This document shows, piece after piece, positions 1 through 49,884 of a stretch of DNA of 49,884 bases. Numbering within the stretch: the stretch's first letter is position 1; each line of letters starts with the position of its first letter. A program made the translations under genes and the position numbers. The stretch is from Actinomycetota bacterium (GTDB lineage Bacteria; Actinomycetota; Actinomycetes; Nanopelagicales; Nanopelagicaceae). Below the pieces are notes generated by a model. That model searched no databases and was not told the DNA's origin. It was given only the letters and a program-made list of their open reading frames with translations. The stretch lies in NCBI GenBank assembly GCA_009702925.1, contig WLHC01000004.1, positions 1 to 49,884 of the forward strand. Reading direction: 5' to 3'.

Positions 1-554
1 CTGGTCCTGAAGATGGTTTTCCGCCGAGTGATCAAAAAGATACTTTTGATTATCTTCGTAAAGAAGATGCCCATTTTACTATCCATGCTGGTGAAGCCTA
101 CGGACTCCCGTCGATCTGGGAAGCGATCCAACTCTGTGGAGCCGAACGATTAGGTCACGGAGTTCGTATCATCGATGATATTGATTTCTCTGGGGCTACC
201 CCAAAACTAGGTCGACTTGCATCATACGTTCGTGATCGAAGAATTCCATTAGAGCTCTGTCCAACCTCAAACTTACAAACAGGTGCTGCTGCAAGTTATG
301 CCGAACATCCAATTGGCAAACTGGCTCAACTTCGTTTTCGGGTAACTCTTAATACAGATAACAGATTGATGAGTCAGACATCAATGTCATTTGAGATGGA
401 AGAAGCAGTAAAGGCTTTTAATTGGAACTTTACAGAACTTCAACGAGTAACAATTAATGCTATGAAGAGCGCATTTATCCCGTATCCAGAGCGGCTAGAG
501 ATTATTGAAAAAGTAATCAAACCTGGTTATGCAAAGATTTCATCGGGAACATGA
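1..554 (+). CDS. add: Adenosine deaminase, C-terminal part
   Basis: Adenosine deaminase hydrolyses (deoxy)adenosine to (deoxy)inosine and ammonia in the cytoplasm. The frame is open from base 3 and gives 183 residues; the start lies before the window. Visible family motifs, in order, are HAGE (catalytic Glu), ERLGHGVR (active-site His), LELCPTSN and TLNTDNR, the last holding the metal-binding Asp. The second acidic residue of the usual TDD is Asn here, which I recall as normal in actinobacterial enzymes. The stop overlaps the start of the downstream P450 as ATGA, so the two are probably translated together. It feeds inosine to the nucleoside hydrolase and phosphorylase encoded nearby. Confidence 0.95.
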
Positions 555-1747
555 CCCACTCGGCACTTGATTTTACCGATCCAGATTTCATAGCTGACCC
601 TTATCCTGCTTTAAAGGAGTTACGCAAAGGGGATGGGCCTGTTTGGCACGAAGGAATGCAAATCTTTCTGGCTGCCAAACATGGTGATGCCAATGATGTG
701 TTTCGAAATAAATCATTAGGACGAATATTCGCGCCAAAAACTCCAGAGTTTGAGTGGGAGATTTTCAACTGGCTCCATGCAGATTCAATTTTAGATAGTG
801 AGCCACCCAAGCACACTCGATTACGCTCACTCGTTGCAAAGGCATTTAATCGTCAGAAAATTGAAGGAATGCGACCATCTGTTGAGCGCATCACTAAACA
901 ATTACTGGATTGCATTGATGAGAAAGTGAAATCAGGGGAAACCTTTGATCTTATTGCAGACTACGCCGAGCCTCTGCCAGTAAAAATCATTGCCGATCTT
1001 TTAGGTTTTCCTGAAAGTGATGAACACTTACTTCGTCCGTGGTCTCAAGCAATTGTAAAGATGTACGAAGTAAATCCATCCCTGCAATATCAAGCCGATG
1101 CTAAAGAAGCCGGACGTGAATTTGCAGAGTATGTACGTGGACTAGCAGAACAGCGTAAGAAAACTCCTGGCCAAGATTTAATAACAGAGTTAGCAACTGT
1201 TGAAGAAAATGGAGAAAAGCTCAACATGCAGGAGTTAGTAGCAACGTGCATTTTGCTTTTAAACGCAGGCCATGAAGCAAGCGTGAATGCTTTTGGAAAT
1301 GGAATGGTGGCTGTTTTGGAGCGCCCTGACCAAACAAAACTCCTGCGGGAAAAGCCTAGAGAGCTAACTAATACGGCGCTAGAAGAGTTCATGCGATTTG
1401 ACGCACCACTGCATTTGTTTGAGCGAACTGCTACGGCCGATACTCAGATAGGGGGAGTAGAGATCAAACAAGGACAGAAAATTGCTGCATTGATTGGTTC
1501 TGCAAACCGTGATGAATCTATTTTCTCATCGGCAGAATCAATGGATGTAACCCGTGATCCAAATCCTCATGTTGGTTTTGGTGCTGGTATTCACTTCTGT
1601 CTGGGTGCGCCATTAGCAAGACTTGAGATGAGCGTTTCATTGCCTGCTTTGTGGGAAAAGTATCCAGGAATGCAACTATCAACTAAGCCAGTACGTCGGC
1701 CAACATTTGTTTTGCGTGGTTACGAAAACGTCTTTATCTCAGCTTGA
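551..1747 (+). CDS. Cytochrome P450 (soluble bacterial CYP)
   Basis: This is a 398-residue heme monooxygenase without a membrane anchor, the usual length for soluble bacterial CYPs. The I-helix oxygen-binding motif reads AGHEAS near residue 239, the K-helix ExxR motif reads EFMR, and the heme loop reads [10 protein letters not shown] with the cysteine thiolate at residue 350. No ferredoxin or reductase gene adjoins it, so its redox partners must lie elsewhere; the 7Fe ferredoxin at 33.6 kb is one possible donor. The start ATG overlaps the add stop by 4 nt, which suggests co-translation. The substrate cannot be predicted. The 3' end overlaps the convergent ribokinase gene by 28 bp. Confidence 0.95.
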
Positions 1748-2625
1748 TCAGGGTATGAAGACTGGGCGCCTTTTTTCGTAACGCTTCGAGATGCAACCTT
1801 TACACCAAAGCGCATAGCAGTTGCTGGATCCTCACCCTTAGCTAATGCGTAGGCAAAACTGCCAACAAAGCTATCTCCGGCCCCTGTTGTATCAACTGCC
1901 GTTGATTGTGGAGCCGGACATTTAACTAGTGAGCCATCAGAATCTATGAAAATTGCGCCCTGACTACCCACAGTTACAATCGATTTCTTTCCAGGTCTAA
2001 AGCTTTTTAGAATTTCATCACTAGTTGGCAATGCCCCATGAAGTTCACGGAACTCGGTTTCATTTGGAATGATCCAATCGCACAGTTCGATTAACTCCGG
2101 GGAAAGCTGTTCAAATGGAGCAGGATTTAAAATTGTCGTGCATCCACGGCTCTTTGCCGCCTTAAATGCTGCAATTGTTACTTCCTGCTTAATTTCACAT
2201 TGTGCAATCACAATAGTTAGATCAGGAATGTTATTGATTGCATCAACTGCTCGACTGATTTCAATCTCATGGTTTGCTCCTGGGATGATAATGATCCTGT
2301 TTTCACCTTCACCATCAACCCAGATATGTGCAACTCCAGTAGGTGTATTACTTCGATCTACATAAGAAACATTAATTCCGACTTTATTGAAGTTTTCAGC
2401 GATAGCATCTCCGAATACATCTTTTCCAAGTTTGCCAATAAAGTGAACATTCGCTCCGCACAGAGCTGCCATTACTGCTTGGTTTGCACCTTTGCCGCCA
2501 AAACCAGTTGTAAAAACTTCACCTACAAGTGTTTGACCTGGCTCTGGCAGGACATGGGCATAGGCAGTTAAATCCATCATCGCACTTCCAACGACGGCAA
2601 TAACTGCGTCCTGATTTTGGCTCAT
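1720..2625 (-). CDS. rbsK: Ribokinase (PfkB family)
   Basis: Ribokinase phosphorylates D-ribose to ribose-5-phosphate using ATP. The 301-residue protein has the normal family length. The N-terminal substrate motif GGKGANQAV and the C-terminal signature DTTGAGDSF, with the catalytic Asp at residue 251, are both present. Ribose would come from the nucleoside hydrolase encoded divergently 18 bp away, so the pair forms a nucleoside-to-ribose-5-phosphate shortcut. The 3' end overlaps the P450 coding end. A TACCCT hexamer sits 6 nt before the ATG, with a TTGAAG element 16 bp further upstream that lies inside the neighbouring coding region. Other PfkB sugar kinases cannot be fully excluded. Confidence 0.9.
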   Translation of the reverse strand: MSQNQDAVIAVVGSAMMDLTAYAHVLPEPGQTLVGEVFTTGFGGKGANQAVMAALCGANVHFIGKLGKDVFGDAIAENFNKVGINVSYVDRSNTPTGVAHIWVDGEGENRIIIIPGANHEIEISRAVDAINNIPDLTIVIAQCEIKQEVTIAAFKAAKSRGCTTILNPAPFEQLSPELIELCDWIIPNETEFRELHGALPTSDEILKSFRPGKKSIVTVGSQGAIFIDSDGSLVKCPAPQSTAVDTTGAGDSFVGSFAYALAKGEDPATAMRFGVKVASRSVTKKGAQSSYPDQAEIKTFS

Positions 2626-2630
2626 TGCGC

Positions 2631-2636
2631 TAGGGT
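2631..2636 (+). promoter_or_regulatory. Leaderless -10 hexamer for the nucleoside hydrolase
   Basis: TAGGGT ends 7 nt before the ATG at 2644, and no Shine-Dalgarno sequence is visible. It overlaps the oppositely oriented ribokinase hexamer by five bases. Inferred from position and sequence only. Confidence 0.6.
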
Positions 2637-2637
2637 A
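2632..2637 (-). promoter_or_regulatory. Leaderless -10 hexamer for rbsK
   Basis: Read on the minus strand the hexamer is TACCCT, ending 6 nt before the rbsK ATG. A TTGAAG element at 2654-2659 gives a 16-bp spacer. It overlaps the plus-strand TAGGGT hexamer, so the two promoters probably exclude each other. Confidence 0.6.
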
Positions 2638-2643
2638 CTGGTT

Positions 2644-3594
2644 ATGGAAAAAACTTCAATCATTTTGGATGTTGATACAGGCATCGACGATGCATTTGCA
2701 GTTTTATTTGCCGCAGTACATCCAGATATCAAACTACTTGGTATCACATGTGTGGACGGCAATACCAATATAGATAATGTTGTTGCAAATACCCTAAAAG
2801 TTCTAGATGCTGCTCAAGCACCTGACATTCCTGTTGCACGCGGGGCACTTCGTCCATTACTAGGGGAGAGTCAATACGCCGAGTATGTACATGGCGCAGA
2901 TGGCATGGGGGATTTAGGAATTGCGCCATCGAAGCGAAAAATTGATCCGCGTTCTGCTGTCGAACTTCTGCGAGATTTGATTGAAAACTCATCAGAGCCG
3001 GTGACAATTGTTCCTTTGGCACCCCTTACAAACATCGCCTTATTTTTGAGAGCTTTTCCAGAGACAGCAAAGAAAATACATAGAATCGTTTTAATGGGAG
3101 GTTCCGCATCTGCTGGTAATGCCACCGCAACAGCAGAATTCAATGTTTGGCATGATCCAGAGGCTGCAGCAATTGTTTTTCAAAGCGGTGTTCCAATAAC
3201 CATGTATGGCCTTGATGTCTTCATGCGCCCTGGAATCACTCGCGAACAAGCACTTAAGCTGCAAGGATCGTCCTCAAAGTCGGCACAGTTCGGAGGCGCA
3301 TTAGCTTTAGCATTTATGGAGCGTTTGGGCGTTTCTCCAATCACTTTGGGCGACTATGGAGCAGTAGCAAGTGTAATTCGCCCCGAATTATTTACTACTG
3401 CGATGTTTGATGTGGTTGTCGATACATCAGCAGGCCCGGCGCGCGGTCAGACAATTGTTGATAGACGTGATGCATTTTTACGCGAACTTGAGCCAATTGA
3501 TTTAGAAGATTCAGCAAAGGTTCGAGTTACATTGGATTTAGATGTGGATGCTGTTGTAAAACTATGGCTTGACACTATTGAATCTAAAAACTAG
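2644..3594 (+). CDS. Inosine-uridine preferring nucleoside hydrolase
   Basis: This 316-residue enzyme should hydrolyse ribonucleosides to a free base and ribose. The N-terminal DVDTGIDDA motif carries the calcium-binding aspartates that define the IunH/RihA family, followed by the conserved PLAPLTNIA and MGGSA segments and a late Asp in NVWHDPEA. I chose the ATG at 2644 rather than an in-frame TTG at 2617, because the protein then begins just before the motif and a TAGGGT hexamer sits 7 nt upstream. Divergent from ribokinase, which consumes its ribose product. Substrate preference among purine and pyrimidine nucleosides is not readable from sequence. Confidence 0.93.
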   Translation: MEKTSIILDVDTGIDDAFAVLFAAVHPDIKLLGITCVDGNTNIDNVVANTLKVLDAAQAPDIPVARGALRPLLGESQYAEYVHGADGMGDLGIAPSKRKIDPRSAVELLRDLIENSSEPVTIVPLAPLTNIALFLRAFPETAKKIHRIVLMGGSASAGNATATAEFNVWHDPEAAAIVFQSGVPITMYGLDVFMRPGITREQALKLQGSSSKSAQFGGALALAFMERLGVSPITLGDYGAVASVIRPELFTTAMFDVVVDTSAGPARGQTIVDRRDAFLRELEPIDLEDSAKVRVTLDLDVDAVVKLWLDTIESKN

Positions 3595-3612
3595 AACTAT
3601 TTTTCTAAAACT

Positions 3613-4455
3613 CTAAACACCGATGGTGTGCCAGATAGTTTTACTCTCTGCAAAGGCCGTAATTCGGGCGGCAGTAGCGCCTTTAAAGCTATAAATTCTT
3701 TTGAGGTTTTCTGCTCCAGCAACTTTTATTTCTGATGTTAACTTAGAAGATAGCCCAGAGATATCCATCGCATCAATATCCATGTGAGATGCCATCCAAG
3801 GTGCGATTTCATCCTTTTTGCCAGTCAAAACATTAATCACTCCTGCTGGTAAGTCACTGGTTGCAAGAACCTCTGCAAAGCTCATCGCAGATAATGGGGC
3901 CTTTGTACTTGCAAGGACAATTACTGTATTTCCAGAAGTTATCACTGGTGCAATAGATTCAATCAAACCTAAAAGAGATGGGTTCTCAGGGGCTACGGCT
4001 GCCACAACTCCCATACTTTCAGGAATTGTGAAGTTATAAAAAGGACCAGCAACAGGATTGTTTGCGCCAGTCAGAGAAGAAATCTTATCGCTCCATCCGG
4101 CATACCAAACTAATGTGTCAATCGCTTGTAGAACTTCTTTCTCTGCCTTTACTTTTGTGACACCAGTTGTGATCATGATTTCTTGAACAAACTCACCTGT
4201 TCGAGCTTGCAGCATCTCTGCAATTCGATACAAAATCTGTCCACGGTTATATGCCGTTGCTTTACTCCAGCCATTATGAGCAGCGCGTGCTGCAACAACT
4301 GCTTCGCGTAAATCTTTTCTTGAAGATTGACATGCATTGGCAAGAAATGCACCTTTAGAAGTTTTCACTTCATATGTACGACCAGATTCACTGCGAGGAA
4401 ATGCTCCGTTGATAAAGAGTTTGTAGGTTTTTTTCACATCAATGCGCTCACTCAT
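3613..4455 (-). CDS. Aldehyde dehydrogenase-like half protein lacking the catalytic domain
   Basis: At 280 residues this is little more than half of a normal aldehyde dehydrogenase (about 480). It aligns with the N-terminal and cofactor-binding part of its upstream neighbour: FINGAFPRSESG, YNRGQILYRIAEML, then a degenerate copy of the IPWNFP region (VAPENPS). It ends soon after where ELGGK should be. The general-base Glu, the catalytic Cys and the whole C-terminal domain are absent. It ends cleanly in KTIWHTIGV, and the next gene lies convergently 18 bp away, so the truncation is not a frameshift. I recall similar short partners beside deoC in other Actinobacteria. Its start overlaps the upstream stop as TAATG, which suggests fixed stoichiometry. 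Function unknown; possibly a structural or regulatory subunit. Confidence 0.85.
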   Translation of the reverse strand: MSERIDVKKTYKLFINGAFPRSESGRTYEVKTSKGAFLANACQSSRKDLREAVVAARAAHNGWSKATAYNRGQILYRIAEMLQARTGEFVQEIMITTGVTKVKAEKEVLQAIDTLVWYAGWSDKISSLTGANNPVAGPFYNFTIPESMGVVAAVAPENPSLLGLIESIAPVITSGNTVIVLASTKAPLSAMSFAEVLATSDLPAGVINVLTGKKDEIAPWMASHMDIDAMDISGLSSKLTSEIKVAGAENLKRIYSFKGATAARITAFAESKTIWHTIGV

Positions 4456-5918
4456 TACATAACCCCCTTCTCGTTAGAAACTGATTTGAGATATGCAGCC
4501 AAACCATGGCGTCCACCTTCGCGACCCCAGCCCGACTCTTTATATCCGCCAAATGGCGATGTTGGATCAAACTTGTTAAATGAATTCGTCCAGATAACTC
4601 CAGCCCTTAGTTGTTGAGCCGCCCACAACGTTCGGGAGCCCTTCTCGCCCCAAATGCCCGCAGACAGCCCAAATGGGGTGTTATTTGCCTTCTCAATTGC
4701 CTCTTGGGGGGTACGGAAAGTTAGTACTGAAAGAACTGGTCCAAATATCTCTTCGCGTGCAATTCGGTGCGCCGAAGTAACTCCAGTAAAAATCGTTGGC
4801 GCAAACCAATAACCCTTTTTAGGGAGTTCACATGCTGGGCTCCAACGCTGCCCACCTTCGGCATCCCCAACTTTTGCAAGCTCTACTATTTTTGCAAGCT
4901 GCTCTTTGCTATTTATCGCACCAACATCTGTGTTTTTATCCATGGGATCACCAACACGGATTTTCTCCATACGCTTTTTTAGCTTATGTAAAACCTCTTC
5001 TGCGATGTTTTCCTGCAGAAGTAATCGGGATCCAGCACAACAAACGTGACCTTGGTTAAAGAAAATACCATCAATTATTCCCTCAACTGTTTCATCGATG
5101 GCGGCATCTTCGAAAACAATATTTGCCCCTTTGCCACCTAACTCTAAAGTAACACTCTTTTTTGTGGGTGCAACTGATCGCGCAATAATTTTTCCAACTT
5201 CAGTTGATCCAGTAAATGCGATTTTATCGATGCCTGGATGATTAACAATTAAAGCACCCGTTGATCCATCACCGGTGACAATGTTTACAACACCAGCAGG
5301 CAGTTCGGCCTGTTGGCAAACTTCAGCAAACAAAAGCGCAGTTAGTGAAGTTGATTCAGCAGGTTTTAGTACAACCGTATTTCCGGTGGCTAACGCTGGT
5401 GCAACTTTCCACGCCAGCATTAATAGAGGGAAATTCCACGGAATGATCTGTCCTGCAACACCCAAAGGTTTTGGTGAACTACCAAGGCCTGCATATTCGA
5501 GCTTGTCTGCCCAACCTGCGTGATAGAAAAAATGTGCCGCGGCTAATGGAATATCAGTATCGCGTGATTCGCGTATAGGTTTACCGTTATCTAAAGTTTC
5601 CAAGACAGCAAACTCACGAGCTCGCTCTTGTAATATGCGTGCAATTCTAAAAAGATATTTTCCACGTTCTTTGCCAGGCATCTTTGACCATGTTGAGTTG
5701 TAAGCCTTACGCGCTGCTTTAACAGCAGCATCGACATCACTCTTGCCAGCCAAAGCAATTTGGCTAAGGATCTCTTCAGTGGCGGGATTAATCGTTGGAA
5801 AATGCTTACTTCCGGCAACAAACTTTCCACCGATGAAGTGACCGTACTTTGGCTTAATGTTGGTGATAGCGCGTGACTCTGGAGCCGGTGCGTATTCAAA
5901 ACTCATCGATTGCTCCAT
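4455..5918 (-). CDS. NAD(P)-dependent aldehyde dehydrogenase
   Basis: A full-length (487 aa) aldehyde dehydrogenase. Visible motifs are IPWNFPLLM (cofactor binding), FTGSTEVG, ELGGKGANIV (general base Glu), FNQGHVCCAGSR (nucleophile Cys at about 293) and EEIFGPVLSV. It is encoded directly after deoC, whose product is acetaldehyde, so oxidation of acetaldehyde to acetate is the likely role; that is inference from context. A second in-frame ATG at 5906 is preceded by GGAG with 6-nt spacing and may be the true start, giving a protein four residues shorter. Transcribed in the PNP-mutase-deoC-ALDH-ALDH-like operon. Confidence 0.93.
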   Translation of the reverse strand: MEQSMSFEYAPAPESRAITNIKPKYGHFIGGKFVAGSKHFPTINPATEEILSQIALAGKSDVDAAVKAARKAYNSTWSKMPGKERGKYLFRIARILQERAREFAVLETLDNGKPIRESRDTDIPLAAAHFFYHAGWADKLEYAGLGSSPKPLGVAGQIIPWNFPLLMLAWKVAPALATGNTVVLKPAESTSLTALLFAEVCQQAELPAGVVNIVTGDGSTGALIVNHPGIDKIAFTGSTEVGKIIARSVAPTKKSVTLELGGKGANIVFEDAAIDETVEGIIDGIFFNQGHVCCAGSRLLLQENIAEEVLHKLKKRMEKIRVGDPMDKNTDVGAINSKEQLAKIVELAKVGDAEGGQRWSPACELPKKGYWFAPTIFTGVTSAHRIAREEIFGPVLSVLTFRTPQEAIEKANNTPFGLSAGIWGEKGSRTLWAAQQLRAGVIWTNSFNKFDPTSPFGGYKESGWGREGGRHGLAAYLKSVSNEKGVM

Positions 5919-5941
5919 TTCTTTTTAACCCTCATTGTCAA

Positions 5942-6889
5942 TTAATCCACACTCACATAGGTAGGACTAGCGTAGTAGCCATTATCCATTTTCATTCGCT
6001 GCATCAATAGATCATTGAGCAGTGCGCTTGCTCCTATACGAAATAACTTTGAATTGAGCCATTCTTCGCCAGCAGTCTCTTTGACTAGCACCAACTGCTT
6101 AATCGCATCTTTTGTATTGCGAATTCCACCGGCCGGCTTGACCCCGATTCGTTTTTGAGTCATTTCGTAAAAATCCCGAACCGCTTCTAGCATTACCAAA
6201 ACAACAGGAGCAGTAGCAGCAGGTGCCACCTTGCCTGTTGAAGTCTTAATGAAGTCAGCTCCTGCAGCCATTGCTAAAAATGAGGCTTTTCGTACATTGT
6301 CATATGTAACCAACTCGCCAGTTTCAAAGATAACTTTGAGATGGGCTTTATCACCACAAACCTGTCGAATGGTGACAATCTCATTGAAAACATCAATTAA
6401 TCTTCCCTCTAAAAATGCTCCACGATCAATGACCATATCTATTTCACTAGCACCAGCATTAATTGCATCCTGAGTATCTAGAACTTTCACTTCAATAGAG
6501 GCACGTCCCGATGGGAAAGCAGTTGATACGGCAGCAACGGGTACATGTTTACCGCCAATTAAATCAAGATGCTTTCGAGCCACACCAACCATGTCGTTAT
6601 AGACACAAATTGCACCAACACTTGGAACGCTGGAATCTGTTGGGTCAGGCCGCACAGCTTTTGTGCAAAGAGCTTGGACCTTGCCTACAGTATCTGCACC
6701 TTCCAAAGTTGTTAGATCAACCATTGAAATAGCAGTATCTATTGCCCATCGTTTTGAAGTTGTCTTAATACTTCTTGTCGCAAGCATTGCCGCACGGGCA
6801 TTTGCTCCAACTTGATCAACACCAGAAAGTTTGCTCAAATATGTTTTAAGCGATGCTTCACTACCATCAACTAATCCGTAAAAATTCAC
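5942..6889 (-). CDS. deoC: Deoxyribose-phosphate aldolase
   Basis: DeoC cleaves 2-deoxyribose-5-phosphate to acetaldehyde and glyceraldehyde-3-phosphate. The 315-residue protein is the longer form of the family, with an N-terminal extension. The Schiff-base Lys is at about residue 215 in ADFIKTSTGK. The proton-relay Lys is at about 251 in GVKPAGGIR, and the EIDMVID motif lies upstream. The start is GTG, and its GTGA overlaps the stop of the phosphomutase gene, so the two are translationally coupled. The downstream aldehyde dehydrogenase can remove the toxic acetaldehyde. Confidence 0.96.
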   Translation of the reverse strand: MNFYGLVDGSEASLKTYLSKLSGVDQVGANARAAMLATRSIKTTSKRWAIDTAISMVDLTTLEGADTVGKVQALCTKAVRPDPTDSSVPSVGAICVYNDMVGVARKHLDLIGGKHVPVAAVSTAFPSGRASIEVKVLDTQDAINAGASEIDMVIDRGAFLEGRLIDVFNEIVTIRQVCGDKAHLKVIFETGELVTYDNVRKASFLAMAAGADFIKTSTGKVAPAATAPVVLVMLEAVRDFYEMTQKRIGVKPAGGIRNTKDAIKQLVLVKETAGEEWLNSKLFRIGASALLNDLLMQRMKMDNGYYASPTYVSVD

Positions 6890-8502
6890 GATAGCAATTC
6901 CTTCAACGATGGTCGTAACTGACTTAAAATCTCACCTGCGATTTTTGAATTCTTTTCAATGACCTCAATGTAACACTTGAGCTTTGCTTCAGTCCCACTT
7001 GGACGAATAATGACTCGTATTGATCCTTCGAGCCAGATTCGCAATCCATCCGTTGCCGGTAATCCATCTGTTGGTTTCGATAAATCCTCAAGAAGTGTGA
7101 CTTGCCGGCCAGCAATCTGATGTGGTGGATTGCTGCGCAAAGAGGAAAGTAAATCCTTAACCTGGCTAATCTCCTTGACTCTAACCGAGATCTGCTCTGT
7201 TGCATGATATCCATGCATACTCCAGATATCGCTGAGAAGATCCAGAATTGTTCTTCCATCCCGAGCTAAATCGGTGGCAATCTGTGCAATAAAAATAGCA
7301 GCAGATATGCCATCTTTGTCATTAACAGTTTCAGGATCAACGCAGTAACCAAGGGCTTCTTCATATCCAAAAGAGAGATTTTGGATCTTTGAAATCCACT
7401 TAAATCCAGTCAGTGTTTCTTGGAACTTTATGGATTGGTTTTGAGCAATCTTTTTTACGATTGTTGAAGAGACTATGGAATTGGCAAAGACTCCTTGGTC
7501 ACTTTCTTGGGAGATAACGTGAGCAAAAACTGCACCCAACTCATCACCATGAAGAATTCTCCAACCAACTATTGGATCTTGGATTGCAACTGCGCAACGA
7601 TCTGCATCTGGATCGGTTGCAATCACCAAATCTGCGTGAGATTTTTTTGCCAACTCTATGGCTAAATCCATTGCACCCGGTTCTTCAGGATTTGGAAAAG
7701 CAACTGTAGGAAAATCTGGATCGGGTTGGGCCTGCTCCACAACTAGCTGCGGAGGATCAAATCCAGCTGCTTTAAATACCGAGAGAAGCGTTTGGGTTCC
7801 TACTCCATGCATAGCTGTGTAAACAATCTTTAATTTTCCCGGATTCTGTGCCAACCGAGCCGTTCGAGAAACGTATTTTTCAATCAATTGGTCATCAACA
7901 ATGTTCCATTTATCTGCTCGCAGAAGGTTCTTAGCTGAAACAACTTTTGATATTTCATCAGCGATCAATGAATCTGTGGGTGAAGTTATTTGAGAGCCCC
8001 GATATGTAATCCCATCTACTGTTCCTCCGAGGTAGACCTTAAAACCATTATCTTCTGGTGGATTGTGACTAGCCGTGACCATAATTCCAACGTCACAACC
8101 AAGTTCTTTAGTTGCAAAAGCTAGAACAGGAGTCGGTAATGGATGTGACAAAACCATTGTTTTCATTCCGGCACCAGAAAAGATCTGCGCGGCTTCAATT
8201 GCAAACTCCTTAGATCCATGACGGGCATCTTGTCCGATAACAACTGATTTCAGACCATGTGATTTCATGTATGCAACTAATCCTGCAGATGTTCGGGCAA
8301 CAACTGCTCTATTCATTCCGGATGGACCAGGGCGAACTGGGCCACGCAACCCCGCGGTACCAAACTGCAAGAAACCACTAAAAGATGCGCGAAGCTCTAT
8401 TTCATTATTGGAATCAAGCCAGCTTTGAAGTTGGGCAGCAGTATTCGCATCTGGATCATCGAGAATCCACTCATTAACTTCCTGTAAAAAATTTTGGTCC
8501 AT
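6886..8502 (-). CDS. Phosphohexomutase-family enzyme, probably phosphopentomutase (PGM2-like)
   Basis: This 538-residue alpha-D-phosphohexomutase has the phosphoserine loop TASHNPPEDNG (Ser 145), the metal loop DPDADRCAV, a sugar-binding segment GYEEALGY and the phosphate-binding RPSGTEAK. Homologues are often labelled phosphomannomutase. The operon places it between purine nucleoside phosphorylase and deoC, where a phosphopentomutase converting (deoxy)ribose-1-phosphate to the 5-phosphate is required, and no DeoB-type gene is present. PGM2-like members of this family are known to act on pentoses. The specific assignment is inference. It lies 4 bp after the PNP gene. Confidence 0.9.
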   Translation of the reverse strand: MDQNFLQEVNEWILDDPDANTAAQLQSWLDSNNEIELRASFSGFLQFGTAGLRGPVRPGPSGMNRAVVARTSAGLVAYMKSHGLKSVVIGQDARHGSKEFAIEAAQIFSGAGMKTMVLSHPLPTPVLAFATKELGCDVGIMVTASHNPPEDNGFKVYLGGTVDGITYRGSQITSPTDSLIADEISKVVSAKNLLRADKWNIVDDQLIEKYVSRTARLAQNPGKLKIVYTAMHGVGTQTLLSVFKAAGFDPPQLVVEQAQPDPDFPTVAFPNPEEPGAMDLAIELAKKSHADLVIATDPDADRCAVAIQDPIVGWRILHGDELGAVFAHVISQESDQGVFANSIVSSTIVKKIAQNQSIKFQETLTGFKWISKIQNLSFGYEEALGYCVDPETVNDKDGISAAIFIAQIATDLARDGRTILDLLSDIWSMHGYHATEQISVRVKEISQVKDLLSSLRSNPPHQIAGRQVTLLEDLSKPTDGLPATDGLRIWLEGSIRVIIRPSGTEAKLKCYIEVIEKNSKIAGEILSQLRPSLKELLS

Positions 8503-8506
8503 AGTG

Positions 8507-9337
8507 TCAAAGTAACTTTGGAATTACACCTTTAAGGAGAGAGCCCATTCGATCGGCGGCGGCTTTGCCAGCAGCAATAACTTCTTCATGGTTTAACTTC
8601 TCACCAGTAACACCAGCTGCAGCATTTGTTACCAGTGAAATTCCAAGAACCTCTGCGCCAAGTGCATGCGCAGCTATCGCCTCAGGGACTGTTGACATTC
8701 CTACCAAATCTGCACCCATAGTTCGCATCATCAGAATCTCTGCAGGAGTTTCATAGGTTGGTCCACGCCAGTGAACATAGACGCCCTCTTGAAGAGTTGA
8801 ATCCTCTTTTTTAACAATCTCACGGATTCGCTTGCTATAAAGGTCGGTTAGATCTACAAACGTTGCACCAGATAATGGCGAAACAGCAGTTAAAGAGATG
8901 TGGTCACGGATTAATACTGGTTGACCAACTTTGTAAGCTGTATTGATTCCACCACATGCATTAGTCAAAATAATTATCTTGCAACCAGCCTTGACTGCTG
9001 TTCGCACACCATGAACTACCGGTTCAATTCCTTTACCTTCATACAAATGAGTTCGGCCTAGAAATACAAGTGCACGCATTTTTTTGTCACCTGCGTCGAT
9101 TTCATAAGATCGAACCTTGCCCGAATGGCCTTCGACAGCAGGAGATAAGAATCCGGTCAACTCGTCAGCGTTACATTCAAATGCCGGTACGCCAAGAGCA
9201 TCAACGGCGCTTACCCATCCAGAACCCATAACAAGTGCAACATCATGTTTAGCGATACCAGTTTTCTTAGCAATTTCATCAGCAGCAGCAACGGCGGCTG
9301 CAATCGGATCGCTGTATAAAAGATCAGATTTACTCAT
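8507..9337 (-). CDS. punA: Purine nucleoside phosphorylase (trimeric type)
   Basis: PNP cleaves purine (deoxy)nucleosides with phosphate to the base and (deoxy)ribose-1-phosphate. The 276-residue length and the motifs MGSGWVSAV, GRTHLYEG, LTNACGGIN, the late substrate motif VGMSTVPEAI and LVTNAAAG identify the trimeric class that prefers inosine and guanosine. It is the first gene of the minus-strand salvage operon. A CAGTAT hexamer lies 6 nt before the ATG and could be a weak leaderless promoter; no strong Shine-Dalgarno is seen. Confidence 0.94.
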   Translation of the reverse strand: MSKSDLLYSDPIAAAVAAADEIAKKTGIAKHDVALVMGSGWVSAVDALGVPAFECNADELTGFLSPAVEGHSGKVRSYEIDAGDKKMRALVFLGRTHLYEGKGIEPVVHGVRTAVKAGCKIIILTNACGGINTAYKVGQPVLIRDHISLTAVSPLSGATFVDLTDLYSKRIREIVKKEDSTLQEGVYVHWRGPTYETPAEILMMRTMGADLVGMSTVPEAIAAHALGAEVLGISLVTNAAAGVTGEKLNHEEVIAAGKAAADRMGSLLKGVIPKLL

Positions 9338-9343
9338 GGCTCA

Positions 9344-9349
9344 ATACTG
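9344..9349 (-). promoter_or_regulatory. Possible leaderless -10 hexamer for the PNP operon
   Basis: Minus-strand CAGTAT ends 6 nt before the ATG. It keeps the A2 and T6 positions but not T1, so it is weaker than the other candidates in this window. Confidence 0.35.
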
Positions 9350-9367
9350 TCACAGAGTTTGATTTCA

Positions 9368-9982
9368 TTATTGCATCGCCTTGAATTGAGGCCATGAGTA
9401 TCCAAGTTGAGCACTGGCCATCCTTAAAAACGGCATCGAGATTCCAACAACATTGGTGTAGTCACCTTCAATACTAGAAATAAATGGTGAACTAAATCCA
9501 TCGAGTGTGAATCCACCCGCGACATGAAGCGGTTCTTCTGTCGCTACGTAATCGATTATTTCTTCATCACTTATATTCGCAAAATTCACTCGAGTTGAGA
9601 CTCGATCAGAAATTTCCCGATCTTTGAAAGTATCAATGATGCAATGCCCAGTATGTAAAACTCCGCTTTTGCTACGAACTCTTTTGGCTCGCTCGATTGC
9701 TATCTCAGGCGTACCGGGTTTACCGAGTGATTTACCCTCGAACTCGAAAGTTGAGTCACACCCAATAATAATTGCAGGAAAATCTATCTGCTCGCGCACT
9801 GTATGTGCTTTTGTGATGGCAAGTGCGATAACCATATCTGATGGACTCATAGAGTTAAAGAACTCTGTTTCTTCATCAACATTACTGACCATAATTTTTG
9901 GTGAGAGTCCAGCCGATTCAAGCAAGCGACGGCGGCTCTTTGAGGCAGATGCTAGAACGATTGTTGGGCGATTCGAAGGCAC
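9368..9982 (-). CDS. maf: Maf-like nucleotide pyrophosphatase
   Basis: Maf proteins hydrolyse non-canonical or modified nucleoside triphosphates to monophosphates. The 204-residue protein begins with the family's LASASKSRRRLLESAGL motif and continues with CDSTFEF and the segment LGKPGTPEIA, giving the normal length and fold signature. The start is GTG, immediately preceded by a TACCTT hexamer (6-nt gap) and a TTGATT element at 10011-10016, so a leaderless transcript is likely. The gene is divergent from the PurK-like gene and lies 30 bp downstream of PNP in another transcript. Confidence 0.92.
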   Translation of the reverse strand: MPSNRPTIVLASASKSRRRLLESAGLSPKIMVSNVDEETEFFNSMSPSDMVIALAITKAHTVREQIDFPAIIIGCDSTFEFEGKSLGKPGTPEIAIERAKRVRSKSGVLHTGHCIIDTFKDREISDRVSTRVNFANISDEEIIDYVATEEPLHVAGGFTLDGFSSPFISSIEGDYTNVVGISMPFLRMASAQLGYSWPQFKAMQ

Positions 9983-9988
9983 GGGTTA

Positions 9989-9994
9989 AAGGTA
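9989..9994 (-). promoter_or_regulatory. Leaderless -10 hexamer for maf
   Basis: Minus-strand TACCTT ends 6 nt before the GTG start. A TTGATT element lies 16 bp further upstream (10011-10016). Both elements are close to consensus. Confidence 0.6.
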
Positions 9995-10049
9995 CTCGTT
10001 AAATGGTATAAATCAATTAATGAAATCAAATTAAAGTAATTCTGACTAC

Positions 10050-10055
10050 TAGGAT
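10050..10055 (+). promoter_or_regulatory. Leaderless -10 hexamer for the PurK-like gene
   Basis: TAGGAT ends 6 nt before the GTG start at 10062. There is no Shine-Dalgarno sequence and no clear -35 element. Confidence 0.55.
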
Positions 10056-10061
10056 TATTGT

Positions 10062-11021
10062 GTGAAGAACTCATTTCCAACCCTAGGAGTTATTGGTGGT
10101 GGAGAGCTTGCTCGAATGTTTGTGGCTCCTGCTGCAGCTTTAGGCGTCGATCTTTTGATATATGCATCAGATCCAAATGATTCAGCTGCTCAGATTTGTA
10201 ATCATGAAATCGGAAGTTACAAAGATTTAGATGCAATTCGCAAATTTGCTAAAAAATGTGACGTCATCACCTTTATAAATGAATTAATTCCTTTGAGTAT
10301 CATCCGAGCGATCGAAGCAGATGGTGTAGCAGTGCGTCCATCTTCTACATCATTAGAACTCTTGCGAAACAAAGAAAAAAACGACAATGTTTTCAATGAG
10401 CGACCCCTTGATATTGATTATGAGATTACAGTCATGGTTGCCCGCTCACCACACGGCCAAGCAACAACATGGGCACCAACTATGGATGTGGAAAAAGATG
10501 GAATAAGTGTTCTGACTATTACACCCGCGCCAAATCTTTCTCAAGACTTGAGTGAGCAAGTACAAAAGTTGGCGCTTGAAACAGTAAGAACTTCTGGTGT
10601 GGTCGGTGTTGCAGCTGTGGAAATGTTCGTGAAACAAGAAGAGATCATTATTAAGGATCTTGCAATGGGCCCCCATCGTTCAGGGCTCTGGACAATCGAA
10701 GGTGCACGGACGAGTCAGTTTGAACAACATGTGCGAGCAGTTCTTGACCTGCCTTTAGGAGATCCAACAATGACTGCGCCGATTGTCGTTGTAGGACACA
10801 TGTTCATTGGTGAAAAACTTGTTGGTAGAAAAATAGATATGTATCGCCCGTATTTGCATTTAATGGCAAGAACTCCGGGACTTAAATTTCATCAGTATAG
10901 GAACGATGGGCGCCCTGGTTATAAAGTCGGTCATATAACTTTACTGGGGGAGAATCTCGAGGATCTAACTAATGAGATTCAACATGCAATTGACTATATG
11001 GGTGGAGAGATTGATGAGTGA
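10062..11021 (+). CDS. purK: Reduced PurK-like protein (degenerate N5-carboxyaminoimidazole ribonucleotide synthase)
   Basis: True PurK uses ATP and bicarbonate to carboxylate AIR in purine synthesis and is normally 350-400 residues. This intact 319-residue frame keeps the N-terminal Rossmann-like part (GVIGGGELARMF) and the C-terminal part (RTSQFEQHVRAVLDLPLGD, RPGYKVGHITLLG). At about residues 105-120 it jumps from LELLRNKEK straight to YEITVMVARSPHGQ. Roughly 65-75 residues of the ATP-grasp central subdomain, with its ATP-binding Lys and glycine-rich loop, are missing. The usual NELAPRPHNSGHW segment reads KDLAMGPHRSGLW, so the metal-binding Asn/Glu and other key positions are changed. Catalysis by the known mechanism looks unlikely. 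No purE follows; only a 12-codon open frame (11014-11052) overlaps the stop. Confidence 0.85.
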   Translation: MKNSFPTLGVIGGGELARMFVAPAAALGVDLLIYASDPNDSAAQICNHEIGSYKDLDAIRKFAKKCDVITFINELIPLSIIRAIEADGVAVRPSSTSLELLRNKEKNDNVFNERPLDIDYEITVMVARSPHGQATTWAPTMDVEKDGISVLTITPAPNLSQDLSEQVQKLALETVRTSGVVGVAAVEMFVKQEEIIIKDLAMGPHRSGLWTIEGARTSQFEQHVRAVLDLPLGDPTMTAPIVVVGHMFIGEKLVGRKIDMYRPYLHLMARTPGLKFHQYRNDGRPGYKVGHITLLGENLEDLTNEIQHAIDYMGGEIDE

Positions 11022-11057
11022 TGTTGCAGTGTTTGTAGAGTCAGAAATTTGATTTAA

Positions 11058-12377
11058 TTAATCTGTGCGACCAAGGGCACGAAACTTCCAACCTGCTTTG
11101 CGCCATAAATCTCGATCTAACATATTTCGACCATCAATAATGATTTTATTCTTTACCAATGAAGAAATCGCTGCAGGATCAATCTGTCGATACTCTTTCC
11201 ATTCAGTAAGGTGTAAAACTAAATTCGCATCCTTTAGTGCATCATTGACATTGAGAGCGTATTCCAAATTCGGGAAACGCTTGCGCGCAGGCTCAATTCC
11301 TTGTGGGTCGGTAACTACTACCTGTGCGCCAGCAGCATTTAGTTGAGCAGCAATATCTAGGGCTGGGGAATCACGAACATCATCGCTATCTGGCTTGAAC
11401 GTTGCACCCAAAACTGCAATTTTGTACTGCGATAAATCGTCAGAGAGCTCACTACGGACAACATCGATTACACGAAGACGTGCACGAAGATTGATTGCAT
11501 CAATCTCACGCAAAAATTCCAATGCTTGTTTTGCACCTAGCTCTTCCGCTCTGGCCATAAATGCACGAATATCTTTTGGTAGACATCCTCCTCCAAAACC
11601 AATTCCAGCTTGTAGGAACTTGTTTCCAATTCGTGGGTCATAACCAATTGCCTTTGCAAGTACAGTCACATCGCCTCCGGCTGCTTCACAAACTTCAGCC
11701 ATTGCATTTATAAATGAAATCTTTGTTGCAAGGAAAGAGTTTGCAGCCACTTTTACTAATTCAGAAGTAGGTAAGTCGGCACGGATCCAGGGAGTACCTA
11801 GATCAAGAATTGGCTTATAAACTTTTTTGAGAATATCTTCTGCCAAATCATTTGCCACACCAACAACTAATCTATTTGGCGTCAATGTATCTTCAACTGC
11901 AAAACCTTCACGAAGAAACTCTGGATTCCATGCCAAATCAGCGTGCGGTGCAGTTTTTGCTAATTCTTCACGAAGAGATTGTGCAGTTCCTACAGGCACG
12001 GTGGATTTTCCAACAACCAAAGAACCTTTCTTTAGAAAGGGTGAAATGGCAGCAAGTGCTGATTTTACATACGTTAAATCAGCAGCTAGACCATCTTTGC
12101 TCTGTGGGGTTCCTACACAAATAAAGTGAACATCGGCATCTGTAACAGCCAAAACATCTGTTGTAAATGACAAACGTCCAGATTTCATCTCTTGTGCTAA
12201 AAGTGTGTCTAAACCTGGCTCATAAAATGGCAGTTTTCCACTTTGCAACTCTGCAATTTTTACAGGATCGGTATCAACTCCGACTACCCTATAACCAAGT
12301 GATGACATACAAGCAGCATGGGTGACGCCAAGATAACCACAACCAACAACTGAGAGTTTTTCATCCATAACTTTCAT
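11058..12377 (-). CDS. ugd: UDP-glucose 6-dehydrogenase
   Basis: This enzyme oxidises UDP-glucose to UDP-glucuronate with two NAD. The 439-residue protein has the N-terminal nucleotide-binding fold (VVGCGYLGVTHAACMSSLGY), the STVPVGT motif, NPEFLREG, and the catalytic thiol at about residue 265 in FGGGCLPKDIRAF. A late segment, GATFKPDSDDVRDSPA, is also typical. It starts 1 bp after the stop of the LCP gene, so the two share an operon. UDP-glucuronate would be a precursor for an acidic envelope polysaccharide, consistent with the divergent glycosyltransferase and exporter genes. UDP-ManNAc dehydrogenases are a related alternative. Confidence 0.92.
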   Translation of the reverse strand: MKVMDEKLSVVGCGYLGVTHAACMSSLGYRVVGVDTDPVKIAELQSGKLPFYEPGLDTLLAQEMKSGRLSFTTDVLAVTDADVHFICVGTPQSKDGLAADLTYVKSALAAISPFLKKGSLVVGKSTVPVGTAQSLREELAKTAPHADLAWNPEFLREGFAVEDTLTPNRLVVGVANDLAEDILKKVYKPILDLGTPWIRADLPTSELVKVAANSFLATKISFINAMAEVCEAAGGDVTVLAKAIGYDPRIGNKFLQAGIGFGGGCLPKDIRAFMARAEELGAKQALEFLREIDAINLRARLRVIDVVRSELSDDLSQYKIAVLGATFKPDSDDVRDSPALDIAAQLNAAGAQVVVTDPQGIEPARKRFPNLEYALNVNDALKDANLVLHLTEWKEYRQIDPAAISSLVKNKIIIDGRNMLDRDLWRKAGWKFRALGRTD

Positions 12378-12378
12378 T

Positions 12379-13488
12379 TTACTTCAACTCTCCACATGGA
12401 TTTTCATCGGCTGTACGAGTCTTGAATTTATCAATCACTGTTGGGGTTGGACTGCCCGAAGCGGATGGAGATGGTTCAACAATATCTGTCAAAGGTAGAT
12501 CTTCCCTTAATCGATTAAATAATTCAGGAGCTAAAACTGAGTCCCACTTAACAACAGACCCAAGACCTTCAACTCGAGCATTCGAATTTCCCAGTGGAAT
12601 AGTTAGAGTTCTAACATTACTGGCAGTTAAATTCTTTAATTGTTTTGCAAGAGTTAGTAGATCGCTCTTATTTAATTCGGCATCAGTCTTTACTGTTGCA
12701 ATGAGTGAGTTAAAGAAATTCACTAGTTTTACTGGATTAAGAAGAACCCCGGTACTGGTTACTTTTCTAAGGACCGCACTCATAAACTGCTGTTGGCGCT
12801 GCATTCGGCCAATGTCGCCAAGTCCATCAAAATCTCTTGTTCTCACGTATTTTAGAGCTTCAATTCCATTGAGCGTGTGCACTCCTGCAGCTAAAACTAA
12901 GTGGCTGCCTGGATCATCGATATCTTTTTTAGTACAAACTTCAATTCCACCCAAAGAATCAACCATGCCTGCAAAGCCTGCAAAACCAATTTCAATGTAA
13001 TGGTCAATTCGAACACTAGTTTCATTTTCAATTGTTTGAATCAATAACGAAGGGCCTCCAAATGCGAATGCAGCATTAATTTTTCCAAGTGCAGCCGGGA
13101 TAATTTTCCCACTTCCCGAAGAAGAAGGGTGCTCTGGGATAGTTACTAAAGAATCACGAGGAATAGAGATAATTGTTGCTTTATCTCGAGACTTTGATAT
13201 GTGAACGATCAACATGGTGTCAGACCTAGAACCTGCAGCAGTCTTAGTGCTTCCTACGCGCAATAGTTTTCTCTGTTCTTTAGTTAATCCTTCGCGAGTA
13301 TCTGCACCAACAATGAGATAGTTCAAAGCAGATGTTGGTTTATCAGGTCTATCGATTACGGTGCCAAAGGCGTCAATGCGTGAAAGAGCACCACTTACCT
13401 GTCCAAGGCCTAACCAGGAGATGCTAGAAACAACGACGATGCCCACTGATAGTGAGGTAAAAATTCGAATTGCCCGCGTTGATTTCAC
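12379..13488 (-). CDS. LytR-CpsA-Psr (LCP) family glycopolymer ligase
   Basis: LCP proteins attach wall glycopolymers (teichoic acids, capsule or arabinogalactan) to peptidoglycan on the outer face of the membrane. The protein has one N-terminal membrane segment after a short basic stretch (RAIRIFTSLSVG...), then the LCP domain: VGADTREG, GSRSDTMLIVH, SIPRDSLVTI, ALKYVRTRDFDGLGDIGRMQRQQQF. A proline/serine-rich tail follows. An in-frame TTG exists at 13506, but I prefer the GTG at 13488 (369 aa), because TACTCT ends exactly 6 nt before it. The gene is co-transcribed with UDP-glucose dehydrogenase and divergent from the glycosyltransferase/export cluster. Confidence 0.92.
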   Translation of the reverse strand: MKSTRAIRIFTSLSVGIVVVSSISWLGLGQVSGALSRIDAFGTVIDRPDKPTSALNYLIVGADTREGLTKEQRKLLRVGSTKTAAGSRSDTMLIVHISKSRDKATIISIPRDSLVTIPEHPSSSGSGKIIPAALGKINAAFAFGGPSLLIQTIENETSVRIDHYIEIGFAGFAGMVDSLGGIEVCTKKDIDDPGSHLVLAAGVHTLNGIEALKYVRTRDFDGLGDIGRMQRQQQFMSAVLRKVTSTGVLLNPVKLVNFFNSLIATVKTDAELNKSDLLTLAKQLKNLTASNVRTLTIPLGNSNARVEGLGSVVKWDSVLAPELFNRLREDLPLTDIVEPSPSASGSPTPTVIDKFKTRTADENPCGELK

Positions 13489-13494
13489 TAGGAG

Positions 13495-13500
13495 AGAGTA
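13495..13500 (-). promoter_or_regulatory. Leaderless -10 hexamer for the LCP gene
   Basis: Minus-strand TACTCT followed by exactly 6 nt and GTG (13488). This decides the start in favour of the GTG rather than the upstream TTG at 13506. Confidence 0.5.
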
Positions 13501-13505
13501 CTTCA

Positions 13506-13515
13506 ACGGTACCGT
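13506..13515. promoter_or_regulatory. 10-bp palindrome between divergent LCP and glycosyltransferase genes
   Basis: ACGGTACCGT is a perfect palindrome in the short divergent promoter region. It contains TACCGT (13510-13515), a possible -10 for the plus-strand gene with a 9-nt gap to its ATG. Whether it is an operator or chance cannot be told. Confidence 0.25.
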
Positions 13516-13524
13516 GTACGGGTT

Positions 13525-14535
13525 ATGTCGACATCAGCAAACACCTTGTACGGCTCACCGAGAGCAGAAATCTCGGTGGTTTTGCCTGTTCTTAATGAAG
13601 AGAAGTATTTAGCTGATTCTGTCAGCGCCATTCTTAATCAAAAATTTGATGGGCACCTGGAGATAATTCTTGCCATTGGGCCCTCACAGGATAGAACAAT
13701 GGAGATTGCACGCAAGTTACAAAGCGCGGATGCGCGAGTAGTAATTATAGAAAATCCAACTGGACGAACAGCTGCAGGTCTGAATCTAGCAATCGCAGCA
13801 TCTTCATATTCAGTAATTGTTCGAGTTGATGGACACTCAAATATTCCTTCCAACTACTGTCAACTTGCATATGAGATATTAAAAGATACCGGCGCAGTAA
13901 ATGTTGGCGGAATTATGGATGCAACAGGACGGTCATTTTTTGAAAAATCGGTAGCCAGAGCAATGAGGAGTCCACTTGGTGTTGGTGCATCTCGCTTTCA
14001 TACCGGTGGAACCCCAGGTGAGGTCGACACTGTTTATCTTGGGGTATTTAGGAAAGAGGCATTACTTGCAGCCGGAGGATTTGATGAAAGATTTACGAGA
14101 GCTCAAGATTGGGAGCTGAATTTTAGATTACGTGAGCTGGGTGGAGTAGTTTATTTTGATCCTCGCTTGATAGTTACATATCGCCCACGTTCATCTTTAA
14201 GAGCTTTAGCAAAACAGTATTTTCAGTACGGTCGCTGGCGAAGAGTTGTTTCTAGGCGACACCAAGGAACAATTAACTACAGATACTTGGCCCCACCATT
14301 TACCGTCATTGCAACCGTAATTTCATTAATCTCAGGTTGGTTAATCAATCCCGTTCTATTACTGCCTGCATTAATCTATGGATTGTTTATCCTGATTGCA
14401 TCGATTTTAATTGGGAAGTCCCTGGGCGAAATTCTTTGCCTGCCTGCTGTTCTGCTCACAATGCATATTTCATGGGGAATTGGTTTTCTTACATCACCGA
14501 AGTCACTTGTTCCTGCGGTAACCTTGCATCCGTGA
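13525..14535 (+). CDS. Family 2 glycosyltransferase (ExoA-like), membrane-associated
   Basis: A 336-residue GT-A fold glycosyltransferase. It starts with the nucleotide-sugar binding strand ISVVLPVLNEEKYLADSV, has IVRVDGHSNIP as the metal-binding (DxD-like) segment and FTRAQDWELNFRLRE as the acceptor/catalytic base region. About three hydrophobic segments near residues 255-325 would anchor it to the inner membrane. It resembles succinoglycan-type ExoA proteins that elongate lipid-linked polysaccharides. The stop overlaps the GTG start of the ABC permease (GTGA), so it belongs to the export operon. Sugar specificity is unknown. Confidence 0.9.
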   Translation: MSTSANTLYGSPRAEISVVLPVLNEEKYLADSVSAILNQKFDGHLEIILAIGPSQDRTMEIARKLQSADARVVIIENPTGRTAAGLNLAIAASSYSVIVRVDGHSNIPSNYCQLAYEILKDTGAVNVGGIMDATGRSFFEKSVARAMRSPLGVGASRFHTGGTPGEVDTVYLGVFRKEALLAAGGFDERFTRAQDWELNFRLRELGGVVYFDPRLIVTYRPRSSLRALAKQYFQYGRWRRVVSRRHQGTINYRYLAPPFTVIATVISLISGWLINPVLLLPALIYGLFILIASILIGKSLGEILCLPAVLLTMHISWGIGFLTSPKSLVPAVTLHP

Positions 14536-15359
14536 GTACCCCACTTCAGGTTTATGAGCCATTTAAAGCTGGGCTCCCTAAACTAGGTAGGTACTGGAAG
14601 TCTCTATGGTCCAGGCGAACTTTCATTGCCGAACACTCGAAATCAGAGCTTCGTGAACAACACTTCGATACAGCTTTTGGTCAATTTTGGTTAGTAATAA
14701 ATCCACTCTTACTTTCAGGGGTTTATTTCATCTTGATCGTGATAATCGGGGGCAAAACTGACACTACTAGATACGTTCACTTAACGGGAACGCTGTTTTT
14801 GTTTTACTTGGTTTCTAACAGTTTGAGTTCCGGTGTTAAGGCCGTAACTTCGGGACAAAGATTAATTCTAAATACTGCTTTTCCTCGAATTATGTTGCCA
14901 CTTTCCTCAGTCGTGATCGCACTCTTTAAATTTTTCCCAACTATAATTGTCTTTATTGTTATCAAAGCCGTGGTCGGCTCATCATTTTCTATTGAAATGT
15001 TATGGGCGATACCGATTCTTCTCATAACAACGCTATTAGCGCTCGGATTAGCTATAACAATTTCTTGTATAAATGTTTATTTCCGAGATATGGCGAGTTT
15101 TTTACCATACATGACTCGGACACTTTTGTATCTATCACCGATTTTGTATGAAGCATCAACGCTTAAGCCGGGACTTCGTATTTTGGAGTACGTCAATCCA
15201 CTTTTCCCAATTCTAGATTCCTGGTCACGTGCCTTGGTTTACGGGCAAAATCCAGAGTTATCTAGCATGCTTGCGGGCTTAGGATGGGCGGCCGGAATAT
15301 TTTTTATTGGAACATATATTTTCTTATCGAGGGAGCGTGAGTTCGCTGTCCGTCTCTAA
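14532..15359 (+). CDS. ABC-2 type polysaccharide export permease (Wzm/TagG-like)
   Basis: A 275-residue integral membrane protein with about six hydrophobic segments (for example LLLSGVYFILIVIIGG, VVIALFKFFPTIIVFIVI and IPILLITTLLALGLAITIS). The conserved end reads RILEYVNPLFPILDSW. This is the permease of an ABC exporter for undecaprenyl-linked polysaccharide or teichoic-acid-like polymers. I placed the start at GTG 14532, which overlaps the preceding stop as GTGA and removes a long non-homologous N-terminal extension. The ATPase gene starts inside its last 23 bp. Confidence 0.9.
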   Translation: MSTPLQVYEPFKAGLPKLGRYWKSLWSRRTFIAEHSKSELREQHFDTAFGQFWLVINPLLLSGVYFILIVIIGGKTDTTRYVHLTGTLFLFYLVSNSLSSGVKAVTSGQRLILNTAFPRIMLPLSSVVIALFKFFPTIIVFIVIKAVVGSSFSIEMLWAIPILLITTLLALGLAITISCINVYFRDMASFLPYMTRTLLYLSPILYEASTLKPGLRILEYVNPLFPILDSWSRALVYGQNPELSSMLAGLGWAAGIFFIGTYIFLSREREFAVRL

Positions 15360-16140
15360 TTCACATAAGACTAAAGAGATTGCTGTTTCGGTAAGAGATG
15401 TCAGTCTTACTTATTCAACAACAATTGATCGTAGGCCTACATTTAAAACCCGAGTTAAGGCGCTTGCTCGCGGGAAAAAGCAAACTCGAGTTGTGCAAGC
15501 TTTAAGAAACGTGAATTTAGATGTTGAATATGGTCACGTACTTGGTGTGATTGGTGCAAACGGTGCTGGTAAATCCTCACTTATGAGATGTATTGCAGGA
15601 ATTTTGCCGCCTTCTCAAGGGCGAATTGAAGTGTATGGATCTGTCAGCACTTTGCTTGCATTAGGAGTTGGTTTTAATCCATCAATGTCAGGCCGCACCA
15701 ATGTTTACCTTGGTGGATTAGCCGCAGGGATGTCTCGCGAGGAGATTAACGGTCACTTTGATGAGATCGCTTCTTTCTCAGAGTTAGGTGATGCAATTGA
15801 TGCTCCGATGCGCACATATTCATCTGGAATGTTTGCCCGCTTGGCTTTTTCTGTAGCGGCAACGGTGCGTCCAGATATCTTGATTATCGATGAGGCGTTA
15901 AGTACGGGTGATGCAAAGTTTAAGGAAAAAAGCCTCAACCGAGTCAAAGAACTTCGAAGTGATGATCGAGCTTTGATTTTAGTTAGTCACGCCATGCAAA
16001 CTTTAAGAGAGACATGTAATGATGTCGTATGGCTTGATAAGGGGAAAGTCATTTCACGAGGTGAACCAAACCAAGTTATAGATGCTTATCAGGAGTTTTT
16101 ACAAGTTGGAAAGAGTGCAGCAATCGATGAGGATGTCTAA
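15337..16140 (+). CDS. ABC transporter ATPase for polysaccharide export (Wzt/TagH-like)
   Basis: A 267-residue ATPase with Walker A GANGAGKSS, a signature loop YSSGMFARLAF in place of the classical LSGGQ (typical of the polysaccharide-export branch), Walker B PDILIIDEAL and the switch motif LVSH. It lacks the C-terminal carbohydrate-binding domain found in some Wzt proteins, so substrate selection probably does not depend on terminal sugars. The GTG at 15337 follows GAGGGAGC and overlaps the permease by 23 nt. It powers the permease encoded just upstream. Confidence 0.92.
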   Translation: MSSLSVSNSHKTKEIAVSVRDVSLTYSTTIDRRPTFKTRVKALARGKKQTRVVQALRNVNLDVEYGHVLGVIGANGAGKSSLMRCIAGILPPSQGRIEVYGSVSTLLALGVGFNPSMSGRTNVYLGGLAAGMSREEINGHFDEIASFSELGDAIDAPMRTYSSGMFARLAFSVAATVRPDILIIDEALSTGDAKFKEKSLNRVKELRSDDRALILVSHAMQTLRETCNDVVWLDKGKVISRGEPNQVIDAYQEFLQVGKSAAIDEDV

Positions 16141-17416
16141 GCTACTTACTTTTACTCTCCCTTTTGCTCTTTTGATTTCTTTAGTCTCACCACTTCAATC
16201 AAATGCTTTTGTTATCCCTGCATCCTTTCAGATTACTGGCGCTGGTTACGGCCATGGAGTTGGAATGAGTCAAATGGGTGCGCGATCTAAGGCTCTAGCC
16301 GGAGAGAATGCCACCTCAATACTAAATTATTATTACAAAGATGTTGCCCTAGAAACCGTCGATGATACAAAGATACTTCGGGTAAATATTGGAAATCTCT
16401 TAACAACTGCACGGATGTTAACGCGAACTCAAGGTGCATCCCTGCAAATTTTTAGTGGTGATATTGGTGATGCACAAGGAGTGCAACCGCTTGCAACTAT
16501 TCCTGCGATGAGTTCGCTGAATTTCTCTATTCTTGGATCAACAGTAATTCCAAGTATCACCACCGGTAAAAATATTTCAAGTATTTCGGGCAGCCGAATG
16601 TTTACAGTTCGATGGAGCGGAACCCGATACTTGGCCGGCGTTGATGGAATCATGACTTTGTCACATGCAAACAGAAATAGTAATTACCGTCACGGACAGG
16701 TTCAGATTCGCGCTGTGAAGGCAGGTTCTCTTGGTTTTCGCTTGGCGATCACCAACTCAGTTCGATTAGCAGATGAGTATCTATGGGGCGTTAGCGAAAT
16801 GCCTTCATTTTGGCCAATTGCAGCCCTTGAAGCACAAGCTATTGCATCGCGCACCTATGCATTAAGTAAAGCTGGAGTCATACGAACAGCTTGCGATTGC
16901 GATCTATATGGAGAGATAACTGATCAAAAATTCTTAGGTTATGCAAAAGAGATTGAAAAGAAATGGGGAGTGTTTTGGAAAGCCGCTGTTACAAATACTG
17001 CCGGTCAAGTGTTAACCCAATCCGGTAAGCCAATTACTGCCTGGTTTGGAAGCTCAAGCGGTGGAATTACAGAAACTGCCTTTAATGCTTGGGGCAGTGA
17101 ACGGGCATTTACGCAAAGCGTTGAAGACTTAGCAAGTTTAGATCCAACTCTCAATCCCAATTTCTATCAGTGGGAGCGGACAATAAATCAGTCAATCACT
17201 GCCACAGCATTTTTACTTCCAGATGTTGTTAACCTTGAAATTCTCAACAGAAATCCGAGTGGAACCGTTGGAATGATCAGGGCAACTTCAAGTAATGGAA
17301 GGCAGATTTCAATCCGAGGTGAAGCATTTAGAAGTAGAACAAAGATTCCATCTGCCTACTTTAATTTAGTTGGCGTGCAAAACGCTGTTGAGCCCGCCCC
17401 AAGTCCCACTCCGTAA
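16127..17416 (+). CDS. SpoIID/LytB domain protein, secreted
   Basis: A 429-residue protein with an N-terminal signal peptide (basic start, then [17 protein letters not shown] ending near SNAFV). The SpoIID/LytB domain follows, with [13 protein letters not shown] near the start, [13 protein letters not shown] and [13 protein letters not shown] in the middle, and [13 protein letters not shown] later. SpoIID-type proteins are peptidoglycan lytic transglycosylases or amidase enhancers acting outside the membrane. Two close in-frame ATGs (16127 and 16133) both overlap the ATPase gene; the first is taken here. Its place after the exporter suggests a role in making room for, or attaching, the exported polymer. 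The end overlaps convergent dapD by 51 bp. Confidence 0.88.
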
Positions 17417-18319
17417 TACAGCTTCAAGACCGCCGTCAACTGAGTTACGTCTAAATAAAAGATTGCTCGCCCCAGAAAGTGATTTAGCTTTAACAACATC
17501 GCCATCGGGCAATTTAATCTTTGCTGAAGCCGTTACATAAACTCCAGCTTCAATAACACAGTTATCGCCTAATGAAATTCCTGTTCCTGAATTTGCTCCC
17601 AGTAAACATTTTTCTCCGATAGAGATAACTTCTTTTCCACCACCACTGAGCGTGCCCATAATTGAGGCACCACCACCAATATCAGTGCCATCACCGACAA
17701 TTACTCCTGCAGAGATACGACCCTCAACCATGGAAGTCCCAAGTGTGCCTGCATTAAAGTTAACAAATCCTTCATGCATAACCGTTGTACCTGATGCAAG
17801 GTGGGCTCCCAATCGAACCCGATCAGCATCTGCAATGCGTACTCCACTTGGAATTACATAATCGACCATTCGAGGGAACTTATCGACGCCAAATACAGAG
17901 ATATGACCATGTGCTGCCATTAATCGCGCACGGGTAGTTTCGAATCCATCAACACTGCATGGGCCAACTGAAGTCCAGACAACGTTATTTAGAATTCCAA
18001 AAACTCCATATAGAGAAATACTCTGTGGTTTAACTAAGCGATGTGAAAGCAGATGTAAGCGAAGATAAACATCAGCAACATTTTCCGGTGCTTTACTTAG
18101 ATCTACTTCAATACTTACTATCTCGCGCTTTACATTTCTATTTTTATCTTCACCCTTGAGAGTCAGTAATTCAGCTGGAACATTTGCTGACAATGCTGAA
18201 AGAGATGGTGATGGAAACCAAACATCGAGGGTTATTCCCTGAGAAATAGTTGCGATTCCATGCCCAGATGCAATCCCTTTTGTATTGGTATGTGCACCAG
18301 CAGTTGCTGAGGTAGTCAT
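17366..18319 (-). CDS. dapD: Tetrahydrodipicolinate N-succinyltransferase
   Basis: DapD adds succinyl from succinyl-CoA to tetrahydrodipicolinate in lysine and diaminopimelate synthesis. The 317-residue protein is the actinobacterial type (like M. tuberculosis Rv1201c). It has an N-terminal alpha/beta part, then left-handed beta-helix hexapeptides ([21 protein letters not shown] and onward, including the conserved [10 protein letters not shown]), then a C-terminal tail with [12 protein letters not shown]. With dapC at 33.9 kb it implies the succinylase route. A TAGGCT hexamer ends 6 nt before the ATG. Confidence 0.95.
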
Positions 18320-18325
18320 GTGCTA

Positions 18326-18331
18326 AGCCTA
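18326..18331 (-). promoter_or_regulatory. Leaderless -10 hexamer for dapD
   Basis: Minus-strand TAGGCT ends 6 nt before the dapD ATG at 18319. The divergent LOG-family promoter lies 6 bp away. Confidence 0.55.
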
Positions 18332-18336
18332 ACCCC

Positions 18337-18342
18337 TATTCT
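18337..18342 (+). promoter_or_regulatory. Leaderless -10 hexamer for the LOG-family gene
   Basis: TATTCT ends 7 nt before the ATG at 18350 and supports this start over an in-frame upstream codon. Confidence 0.55.
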
Positions 18343-18349
18343 AAGCAGC

Positions 18350-18886
18350 ATGCGTATTGCCGTCTTTTGTTCATCGTCGCCAACGATCGATAACAAGTAT
18401 GTAGAGCTGGCATATCAATTGGGGCAAGGAATCGCTAAACACTCCAGTGAACTTGTAACTGGTGGAGGGCATATATCCATGATGGGGGCTGTTTCAAGAG
18501 GTGCACGTGATGCCGGGGGAAAAACAATTGGCGTAATTCCACAGGCACTTGTAGAGATTGAATTTGCCGACCGCGATAATGATGAACTCCATGTTGTTGA
18601 AACAATGGGCCAAAGAAAGCACATGATCACCGATCTTGCAGATGCATTCATCACCCTTCCCGGTGGGGCAGGAACGCTTGAAGAGTTTTTTGAAATTTGG
18701 GTTGGTAGTTATTTAAAGTTCCACTCAAAACCAGTTGTAATTTTAGATCCATTTGGATTGTATGAACCATTACATGAGTTAATTATTCACCTTGAAGCTG
18801 AGAAATTTATTAAGCCTGGAATGCTTGAAATTATCAGATGGACTACTACTGTCGATGATGCATTAAATGCATGTGAGGGGATGTAA
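18350..18886 (+). CDS. LOG family nucleotide phosphoribohydrolase
   Basis: The 178-residue protein has the two LOG-family signatures: GGGHISMMG (nucleotide-binding loop) and PGGAGTLEEFFE (catalytic Arg/Glu region in the family). These enzymes release a base from nucleoside 5'-monophosphates; in plants and some bacteria they activate cytokinins. The exact bacterial substrate is not known from sequence. The ATG at 18350 is chosen because the fold begins at once (MRIAVFCSSSP) and a hexamer lies 7 nt upstream. It matches the position of the LOG gene (Rv1205) close to dapD in mycobacteria, as I recall. Confidence 0.9.
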   Translation: MRIAVFCSSSPTIDNKYVELAYQLGQGIAKHSSELVTGGGHISMMGAVSRGARDAGGKTIGVIPQALVEIEFADRDNDELHVVETMGQRKHMITDLADAFITLPGGAGTLEEFFEIWVGSYLKFHSKPVVILDPFGLYEPLHELIIHLEAEKFIKPGMLEIIRWTTTVDDALNACEGM

Positions 18887-18889
18887 GAA

Positions 18890-19321
18890 ATGAAAAGTAA
18901 TCACATCGCCATGAATCTGGAGATAAGAGCACCAATCGAAAAAGTTTGGCAAGCCCTTGCACAATGGGAGAGTCAAGGCGAGTGGATGTTGCTAACGAAA
19001 GTAGAAGTTGTATCAGAGATTCGTGAAGGAGTCGGAACTTCTATCGCTGCATTTACCGGTATTGGAAAATTAGGCCTAATGGATCATATGCAAGTGACAA
19101 CATGGAAGCCGCCACATATTTGCGATGTGATTCATACTGGTCGAATGATTAAAGGAACTGGAAGATTTGAGTTAAAGCAGATTGATGCCTTCACAACTCG
19201 TTTTGATTGGTCAGAAGAGATTCTGGCCCCAAGAGCAATCTTTTTATTGATTGCGCCAGGACTTTATGCGGGAGTGAGAATCTCTCTCATGGCTTTACGT
19301 CGACAACTCCAATCAGTTTAG
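18890..19321 (+). CDS. SRPBCC / START-like lipid-binding domain protein
   Basis: A 143-residue single-domain protein. The start (IAMNLEIRAPIEKVWQALAQWESQGEWM) is the typical beta-alpha opening of SRPBCC (polyketide cyclase/dehydrase-like) proteins. The end is a long amphipathic helix (APGLYAGVRISLMALRRQL). Such proteins bind hydrophobic ligands in a helix-grip pocket. No catalytic residues can be assigned. It starts 3 bp after the LOG gene, so the two form an operon. Confidence 0.8.
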   Translation: MKSNHIAMNLEIRAPIEKVWQALAQWESQGEWMLLTKVEVVSEIREGVGTSIAAFTGIGKLGLMDHMQVTTWKPPHICDVIHTGRMIKGTGRFELKQIDAFTTRFDWSEEILAPRAIFLLIAPGLYAGVRISLMALRRQLQSV

Positions 19322-19327
19322 TAACCT
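19322..19327 (+). promoter_or_regulatory. Leaderless -10 hexamer for the sigma region-4 gene
   Basis: TAACCT directly follows the upstream stop codon and ends 6 nt before the ATG at 19334. A TCGACA element at 19300-19305, inside the upstream coding region, gives a 16-bp spacer. Confidence 0.6.
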
Positions 19328-19333
19328 AGGTGT

Positions 19334-19528
19334 ATGAGCCCTTCATCCCAAAGCCTTTCGGATGCTATTGCTGGCTTACCGGAGGAAGAGCGCATCATTT
19401 TGACGATGCATTATTTGCGCTCTATGTCTACAGGTGACATTGCGCAGATTCTTGGGGTACCTGAGCGCTCCGTCAGCGCCATTATTGAGCAGGGCAAGGT
19501 CCGGTTACTCACGATCATGGGGATGTAA
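19334..19528 (+). CDS. Stand-alone sigma-70 region 4-like protein
   Basis: Only 64 residues. The protein consists of a helix-turn-helix that matches sigma region 4.2: LPEEERIILTMHYLRSMSTGDIAQILGVPERSVSAIIEQGKVRL, the layout by which ECF sigma factors read the -35 element. Regions 1-3 are absent, so it cannot act as a normal sigma factor. It has its own leaderless promoter. In related genomes a full sigE and its anti-sigma gene sit near htrA; neither is found in that position here. Possible roles are a small DNA-binding regulator, a sigma competitor or a relic. Function unknown. Confidence 0.8.
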   Translation: MSPSSQSLSDAIAGLPEEERIILTMHYLRSMSTGDIAQILGVPERSVSAIIEQGKVRLLTIMGM

Positions 19529-19611
19529 GCCTCGATTTCTACTAATGCCTAAATTGCGAGATACTTATCCTCCGCAAGAAGCACCACGAACGTGACCACT
19601 CAAGTTCTTAA

Positions 19612-19617
19612 GAGGAG
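19612..19617 (+). promoter_or_regulatory. Strong Shine-Dalgarno of the DUF3117 gene
   Basis: GAGGAG, 6 nt before the ATG at 19624. It is notable because most first genes here lack such a site. Confidence 0.75.
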
Positions 19618-19623
19618 TAACAC

Positions 19624-19803
19624 ATGGCAGCCATGAAACCCCGCACAGGTGATGGTCCAATGGAGGTTACTAAAGAGGCTCGCTCACTAGTCATGCGAAT
19701 CCCACTCGAAGGTGGGGGCCGTCTTGTTGTCGAAATGAACGCAGAAGAGGCGAACAATCTAAGCGCAGCATTACACGCGGCAGTTGGTCTAGTTAAGAAG
19801 TAA
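19624..19803 (+). CDS. DUF3117 small conserved actinobacterial protein
   Basis: A 59-residue protein. It begins MAAMKPRTGDGPMEVTKE and continues with RIPLEGGGRLVVEM, the hallmark of DUF3117 (Rv1211-like), found across Actinobacteria next to the dapD-htrA region. No function is known. A strong Shine-Dalgarno suggests high or regulated translation. Predicted soluble with no signal peptide. Confidence 0.93.
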   Translation: MAAMKPRTGDGPMEVTKEARSLVMRIPLEGGGRLVVEMNAEEANNLSAALHAAVGLVKK

Positions 19804-19835
19804 TTCCGATTCCAAAGCGATAGCCTTTGGTAATC

Positions 19836-21317
19836 ATGTCCGCACTACCTATTGCATCCTCAATCGACATCAATAATGCTGTCCAAGCTGACTCAATTTC
19901 TATTGGTTACATTAAAACTATTGATGGTGAATTTGAATTTATAGGTTCGCTTATCTCTGAGTTAGAACAACATTTCAAAGTTAGTTTTCGCGACAAATTA
20001 GATTTTTTCACTCCTACCGGTAAGGCCGGTGAACTTTTTGAAATCCCAGTTAATGCCCAAATTGATTTGCTAGGCGCTAAAACTCAAAGAGTATTTTTAG
20101 TAAGTGTTGGAGATCAAACTCCGACTGCATTTAGAGCGGCAGGGGCTGCAATAGGTCGCAAAGTTCGAGGAAAAAATACGACGGTTTATTCAACGATCTC
20201 GCAGGAAAAGGATCATGCAATTTCAATGACCTTAGGTGCGTGGATGTGGAATATGAAGTCCGATAAAAAAGAAGATTCGCCAACTATGCAGATCGCCGTT
20301 AAAGACAAAAAAATAATTGAGACAGCAGCGGTGATTGCAAAAGCTGTATGTCGCGCTCGCGATCTAGTGCATACGCCTGCAAACATCAAAACTCCAGCAT
20401 GGATGGCAAAGCAAGTAGAGGAATTTGCAAAAGGAACTGGCTTAAAAGTTCAAATACTTTCTGGCTCACAGTTAAAGGATTTTGGTGGGCTTAGAGCAGT
20501 TGGTGGCTCATCTCCAAAACCTGGGCCACGAATGATTCAGGTTTCATATACTCCTAAACGTGCAGTCAAATCTGTTCGTGCATTACCTCATGTGGTTTTA
20601 ATTGGTAAGGGAATTACTTTTGATACCGGTGGAATTTCTCTCAAGCGCCCATACGACACAATGATGGCTATGAAATCTGATATGGCCGGATCTGCCGCAG
20701 TTCTTGCAACATTAACAGCGCTAGAAGATTTACAACCAATGGTTAAAGTAACGGCTCTTATGATGATGGCTGAAAACTCCTTTTCAGGCACTGCTCAACG
20801 GCCCAGTGATGTCATTAAGCATTTTGGAGGCACCACAGTTGAAGTGCTCAATACAGATGCCGAAGGTCGGCTAGTTTTAGCAGACGGTCTTGCTTTCGCA
20901 GATGCAACATTAGATCCTGATTATTTGATTGATATTGCAACCCTAACTGGCGCAGCAACTCTTGGATTAGGCCGGCAATACGCTGCTATGTATACGCGAG
21001 ATGATCAACTTGCTAATGAATTTGTAAAGGCAGGAGAAGCATCCGGTGATCGTGTTTGGCGAATGCCTTTAGTTGATGATTACAAGGAGGCGCTAGAAAG
21101 TGATATCGCAGATTTGAATCACACTGCCGACAAAGGAGATTTCTCTGCTGGGTCAGTAACAGCTGCATTGTTCCTAGAGCACTTCGCAGGCGATCGGCGT
21201 TGGTTGCATTTAGATATCGCAGGAACGGCAAGAAGTGAAGTAGATGCAGGTGAAAATTCAAAAGGTGGCACCGGTTTTGGTGTCCGACTTCTTACGAATT
21301 GGATAACTTCTTTATGA
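19836..21317 (+). CDS. pepA: Leucyl aminopeptidase (M17)
   Basis: A cytosolic hexameric metallo-aminopeptidase of 493 residues. The C-terminal catalytic domain shows GKGITFDTGGISLKR, MKSDMAGSAAV and the M17 signature NTDAEGRLVLADGL, holding the ligands for two metal ions and the catalytic Lys and Arg. The N-terminal domain is divergent, as is usual. The ATG at 19836 is chosen over an in-frame TTG at 19827. A TAGCCT hexamer lies 9 nt upstream, slightly farther than the leaderless rule. The stop overlaps the next gene as ATGA. It recycles peptides for amino-acid use. Confidence 0.93.
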   Translation: MSALPIASSIDINNAVQADSISIGYIKTIDGEFEFIGSLISELEQHFKVSFRDKLDFFTPTGKAGELFEIPVNAQIDLLGAKTQRVFLVSVGDQTPTAFRAAGAAIGRKVRGKNTTVYSTISQEKDHAISMTLGAWMWNMKSDKKEDSPTMQIAVKDKKIIETAAVIAKAVCRARDLVHTPANIKTPAWMAKQVEEFAKGTGLKVQILSGSQLKDFGGLRAVGGSSPKPGPRMIQVSYTPKRAVKSVRALPHVVLIGKGITFDTGGISLKRPYDTMMAMKSDMAGSAAVLATLTALEDLQPMVKVTALMMMAENSFSGTAQRPSDVIKHFGGTTVEVLNTDAEGRLVLADGLAFADATLDPDYLIDIATLTGAATLGLGRQYAAMYTRDDQLANEFVKAGEASGDRVWRMPLVDDYKEALESDIADLNHTADKGDFSAGSVTAALFLEHFAGDRRWLHLDIAGTARSEVDAGENSKGGTGFGVRLLTNWITSL

Positions 21318-21943
21318 TTCGAATCGATCCTCATTCATTTTCTGAAAATTTTATTTCAGAGGATTACTTTAAATCTCAAGCACGCGCACGTGGTTTAGAA
21401 CTTGGAGTAAATGATTCAACTCCGGGAGCAGGTGCATTTTTACGATTCCTTGCATTTTCATTACAGGCACAGTCGGTTGTAGAAGTTGGAACTGGTTCTG
21501 GTGTCGGAAGTTTATGGATATTAGATGGAATGCGTTCAACAGGAACTTTGACTTCGATCGATGACGAGATGGAACATACACAGATTGCCAAACTTGCACT
21601 CGCAGAGGCAGATATCGCTCAAACTCGAGTCCGACTAATCACTAACTCTGTTATCGACGTAATTTCGAAGTTAACTGATACCGCCTATGACATGGTTGTT
21701 CTTCGCCATAATCCAGAGGACCTTAGTTTTGTAATCGGAGAGAGCTTAAGAATCTTAAGGAGTGGTGGAGTATTGGTTATCGATAACTATTTTGGCGGTG
21801 GCAAAACTCCTGATGCAGCACAACGCGACCCACGCACCGTGGCACTTCGTGATGCTGGGAAAATTATTAAGAATGACACAGAGCATTGGGTCAGCTCCAT
21901 GCTCCCAGTTGGCGATGGATTATTACTTGCGACGAAGTTGTAG
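21314..21943 (+). CDS. SAM-dependent O-methyltransferase (Rv1220c-like)
   Basis: The 209-residue protein has a class I Rossmann SAM-binding fold. Motif I is VVEVGTGSGVGSLWIL, the acidic loop is LTSIDDEMEHT, and a later segment is VLVIDNYFGGGK. It resembles the catechol-type O-methyltransferase family 3 that sits beside sigE/htrA in mycobacteria. The substrate is unknown. The ATG overlaps the pepA stop by 4 nt. The gap to htrA is 12 bp, so it probably belongs to the same transcript; the sigE and anti-sigma genes that normally separate the two are absent. Confidence 0.87.
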   Translation: MIRIDPHSFSENFISEDYFKSQARARGLELGVNDSTPGAGAFLRFLAFSLQAQSVVEVGTGSGVGSLWILDGMRSTGTLTSIDDEMEHTQIAKLALAEADIAQTRVRLITNSVIDVISKLTDTAYDMVVLRHNPEDLSFVIGESLRILRSGGVLVIDNYFGGGKTPDAAQRDPRTVALRDAGKIIKNDTEHWVSSMLPVGDGLLLATKL

Positions 21944-21955
21944 CAAACTAAGGCA

Positions 21956-23071
21956 ATGATCTTTCCGCGAAAGAAGAATCTCCCGCCAGTGCCATGGTGG
22001 CAGGCAGCACAAAAGCCAGCTAGAGGCAACATGGTTCTAATTGCTTTGCTAGCTGGCAGTGTTGGTGGCTTCTTAGGAATTACGGCAACTGGTGCTTCAA
22101 TCTTTAATGGTGCAAATTTAGTCTCATCTAACAGCGTAATCGAGCGCGCACCAGATTCCGTAGCCGGAATTGCACAACGTGTCTTACCATCAGTAGTTTC
22201 AATTAGTACGTCATCAGTAATTGGTGGTGGCACTGGATCCGGATTTGTCATTGATAGCGATGGTTTTATTTTGACAAACAATCACGTGATCGATGGCGCA
22301 GCTCGTTCTTCCGGAGTGATTCGAGTTTCACTTAATAATGGCGCAATTTATACAGCAGAGGTTGTAGGACGCGATGCTCCTTATGATTTAGCAGTGCTAA
22401 AAATAAAAGCCTCTGGTTTAAAGGCACTTCAGTTTGGTGATAGCGACAAAATTGCAGTGGGAGATTCAGTTATTGCAATTGGTTCACCCCTTGGATTGTC
22501 AGGAACAGTAACTACTGGAATTATTAGTGCAAAAGATCGTGCAGTTACTGCCGGAGATTCCAACACCGAAAGCTCCTATATCAATGCACTTCAAACAGAT
22601 GCGGCGATAAATCCTGGAAACTCTGGAGGCCCACTGGTAGATGCAACAGGTGCGGTAATTGGAGTTAATTCGGCAATCGCATCACTTGGAATGGACTCAC
22701 AGGTTGGATCGATCGGTTTAGGTTTCGCCATCCCAATTAATCAAGCCCGTAAAACGGCTGATCAACTCATTAAAAATGGAGTAGCAACATATCCAGTCAT
22801 TGGAGTTACGTTAGATATGAACTTCACCGGTTCGGGCGCAAAAATAACCACAACGGCAGACAAAGCAATTCTTCCGGGAAGCCCGGCTCAAGTTGCAGGG
22901 TTACGAGGTGGTGACATCATCACATCATTTGAAGGCAAAACAATAAATGGCGCCGAAGAGTTAATTGTTGCGGTTCGTGCCAAAAATGTGGGAGATCGGG
23001 TCACTTTGACCTACAAACGCGATGGCGTCAGCAAGACTACGACCTTAACTCTGACTGCAGCAAAGAAATAA
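21956..23071 (+). CDS. htrA: HtrA/DegP-like serine protease with PDZ domain
   Basis: An envelope quality-control protease of 371 residues with a short cytoplasmic start, one membrane segment at about 26-48 and a trypsin-like domain outside. The catalytic triad is visible: His 110 in LTNNHVID, Asp 144 in PYDLAVLKI and Ser 223 in GNSGGPL. A single C-terminal PDZ domain (about 270-365, with LPGSPAQVAGLRGGDIITSF) senses misfolded termini. Its neighbours, methyltransferase and tatB-mrp, match the conserved actinobacterial order. A CAAACT hexamer 6 nt before the ATG is a weak leaderless candidate. Confidence 0.94.
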   Translation: MIFPRKKNLPPVPWWQAAQKPARGNMVLIALLAGSVGGFLGITATGASIFNGANLVSSNSVIERAPDSVAGIAQRVLPSVVSISTSSVIGGGTGSGFVIDSDGFILTNNHVIDGAARSSGVIRVSLNNGAIYTAEVVGRDAPYDLAVLKIKASGLKALQFGDSDKIAVGDSVIAIGSPLGLSGTVTTGIISAKDRAVTAGDSNTESSYINALQTDAAINPGNSGGPLVDATGAVIGVNSAIASLGMDSQVGSIGLGFAIPINQARKTADQLIKNGVATYPVIGVTLDMNFTGSGAKITTTADKAILPGSPAQVAGLRGGDIITSFEGKTINGAEELIVAVRAKNVGDRVTLTYKRDGVSKTTTLTLTAAKK

Positions 23072-23077
23072 GTACCG

Positions 23078-23083
23078 TAGGCT
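23078..23083 (+). promoter_or_regulatory. Leaderless -10 hexamer for tatB
   Basis: TAGGCT ends exactly 6 nt before the tatB ATG at 23090, just after the htrA stop, so tatB-mrp may be transcribed separately from htrA. Confidence 0.55.
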
Positions 23084-23089
23084 AAAGCC

Positions 23090-23398
23090 ATGTTCTTCGA
23101 TATCGGTCTTGGCGAGGTATTGGGATTGGCAGTTTTGGCAATGTTTTTAGTTGGTCCAGAACGCCTACCAAAGGTTGCCGGTGAGGCTGCAAAGTGGGTT
23201 AAAAAAATCCGCGAACTGGCCAATACAGCAACGGCAGAATTGAAAGAAAACTTAGGACCCGGTTTTGAAGATTTACAGCCAAAAGATTTGAACCCAAAAA
23301 CTTTTGTAAAAAAACAGATTTCAGAGATGCTAGATGAAGAAAATCCAAAAGTTAAATCAAATGCTTCCAAGGCCATGATCGACCCAGATTTATTATGA
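23090..23398 (+). CDS. tatB: Twin-arginine translocase subunit TatB
   Basis: A 102-residue Tat component. One N-terminal membrane helix (GLGEVLGLAVLAMFLVGPERLP) ends in the Gly-Pro hinge. An amphipathic helix and a polar charged tail follow. TatA and TatB look alike in sequence; TatB is preferred because of the htrA-tatB-mrp order conserved in Actinobacteria and because the tail is long. It forms the receptor complex with TatC for folded proteins bearing a twin-arginine signal. The stop overlaps the mrp start (ATGA). Confidence 0.88.
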   Translation: MFFDIGLGEVLGLAVLAMFLVGPERLPKVAGEAAKWVKKIRELANTATAELKENLGPGFEDLQPKDLNPKTFVKKQISEMLDEENPKVKSNASKAMIDPDLL

Positions 23399-24516
23399 GT
23401 GTCCTTGATCAAGTTTTAGAGGCATTATCAAAAGTCCAGGATCCAGAACTTCGACGATCGATCACTGAGCTTGAAATGGTGGAAGATCTCAAGGAGTCAC
23501 AAGGGTTAGTGTCACTCACAATTTTACTGACAATCGCTGCCTGTCCCATGCAAGATCGTTTGCGCAAAGATGTGACAGATGCTGTTATTGCCATCGATGG
23601 TGTCAAGAACGTTGAAATGTCCTTTGGTGTCATGAATGAGGAACAAAGAAATAATGTAAAGAAAATTGTTCGTGGTGGACGAGAAAAATTCATCCCCTTT
23701 GCACAGCCCGATTCTCTGACTCGTGTAATCGGAGTGGCATCAGGAAAAGGTGGCGTTGGAAAATCATCAGTCACAGCAAATCTTGCAGTTGCCGCAGCCA
23801 AAAAAGGTTTGAGTGTTGGAATTTTAGATGCAGATGTCTACGGTCATTCAATCCCTCGCCTCATGGGTTTAATGGGGAAACGACCAACAGCAATCGATCA
23901 AATGTTCATTCCCTTGGAATCTTTCGGAGTTAAAACTGTTTCAATGGAGATGTTCAAACCAGAGAGGTCTGATCCTGTTGCATATCGTGGTCCCTTATTA
24001 CACCGCGTACTTGAACAGCTTTTGTCTGATGCATATTGGGGCGATTTGGATGTATTACTCATCGACTTACCACCAGGAACTGGAGACCTTGCAATCTCAC
24101 TTGGTCAGTTAATTCCAAACTCAGAGATCGTGGTCGTTACAACTCCACAAATTGCTGCTGCAGAAGTTGCAGAACGAGCCGGACGAATTGCACACCAAAT
24201 TCATCAGCAGGTTATTGGTGTCATAGAAAATATGTCGGCCTTTCCATGTCCTACCTGCAGTGATTCAATTTCCTTGTTTGGTGATGGCGGGGGAGAAGAA
24301 ACTTCTCGCCGTCTATCTCAATTGGTTGGATCAGATGTTCCATTACTTGGAAAGATTCCATTTAGTCCTCTTCTTCGAACTGGTGGCGACGATGGTTCAC
24401 CAATTGTTGATGGACAACCAGATTCAGATGCAGCGAAGGCAATTATAGATATTGCAGAGAAATTAATGAAGCGAAGTAAATCCTTATTGGGAGTCCGATT
24501 GGGAGTCTCTACGTAA
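23395..24516 (+). CDS. mrp: Mrp/ApbC family Fe-S cluster carrier ATPase
   Basis: The 373-residue protein has an N-terminal MIP18/DUF59 domain (about 1-90, LSKVQDPELRRSITELEMV) and a P-loop ATPase domain with a deviant Walker A, SGKGGVGKSS. Further motifs are DADVYGHSIPRLMG, DLPPGTGDLAISLGQ and the cluster-binding CPTC in NMSAFPCPTC. It assembles or transfers 4Fe-4S clusters, for example to WhiB or ferredoxin-type proteins. It is translationally coupled to tatB. The last 33 bp overlap the convergent DUF1003 gene. Confidence 0.94.
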   Translation: MSVLDQVLEALSKVQDPELRRSITELEMVEDLKESQGLVSLTILLTIAACPMQDRLRKDVTDAVIAIDGVKNVEMSFGVMNEEQRNNVKKIVRGGREKFIPFAQPDSLTRVIGVASGKGGVGKSSVTANLAVAAAKKGLSVGILDADVYGHSIPRLMGLMGKRPTAIDQMFIPLESFGVKTVSMEMFKPERSDPVAYRGPLLHRVLEQLLSDAYWGDLDVLLIDLPPGTGDLAISLGQLIPNSEIVVVTTPQIAAAEVAERAGRIAHQIHQQVIGVIENMSAFPCPTCSDSISLFGDGGGEETSRRLSQLVGSDVPLLGKIPFSPLLRTGGDDGSPIVDGQPDSDAAKAIIDIAEKLMKRSKSLLGVRLGVST

Positions 24517-24981
24517 TTCTTTCGAAATCTCTTGTGCTAAATCTGAAAGCTCACTTCGCATGAAATCGCGTGTGGCAACTTCTCCGAGTGAGTTACGCAA
24601 TGATGCTAGTTCGCGTGTTAGGTATTCGGTATCAGCGATAGAGCGTTCATTTTGCTCGCGATCCTCATTGATTTGGATTCGATCTCTATCTGCTTGGCGA
24701 TTTTGGGCAAGCAAGATTAGAGGCGCAGCATAGGATGCTTGAAGAGACAAAATAAGAGTTAAAAAAATAAATGGATAGTCATCAAAACGTAGATCTACTG
24801 GAGCAGTGAAATTCCAAACAACCCAACTCAAAACAAAAACCGTCATATAAACAAGGAAGCGTGCGGTGCCCAAAAACCTTGCAAAGCGCTCTGATAAACG
24901 ACCAAATGCTTCGCTATCGATATGAGGTCGAAGTGAACGGCGAGTTTGGCGAGGGGTATCTAAACCGTAATTGCGTGCCAT
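24484..24981 (-). CDS. DUF1003 membrane protein
   Basis: A 165-residue protein. It has a basic N-terminus, two membrane helices (FLVYMTVFVLSWVVWNF and FIFLTLILSLQASYAAPLILL) and a charged coiled-coil-like cytoplasmic tail (NRQADRDRIQINEDREQNERSI...). The segment LSLQASYAAPLILLAQNRQ is diagnostic of DUF1003. Function unknown. A very strong Shine-Dalgarno (AGGAGGAGAA) precedes the ATG. It lies 9 bp downstream of the MgtE-like gene in one operon, an association I recall in other Actinobacteria, which hints at metal homeostasis. Confidence 0.88.
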   Translation of the reverse strand: MARNYGLDTPRQTRRSLRPHIDSEAFGRLSERFARFLGTARFLVYMTVFVLSWVVWNFTAPVDLRFDDYPFIFLTLILSLQASYAAPLILLAQNRQADRDRIQINEDREQNERSIADTEYLTRELASLRNSLGEVATRDFMRSELSDLAQEISKELRRDSQSDSQ

Positions 24982-24990
24982 TTCTCCTCC

Positions 24991-26268
24991 TTAAAGATTC
25001 TCTGTTGTGAAAGCGACGGGTGATTTTTCTCGGTGATCGTGGCGCCAGTTCTCTGGTAGTAAGTGATCGAGCACATCATCGACAGTGACAGCGCCAAGTA
25101 ATCTTTCATTTGAGTCAACTACTGGCAAAGAAAGCATGTTATAGCTAGCTAAATGTGAAGAAACTTCGTGCAAAGTTGCATCAGGATTAATTCCCTTTGA
25201 ATCGTGATCAACAATTGATCCTAATAGGGTTGCAGGCGGCTCACGTAACAATCTTTGATAATGCACCACACCAATAAATCGCCCAGTAGGAGTTTCAGTT
25301 GGTTGGCGACAGATATAAATCTGTGAAGCAAGTGCAGGAGAGATCTCTTTTTGTCGAACAGATGCCAATGCATCTGCAACTGTTGAGTTGGCAGTTAAAA
25401 CAATTGGCTCAGTTGTCATCATTCCACCCGCGGAATAATCCTCATATGTCATAAGACGTAGTACATCTTCTGCATCTTCAGGTTCCATTAAATCAAGGAG
25501 TGCATTAGCTCGCTCTTCGCCAATTTCACGTAGTAAATCGGCAGCATCATCTGGATCCATCTCTCCCAAAACATCTGCTGCTCTCTCACCTTCTAACTCT
25601 GCCAGCAATGAAACACGATCAGTTTCATCCATCTCTTCTAGGACATCTGCGAGTCGTTCATCATTTAATCCGCTAGCAACTTCAATTCGCCGCTTTGGTG
25701 CCAACTCTCCAAGCACCGCAGCTAGATCGGCGGCACGTAGATTAGCAAGAGTTGAAAGCAGATTAATTACACCTTGATTTTGTTCTGGAAATGCAAATCC
25801 GGTCACTTCTTCCCAAGCAACAGTTGATGTTGCTCCCTTTCGGCGCAAACCACGACCGCGACGCATAATGTGAACCCGCTTAATCAACCAATCACCCGAC
25901 GGTGTTTGTTCCATTCCCATATCTTCAACTACTACTGGTTCGCTAGTTTCAATCAAAGTGATGGAGCGATCTAACATCTCACCTAAAACAAGAACTTCAC
26001 CGGCACGAGTATCAAAACGTCGCATGTTTAAAAGACCTGTTATGACAACAGCTCCGTTTTCAATTGAAGTAACTCTTGTTATAGGAACAAAAATGCGTCT
26101 ACGAAGTGGCACTTCTACAACTAAACCCAGAATTCTTGGTGGTTCATTATTTGTTCTAAGGGTCGCAACAGCATCTCGCACCTTACCTACTGGATCACCA
26201 TTTGGATCAAAGACCGCGGTGCCGGCAAGACGGGCGAGAAATACTCGGTTTAGGAGATTGCTGCTCAT
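24991..26268 (-). CDS. MgtE-like regulatory protein (PRC barrel, MgtE_N, CBS pair) without transport domain
   Basis: A 425-residue soluble protein. A PRC-barrel-like start (about 8-90, FDPNGDPVGKVRDAVATL) is followed by an MgtE N-terminal superhelical domain (about 165-275) and two CBS domains (about 285-400, ending in LPVVDSNERLLGAVTVDDVLDHLLP). The five-helix magnesium channel that normally follows is entirely absent. In MgtE the N and CBS domains sense Mg2+, so this may be a free sensor acting on another membrane protein, perhaps the DUF1003 partner. It resembles Rv1232c. The ATG has a TACCCT hexamer 6 nt upstream. Confidence 0.88.
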   Translation of the reverse strand: MSSNLLNRVFLARLAGTAVFDPNGDPVGKVRDAVATLRTNNEPPRILGLVVEVPLRRRIFVPITRVTSIENGAVVITGLLNMRRFDTRAGEVLVLGEMLDRSITLIETSEPVVVEDMGMEQTPSGDWLIKRVHIMRRGRGLRRKGATSTVAWEEVTGFAFPEQNQGVINLLSTLANLRAADLAAVLGELAPKRRIEVASGLNDERLADVLEEMDETDRVSLLAELEGERAADVLGEMDPDDAADLLREIGEERANALLDLMEPEDAEDVLRLMTYEDYSAGGMMTTEPIVLTANSTVADALASVRQKEISPALASQIYICRQPTETPTGRFIGVVHYQRLLREPPATLLGSIVDHDSKGINPDATLHEVSSHLASYNMLSLPVVDSNERLLGAVTVDDVLDHLLPENWRHDHREKSPVAFTTENL

Positions 26269-26274
26269 GGGTTA

Positions 26275-26280
26275 AGGGTA
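26275..26280 (-). promoter_or_regulatory. Leaderless -10 hexamer for the MgtE-like gene
   Basis: Minus-strand TACCCT ends 6 nt before the ATG at 26268. It shares its TA step with the opposite-strand hexamer of the DMT transporter. Confidence 0.6.
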
Positions 26281-26284
26281 CCTT
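26279..26284 (+). promoter_or_regulatory. Leaderless -10 hexamer for the DMT transporter gene
   Basis: TACCTT ends 6 nt before the ATG at 26291 and overlaps the divergent TACCCT by two bases inside AGGGTACCTT. Confidence 0.6.
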
Positions 26285-26290
26285 TGTCCT

Positions 26291-27190
26291 ATGAGTGCAG
26301 GCCAATCATTAAGTAGAGATCATCACACGGCCATTCCTGCCAAACCAGATCTCATCCGATTATGCATTGGGATGATTGGGATCGGCACTTCTGGTCCATT
26401 AATTGCACTGAGCAGTATGCCAATTCTGACCTTAATTTTTTGGCGAAATCTTGGAGGCGCCCTTTTCACACTTCCATTTGCATTGCGTCATGAACGAGAT
26501 CGAACTGGCGTTAAATGGGCGATTACTGCTGGTGTGCTGTTGGCTCTTCACTTCATTGGCTTTTTTATGGCTATGCGTATGACATCTGTTGCAGCAGGTA
26601 CTGCGTTGGTTGCACTGCAACCAATATTTACAGCCCTTTTTGTAAAACTCAGCGGTGGACATATTCCATCCTCTGCATGGTTTGGAATGATTGTCTGCTT
26701 CCTAGGAGTAGGCCTTGTTTCAGGTGTCGATCTTCAAATTTCAGTCAGAGCATTCACCGGAGATGTTGCAGCAATTATTTCTGCAGCACTCGCTGCCGCC
26801 TACATCATGGCCGGAGCAAAAGCGCAAAGAACTTTAGAAACTTCCACTTACACAACTATTTGTTATTTTGTCTGTTCCATGACAGCTCTACCTATGGCTC
26901 TCATTGCAGGAAATGAAATCACTAATTTTTCTGGTAAAGAATGGTTGATTCTCTTGGGGCTTATCGTCGGAGCACAATTATTGGGGCACACGATGTTTAA
27001 CTCAGTCTTAAAGAGAGTTTCACCAGCAATTGTCTCCTTAATTGTTTTCTTTGAAGTTCCTTTGAGCGCGCTATTAGCATTATGGTGGCTAGGACAAAAA
27101 CCACCAATTGGTATTATTCCGGGCATAGTTTTGATTTTGATTGGTTGCGTATTGGTTGTAACCAGAACAAGAGGTACAAGTAATGATTGA
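26291..27190 (+). CDS. EamA/DMT superfamily permease
   Basis: A 299-residue membrane protein with about ten hydrophobic segments in two EamA repeats. The second repeat includes the conserved SPAIVSLIVFFEVPLSALLALWWLGQ, typical of drug/metabolite exporters. These carry amino acids, nucleosides or other metabolites outward; the substrate is not readable. It overlaps the PHP gene by 8 nt and heads a DMT-PHP-MarC operon. Confidence 0.88.
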   Translation: MSAGQSLSRDHHTAIPAKPDLIRLCIGMIGIGTSGPLIALSSMPILTLIFWRNLGGALFTLPFALRHERDRTGVKWAITAGVLLALHFIGFFMAMRMTSVAAGTALVALQPIFTALFVKLSGGHIPSSAWFGMIVCFLGVGLVSGVDLQISVRAFTGDVAAIISAALAAAYIMAGAKAQRTLETSTYTTICYFVCSMTALPMALIAGNEITNFSGKEWLILLGLIVGAQLLGHTMFNSVLKRVSPAIVSLIVFFEVPLSALLALWWLGQKPPIGIIPGIVLILIGCVLVVTRTRGTSND

Positions 27191-28028
27191 CCTGCACACT
27201 CACACTACCTCTAGTGATGGAACCGACACTCCGCGGGAGCTAGTCAATAAAGCTATTGTGCAGGGCCTAGATGTTTTAGGAATTTCTGATCACGATACAA
27301 CTTCTGGTTGGCAAGAAGCGACAGACTCACTGCGCGGAAGTTTAAAACTAGCTTTGGGCGCTGAGATTTCATGTCTAACTGATGACGGAATTAGTGTGCA
27401 TATGCTCGGACTTTTATTTGATCCACTTCATCAAGAGATGCAGACGGTTCTTGAAGAAACACGCGATGGCCGGTTGCCACGTATGAGAAAAATGATTCAA
27501 AAAATGCAGGCCGAAGGTTTTGATATTTCAATTGAGGATGTAGAAAAAGTGATGCCCGCTGGTGCGACTATGGGCCGTCCCCATCTTGCCGATGCCCTTG
27601 TATCTAAAAAAATTGTTAAATCGCGAGATGAAGCTTTTACTGATTTGCTTCATAACGAATCAAGGTTTTATGTTTCACACGCAGCACCAACTCCAATTGA
27701 AGCGGTAAAACTAATTCGTCGCGCTGGAGGAGTAGCCGTTATTGCACACCCTTTTGCCTCTAGACGTGGGCAAATATTGGGCGTCGATGACTTTACTGAC
27801 TTAGTAACCGCTGGTTTAAATGGAATTGAAGTTGATCATCGTGATCAAAATCCTTCAGAGCGGGCGATGCTGCGCGTGATCGCCACTGAATTAGATTTAG
27901 TCGTGACTGGAAGTAGTGATTATCACGGAACAGGAAAACTCAATTCATTGGCAGAAAACCACACCGATAAGGCACAATGGGAGAAGTTAGAGGCGCAAGC
28001 AAATGCTAGAAGGGTTATTTCACTATGA
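27183..28028 (+). CDS. PHP-domain phosphoesterase
   Basis: A 281-residue metal-dependent phosphoesterase. The four PHP motifs are visible: DLHTHTTSSDGT (His 4, His 6), GISDHDTTSGW, GVAVIAHPFASRR and GSSDYHGTG. It resembles the YciV/RNase AM group, which acts on nucleoside 3',5'-bisphosphates and RNA 5' ends. Length and motif order fit. It is coupled to the DMT gene (8-nt overlap) and to marC (ATGA overlap). Confidence 0.9.
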   Translation: MIDLHTHTTSSDGTDTPRELVNKAIVQGLDVLGISDHDTTSGWQEATDSLRGSLKLALGAEISCLTDDGISVHMLGLLFDPLHQEMQTVLEETRDGRLPRMRKMIQKMQAEGFDISIEDVEKVMPAGATMGRPHLADALVSKKIVKSRDEAFTDLLHNESRFYVSHAAPTPIEAVKLIRRAGGVAVIAHPFASRRGQILGVDDFTDLVTAGLNGIEVDHRDQNPSERAMLRVIATELDLVVTGSSDYHGTGKLNSLAENHTDKAQWEKLEAQANARRVISL

Positions 28029-28636
28029 ACGAGATCAGTGCAGTAACTTTTGCAGTTCAGTCTTTTGTAACGCTATTTGTGATTATGGATCCACCCGGTG
28101 CAACACCTATTTTCTTAGGCTTGGTAGCGGATAAGTCACCACGAGTTCGTCGTGTGCTTGCAATACAGGCTGCGGCTGTCTCACTTCTAGTTATTTCTAT
28201 CTTTGCTCTCTTTGGTCGCTTTATTTTGGGATATCTCAATATCTCTATGGAAGCGCTGCAAGCTGCTGGAGCACTTTTACTTTTGTTAGTGGCACTAGAA
28301 CTCTTAACTGGAAACTCTTCCAAGTACGGTGATGATTCAAATTCAAACATTGCCTTGGTTCCACTAGGAACCCCAATTTTGGCAGGTCCTGGTGCAATTG
28401 TTGCAACCATGATCTTTGTGCAACAAGTTGATTCACCTGAAATGGCAACTGGTTTAATCGCTGCAGTGATTGCAGTCCATGTCGCAATCGCTGCTGCGTT
28501 GATGGCATCTACAACAATTTTGAAAGTTATCAAAGAGGCGGGTGTCACGTTAGTTGCAAGAATTGCAGGTTTATTGCTTGCTGCGATTGCGGTACAGATG
28601 TTAGTTGATGCAATCAGAGTATTTGTTGCTAACTAA
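28025..28636 (+). CDS. marC: MarC family integral membrane protein
   Basis: A 203-residue protein with about six membrane helices. The family signature MDPPGATPIFLGL lies near the N-terminus and PLGTPILAGPGAIVATM in the middle. MarC-family function is unresolved despite the name, which comes from the E. coli multiple antibiotic resistance locus. It is the last gene of the DMT-PHP-MarC operon; the convergent helicase ends 23 bp away. Confidence 0.9.
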   Translation: MNEISAVTFAVQSFVTLFVIMDPPGATPIFLGLVADKSPRVRRVLAIQAAAVSLLVISIFALFGRFILGYLNISMEALQAAGALLLLLVALELLTGNSSKYGDDSNSNIALVPLGTPILAGPGAIVATMIFVQQVDSPEMATGLIAAVIAVHVAIAAALMASTTILKVIKEAGVTLVARIAGLLLAAIAVQMLVDAIRVFVAN

Positions 28637-28659
28637 ACAGATACAACTTTTGTTTGAGA

Positions 28660-30000
28660 TTAACTCTCTTTAAATTTCTTTGTTCGCACACGTGAGCGCT
28701 CAGTCTTAACTTTCGGAGCATCTTTTTTAACATGTACCGAGCTTTTAACTGGTCGGTTTTCAACTTTGGCAACTGGTTTAGCCTTAACAATTCGACCAGT
28801 TGAACCAGCAGGTATATCTAGCACTTTGTAGAGGTGTTCAGATGAAGAATATGTCTCTTCAGGCTCGGCAAGTCCAAGATCCAAAACTGTATTAATCATC
28901 TTCCATCTGGCAAGTTCATCCCAGTCCACAAATGTCACAGCAATTCCATGGGCTCCCGCACGTGCAGTTCGCCCAATTCGGTGAACATAAGTCTTTTCAT
29001 CCTCTGGACATTGGTAGTTAATAACGTGAGTTATTCCATCGATATCAATTCCGCGGGCAGCTACATCTGTTGCAACAAGCACATCAGATTTTCCAGCCTT
29101 GAAATCACTCAATGCTTTTTCGCGTGCACCTTGACCTAAGTCACCATGTATTGGTGCTGCCTTAAATCCGCGCTCAAGTAAATCTTCAGCTGTTTTTTGC
29201 GCTGTTCGTTTTGTGCGACAAAAAACCATTGTTGGACCCCGACCATTTGCCTGCAAAATTCGAGCAAGCATTTCAATCTTATCCATCGCATGTGCACGCA
29301 GAACATGCTGTGCAATACGTGTAACAACTGCTCCTTCATCTTCGCTGTCTTGCGTACGGATATGAATCGGCTGATTCATAAACCTACGGGCCAAAGCAAT
29401 GATGTCTCCCGGCATTGTTGCTGAAAACAACATAGTCTGCGAACGGTTTGGAGTATTGGCTAAAATCTTTTCAACATCTGGTAAAAATCCCAAGTCCAAC
29501 ATCTCATCAGCCTCATCTAAAACCAGGCGAGATACATCCTTTAGTTTTAGTTGACCTTGGCGAGATAGATCAAGCAAACGTCCAGGTGTTCCAACAACAA
29601 TCTCAACACCGGCATGTAAAGCTTCGATTTGTGGTTCAAATGCTCGTCCGCCGTAGACGGCTAAGGTTCGAATTCCACGGTTTGAAGCAAGTTCTTCAAT
29701 ATCTCTTGTTACTTGAGTACAAAGTTCACGAGTGGGAACAACAATTAAAACTTGAGGTAAACCCTTCTTTGAAAAAGCTTCCCATTCAGAATCATTCGGC
29801 GCGATAACGCGTTCGATTACTGGAATTCCAAAAGCTAGAGTTTTACCCGTTCCAGTCTTTGCTTGGCCAATCACATCTCCATCAGCCAAAGCGATTGGAA
29901 GAACCATCTCTTGAATCGCAAAAGGTGCCAGGAAACCATGAGCATGTAAGGCTTCGATCGTTTGACTACGTAGTGGAAGCTCTGCAAATGTTAATGTCAC
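28660..30000 (-). CDS. DEAD-box ATP-dependent RNA helicase
   Basis: The 446-residue protein has the full set of DEAD-box motifs: the Q motif (PFAIQ), GQAKTGTGKT, PTRELC, TPGRLLDL, DEAD, SAT, then in the second RecA domain ATDVAARGIDIDG and HRIGRTARAG. A short basic tail (KTERSRVRTKKF) probably binds RNA. It is of the RhlE/DeaD type and serves in ribosome assembly or mRNA turnover in the cold. The start is GTG; I see neither a Shine-Dalgarno nor a correctly placed leaderless hexamer, so the promoter remains unclear. Confidence 0.93.
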   Translation of the reverse strand: MTLTFAELPLRSQTIEALHAHGFLAPFAIQEMVLPIALADGDVIGQAKTGTGKTLAFGIPVIERVIAPNDSEWEAFSKKGLPQVLIVVPTRELCTQVTRDIEELASNRGIRTLAVYGGRAFEPQIEALHAGVEIVVGTPGRLLDLSRQGQLKLKDVSRLVLDEADEMLDLGFLPDVEKILANTPNRSQTMLFSATMPGDIIALARRFMNQPIHIRTQDSEDEGAVVTRIAQHVLRAHAMDKIEMLARILQANGRGPTMVFCRTKRTAQKTAEDLLERGFKAAPIHGDLGQGAREKALSDFKAGKSDVLVATDVAARGIDIDGITHVINYQCPEDEKTYVHRIGRTARAGAHGIAVTFVDWDELARWKMINTVLDLGLAEPEETYSSSEHLYKVLDIPAGSTGRIVKAKPVAKVENRPVKSSVHVKKDAPKVKTERSRVRTKKFKES

Positions 30001-30068
30001 GTTAAAAAGCGCCGCAACGGATTGTTCGCATATTTAAATTGGAACCCATAGAGCTAATCCTATCGGCT

Positions 30069-30680
30069 TTAATTGAGGGGAAAACCCGAAATGCCTCGCC
30101 ACATGAGGTTATGAACTAATTCAACTGCATTTTGTTTGGTTAATTTGCTATCGCGCTCCAACCAATGACGCGCCGTAACTTGGGCATATCCAATCATTCC
30201 AACTCCAATGAGCATTGACGCCTCTTTTGATAGGCCAGTATCGATTGCGATGACAGCACTAACTGCTGCTGCACAGTCATATGTCATGCGATTGAGGCGT
30301 TCATGAACCTGAGGCTCCACACTCATATCACTTTCAAACAAGAGTCGAAAAGCTTCACCTTCTTTTTCAATAAAGGAAAAATAGGTGTTAACTGTTGCAA
30401 ATACACGATCTTTGTTATCAGGTGTCGATGCGATAGCTTTCTGGATTTCAAATACTAATGAGTCAATGTGTAGATCCAGTACTGCCAAATACAAATCTAA
30501 CTTAGATGGAAAATGCTGATAAAGAACAGGCTTTGAGACTTTTGCGCGATCTGCAATCTCATCCATTGCAGCAGAGTGATAGCCAGCGGTAGTAAAAACT
30601 TCTAAAGCCGCCGATAGCAATAACGCTCGACGCTCATCTCGAGGCAAACGCGACTTATTAACGATCTCTGCATTACTCAT
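30069..30680 (-). CDS. TetR-family transcriptional regulator
   Basis: A 203-residue repressor-type protein. The N-terminal TetR helix-turn-helix reads LLSAALEVFTTAGYHSAAMDEIADRAKVSKPVLYQHFPSKLDLYLAVLD. The helical C-terminal domain for ligand binding and dimerisation ends in HNLMWRGISGFPL. It resembles the Rv3208-type regulator found near the DEAD-box helicase in other Actinobacteria. It is divergent from mshB and could regulate that gene and itself. A TAGGAT hexamer ends 7 nt before the ATG. Confidence 0.9.
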   Translation of the reverse strand: MSNAEIVNKSRLPRDERRALLLSAALEVFTTAGYHSAAMDEIADRAKVSKPVLYQHFPSKLDLYLAVLDLHIDSLVFEIQKAIASTPDNKDRVFATVNTYFSFIEKEGEAFRLLFESDMSVEPQVHERLNRMTYDCAAAVSAVIAIDTGLSKEASMLIGVGMIGYAQVTARHWLERDSKLTKQNAVELVHNLMWRGISGFPLN

Positions 30681-30687
30681 TTGCGCA

Positions 30688-30693
30688 ATCCTA
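30688..30693 (-). promoter_or_regulatory. Leaderless -10 hexamer for the TetR gene
   Basis: Minus-strand TAGGAT ends 7 nt before the ATG at 30680, in the short divergent gap before mshB. Confidence 0.55.
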
Positions 30694-30710
30694 CGGCAGA
30701 ATTACCTATT

Positions 30711-31580
30711 ATGAACCGCACATATGAAGGAATTCGTATTCTCTTGGTACATGCACATCCTGATGATGAAACTATCAACAATGGGGCAACCATGGCCAAG
30801 TACGCCGCCGGTGGTGCAGGTGTAACCCTTATTACATGCACACGAGGCGAAGAAGGAGAAGTACTGGTACCTGGACTTGCCCACCTTGCAAGCGGTGATC
30901 AAGATCAACTTGGCACACATCGCGAAGGTGAACTCTCTTTAGCAATGAAAGAACTGGGTATTACCGATTTCAGATTTCTGGGCGCACCGTTAATTAAGTT
31001 TCGCGACAGTGGAATGATGGGGACTGAACCAAACAATAATCCCGATGTTTTTTGGCAAGCAAACATTGAAACGGCATCGCAGTATTTAGTGGAGATAATT
31101 GAAGAAGTTAAGCCGCACATAATGATTACTTATGATGAATTTGGTGGCTATGGTCATCCTGATCATATTCAGGCACACAGGATCGCAATGCGCGCTTCAG
31201 AAGTTGCCAATTGGCAGATTCAGAAAATTTATTGGAACACAATGCCGAAATCGGTATTAGCTCAGGGAATTGCAAAAATGAAAGAGATTGGCTCAGATTT
31301 CTTTGGTGCAGAAACAGTCGATGACCTTCCATTTGCCAAAGATGATTCACTAGTAACAACTCTTGTAGATGGCAGCAAATTTGTAGATTCAAAGCTTGCC
31401 GCAATGAAAGCACATGAAACTCAAATTGCTTTAGACGGTCCATTCTTTGCTCTTTCAAATAACTTAGGTCTGCAGATTTGGGGAGACGAGTACTACACAC
31501 TAGTTAAAGGTGAAAAAAGTGCGCCTTTTGATGAGCAAGGTCGTGAAACAGATTTAGCCTCAGGAATAGTTTTGAAATGA
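30711..31580 (+). CDS. mshB: Mycothiol biosynthesis deacetylase MshB
   Basis: MshB removes acetyl from GlcNAc-inositol to give GlcN-inositol in mycothiol synthesis. The 289-residue protein belongs to the LmbE/PIG-L zinc deacetylases, with VHAHPDDET (zinc His 16 and Asp 19, base Asp 18) and GGYGHPDHIQAHR (third zinc His). The ATG at 30711 is chosen over an in-frame TTG at 30681, because known MshB proteins start just before the metal motif. Mycothiol conjugate amidase (Mca) is a close relative; neighbour order favours MshB. It overlaps the next gene as ATGA. Confidence 0.88.
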   Translation: MNRTYEGIRILLVHAHPDDETINNGATMAKYAAGGAGVTLITCTRGEEGEVLVPGLAHLASGDQDQLGTHREGELSLAMKELGITDFRFLGAPLIKFRDSGMMGTEPNNNPDVFWQANIETASQYLVEIIEEVKPHIMITYDEFGGYGHPDHIQAHRIAMRASEVANWQIQKIYWNTMPKSVLAQGIAKMKEIGSDFFGAETVDDLPFAKDDSLVTTLVDGSKFVDSKLAAMKAHETQIALDGPFFALSNNLGLQIWGDEYYTLVKGEKSAPFDEQGRETDLASGIVLK

Positions 31581-31888
31581 AATATCTCTACTCCATACTT
31601 TTAGGGTTGGCATTGGGTGCAAGCTCTGTGTTTGTTCATAGTTTGTATCCTCCCTTTGGACTTTTTATCTCCATTGTGGGAACCAGTTTTGGTGTTTGGG
31701 CCTCCGGTCGAAAATGGGGTGGCCGTACGTATCGATTTATTGTTGCAATAGTGTGGGGTTTTGTAGTTCTGCGAGCAGGATTTCCTGGATTAAACGATGA
31801 GTATTTAATTCAAGGCGATGGCTTAGGAACATCTCTATTAAACATTGGATTCATCGCAATTATAATTGCAATCATCATGCCACTTTAG
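31577..31888 (+). CDS. Small membrane protein downstream of mshB (DUF6113-like)
   Basis: A 103-residue protein with about four hydrophobic segments (YLYSILLGLALGASSVFV, FGLFISIVGTSFGVWA, FIVAIVWGFVVLRA and GFIAIIIAIIMPL). Small membrane proteins directly after mshB are common in Actinobacteria; the position and size match the family I know as DUF6113, but this is not certain. Function unknown. It is translationally coupled to mshB. Confidence 0.7.
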   Translation: MKYLYSILLGLALGASSVFVHSLYPPFGLFISIVGTSFGVWASGRKWGGRTYRFIVAIVWGFVVLRAGFPGLNDEYLIQGDGLGTSLLNIGFIAIIIAIIMPL

Positions 31889-31957
31889 GCGTCACAACTT
31901 CTAGAGCATTAACGACTTACTTCTCTGCATAATTTCATTGCAGACCTGCCGTGAAAG

Positions 31958-33322
31958 TTATGACCAGGTTTGTCCCTCTGGCGTATCTTTAATGATCAAA
32001 CCAAGCTCTTCTAATTTAACTCGTAGTTGATCACTGTCTGCCCATCGCTTCTCATTTCTAGCAATAGAGCGTGCTTCCAATAGATCTTTCATCTGAGCTG
32101 TAAGTGTTTTTTCCTTTACCCCTGCATCTAGTTGCAAGCCAAGAATCTGATCGGCATACATAAATAGAACGCGTTTATTTTTGAGTTCACTTTTTTCGAT
32201 CGCACGTAAGCGCAGAAGGATTTTTGGTGTATCTAGGTCGTTCTCAATTGCTGACTCAATCTCAGGGTCAATTTCGGTTGTGTCTTGGAGCCCTTCTTCA
32301 ATGGCCCATACAGAAATCTTTCCACGCCATCGCAGAAGAAGTTCATGAGCAGCCTCAATTGATTTCCACGTTAAATCCATCTGTGATCGATAGCGGTTTT
32401 CTAATAGGCAGAGCCGAAGCGCAATTGGATCAATTCCCCGGTCAATAACGTCCTGAATCAAAAGAACATTGCCCGAACTCTTCGACATTTTTCGTCCCTC
32501 AAACAAGAGGTGTTCCCCATGTACCCAAATATCAACACTCTCATTGCCAGTAATTGCATTTGATTGAGCACGTTCATTTTCATGATGTGGAAATCGAAGA
32601 TCAATTCCTCCAACATGTACATCAACATGGCTATTTAAAAGCTTCAATGACATCGCAGAACATTCAATATGCCAACCAGGAAACCCCAAGCCCCATGGTG
32701 ATGGCCAAACCATCTGTGATCTATTGCCAGCTGCTTTCCATAACGCCCAATCCGCGTGAAATTTTTTGGCGCTATCTTCAGAAGTTTCATGTTTGTGTCC
32801 AGGTTTAAGCGCATCAAGTCGATTACCACTTAACTCTCCATAACTTTTAGAACTATGAACATCAAAATAGACAGATCCATCGCTTCCAACGTAGGCGGCG
32901 TCTTTTTTTATCAACTCCGCAATCATCGATTGCATCATCTCAATTGACTCACTGGCTTTTGGATAAAGATTTGCTGGTCTGATGTTCAAGCGAGCAAGGT
33001 CCTTATGAAAATTACCTTCATACTTTCTGGCAATCTCAAAAGGGTCAATTTTTTCAATCGAGGCTTGGGTTAAAATCTTGTCATCTTCTTGAAAATCCTC
33101 GCTCATGTGCCCAACATCAGTAATATTTTGAACCAGAGTTACCGCAACACCCGATAAAGTTAAGGCACGTGAAATCAAGTCGGCTAGCAGAAATGTTCTT
33201 AAGTTTCCGACATGTGCATCTCTATAGACCGTAGGGCCACAGCAATACATGGAAGTAACACCATTTGGAGTGGCGACCGGTTTTAACTCTCGAGATTTGG
33301 TGTCATATAAACGCAAGGTCAT
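31958..33322 (-). CDS. cysS: Cysteinyl-tRNA synthetase
   Basis: CysS charges tRNA-Cys. The 454-residue class I synthetase has the zinc cysteine and HIGH-type motif CCGPTVYRDAHVGN. GWHIECSAMS and DLRFPHHENE hold further zinc ligands, KMSKSSGN is the KMSKS loop, and a complete C-terminal helical domain ends in IIKDTPEGQTW. The full C-terminus separates it from the shorter mycothiol ligase MshC. The start overlaps the stop of the small SH3-like gene (ATGA on the minus strand). Confidence 0.95.
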   Translation of the reverse strand: MTLRLYDTKSRELKPVATPNGVTSMYCCGPTVYRDAHVGNLRTFLLADLISRALTLSGVAVTLVQNITDVGHMSEDFQEDDKILTQASIEKIDPFEIARKYEGNFHKDLARLNIRPANLYPKASESIEMMQSMIAELIKKDAAYVGSDGSVYFDVHSSKSYGELSGNRLDALKPGHKHETSEDSAKKFHADWALWKAAGNRSQMVWPSPWGLGFPGWHIECSAMSLKLLNSHVDVHVGGIDLRFPHHENERAQSNAITGNESVDIWVHGEHLLFEGRKMSKSSGNVLLIQDVIDRGIDPIALRLCLLENRYRSQMDLTWKSIEAAHELLLRWRGKISVWAIEEGLQDTTEIDPEIESAIENDLDTPKILLRLRAIEKSELKNKRVLFMYADQILGLQLDAGVKEKTLTAQMKDLLEARSIARNEKRWADSDQLRVKLEELGLIIKDTPEGQTWS

Positions 33323-33519
33323 TTCTTTACTACGACCTCTCTCCAGATAAAAATCTCATCATGAGAGAATTCAATTAACTCCCCATGTCGATTTCTTAGT
33401 GAAGCAGCGCTCTCAAGGTATCCAACAATGTCACGAAAACCACCTTCGGGATCATGTAAACGAATACTCACCCTTTTTCCAACAAGGGCAGTAAAGGTGG
33501 ACTCTAGCTCCGTGGGCAT
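33319..33519 (-). CDS. Small SH3-like domain protein, stand-alone N-terminal module of a GNAT family
   Basis: A 66-residue protein: ALVGKRVSIRLHDPEGGFRDIVGYLESAASLRNRHGELIEFSHDEIFIWREVVV. This resembles the beta-barrel N-terminal domain of actinobacterial GNAT acetyltransferases that are encoded beside fdxA, as I recall them. The GNAT domain is missing; cysS begins immediately, so there is no room for one. It could be a retained domain with its own role or a relic. Function unknown. TATCGT ends 6 nt before its ATG, so it leads a transcript with cysS. Confidence 0.7.
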   Translation of the reverse strand: MPTELESTFTALVGKRVSIRLHDPEGGFRDIVGYLESAASLRNRHGELIEFSHDEIFIWREVVVKK

Positions 33520-33525
33520 GTGCCT

Positions 33526-33531
33526 ACGATA
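33526..33531 (-). promoter_or_regulatory. Leaderless -10 hexamer for the SH3-like gene and cysS
   Basis: Minus-strand TATCGT ends 6 nt before the ATG at 33519. Confidence 0.55.
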
Positions 33532-33605
33532 AACCGAACAAGCAAATCTGGCGATGTAGGTGAAGTACGCGTTAGAATTGCGCCACTCAAAGCACCATAA
33601 AATCT

Positions 33606-33610
33606 GGAGG
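33606..33610 (+). promoter_or_regulatory. Shine-Dalgarno of fdxA
   Basis: GGAGG, 6 nt before GTG 33617. It decides this start over an in-frame upstream ATG at 33560 that would add 19 residues not found in ferredoxins. Confidence 0.75.
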
Positions 33611-33616
33611 CCTGTT

Positions 33617-33937
33617 GTGACCTATGTGATTGCCCAACCTTGCGTCGATGTTAAAGATAAGTCCTGCATCGAGGAATGTCCTGTGGACTGCATTTATGAG
33701 GGTGACCGCATGCTTTATATCCAACCAGATGAATGTGTGGACTGCGGAGCGTGCGAACCAGTCTGTCCAGTTGAAGCAATTTATTATGAAGATGATGTTC
33801 CTGGAGTATGGAAAGAGTTTGGGGCAGTCAATACAGAATTTTTTGTTGAGATTGGCTCGCCAGGTGGTGCAAGCAAAGTTGGAGCAACCGGTAGCGATCA
33901 TCAGATTGTTTCCGCTCTTCCACCTAAGAGCGAGTAA
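33617..33937 (+). CDS. fdxA: 7Fe ferredoxin (3Fe-4S and 4Fe-4S)
   Basis: A 106-residue electron carrier. Eight cysteines (9, 17, 21, 25, 40, 43, 46, 50) occupy the pattern of actinobacterial 7Fe ferredoxins: TYVIAQPCVDVKDKSC, EECPVDC, then ECVDCGACEPVCPVEAI. The acidic C-terminal tail is usual. It starts at GTG behind a GGAGG site. It could donate electrons to the P450 at the start of the window, though no direct evidence links them. dapC follows 3 bp later, the standard actinobacterial order. Confidence 0.94.
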   Translation: MTYVIAQPCVDVKDKSCIEECPVDCIYEGDRMLYIQPDECVDCGACEPVCPVEAIYYEDDVPGVWKEFGAVNTEFFVEIGSPGGASKVGATGSDHQIVSALPPKSE

Positions 33938-33940
33938 AAA

Positions 33941-35005
33941 TTGAGAGAACAGCTCCCAGATTTTCCATGGGATGCATTGTTACCCTTTGAAAGCAAAGCT
34001 CGATCCCATCCCAATGGCATTATTGATTTATCCATAGGAACTCCAGTTGATCCAACTCCAGAGTTCATTCAAAAAGCTTTTCGAGATGCATCTAACTCAC
34101 CTGGCTATCCATTTACAGCAGGGACAACAGAGTTGCGTGCCGCAATTAAAAAATGGGCTACCCAACGGTTAGGAGCAACTGGAGATTTCGATGTTCTTCC
34201 CGTTATTGGATCGAAAGAGTTGGTTGCATGGCTGCCAACTATTATTGAAGCAAGCAAAGTTTTAATTCCAGAACTTGCATATCCTACGTATCATGTGGGC
34301 GCAGTAATGGCTAGCGCTCAATCGATTCCTGTTGGGATCGACGCATCTACTTGGCCCGATGCAGATCTTGCATGGTTGAACTCGCCTTCAAATCCAACTG
34401 GACGAGTCCATAGTGAGCAAGAGATTAAAAAATGCATTGAGTGGTCTCGAAAAAATAATTCAGTCTTAATCTCTGATGAATGTTATTTAGAGTTTGATCA
34501 CACAGCACAATCATTCTCCGTCCTGTCACAGACAGGGGGCGATAACTCAAGAATTCTTGCCATACATTCGTTGTCAAAACGCTCATCGATGGCTGGTTAT
34601 AGAGCCGCCTTCTTGATTGGCGATAGCGAACTGATTTCTAGAATTCGAGAGATACGTAAACATGTTGGCATGATTGTTCCTCTGCCAGTTCAAAAAGCTA
34701 TGACTATTGCATTATCTGACGAGGCACATGTAGCCCAGCAGCGAGATCGCTATAACGCCCGCAAAGATGCAATTCGCCCGGTATTGGCTGCTAATGGATT
34801 CACAATTGAATATAGCGATTCGGGTCTTTATCTCTGGTGTACTCGAAATGAAGATGCATGGAAAAGCGTTGACTGGATGGCTGATTTTGGTATTTTGGTT
34901 ACACCCGGAAGTTTTTATGGACAGGCAGGGGTGCAACATATTCGTGTGGCAATGACTGCAACCGATGCTCAAATTGCTGACGCTGTTACACGTTTAAAGG
35001 TCTAA
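33941..35005 (+). CDS. dapC: Succinyldiaminopimelate transaminase
   Basis: DapC transfers the amino group from glutamate to N-succinyl-2-amino-6-ketopimelate in lysine synthesis. The 354-residue fold-type I PLP enzyme shows PDFPWDAL and IDLSIGTPVDPTP at the start, NSPSNPTGR, ISDECYLEF and the PLP Lys at about 213 in SLSKRSSMAGYRAAF. The start is TTG at 33941, supported by homology of the first residues; no good alternative is near. Its location after fdxA identifies it as DapC rather than another aminotransferase. It works in the same pathway as DapD. Confidence 0.92.
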   Translation: MREQLPDFPWDALLPFESKARSHPNGIIDLSIGTPVDPTPEFIQKAFRDASNSPGYPFTAGTTELRAAIKKWATQRLGATGDFDVLPVIGSKELVAWLPTIIEASKVLIPELAYPTYHVGAVMASAQSIPVGIDASTWPDADLAWLNSPSNPTGRVHSEQEIKKCIEWSRKNNSVLISDECYLEFDHTAQSFSVLSQTGGDNSRILAIHSLSKRSSMAGYRAAFLIGDSELISRIREIRKHVGMIVPLPVQKAMTIALSDEAHVAQQRDRYNARKDAIRPVLAANGFTIEYSDSGLYLWCTRNEDAWKSVDWMADFGILVTPGSFYGQAGVQHIRVAMTATDAQIADAVTRLKV

Positions 35006-35009
35006 GTTT

Positions 35010-35969
35010 GTGGCGAGTGCAATATTACTTGTCGGTGGTTTTGGTACTCGACTAATGCCATTAACGAAAAACACTCCTAAGCCAATGCTTACTGTGGCTG
35101 GAATTCCTGTCACAGAGCATCAACTCAACATGGCAAAAGCTGCAGGTATTACTCGAATCGTTCTTGCAACATCGTATTTAGCAGAGTTGTTCACTCCATA
35201 TTTCGGAGATGGCTCAAAGTGGGGTATGCAGATTCAATATGCTGTTGAGAAATCTCCATTAGGAACTGGGGGAGCGATACGAAATGCTGCGAAATTAATC
35301 AGCTCATCAGAATCAATAGTGATCTTAAACGGTGATGTCCTTAGCTCTCATAATCTCACTGAGCAGATCCACCAACATGAAGAACATGATGCCGATGTCA
35401 CCTTGCATCTAACGAAAGTAGAAGATGCCCGTGCATTTGGATGTGTTCCAACTGAGTCCAATGGGCGAGTTACCGCTTTTCTTGAAAAAATGGAGCAGCC
35501 AGTAACCAATCAAATAAACGCTGGATGCTATGTGTTTAGCCCTCGCGTTTTGGAATCAATACCGGTAGATACAGTCGTCTCAGTTGAGCGAGAAACTTTC
35601 CCTGCTCTAGTTGCTAGCGGGGCGGCGATGTACGGATATGTAGATAGTGCTTACTGGGTAGATATTGGAACTCCTCATGCACTTATGGATGCATCGATTG
35701 AAATTGTTAAACGCAATGGTGATTTTTTGATAATGCCAGGTTCAAAAGTTGATCCAACTGCCCGACTTACGGGTGGCACCAGCATTTCCGCGAACAGCCA
35801 GATTTCAGCAGGTGCCATGATTGAATCCTCAATAATTGAATCCGACTGTTACATCGGATCTAACGCACAGATCAGTGGTTCCTATGTTTCAAGAGGAACA
35901 AAGGTGAAAGATGGTGCAAAAATTGTGAGTTCATTTGTCACAAATGATGAAATAATTCCAATTCCCTAG
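35010..35969 (+). CDS. Nucleotidyltransferase (mannose-1-phosphate guanylyltransferase-like)
   Basis: A 319-residue sugar-nucleotide pyrophosphorylase. The N-terminal signature is LVGGFGTRLMPLTKNTPKPML. The acidic metal site reads VILNGDVL, and YWVDIGTPHALMDAS closes the catalytic domain. A short left-handed beta-helix forms the C-terminus (IESSIIESDCYIGSNAQI). Position before whiB and upstream of a phosphomannomutase suggests GDP-mannose supply, like Rv3264c; glucose-1-phosphate specificity remains possible. The start is GTG, 4 bp after dapC. Confidence 0.88.
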   Translation: MASAILLVGGFGTRLMPLTKNTPKPMLTVAGIPVTEHQLNMAKAAGITRIVLATSYLAELFTPYFGDGSKWGMQIQYAVEKSPLGTGGAIRNAAKLISSSESIVILNGDVLSSHNLTEQIHQHEEHDADVTLHLTKVEDARAFGCVPTESNGRVTAFLEKMEQPVTNQINAGCYVFSPRVLESIPVDTVVSVERETFPALVASGAAMYGYVDSAYWVDIGTPHALMDASIEIVKRNGDFLIMPGSKVDPTARLTGGTSISANSQISAGAMIESSIIESDCYIGSNAQISGSYVSRGTKVKDGAKIVSSFVTNDEIIPIP

Positions 35970-36081
35970 ACATTATTTTTTTGTACGAGTTATGCTAAAA
36001 ATCACGCTCATTTTCAGCTCAATTCCCTTCGGATAGAGCGGCTTTAACCCTTCCAGAGTCGCCCATTTCATGCCTGCGGGC

Positions 36082-36110
36082 TTGACATAAGCGAGTTACA
36101 CGCGTGTAAT
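36082..36110 (+). promoter_or_regulatory. Classical promoter of whiB
   Basis: TTGACA (36082-36087), a 17-bp spacer and TGTAAT (36105-36110) predict a start site near 36117 and an untranslated leader of about 57 nt. This is the longest intergenic region in the window and the only near-perfect -35 seen. Confidence 0.65.
36096..36109. promoter_or_regulatory. Perfect 14-bp palindrome inside the whiB promoter
   Basis: TTACACGCGTGTAA lies between the -35 and -10 and covers most of the -10, an ideal place for a repressor or autoregulator. The arms match the TNACNC/GNGTNA half-sites described for BldD, but with two central bases rather than one, so the binding protein is uncertain. Confidence 0.5.
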
Positions 36111-36173
36111 TCACCTATAAGAACTCTTGTCCACAAGGGATGAGATCACGAAAGCTAATGGAGAATCGAGCCT

Positions 36174-36473
36174 ATGCCGATCCAACCCGCAGCCTCTTCC
36201 GGCCAGATCCCCACGTCCGGTCCAACAATTACTCTTGCCTCTGGCGAAAACATGGAGCTCTCATGGCAGGAGCGCGCACTTTGCGCACAAACCGATCCAG
36301 AAGCTTTTTTTCCTGAAAAAGGTGGCTCAACTCGCGAAGCAAAGCGCGTATGTCTTTCCTGTGATGTTCGTGCAGAGTGTTTGGAATATGCACTGGCACA
36401 TGATGAACGCTTTGGAATTTGGGGCGGACTCTCAGAACGTGAACGCCGCCGCTTAAAGCGCCGATCTGCATAA
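36174..36473 (+). CDS. whiB: WhiB-family Fe-S transcription regulator (WhiB2-like)
   Basis: A 99-residue regulator. The four cluster-binding cysteines are at 37, 60, 63 and 69, in the usual spacing with CLSC. The GIWGGLSERERRRLKRR turn and basic tail interact with sigma factor and DNA. Its place between a nucleotidyltransferase and the ManB/AhcY/MtrAB genes matches WhiB2 (WhmD), which controls septation and cell division. GGAGAA precedes the ATG. Mrp encoded at 23.4 kb may supply its cluster. The promoter carries a palindrome that might be a site for feedback control. Confidence 0.92.
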   Translation: MPIQPAASSGQIPTSGPTITLASGENMELSWQERALCAQTDPEAFFPEKGGSTREAKRVCLSCDVRAECLEYALAHDERFGIWGGLSERERRRLKRRSA

Positions 36474-36489
36474 AGTTCATTTTCCCTTA

Positions 36490-36527
36490 TCTCTTTTGAG
36501 GTAGCGAGTCTCTTTTGAGATAGCGAG
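36490..36527. repeat. Tandem direct repeat, 2 x 19 bp
   Basis: Two adjoining copies of TCTCTTTTGAGRTAGCGAG (36490-36508 and 36509-36527) differ at one base (G/A). Each includes a small CTC-TTTT-GAG inverted element. They lie 8 bp before the start of the giant glycosyltransferase gene, so could bind a regulator, form mRNA structure or be a recent duplication. Confidence 0.8.
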
Positions 36528-36535
36528 GTGTATTC

Positions 36536-39500
36536 ATGGCCGCAAAAGTTGTCGAAGATAAGTTTCGTGTTGTCGCGGTACTTGTTACACACAATGGAGC
36601 ATTGTGGTTACCTGAAGTTGTTGCAGCGCTAGGTTCACAAACTCGACCTATTGATTTTATCTCTGCAATCGATACAGGCTCAACCGATTCATCTACAAAA
36701 CTATTGAAGTCGGCAAGAATTCCATTCATAACAACCGAGCCAGATGTTGGCTATGGCCATGCAGTTTCTCTTGCAATGCAAACTTTGCCTGAATGTCAGT
36801 CAGATGAGTGGATCTGGTTGATCCATGATGACTGCGCTCCAGCACCAACTGCGCTCGCACAACTACTTGATGCAGTACAAGATCGTCCACAAGTTGTTAT
36901 GGCTGGACCCAAACTTCTTGGTTGGCATGATCGAACACACTTACTTGAAGCTGGAGTCAGTATTGCTGGCAATGGTGCACGATGGACTGGTCTTGAAACT
37001 AATGAGTATGACCAAGGCCAACATGATGGCAATCATGATGTATTGGCAGTTAGCACCGCAGGTGCATTAATACGACGAGATGTTTTTGAAGAACTTGGTG
37101 GACTAGATCCAAATCTGACTCTGTTTAGGGATGATGTGGACTTTGGATGGCGTGTTCGAATAGCTGGGCACTCAGTTTTAGCTGCAACAAATGCAGTTAC
37201 CTATCACGCACAAGCATCAGCAAACGAGCGGCGAATAGTTGATGTTGAAGGCGCACTCTTGCATCGCCCACTTTTACTTGATCGACGAAATGCCGCCTAT
37301 GTACTTCTGGCTAACTCATCATGGTGGATGCTGCCTTGGTTGATCATTCAACTTCTTGGTTCAGCATTTGCCCGAGCTATCGGATACTTACTTTTAAAAC
37401 TGCCTGGTTATGCAGGAGATGAAGTCCTCGCGATTTCTACCTTACTGATTAAACCGCAACGAATTCTCCAAGCTCGAAGGATTAGGAAAAAACATCGATT
37501 TGTTTCATCGCGAGTTGTTGCCGCCTACATTCCGCCTCGTTGGTCACAGATTCGTCATGGAAGTGAACATGTAATTGAAACTGTGAGATCAAAGCTTTTC
37601 CGCCATGAGCAAGTAAGCCAAACCTCATCTGTTTTAGAATCAAATGAAGAAGATGAAGATCTCCTCACGCCAGTAAAGAGAAATGAATGGGCAAAGTTTT
37701 TCAAGAGACCAGAAATTTTAGGATTTCTCACTCTCGGTTTAATTACTTTGCTTAATTCAAGACAGAGATTTGGCGACCTTGTCGGAGGCGCACTTGCCTT
37801 AACACCTGAGGGAGCAACAGATTTATGGCGCGCCTACTTTGAATCGTGGCATCAAGTTGGAATGGGTTCATCAAGTGCAACACCAACGTGGGTTGCAATA
37901 ATTGCAATGGGGTCAATCTTCACACTTGGTAATGCATCCCTTTTTGTCACACTTTTGTTTTTAGTTGCGCCTCTATTGATTATGGGGTCGGCATTGCATT
38001 TACTAAAGAAGCTAACTCAGAACCTATGGATTTCAATTCCAGCGGCTTTTCTTTACGCAATTTCCCCAGTAACTCTTGCCGCAATCAGTTCTGGAAGGTT
38101 GGCAACGCTAGTCATTTTGGCACTTGCTCCATTTGTTGCAACATCTATATATAAGTGGGAAACGATTGAAGAAATTAATTGGAGACAGATTTTTGGGATT
38201 GCATCACTTCTGTCAATCCTCTACGCCTTTACATTAATGGCCTTTGTTATTGCAATTATTGCCTTGATTACTATTTCAATTTCAGATTACGAAAAGCATG
38301 CACGCTTGGCCAATGATCAACTCTATGCAAATAGATTCAAAAAGCGTGCCGTTGTGGTGCTAGTACCCTTTTTAGTTAACATTCCTTATTCACTAGAGGC
38401 AATAGTTCAACCAAGTCGATTCTTAGTTGAGCCAGGCATTGCAATTCCAGGTGCCGGAGTTGTAAAAACTGTTTTGGGAGATCCTGGTGGATTTCTACCG
38501 ATCTGGTTAGTCAGCCCAATCTTGTTGGTTTTATTTGTTTCATTGTTTTCTTCAACAAATGCCCGCAGGATGGCAGAGTATGGTGTCGGACTACTGGCCT
38601 TAGCTGCGGTAATAAGTTCAATCGATATTTCTACACACGGTAACCAAGCATCTACAAAGGCGTGGGCCGGACCAATCATTGCACTGGCTACTTTGGCAGC
38701 AATTTGCGCGGGTACAGTTTTGTTAGATCGATTGCGCCCAACACTGGTGTTAAGTCATATTCATTATCGACACTATTTAGCCGCCTTTTTATTGTTTACA
38801 ACTATTGTCTATGGTGTTTTAGCATCGGCATATTCAGTTTCAACTGGGGCCCAATCTCTCGTCCAAGCCAATCGTGCAACAGTAATGCCAGCATTTTTAA
38901 ATGTGGAGGGCGATGTCAAAATCTTAGTTTTACGAGAGGTGAAATCAGGAAATGAAAGGAAGATTCAATTCTTTATTTCACGTGGTAAAGATATTTCCAT
39001 GAGCGATCCTGATGTTGCACCAGAACTGACTGATGCGATTGCACAGGCCGCCCTTGGGCTCATTGATGGCTCTGGTATAACAAGTAGCACTACCCTCAGT
39101 GATTACGGAATTAAATATGTTTTTGCAAAAGCACCAATAAAGAAAGAAACGATTCGAGCCATTGATGGCCTTGGGGGATTTACTCGAACATCTGAGACAT
39201 CTGCCGGTGTTGTTTGGCAAGTAGAAAGAGAAACAGGACGGCTCATTTTCAAGACCGAAAACGGCACTACGATATTTTTAGAATCTGGTATTGAGGGAGC
39301 GCGAACAAATCTACCTTCTGCAGGAACCTTGATATTGACTGAAACATATAATCGTTCTTGGCAAGTACTCCAAGATGGTTATCGCCTAGAACGTAGTAAA
39401 AATGAACAGGGCCTACCAACATTTAAAGTGGAACAGCCAGGTGAAATTTCCCTCATTCACGATGGAACAATTCGTCGTGGATGGATCTCATTGCAGCTGA

Positions 39501-39580
39501 TCTTTTTTGTCACCCTTCTTGTATTAGCCCTTCCTGGCGGACGCCGAAAGCGTGAAATATCCGATAAGGAGCTGGCATGA
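36536..39580 (+). CDS. Giant membrane glycosyltransferase (GT2 N-terminal, multi-spanning C-terminal)
   Basis: A 1014-residue protein. The GT2 catalytic domain occupies about residues 1-300 (VAVLVTHNGALWLPEVVAAL, WIWLIHDDCAP, LTLFRDDVDFGWRVRIAGH). A membrane helix pair near 260-290 and a charged linker follow. About ten membrane segments lie at about 390-770 (from ILGFLTLGLITLLNS to HYLAAFLLFTTIVYGVLAS). A soluble extracytoplasmic domain and a last membrane helix before a KRE-rich end complete it. The layout resembles GT2 proteins fused to a GT-C-like membrane part. It is probably involved in envelope polysaccharide or glycoprotein synthesis; donor and acceptor are unknown. It overlaps the DUF5719-like gene as ATGA. 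Confidence 0.88.
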   Translation: MAAKVVEDKFRVVAVLVTHNGALWLPEVVAALGSQTRPIDFISAIDTGSTDSSTKLLKSARIPFITTEPDVGYGHAVSLAMQTLPECQSDEWIWLIHDDCAPAPTALAQLLDAVQDRPQVVMAGPKLLGWHDRTHLLEAGVSIAGNGARWTGLETNEYDQGQHDGNHDVLAVSTAGALIRRDVFEELGGLDPNLTLFRDDVDFGWRVRIAGHSVLAATNAVTYHAQASANERRIVDVEGALLHRPLLLDRRNAAYVLLANSSWWMLPWLIIQLLGSAFARAIGYLLLKLPGYAGDEVLAISTLLIKPQRILQARRIRKKHRFVSSRVVAAYIPPRWSQIRHGSEHVIETVRSKLFRHEQVSQTSSVLESNEEDEDLLTPVKRNEWAKFFKRPEILGFLTLGLITLLNSRQRFGDLVGGALALTPEGATDLWRAYFESWHQVGMGSSSATPTWVAIIAMGSIFTLGNASLFVTLLFLVAPLLIMGSALHLLKKLTQNLWISIPAAFLYAISPVTLAAISSGRLATLVILALAPFVATSIYKWETIEEINWRQIFGIASLLSILYAFTLMAFVIAIIALITISISDYEKHARLANDQLYANRFKKRAVVVLVPFLVNIPYSLEAIVQPSRFLVEPGIAIPGAGVVKTVLGDPGGFLPIWLVSPILLVLFVSLFSSTNARRMAEYGVGLLALAAVISSIDISTHGNQASTKAWAGPIIALATLAAICAGTVLLDRLRPTLVLSHIHYRHYLAAFLLFTTIVYGVLASAYSVSTGAQSLVQANRATVMPAFLNVEGDVKILVLREVKSGNERKIQFFISRGKDISMSDPDVAPELTDAIAQAALGLIDGSGITSSTTLSDYGIKYVFAKAPIKKETIRAIDGLGGFTRTSETSAGVVWQVERETGRLIFKTENGTTIFLESGIEGARTNLPSAGTLILTETYNRSWQVLQDGYRLERSKNEQGLPTFKVEQPGEISLIHDGTIRRGWISLQLIFFVTLLVLALPGGRRKREISDKELA

Positions 39581-40887
39581 AGCTAACTAGGCCAATCCAA
39601 TTCATCACAATATTTTTAATCGTATTTGGTTTAGCAAACCTTGTTGATGCAACTACATCGTCTAAGACTTATACCGAATCTTTTCCAGCTGTTGTCTGCC
39701 CACCCACTCTGGCAGGTTTGTCTTCGCAGATTTCGTTAGGATCAACAAAGACTCAATTTCAAAGGTTGCAAGATCGAACTGCAAAAACCTCTGCTGTAAA
39801 ACTCTTGCGGCTCCCAGTTATCGCTGACTCCCTCTTGGTTAACAGCGAAGCCACTACGCCAGTTGTTTGGCAAAGCCGTGCAGGTCGTTGGGGTGGTGCA
39901 GCCCTTTGTGTTGGCCCCGTAACTTCACAGTGGTTTGTCGGTGCAAGCGCCGATGTAACAACGAAGGGACGTCTGGTTGTTATCAACTCTGGGCTCAGTG
40001 ACTCTATTGTTGATATTCAATCTTTTTCTGAAAATGGTAAACAACAGCTGCAAACCATTAATGTAAAGGCGAAGAATTATTCAGTGTTAGCAGTAGATTC
40101 CTTTGCACCAGGTGATAAAGCTTTAGCGTTACTAGTTGAGCCTCAATCAGGGCGCGTAAACTCCTTTATGCTAGATGAGCAGGGTCAAGGTCTGCGAAGT
40201 ATTGGTGGGGACCTAATAAATTCAGTAAGTTCTGCAAGCAAGTCGATAACTATTCCAGCTATACCAACTCAAAAACCTTCACGAGGTCAAACAATCTCAC
40301 AAGGCCACACAATTCGAGTTTTAGCACCAGGACAGGTTGATGCAGATATAACAGTGGAAGTTCTATCAACTGACGGTGTTTTTATCCCAGTAGGTCTTAA
40401 CTCGCGATTAATTTCAGCGGGTCAAGTCACAGAGTTTGTTTTAAAACCAGAAGCCTCATCAGAAGCGTTTGCGATTCGAATCAACGCAACAGAACCAATT
40501 GTGGCGGCTGTAAAAACTAGAATTACTGCCTCTGGAAAATCTGATTATGTCTGGAGTACGCCAGCTCCCGAGCTTTCCAAGTCAACTATGGCGATAACTG
40601 GGTTATCACCATTAATTGTTTTCGCTGGCGAGCAGGTCAATGTTTCGATTGATCTAACGTTGGTCAATGGAAAAACCGTAAGCAAAAGCGTGGCCGGGAA
40701 TGACATTGTGACCTGGAAACCCCCATCATCTGCCCGCTCTCTTACAATCACAAAGGTCAATAAGGGCATTTTTGCGGGCGCCATCGTGACTTCTGTAAAT
40801 GGGATTGGATACTTCCCCTTTGCAATTGGAAGTGAATTGGCAAAGATAGAAATCCCAGATTCAAACATTCAAGTATTAAATCCTTGA
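39577..40887 (+). CDS. Secreted DUF5719-like protein
   Basis: A 436-residue protein with an N-terminal signal peptide or anchor (PIQFITIFLIVFGLANLVDA). The exported part has repeated beta-rich modules (RLVVINSGLSDSIVDIQSFSE and ITVEVLSTDGVFIPVGLNSRLI). The family, as I know it from genome context, always follows the giant glycosyltransferase and precedes DUF3499. The two ORFs overlap by 4 nt, so the proteins probably form one complex at the cell surface. Function unknown. Confidence 0.75.
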   Translation: MKLTRPIQFITIFLIVFGLANLVDATTSSKTYTESFPAVVCPPTLAGLSSQISLGSTKTQFQRLQDRTAKTSAVKLLRLPVIADSLLVNSEATTPVVWQSRAGRWGGAALCVGPVTSQWFVGASADVTTKGRLVVINSGLSDSIVDIQSFSENGKQQLQTINVKAKNYSVLAVDSFAPGDKALALLVEPQSGRVNSFMLDEQGQGLRSIGGDLINSVSSASKSITIPAIPTQKPSRGQTISQGHTIRVLAPGQVDADITVEVLSTDGVFIPVGLNSRLISAGQVTEFVLKPEASSEAFAIRINATEPIVAAVKTRITASGKSDYVWSTPAPELSKSTMAITGLSPLIVFAGEQVNVSIDLTLVNGKTVSKSVAGNDIVTWKPPSSARSLTITKVNKGIFAGAIVTSVNGIGYFPFAIGSELAKIEIPDSNIQVLNP

Positions 40888-40916
40888 TAATCCCAAGATT
40901 TCTTATCCCATCCCAC

Positions 40917-40922
40917 TAACCT
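40917..40922 (+). promoter_or_regulatory. Leaderless -10 hexamer for the DUF3499 gene
   Basis: TAACCT ends 7 nt before the ATG at 40930; no Shine-Dalgarno is present. Confidence 0.55.
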
Positions 40923-40929
40923 TAAGTTC

Positions 40930-41295
40930 ATGAGAATCCAAGGTGGGCGTAGTTGCTCCAGAGCTGGTTGTAAATCTTTTGCAAACATGACCTTGACCTA
41001 TATTTATGCAGAGTCAACGGCGGTAGTCGGCCCTCTTGCAACGTACTCAGAGCCGCATGCATATGATCTTTGCGTCTTGCATGGAACTAGATTAAAAGTT
41101 CCAAATGGTTGGAATGTGATTAAAGCTGAGATCACAAATGAAGATGTTGGCCCAAGTGATGATGATCTTATGGTTATTGCAGATGCAGTTAGAGAAGTTG
41201 CAATACAAACCGTAGAAAAAAATTCTGTAAAAAATGCAGCTCCATTAGGACAACAGTTAGGCCGTCGCGGGCATTTACGCTCTGTACCAAATTGA
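40930..41295 (+). CDS. DUF3499 protein
   Basis: A 121-residue cytosolic protein. The conserved parts are SCSRAGCKSFANMTLTYIYAESTAVVGPLA and PHAYDLCVLHGTRL, with cysteines at 9, 14 and 48 and a His at 51 that look like a small metal site. This is the DUF3499 (Rv3258c-like) family, found only in Actinobacteria between whiB2 and manB. Function unknown. It starts a DUF3499-manB transcript. Confidence 0.92.
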   Translation: MRIQGGRSCSRAGCKSFANMTLTYIYAESTAVVGPLATYSEPHAYDLCVLHGTRLKVPNGWNVIKAEITNEDVGPSDDDLMVIADAVREVAIQTVEKNSVKNAAPLGQQLGRRGHLRSVPN

Positions 41296-41303
41296 ATTAA
41301 TTA

Positions 41304-42659
41304 ATGGATATTTCACCAAATGTCTTTAAGGCTTACGATATCCGTGGGCTTGTTGATAGTGAATTAAACTCTGATTTTGCATTTGAAACAGGCGTAGCTT
41401 TTGCCCGCTTTTTACAAATTGAACGCGAACCCGCAACAGTAGTAATTGGTGAAGATATGCGTCCTTCATCACCATTATTAGCTGAAGCCTTTTCAGCAGG
41501 AGTCACTTCTCAAGGGATGGATGTAATTCGAATTGGCTTAGCATCTACAGATTTAATGTACTTTGCTTCAGGTAAACTTGGTTTACCTGGTGCCATGTTT
41601 ACTGCAAGCCATAATCCTGCTGAGTACAACGGAATAAAACTCTGCCTTAGTCAGGCACGTCCCATAGGCAAGGAATCAGGACTATTAACAATTGAAAAAT
41701 TCGTTCGAGAAGGCTCACCAATCACACTTAGAAATGTAGGCATTGAAAAGCATCAAAACATGTTAGAAGAATATGTAGATCATTTGTTAACTCTCGTTGA
41801 ACTTCGTGAAATTCGTCCACTGAAATTAGTTATTGATGCTGGAAACGGTATGGCCGGATATACGGCTCCTGCAATTTTTGCCAGACTCAACTGCGAAGTG
41901 ATTCCTATGTACTTTGAATTAGATGGCAGTTTTCCAAACCATGAGGCAAATCCACTTGATGAATCCACTTTGGTAGATCTGAAAAAGGCTGTGAAAGAAA
42001 ACTCAGCAGATCTTGGACTTGCCTTCGATGGCGATGCCGATCGCTGTTTTCTAGTTGATGAAAATGGCGAAGGGATTAATCCTTCCGCCCTAACAGCATT
42101 AATAGCCGAACGCGAACTAAAGCAAAATCCGGGCTCAAAAATAATCTACAACTTGATCTCATCTCGCACGGTGCAGGAGGTGATCTCTGAAAACAATGGC
42201 ATAGGCCTTCGATCTCGGGTCGGTCATTCAAATATTAAGAAATTGATGGCAGAAACTGGCGCAATTTTTGGCGGAGAGCATTCAGGACATTTCTATTTCA
42301 AAGATTTCTGGCGTGCAGACTCTGGTGCATTAGCAGCCCTGCATGCCATCGCAGCCCTTGGCACAAGTAAAGAGAGTATCTCCTCACTTTTGGCGCCTTA
42401 CTCACGGTATGTACAAAGTGGAGAAATAAACACGAAGGTTGCAGATGTACAAAAAGCTACCGAGTTAGTTAAAGAGCGATTTTCATCGACACCCGTGGAG
42501 ATTGATTACTTAGATGGCCTAACCGTAAATGGTGATAGCTGGTGGTTTAACCTTCGGCCCTCAAACACAGAACCGTTGCTAAGGCTCAATGTTGAGGCTA
42601 AAGATCAGGCTCAGATGCAGACGATACGAGATCAAGTTTTAGCTTTAATTCGAAGTTAG
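41304..42659 (+). CDS. manB: Phosphomannomutase / phosphoglucomutase
   Basis: Interconverts hexose-6- and hexose-1-phosphates, here probably mannose for GDP-mannose. The 451-residue protein has the phosphoserine loop TASHNPAEYNG (Ser 102), the metal loop FDGDADRC, the sugar-specificity loop GGEHSGHFYF (the GEHSG form is shared by PMM/PGM enzymes) and the phosphate-binding RPSNTEP. It differs clearly from the PGM2-like mutase at 6.9 kb. It starts 8 bp after DUF3499. Confidence 0.93.
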   Translation: MDISPNVFKAYDIRGLVDSELNSDFAFETGVAFARFLQIEREPATVVIGEDMRPSSPLLAEAFSAGVTSQGMDVIRIGLASTDLMYFASGKLGLPGAMFTASHNPAEYNGIKLCLSQARPIGKESGLLTIEKFVREGSPITLRNVGIEKHQNMLEEYVDHLLTLVELREIRPLKLVIDAGNGMAGYTAPAIFARLNCEVIPMYFELDGSFPNHEANPLDESTLVDLKKAVKENSADLGLAFDGDADRCFLVDENGEGINPSALTALIAERELKQNPGSKIIYNLISSRTVQEVISENNGIGLRSRVGHSNIKKLMAETGAIFGGEHSGHFYFKDFWRADSGALAALHAIAALGTSKESISSLLAPYSRYVQSGEINTKVADVQKATELVKERFSSTPVEIDYLDGLTVNGDSWWFNLRPSNTEPLLRLNVEAKDQAQMQTIRDQVLALIRS

Positions 42660-42738
42660 CGCCCGTTTTCCATTACGAATTTATCGTGTTGGGGCAGTAA
42701 TCTATGCACATAGCCGCCTAGCACAGTAGAGCCCTACG

Positions 42739-42777
42739 CCTTAGGTATCCAATGAATACTTTAAATACCTTATAAGG
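42739..42777 (+). promoter_or_regulatory. Possible leader RNA helix covering the ahcY Shine-Dalgarno
   Basis: CCTTAGGTAT (42739-42748) can pair with ATACC (42765-42769) and TAAGG (42773-42777), with a 3-nt bulge. The paired TAAGG is part of the strong AAGGAG site 7 nt before the ahcY ATG. The overlapping CCTTATAAGG (42768-42777) is also a perfect 10-bp DNA palindrome. I see no known riboswitch consensus in the 126-nt gap. Confidence 0.35.
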
Positions 42778-42785
42778 AGAATCAA

Positions 42786-44072
42786 ATGAACGTTCCTGTT
42801 ACTGCAACTCTTCCAAAACATGACATTGCAGATGCATCATTAGCCGCTGCAGGCCGTAAGAAAATTGAGTGGGCCGAGCGCAACATGCCAGTTCTTGCAC
42901 AGATTCGTGAGCGCTTTGAAAAGTCACAACCATTTACTGGCGTAAGAATTGCAGCGTGTATGCACGTAACTACCGAGACAGCAAACTTAATGCGAGTTCT
43001 AAAAGCTGGTGGAGCAGATATTGCTCTTTGTGCTTCAAATCCATTATCAACGCAAGATGACACTGCAGCAGCACTCGTTCATGAATATGGAATTAGTGTA
43101 TTTGCCAGAAACGCGGTTGATCGTGATGGTTACTACAAGCACATTAACGCTGCTCTAGACATCCAACCACATCAAGTTTTTGATGATGGCTGTGACCTTG
43201 TAAATACACTTCACACAACTCGCAAAGAATTGATTCCAAACATTGCTGGAGGTTGTGAAGAGACAACAACCGGGGTTATTCGCCTAAATCAAATGGCAAA
43301 AGATGGGGCTTTGCAGTTTCCAATGATTGCTGTAAACGATACTGATACAAAACACATGTTTGATAATCGCTACGGAACAGGTCAATCGACGTTAGATGCA
43401 GTGTTTCGTGCTACTAACTTTTTGCTTGCAGGAAGAATTGTTGTTGTAGCTGGTTTTGGTTACTGCGGAAAAGGTGTAGCAGAGCGTGCAAAAGGCATGG
43501 GCTCAGATGTAATCGTTACTGAAATTGATCCAACAAAAGCTTTAGATGCAATGATGCAAGGTTTCCGAGTAATGCCAATGGCAGATGCTGCAAAAATCGG
43601 CGATGTGTTCATAACTGTTACGGGTAACCGCGATGTTTTACGTGATGAGCACTTTGCTGTCATGAAAGATGGAGCAATCATGGCTAACTCAGGACACTTT
43701 GATATTGAGATTGATGTGGCATGGCTGGAGCAAAACTCAAAGCAAAAGAATGAAAAAATGCGTCATCAGACAGATGAATATGTCCTCAAAGATGGGCGAC
43801 GTTTGCTACTACTTGCTGAGGGTCGTTTAGTTAACTTGGGAGCTGCAGAAGGTCATCCAGCATCTGTGATGGATATGTCATTTTCTGATCAAGCACTTAC
43901 AGCCGAATACTTAGTGAAGGAAGCTAAAAACCTAAAGCCTGGTGTGCATGAGGTTCCTACATATATCGATAAGGAAGTCGCCGCACTTAAGTTGATCAGC
44001 ATGGGCGGACGTATTGATGTACTAACACCAGCTCAGGATATGTATTTGAATTCCTGGGAACACGGGAGCTAA
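42786..44072 (+). CDS. ahcY: S-adenosylhomocysteine hydrolase, short type
   Basis: AhcY splits SAH into adenosine and homocysteine, relieving inhibition of methyltransferases. The 428-residue enzyme shows the NAD fold [17 protein letters not shown], the substrate segments [12 protein letters not shown] and GCEETTTGV, and [14 protein letters not shown]. It ends in YLNSWEHGS, as in the short archaeal and Thermotoga-type enzymes. It lacks the insertion seen in the roughly 490-residue mycobacterial and streptomycete forms. A strong Shine-Dalgarno (AAGGAG) suggests high expression. The adenosine product connects to add at the start of the window. The stop overlaps mtrA by 1 nt (TAATG). Confidence 0.94.
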
Positions 44073-44758
44073 TGACCTTAGTAATGGTCGTCGATGACGA
44101 CCAGGATCTTGCAGAGATGCTCAGCATCGTTTTAAACGATGCTGGCATCGATGTGGATTTAGTTAGTCGCGGTGATGAGGTACTAGATGCTTTTCGTGAA
44201 AAAGCACCTGATCTCATTCTTCTTGATGTTATGTTGCCTGGTATCGATGGAGTTGAAGTTTGTAAATTAATTCGAGCCCAATCCATGGTCCCAATCATCA
44301 TGCTAACGGCTAAGGGTGAGACAGAAGACGTTGTAAAAGGACTCGAAGCAGGGGCAGATGATTACATGGTCAAGCCTTTTCGTCATGCCTCTGAACTAGT
44401 TGCACGCGTTAGAACTCGACTTCGACGAACAAACACAGATGTTTCAGGGCTTATTTCAATAGGAGATTTAAAAATTGATGTTCAAGCACATCAGCTATTG
44501 CGAAACGGAAAGCAAATTCAGCTGACCCGCTTGGAGTTTGATTTGCTTGTTGCTTTAGCACGTGAACCTGGTCGCGTCTTTACGCGCGATGCTCTGCTCA
44601 GCGAAGTGTGGGGATATGCGCATTCAACGGATACTCGCCTGGTTAATGTTCATATACAGCGCCTGCGATCAAAAATTGAACATGACCCAGAAAATCCAGA
44701 ATTAGTAATCACAATCAGAGGTGTTGGCTACAAAGCAGGAGTTTTGGTCGGCTCCTAA
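44072..44758 (+). CDS. mtrA: Response regulator MtrA
   Basis: A 228-residue OmpR-type regulator. The receiver domain has the acidic pocket VDDDQ, phospho-Asp 52 in LLDVMLPG and Lys 101 in VKPF. The winged-helix DNA-binding domain (about 130-225) includes LTRLEFDLLVALAREPGRVFTRDALL and TIRGVGYKAG. The MtrA assignment rests on adjacent mtrB and on the ahcY-mtrA-mtrB-comF-secA order. MtrA controls cell division and wall metabolism in Actinobacteria. Confidence 0.95.
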   Translation: MTLVMVVDDDQDLAEMLSIVLNDAGIDVDLVSRGDEVLDAFREKAPDLILLDVMLPGIDGVEVCKLIRAQSMVPIIMLTAKGETEDVVKGLEAGADDYMVKPFRHASELVARVRTRLRRTNTDVSGLISIGDLKIDVQAHQLLRNGKQIQLTRLEFDLLVALAREPGRVFTRDALLSEVWGYAHSTDTRLVNVHIQRLRSKIEHDPENPELVITIRGVGYKAGVLVGS

Positions 44759-44760
44759 GA

Positions 44761-46311
44761 ATGAATCGAATACTTTGGAAGATTCGCAACTCACTTGCAT
44801 TTAAGGTGATCGTTTTGACCGCAACAATATCTTTAGGAATAGTGTGGATTACGGGTTCGGCGCTTAACTCTCGCCTTACCGATGGAATCAAACAAGTAAA
44901 TTTAAACTCAGCAATTGTTGAGGCTCGTTCTGCAATATTTACAGCAGAGTATCAACTAATATTTGCTGAAAATCAAGGCAATCAACAGATTCAGAAGATT
45001 ATTGATGAGGTTATAAATTCTGCAACAGCTTTTACCAGTAATGAAAATGCACGCGAAGTTGTCTTTCTTAGGAGCCCTGGCAATACATCCACTAAAAACT
45101 ATGAAACGGCAACAAATTTTTTAAAACCATCAACGATTCCAAAGACTTTGCGCATACAGGTTCAAACCTCTGCTTCTCCAATTTTTGAGTACACACAGAT
45201 GAAATACAGTGAAGGAATAAATGTTCCTGGTGTAGCAGTTGGGCAAAAGATTGATATTCCAAATGCTGGTGGATATGAAATGTATTTGGTCTTTTCTCTA
45301 GCAAATGAAAAAGAGACCTTAGATTTAATTAGCAGGTACTTATTATTTGCTGGAATTCTGCTTCTGTTTTTAATTACCTTGATTACTTGGCTTGTCGTGC
45401 GACAAGTACTTAAGCCAGTCCGCGATGCTGCACAAATTGCAACTGAATTTACTTCTGGTGATTTTAGAAAGCGAATGCAAGTTACTTCTCAGGATGAGAT
45501 ATCAATTTTGGGTCATGCATTCAATGGAATGGCAGAATCTATTGAAAAACAGATCGCTCGACTAGAAAATCTCTCTCAGGTGCAACAACGTTTTGTCTCG
45601 GATGTCTCTCATGAACTTCGCACGCCGTTAACTACTCTTCGTATGGCATCAGAGGTAATCAACTCTTCAAAGACATCTTTTGACTCGACAGTTGCTCGCA
45701 GTGCGGAGTTACTACTAGCTCAACTCGACCGTTTTGAAAGATTATTAGAGGACCTGTTGGAAATTTCCCGCTTTGATGCAGAGGTTGCACAACTTGAGGC
45801 AGTGGATTTTGACATAGTTACTTTGACTAAGCGTTGTGTAGAAGATTTGGCCCTGGTCGCTAAGCAACGAAAAACTGCGATTTATGTCAACTCAAAGGAG
45901 CCGATAATCCTGTTGCGAGCTGATATCCGACGGGTAGAACGAATTTTGCGAAATCTGTTAACAAATGCAATTGATCACGCAGAAGAGATCCAGATAAATG
46001 TGAAGATTGAAGCATCTGAAAGCGACGTAGCCGTTTCAGTTAGGGATTTTGGAGTTGGGTTGGATAAAAACTCATTATTTAGAGTTTTTGATCGTTTTTG
46101 GAGAGCTGACCCATCGCGCGCACGAACTCGCGGAGGTACAGGACTTGGACTTTCAATTGCGCTAGAAGATGCGCGTCTGCACAACGGTGAACTCGAAGCT
46201 TGGGGACAACCTGGCAGAGGAGCTCATTTTGTTCTAACGCTGCCACGTAAACAAAACCAATCGATTCATTCACGCCTAATACCTTTAAAGCCAGAGGATC
46301 TCACGCCCTAA
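44761..46311 (+). CDS. mtrB: Sensor histidine kinase MtrB
   Basis: A 516-residue membrane kinase: TM1 at about 13-33, an extracytoplasmic sensor domain at about 34-192, TM2 at about 193-214, HAMP at about 215-270, a DHp domain with phospho-His 284 in SDVSHELRTPL, and a catalytic domain with NLLTNAIDH (N box), DFGVGLD (G1) and GTGLGLSIA (G2). It phosphorylates MtrA, encoded 2 bp upstream. The lipoprotein LpqB, which normally follows and modulates MtrB, is absent; comF lies 28 bp downstream. Confidence 0.95.
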   Translation: MNRILWKIRNSLAFKVIVLTATISLGIVWITGSALNSRLTDGIKQVNLNSAIVEARSAIFTAEYQLIFAENQGNQQIQKIIDEVINSATAFTSNENAREVVFLRSPGNTSTKNYETATNFLKPSTIPKTLRIQVQTSASPIFEYTQMKYSEGINVPGVAVGQKIDIPNAGGYEMYLVFSLANEKETLDLISRYLLFAGILLLFLITLITWLVVRQVLKPVRDAAQIATEFTSGDFRKRMQVTSQDEISILGHAFNGMAESIEKQIARLENLSQVQQRFVSDVSHELRTPLTTLRMASEVINSSKTSFDSTVARSAELLLAQLDRFERLLEDLLEISRFDAEVAQLEAVDFDIVTLTKRCVEDLALVAKQRKTAIYVNSKEPIILLRADIRRVERILRNLLTNAIDHAEEIQINVKIEASESDVAVSVRDFGVGLDKNSLFRVFDRFWRADPSRARTRGGTGLGLSIALEDARLHNGELEAWGQPGRGAHFVLTLPRKQNQSIHSRLIPLKPEDLTP

Positions 46312-46339
46312 TTTCCACAGAGTTAAGTGAAATAGCTAG

Positions 46340-47002
46340 GTGCAATTCAATGATAGCGACAATGATTTCATGCAAAAATTGCAAGAGATTTCACAACTCA
46401 TATTTCCTACACGTTGTCTTGGCTGTCACAAACTTTCACCCACTATCTGCGCTGATTGTTTAACACAATGGAAAAAAAGAAAGTTTAAAACCAAGTACTC
46501 AGATTTATCTGTTTATTCAACATTTTCGTACACACCTGTGGCAGCAAGTGTTATCTTGGCGGCCAAAGAAAATGGGGATTCGACTGCAGATAAGTTATTA
46601 ATCGATGCCATTGTATGGCAGATAGAAAACTTAGAATTAGATTTCAACAAAATTCGACTTGTTCCAATTCCTTCTAGTAAACGCTCAATTCGAAATCGAG
46701 GTAGAAGTTTTATAGTCAACATAGTGGAACAGATTTCCCAACAAATAGGAATTCCTATGCTTGATTGTTTGACCCTCACCGGAAAAACCATCGATCAAAG
46801 TCGCCTCAATCGCCAGCAAAGATTACAAAATATGAAGGGCGCATTCTCAATGAAAGCTATGGCCCGCGGAGAACTCTTACTCATCGATGATGTGATTACA
46901 ACGGGAGCAACCTTAAAAGAGGCTGCAAGGGCGTTAAATTCCCAAGGATTTCACGCACAGATATCGGCGATTACCGCCTGCGTTGCACAACCTCTAAGAT
47001 AG
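46340..47002 (+). CDS. ComF-family phosphoribosyltransferase-like protein
   Basis: A 220-residue protein. An N-terminal zinc-finger-like part has cysteines at 26, 29, 37 and 40 (FPTRCLGCHKLSPTICADC). The type I PRTase fold follows, with PIPSSKRSIRNRGRSF and the PRPP loop LLIDDVITTGATL. ComF proteins help DNA uptake in competent bacteria, but many family members serve unknown roles. The start is GTG at 46340; an in-frame ATG at 46370 is an alternative. The position between mtrB and secA equals Rv3242c. Confidence 0.88.
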   Translation: MQFNDSDNDFMQKLQEISQLIFPTRCLGCHKLSPTICADCLTQWKKRKFKTKYSDLSVYSTFSYTPVAASVILAAKENGDSTADKLLIDAIVWQIENLELDFNKIRLVPIPSSKRSIRNRGRSFIVNIVEQISQQIGIPMLDCLTLTGKTIDQSRLNRQQRLQNMKGAFSMKAMARGELLLIDDVITTGATLKEAARALNSQGFHAQISAITACVAQPLR

Positions 47003-47030
47003 GGCCATAGATTGCATATGTAACCTGCAG

Positions 47031-47042
47031 TTGAAATTTCAA
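47031..47042. promoter_or_regulatory. 12-bp palindrome upstream of secA
   Basis: TTGAAATTTCAA is a perfect palindrome in the 85-bp gap between comF and secA, 45 bp before the secA ATG. It could be an operator for secA or chance in an AT-rich gap. Confidence 0.25.
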
Positions 47043-47087
47043 GTGAGTGTTTGCCGGATTAGTTTGAGGTACTGAAAGGTCATATCG

Positions 47088-49763
47088 ATGCCAGCCTTTG
47101 TAGACAAGATTTTGCGTGCAGGTGAAGGACGCATCCTTCGCGAGTTAAGCAAAATCTCTGAATCTGTTAATGCTCAGGAATCGCGATTTGTGGCAATGTC
47201 TGACGAAGAACTTCGTGGACAGACTGCAATCTTTCAAGATCGTTATTCAAAGGGTGAAACTCTCGATGATCTTTTACCTGAGGCATTTGCAGTTGTTCGC
47301 GAAGCGGCAAAACGAACTCTTGGTCAACGCCACTATGACGTTCAAATCATGGGTGGAGCAGCACTTCACAAAGGAAATATTGCAGAAATGCGCACAGGTG
47401 AAGGTAAAACATTAGTAGCCACCCTTCCATCGTATTTAAATGCACTTGCTGGTCGAGGCGTACACGTTGTTACTACAAATGACTATTTGGCAGAGCGCGA
47501 TAGCGAGTGGATGGGTCGCGTGCATCGATTCCTTGGATTAAAAGTTGGCGTAATTCTTGCCGATATGACACCAGCTGAACGGCGAGAGGCATACCTCTCT
47601 GACATTACTTATGGGACAAATAACGAATTTGGTTTTGATTATCTTCGTGACAACATGGCTTGGTCACTGCAGGAGTGTGTACAACGCGATCATTTCTTCG
47701 CGGTTGTTGACGAAGTTGACTCAATCTTAATTGACGAAGCTCGAACTCCTTTGATCATTAGTGGTCCTGCTGATAAAGCAACCAAATGGTATGTAGAGTT
47801 TGCAAATCTAGTTGGAAAGTTAACTAGAGATCTTCATTACGAAGTGGACGAAAAGAAAAAGACTGTTGGAATATTGGAAGAAGGCGTTACAAAAGTTGAA
47901 GAGTTAATGCAGATCGAAAACTTGTACGAAGCAGCTAACACTCCAATGATTGGCTATTTAAACAATGCCATCCGTGCCAGAGAACTGTTTAAGCGTGACA
48001 AAGATTATGTAGTAATGAACGGTGAACTTTTAATTGTTGATGAGCACACTGGCCGCATGCTTTCAGGGCGTAGATACAGCGACGGACTTCACCAGGCACT
48101 AGAGGCCAAGGAACGCATTGAAATTCAAAATGAGAATCAGACATTAGCAACAATAACCTTGCAGAATTATTTCCGTCTCTATGAAACATTGTCCGGAATG
48201 ACGGGAACTGCCTCAACTGAAGCTGCAGAATTTGATCAGATTTATAAGCTTGGGGTTGTTCCAATTCCAACTAATCGAGATATGCAGCGTATCGACTCTC
48301 CAGACTTAGTCTATAAAACAGAAATTGGAAAATTTGCAGCCGTTACAGCTGACATCGTTGAGCGTCATCGTAAAGGGCAACCGGTTTTAGTTGGAACAGT
48401 CAGCGTTGAAAAATCAGAAGAGCTATCTGCTTTCTTGCGCAAGTCTGGTGTTCCACACGAAGTTCTAAATGCAAAGCATCACGAACGTGAAGCTTCGATT
48501 ATTGCTCGCGCTGGAGTTAAAGGTGCCGTAACTGTTGCTACAAATATGGCCGGGCGCGGTACAGACATCATGCTTGGCGGTAACCCGGAGTTCATGGCAG
48601 ATTTCGAATTACAACGACGTGGAATTTCACCAGTTGATAATGCAGCTGAGTACGAAAAAGAATGGCCAGCAGAAATTGCTCGACAGAAGGCTGCCGTAGA
48701 AAAAGGTCACGAAGAAGTTGTCTCTTTAGGTGGCCTATACGTACTTGGTACTGAGCGTCATGAGTCTCGACGAATTGATAACCAGTTGCGTGGACGTTCT
48801 GGTCGTCAGGGTGATCCTGGTGAATCACGTTTTTATCTTTCACTACAAGATGATTTGATGCGCAGATTCAACTCGGCATTAGTTGAGCGCTTCTTAACAG
48901 CAGCTGGTCTGCCAGATGATGCGCCAATCGAATCAAAAATGGTCTCAAATGCAATTAGATCAGCACAAACTCAGGTAGAAGCTCAAAACTTTGAAATGCG
49001 TAAGAATGTTTTGAAATATGACGATGTCATGAACCGCCAGCGCACAGTTATTTACGGTGAGCGCCGGATGGTTTTAGAGGGAGCTGACATTGAAGAGCAA
49101 ATCGCACTTTTTGTAAGTGACACTCTGACCGCATATGTTCAAGCAGCAACAGCAAATGGATACGGTGAAGATTGGGATCTCGATACTCTATTCACGGCGC
49201 TAAAAACTATCTATCCAATCTCATTCTCAATTGACGATTTAGCTGCCCAAGCCGGTTCTCGCGCTGGCTTAGACACCGAATTCATAGTTGCTCAAGTTGT
49301 CGAAGATTGTAAGAGCGCCTATGCCAAGCGCGAGGAATCTCTGGGCGAGAATGTAATGCGCGAACTAGAACGTAAAGTTCTGCTCTCCGTTTTAGATCGT
49401 AAATGGCGTGAACATCTTTACGAAATGGATTATTTACAAGAAGGAATTGGTCTTCGCGCCATGGCCCAACGTGATCCACTTGTTGAATATCAACGCGAAG
49501 GCTATGAACTATTCTCTGCAATGATGGATGCGATCAAAGAAGAGATCGCTGGACTTCTTTTCAATATTGAGGTCAGCGTTGAACCTTCAAGCAATTCCGT
49601 TACTGCACCTGGTCTTGAATCAAAGACTCTTCCAGTATCTGGCTTGCAGTACACAGCAGCTGACGAGTCTGGAGTGCACACAACTGGGGAAGTCTCTCGC
49701 AACGCTCCATGCCCATGTGGTTCTGGAAAGAAATTTAAACGATGCCATGGAGAAGCTCAATAA
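47088..49763 (+). CDS. secA: Preprotein translocase motor SecA
   Basis: SecA is the ATPase that pushes unfolded secretory proteins through SecYEG. The 891-residue full-length protein has Walker A MRTGEGKT (Lys 107), [19 protein letters not shown] (Walker B region), [38 protein letters not shown] and the C-terminal SEC-C zinc motif [16 protein letters not shown]. It is preceded by a GAAAGG Shine-Dalgarno. The hpf gene that usually lies directly upstream is missing. Confidence 0.97.
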
Positions 49764-49765
49764 AA

Positions 49766-49884
49766 TTAAATCATCTCTAACGTGGTGCACAACCATCGAT
49801 GATCTAAGCCTTCGAACCTAATCGCAACGACACGTAATCTATCTGCGTATCGGACTGTAATTGTTGCTTCAACGATTCCATCTA
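49766..49884 (-). CDS. C-terminal end of an Rv3235-like (DUF6459) protein
   Basis: The minus-strand frame is open from the window edge to a TAA at 49766 and gives 39 residues: ...TVRYADRLRVVAIRFEGLDHRWLCTTLEMI. The RLRVVAIRFEG...RWLCTTLE pattern matches the conserved end of the small Rv3235-type proteins (DUF6459) that lie convergent to secA in Actinobacteria. The start is outside the window. Function unknown. Confidence 0.7.
   Translation of the reverse strand, partial: DGIVEATITVRYADRLRVVAIRFEGLDHRWLCTTLEMI

Follow-up and report, generated by a model that had tools for sequence, protein, structure and literature searches.

The window analysed here is the whole 49,884-nucleotide stretch at positions 1 to 49,884 of contig WLHC01000004.1. 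It belongs to the genome of a streamlined, tiny-genome bacterium from the freshwater actinobacterial group acI (Ca. Nanopelagicales), and its closest relatives include Ca. Planktophila, Ca. Nanopelagicaceae and 'acI-Phila'. The acI genomes sampled for comparison are small and have a GC content of 0.46. Near the start of the window, a ribokinase-like gene (rbsK) and a gene for a nucleoside hydrolase (NH) are arranged divergently, and their products catalyse consecutive steps of ribose salvage: nucleoside hydrolase releases ribose and the base from a nucleoside, and ribokinase converts the ribose to ribose-5-phosphate. Further sugar-catabolism genes lie nearby, e.g., a gene for a DeoC-family aldolase. 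Coordinates confirm the 18-bp gap between the two genes that had been described in an earlier note on this DNA; the spacer between rbsK(-) and NH(+), positions 2626-2643, reads TGCGCTAGGGTACTGGTT. No Rfam element was found within 1500-3700. The features of the locus are collected in Table 1.

Table 1. Features of the rbsK/NH locus (window coordinates) and other divergent acI gene pairs with a TANNNTA core (coordinates of the respective stretches).
Feature	Position	Strand	Remarks
rbsK, PfkB-family sugar kinase (ribokinase-like)	1720..2625	-	PF00294 PfkB, E = 2.6e-68; ATG at 2625-2623
Inosine-uridine preferring nucleoside hydrolase gene (NH; IU_nuc_hydro)	2644..3594	+	PF01156, E = 1.8e-83; ATG at 2644
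Intergenic spacer	2626..2643	.	exactly 18 bp; same length in 34 acI loci; in effect the whole of the proposed divergent promoter
Shared symmetric -10 core TAGGGTA (TANNNTA)	2631..2637	.	TAGGCTA in most relatives
NH -10 element TAGGGT	2631..2636	+	7 nt before ATG; TANNNT at gap 6/7 is a genome-wide signal
rbsK -10 element TACCCT	2632..2637	-	6 nt before ATG; TANNNT at gap 6/7 is a genome-wide signal
Predicted NH mRNA start	2643..2644	+	leaderless or 1-nt leader; from -10 position; acI leaderless starts prefer C/T at -1 and A at +1
Predicted rbsK mRNA start	2625..2625	-	A of ATG, leaderless; from -10 position
Putative rbsK -35 TTGAAG	2654..2659	-	inside NH codons 4-6; 16 nt upstream of rbsK -10
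Acyl-CoA carboxylase beta subunit (pccB)/biotin protein ligase	L116:2834-2853, L228:1503-1522	divergent	18-bp gap, TACGGTA core
Endonuclease III (nth)/Crp-family regulator (crp)	L112:13280-13299, L257:5069-5087	divergent	18- and 17-bp gaps, TANNNTA core
MobA-like transferase/calcineurin-like phosphoesterase	L226, L231, L233 around 1501-1524	divergent	18-bp gap, TAGGATA core; several species

Each strand of the spacer carries a hexamer of the form TANNNT, and the positions that the earlier note had given for TACCCT and TAGGGT, 6 and 7 nt from the respective starts with an overlap of five bases, are borne out by the coordinates. Within the resulting core TAGGGTA, -7T and -11A of opposite strands are reciprocally paired, which is the symmetric -10 arrangement of the 18-bp class of bidirectional promoters. 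From 300,000 random 18-mers taken from acI genomes, 425 (0.14%) had TANNNT at a distance of 6 or 7 nt from each end. The overlapping -10 layout is not due to chance, and its conservation among relatives weighs more for this than the random frequency. A generic E. coli-type sigma-70 scan misses the site because it demands 9/12 matches to TTGACA/TATAAT, while actinobacterial -10 elements follow TANNNT.

We compared 42 acI loci, the window locus included, of which 34 have an 18-bp gap, six have a 23-bp gap and two are different. The cultured acI strain IMCC19121 also carries the gene pair (L030). TANNNTA occupies spacer positions 6-12 in all 34 loci with the 18-bp gap. Among their 20 distinct spacers, the core columns T, A, G, G, T and A are invariant, and all 11 columns beyond the core vary. 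The six loci with the 23-bp gap form a side clade in which the -10 elements TATTAT (rbsK) and TAGGCT (NH; TAGAGT in L031) overlap by TA. Conservation of the overlap across relatives, proposed in the earlier note as a check, is found in both groups, with a different overlap in the side clade, and together with the geometry it supports a single promoter core common to the two genes. L036 and L039 have no rbsK start at the site, yet they keep TAGGCT 7 nt before NH. The N-terminal sequences of both proteins vary, that of rbsK also in length, and the fixed gap of 18 bp is therefore left without a coding explanation.

Transcription was predicted to start 7 bp past the last T of each -10 element. For the window locus (starts at 2625 and 2643) this predicts a start-to-start distance of 18 bp, and for the side clade one of 23 bp. 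Since the predicted starts coincide with the start codons or precede them by one base, both mRNAs are expected to be leaderless; the one extra nucleotide on the plus strand (gap 7) was counted against this explanation. The first T of TANNNT falls at -12 for rbsK and at -13 for NH. In Actinobacteria, about 20% of genes are leaderless and the first T of TANNNT lies about 12 bp before their start codons (PMC3160421), and the TANNNT motif is also described in M. tuberculosis (PMC3898074). Leaderless mRNAs for both rbsK and NH are probable on the basis of sequence, because TANNNT stands 6-7 nt before about 20% of acI starts. More specifically, of 1709 predicted acI starts in about 1.9 Mb of sampled DNA, 337 (19.7%) are preceded by the motif at 6 or 7 nt, compared with about 1% at other distances, and the starts in this count had been picked by coding potential and codon type only, independently of the motif. 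Leaderless-type starts in acI tend to have a pyrimidine at -1 and A at +1. The commonest form of TANNNT at acI starts is TAGGCT (stretches L111-L190 and L241-L260). Our literature search found neither a transcriptome of acI at start-site resolution nor a paper on leaderless genes in acI.

At bacterial bidirectional promoters, a spacing of 18 bp between opposed transcription starts is preferred and spacings of 10 and 23 bp are also frequent, since at these distances -7T of one direction pairs with -11A of the other (PMC12825309, PMC10268837). The 18 and 23 bp predicted for the acI loci are two of these three preferred distances, and the rbsK/NH layout is a compact version of this known promoter type. 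With the bidirectional promoters described by the Grainger group (PMC12825309, PMC10268837) it shares the symmetric -10, the reciprocal -7T/-11A pairs, and the start distance, predicted at 18 bp (23 bp in the side clade). In contrast to those promoters, both rbsK/NH products are coding and apparently leaderless, and the promoter core makes up the entire intergenic region; the Grainger-group papers considered here concern enterobacteria and do not discuss leaderless pairs. The -10 motif, its distance from the start codon and the gene share of about 20% resemble actinobacterial leaderless genes (PMC3160421; for M. tuberculosis, PMC3898074), but rbsK and NH would use a single -10 between them, where each of those genes has its own. 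Closely juxtaposed divergent promoters of M. tuberculosis, e.g., prpD/Rv1129c, also belong to divergent neighbours that are both leaderless, whereas a shared, overlapping -10 is not described for them in the passages of PMC3898074 consulted. The picture of a shared promoter drawn in the earlier note survives as regards the core, while it had overlooked the leaderless spacing (6-7 nt) and the published bidirectional geometry.

We consider it highly probable that a bidirectional core promoter occupies the 18-bp gap, with both mRNAs leaderless and an upstream element of rbsK embedded in NH. The near-palindrome TANNNTA would act as -10 on both strands, with -11A and -7T of one direction base-paired with -7T and -11A of the other. 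The housekeeping RNA polymerase would dock in either orientation and initiate on each start codon or one base ahead of it, and with both mRNAs leaderless a separate leader or Shine-Dalgarno site would be unnecessary. One core promoter would in this way feed two adjacent ribose-salvage reactions, and a selected upstream element for rbsK, probably its -35, would be contained in the first NH codons.

The earlier note had read TTGAAG inside NH as a -35-like element of rbsK, and a selected element does lie there. Of 2233 four-column windows (conserved columns of NH and neighbouring genes), the one formed by NH codons 3-7 shows the strongest synonymous constraint. Thr4 is encoded by ACT in 31/31 NH orthologues and Ser5 by TCA in 30/31, and these are the only two low-codon-entropy columns among 139 NH columns (conserved residue, high codon degeneracy). 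The constraint ceases at codon 8, and the codon alignments show that it acts at the DNA level. Classical sigma-70 -35 elements are TTGACA-like hexamers 16-18 nt upstream of the -10; TTGAAG, at 16 nt, has this spacing to the rbsK -10, while a -35 for the NH direction was sought in the rbsK codons and none was recognised. The constrained element is probably the rbsK -35. We infer this identity with some reserve, because start-proximal codons of neighbouring genes are somewhat constrained too (mean entropy 1.25 versus 1.59) and TTGA shows no general enrichment upstream of the -10 elements of acI leaderless genes. For the latter reason TTGAAG was rejected as a general acI -35.

The same two observations favour another reading, compatible with the shared -10, in which the block at NH codons 3-7 would be a signal for translating the leaderless mRNA, or a regulator site, rather than the rbsK -35. 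Against it, the constraint ends at codon 8 and spans TTGAAG at a -35-like distance from the rbsK -10, and the rbsK -10 of the 23-bp clade, which has no TTGAAG, is closer to consensus. This reading is a real, if lesser, possibility. The combination of a missing TTGAAG with a more consensus-like rbsK -10 in the side clade is suggestive of the -35 role, although it may stem from a single evolutionary event.

How the two directions of the proposed bidirectional core would relate to each other can be considered in light of E. coli. The earlier note saw a built-in either/or switch, in which polymerase competition at the core decides between ribose release and phosphorylation. Polymerase docking must be mutually exclusive on steric grounds, as opposed polymerases are unable to bind together, and when one side is activated, repression of the opposite side can follow (PMC12825309). 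To this extent the idea that RNA polymerase serves one direction at a time stands, but basal bidirectional promoters in E. coli do not measurably compete: in 5/5 of those tested no competition was seen at basal strength, and it became clear only when one side was strengthened (PMC12825309). Furthermore, ribokinase acts on the product of nucleoside hydrolase, and neither an activator site at the locus nor a regulator of the rbsK/NH pair was found. A switch appears rather unlikely. Coupled expression of rbsK and NH is likelier than a toggle, and it would be the simpler reading because nucleoside hydrolase and ribokinase catalyse consecutive steps.

A core serving one direction only, with the promoter of the other gene elsewhere, would explain the matching -10 as a by-product of -10 symmetry, which yields bidirectionality for free (PMC10268837), and would agree with the lack of a recognised NH -35. 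It is difficult to reconcile with start codons that both lie at the exact leaderless distance, with a gap of 18 bp kept despite the variable N-termini of both proteins, and with a 23-bp clade that re-creates two correctly placed -10 elements with a different overlap; we regard it as quite unlikely. It is very improbable that AGGG, 8 nt before the NH ATG in the window, is a Shine-Dalgarno-like site and that translation rather than transcription holds the spacer, for although such tetramers are likewise enriched before acI starts, TAGGCT of most relatives is a worse Shine-Dalgarno site while T, A, T and A of both -10 elements are invariant, and a Shine-Dalgarno site does not require TANNNT on the rbsK strand 6 nt from its start.

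A bidirectional core of this kind may also exist at other acI loci. The genome-wide class rests on about 1.9 Mb of acI DNA from one genus, with 194 divergent pairs, 34 of which show the leaderless signature for both genes. The closest of these 34 overlap in two ways only, with an offset of -1 (17-18 bp; four pairs from three gene families) or of 4 (22-24 bp; two pairs). No fewer than three further conserved pairs have the 17-18-bp TANNNTA layout (Table 1), the MobA-like/phosphoesterase pair having been added by pattern search; a control with the AT-for-TA pattern was uninformative, since runs of CAT/ATG codons bias it. In the pccB/biotin protein ligase pair, an enzyme family and its modifying ligase would sit on one promoter core. 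Two high-GC relatives of other families (a small sample of 400 kb) have the leaderless signal, and no 18-bp TANNNTA pair was found in them.

In streamlined acI genomes, the distances between divergent start codons may thus be set by promoter geometry, with the shortest intergenic regions being single bidirectional -10 elements in fixed 18- and 23-bp classes that often couple functionally related genes, a proposal that we hold to be evenly balanced. Single bidirectional -10 elements could be the shortest functional intergenic regions because many acI genes are leaderless; quantised start distances are put forward as a hypothesis, given the few pairs and the one-genus sample. If its start sites are confirmed, the rbsK/NH intergenic region would be near the minimum, with two genes, one -10 and no leaders, and would show genome streamlining combining with leaderless translation. 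TANNNTA between start codons 18 bp apart would then provide a sequence rule for coupled pairs in uncultured Actinobacteria, and such pairs would offer natural, conserved coding-coding bidirectional promoters for testing the orientation choice of the polymerase.

Elsewhere in the window, synonymous constraint is also strong at 6958-6990, corresponding to codons 505-515 near the 3' end of a minus-strand gene (6886-8502, sugar-phosphate mutase-like). This block sits about 70-100 nt upstream of the start of the DeoC-family gene at 6889 and is possibly an embedded promoter or regulatory site.
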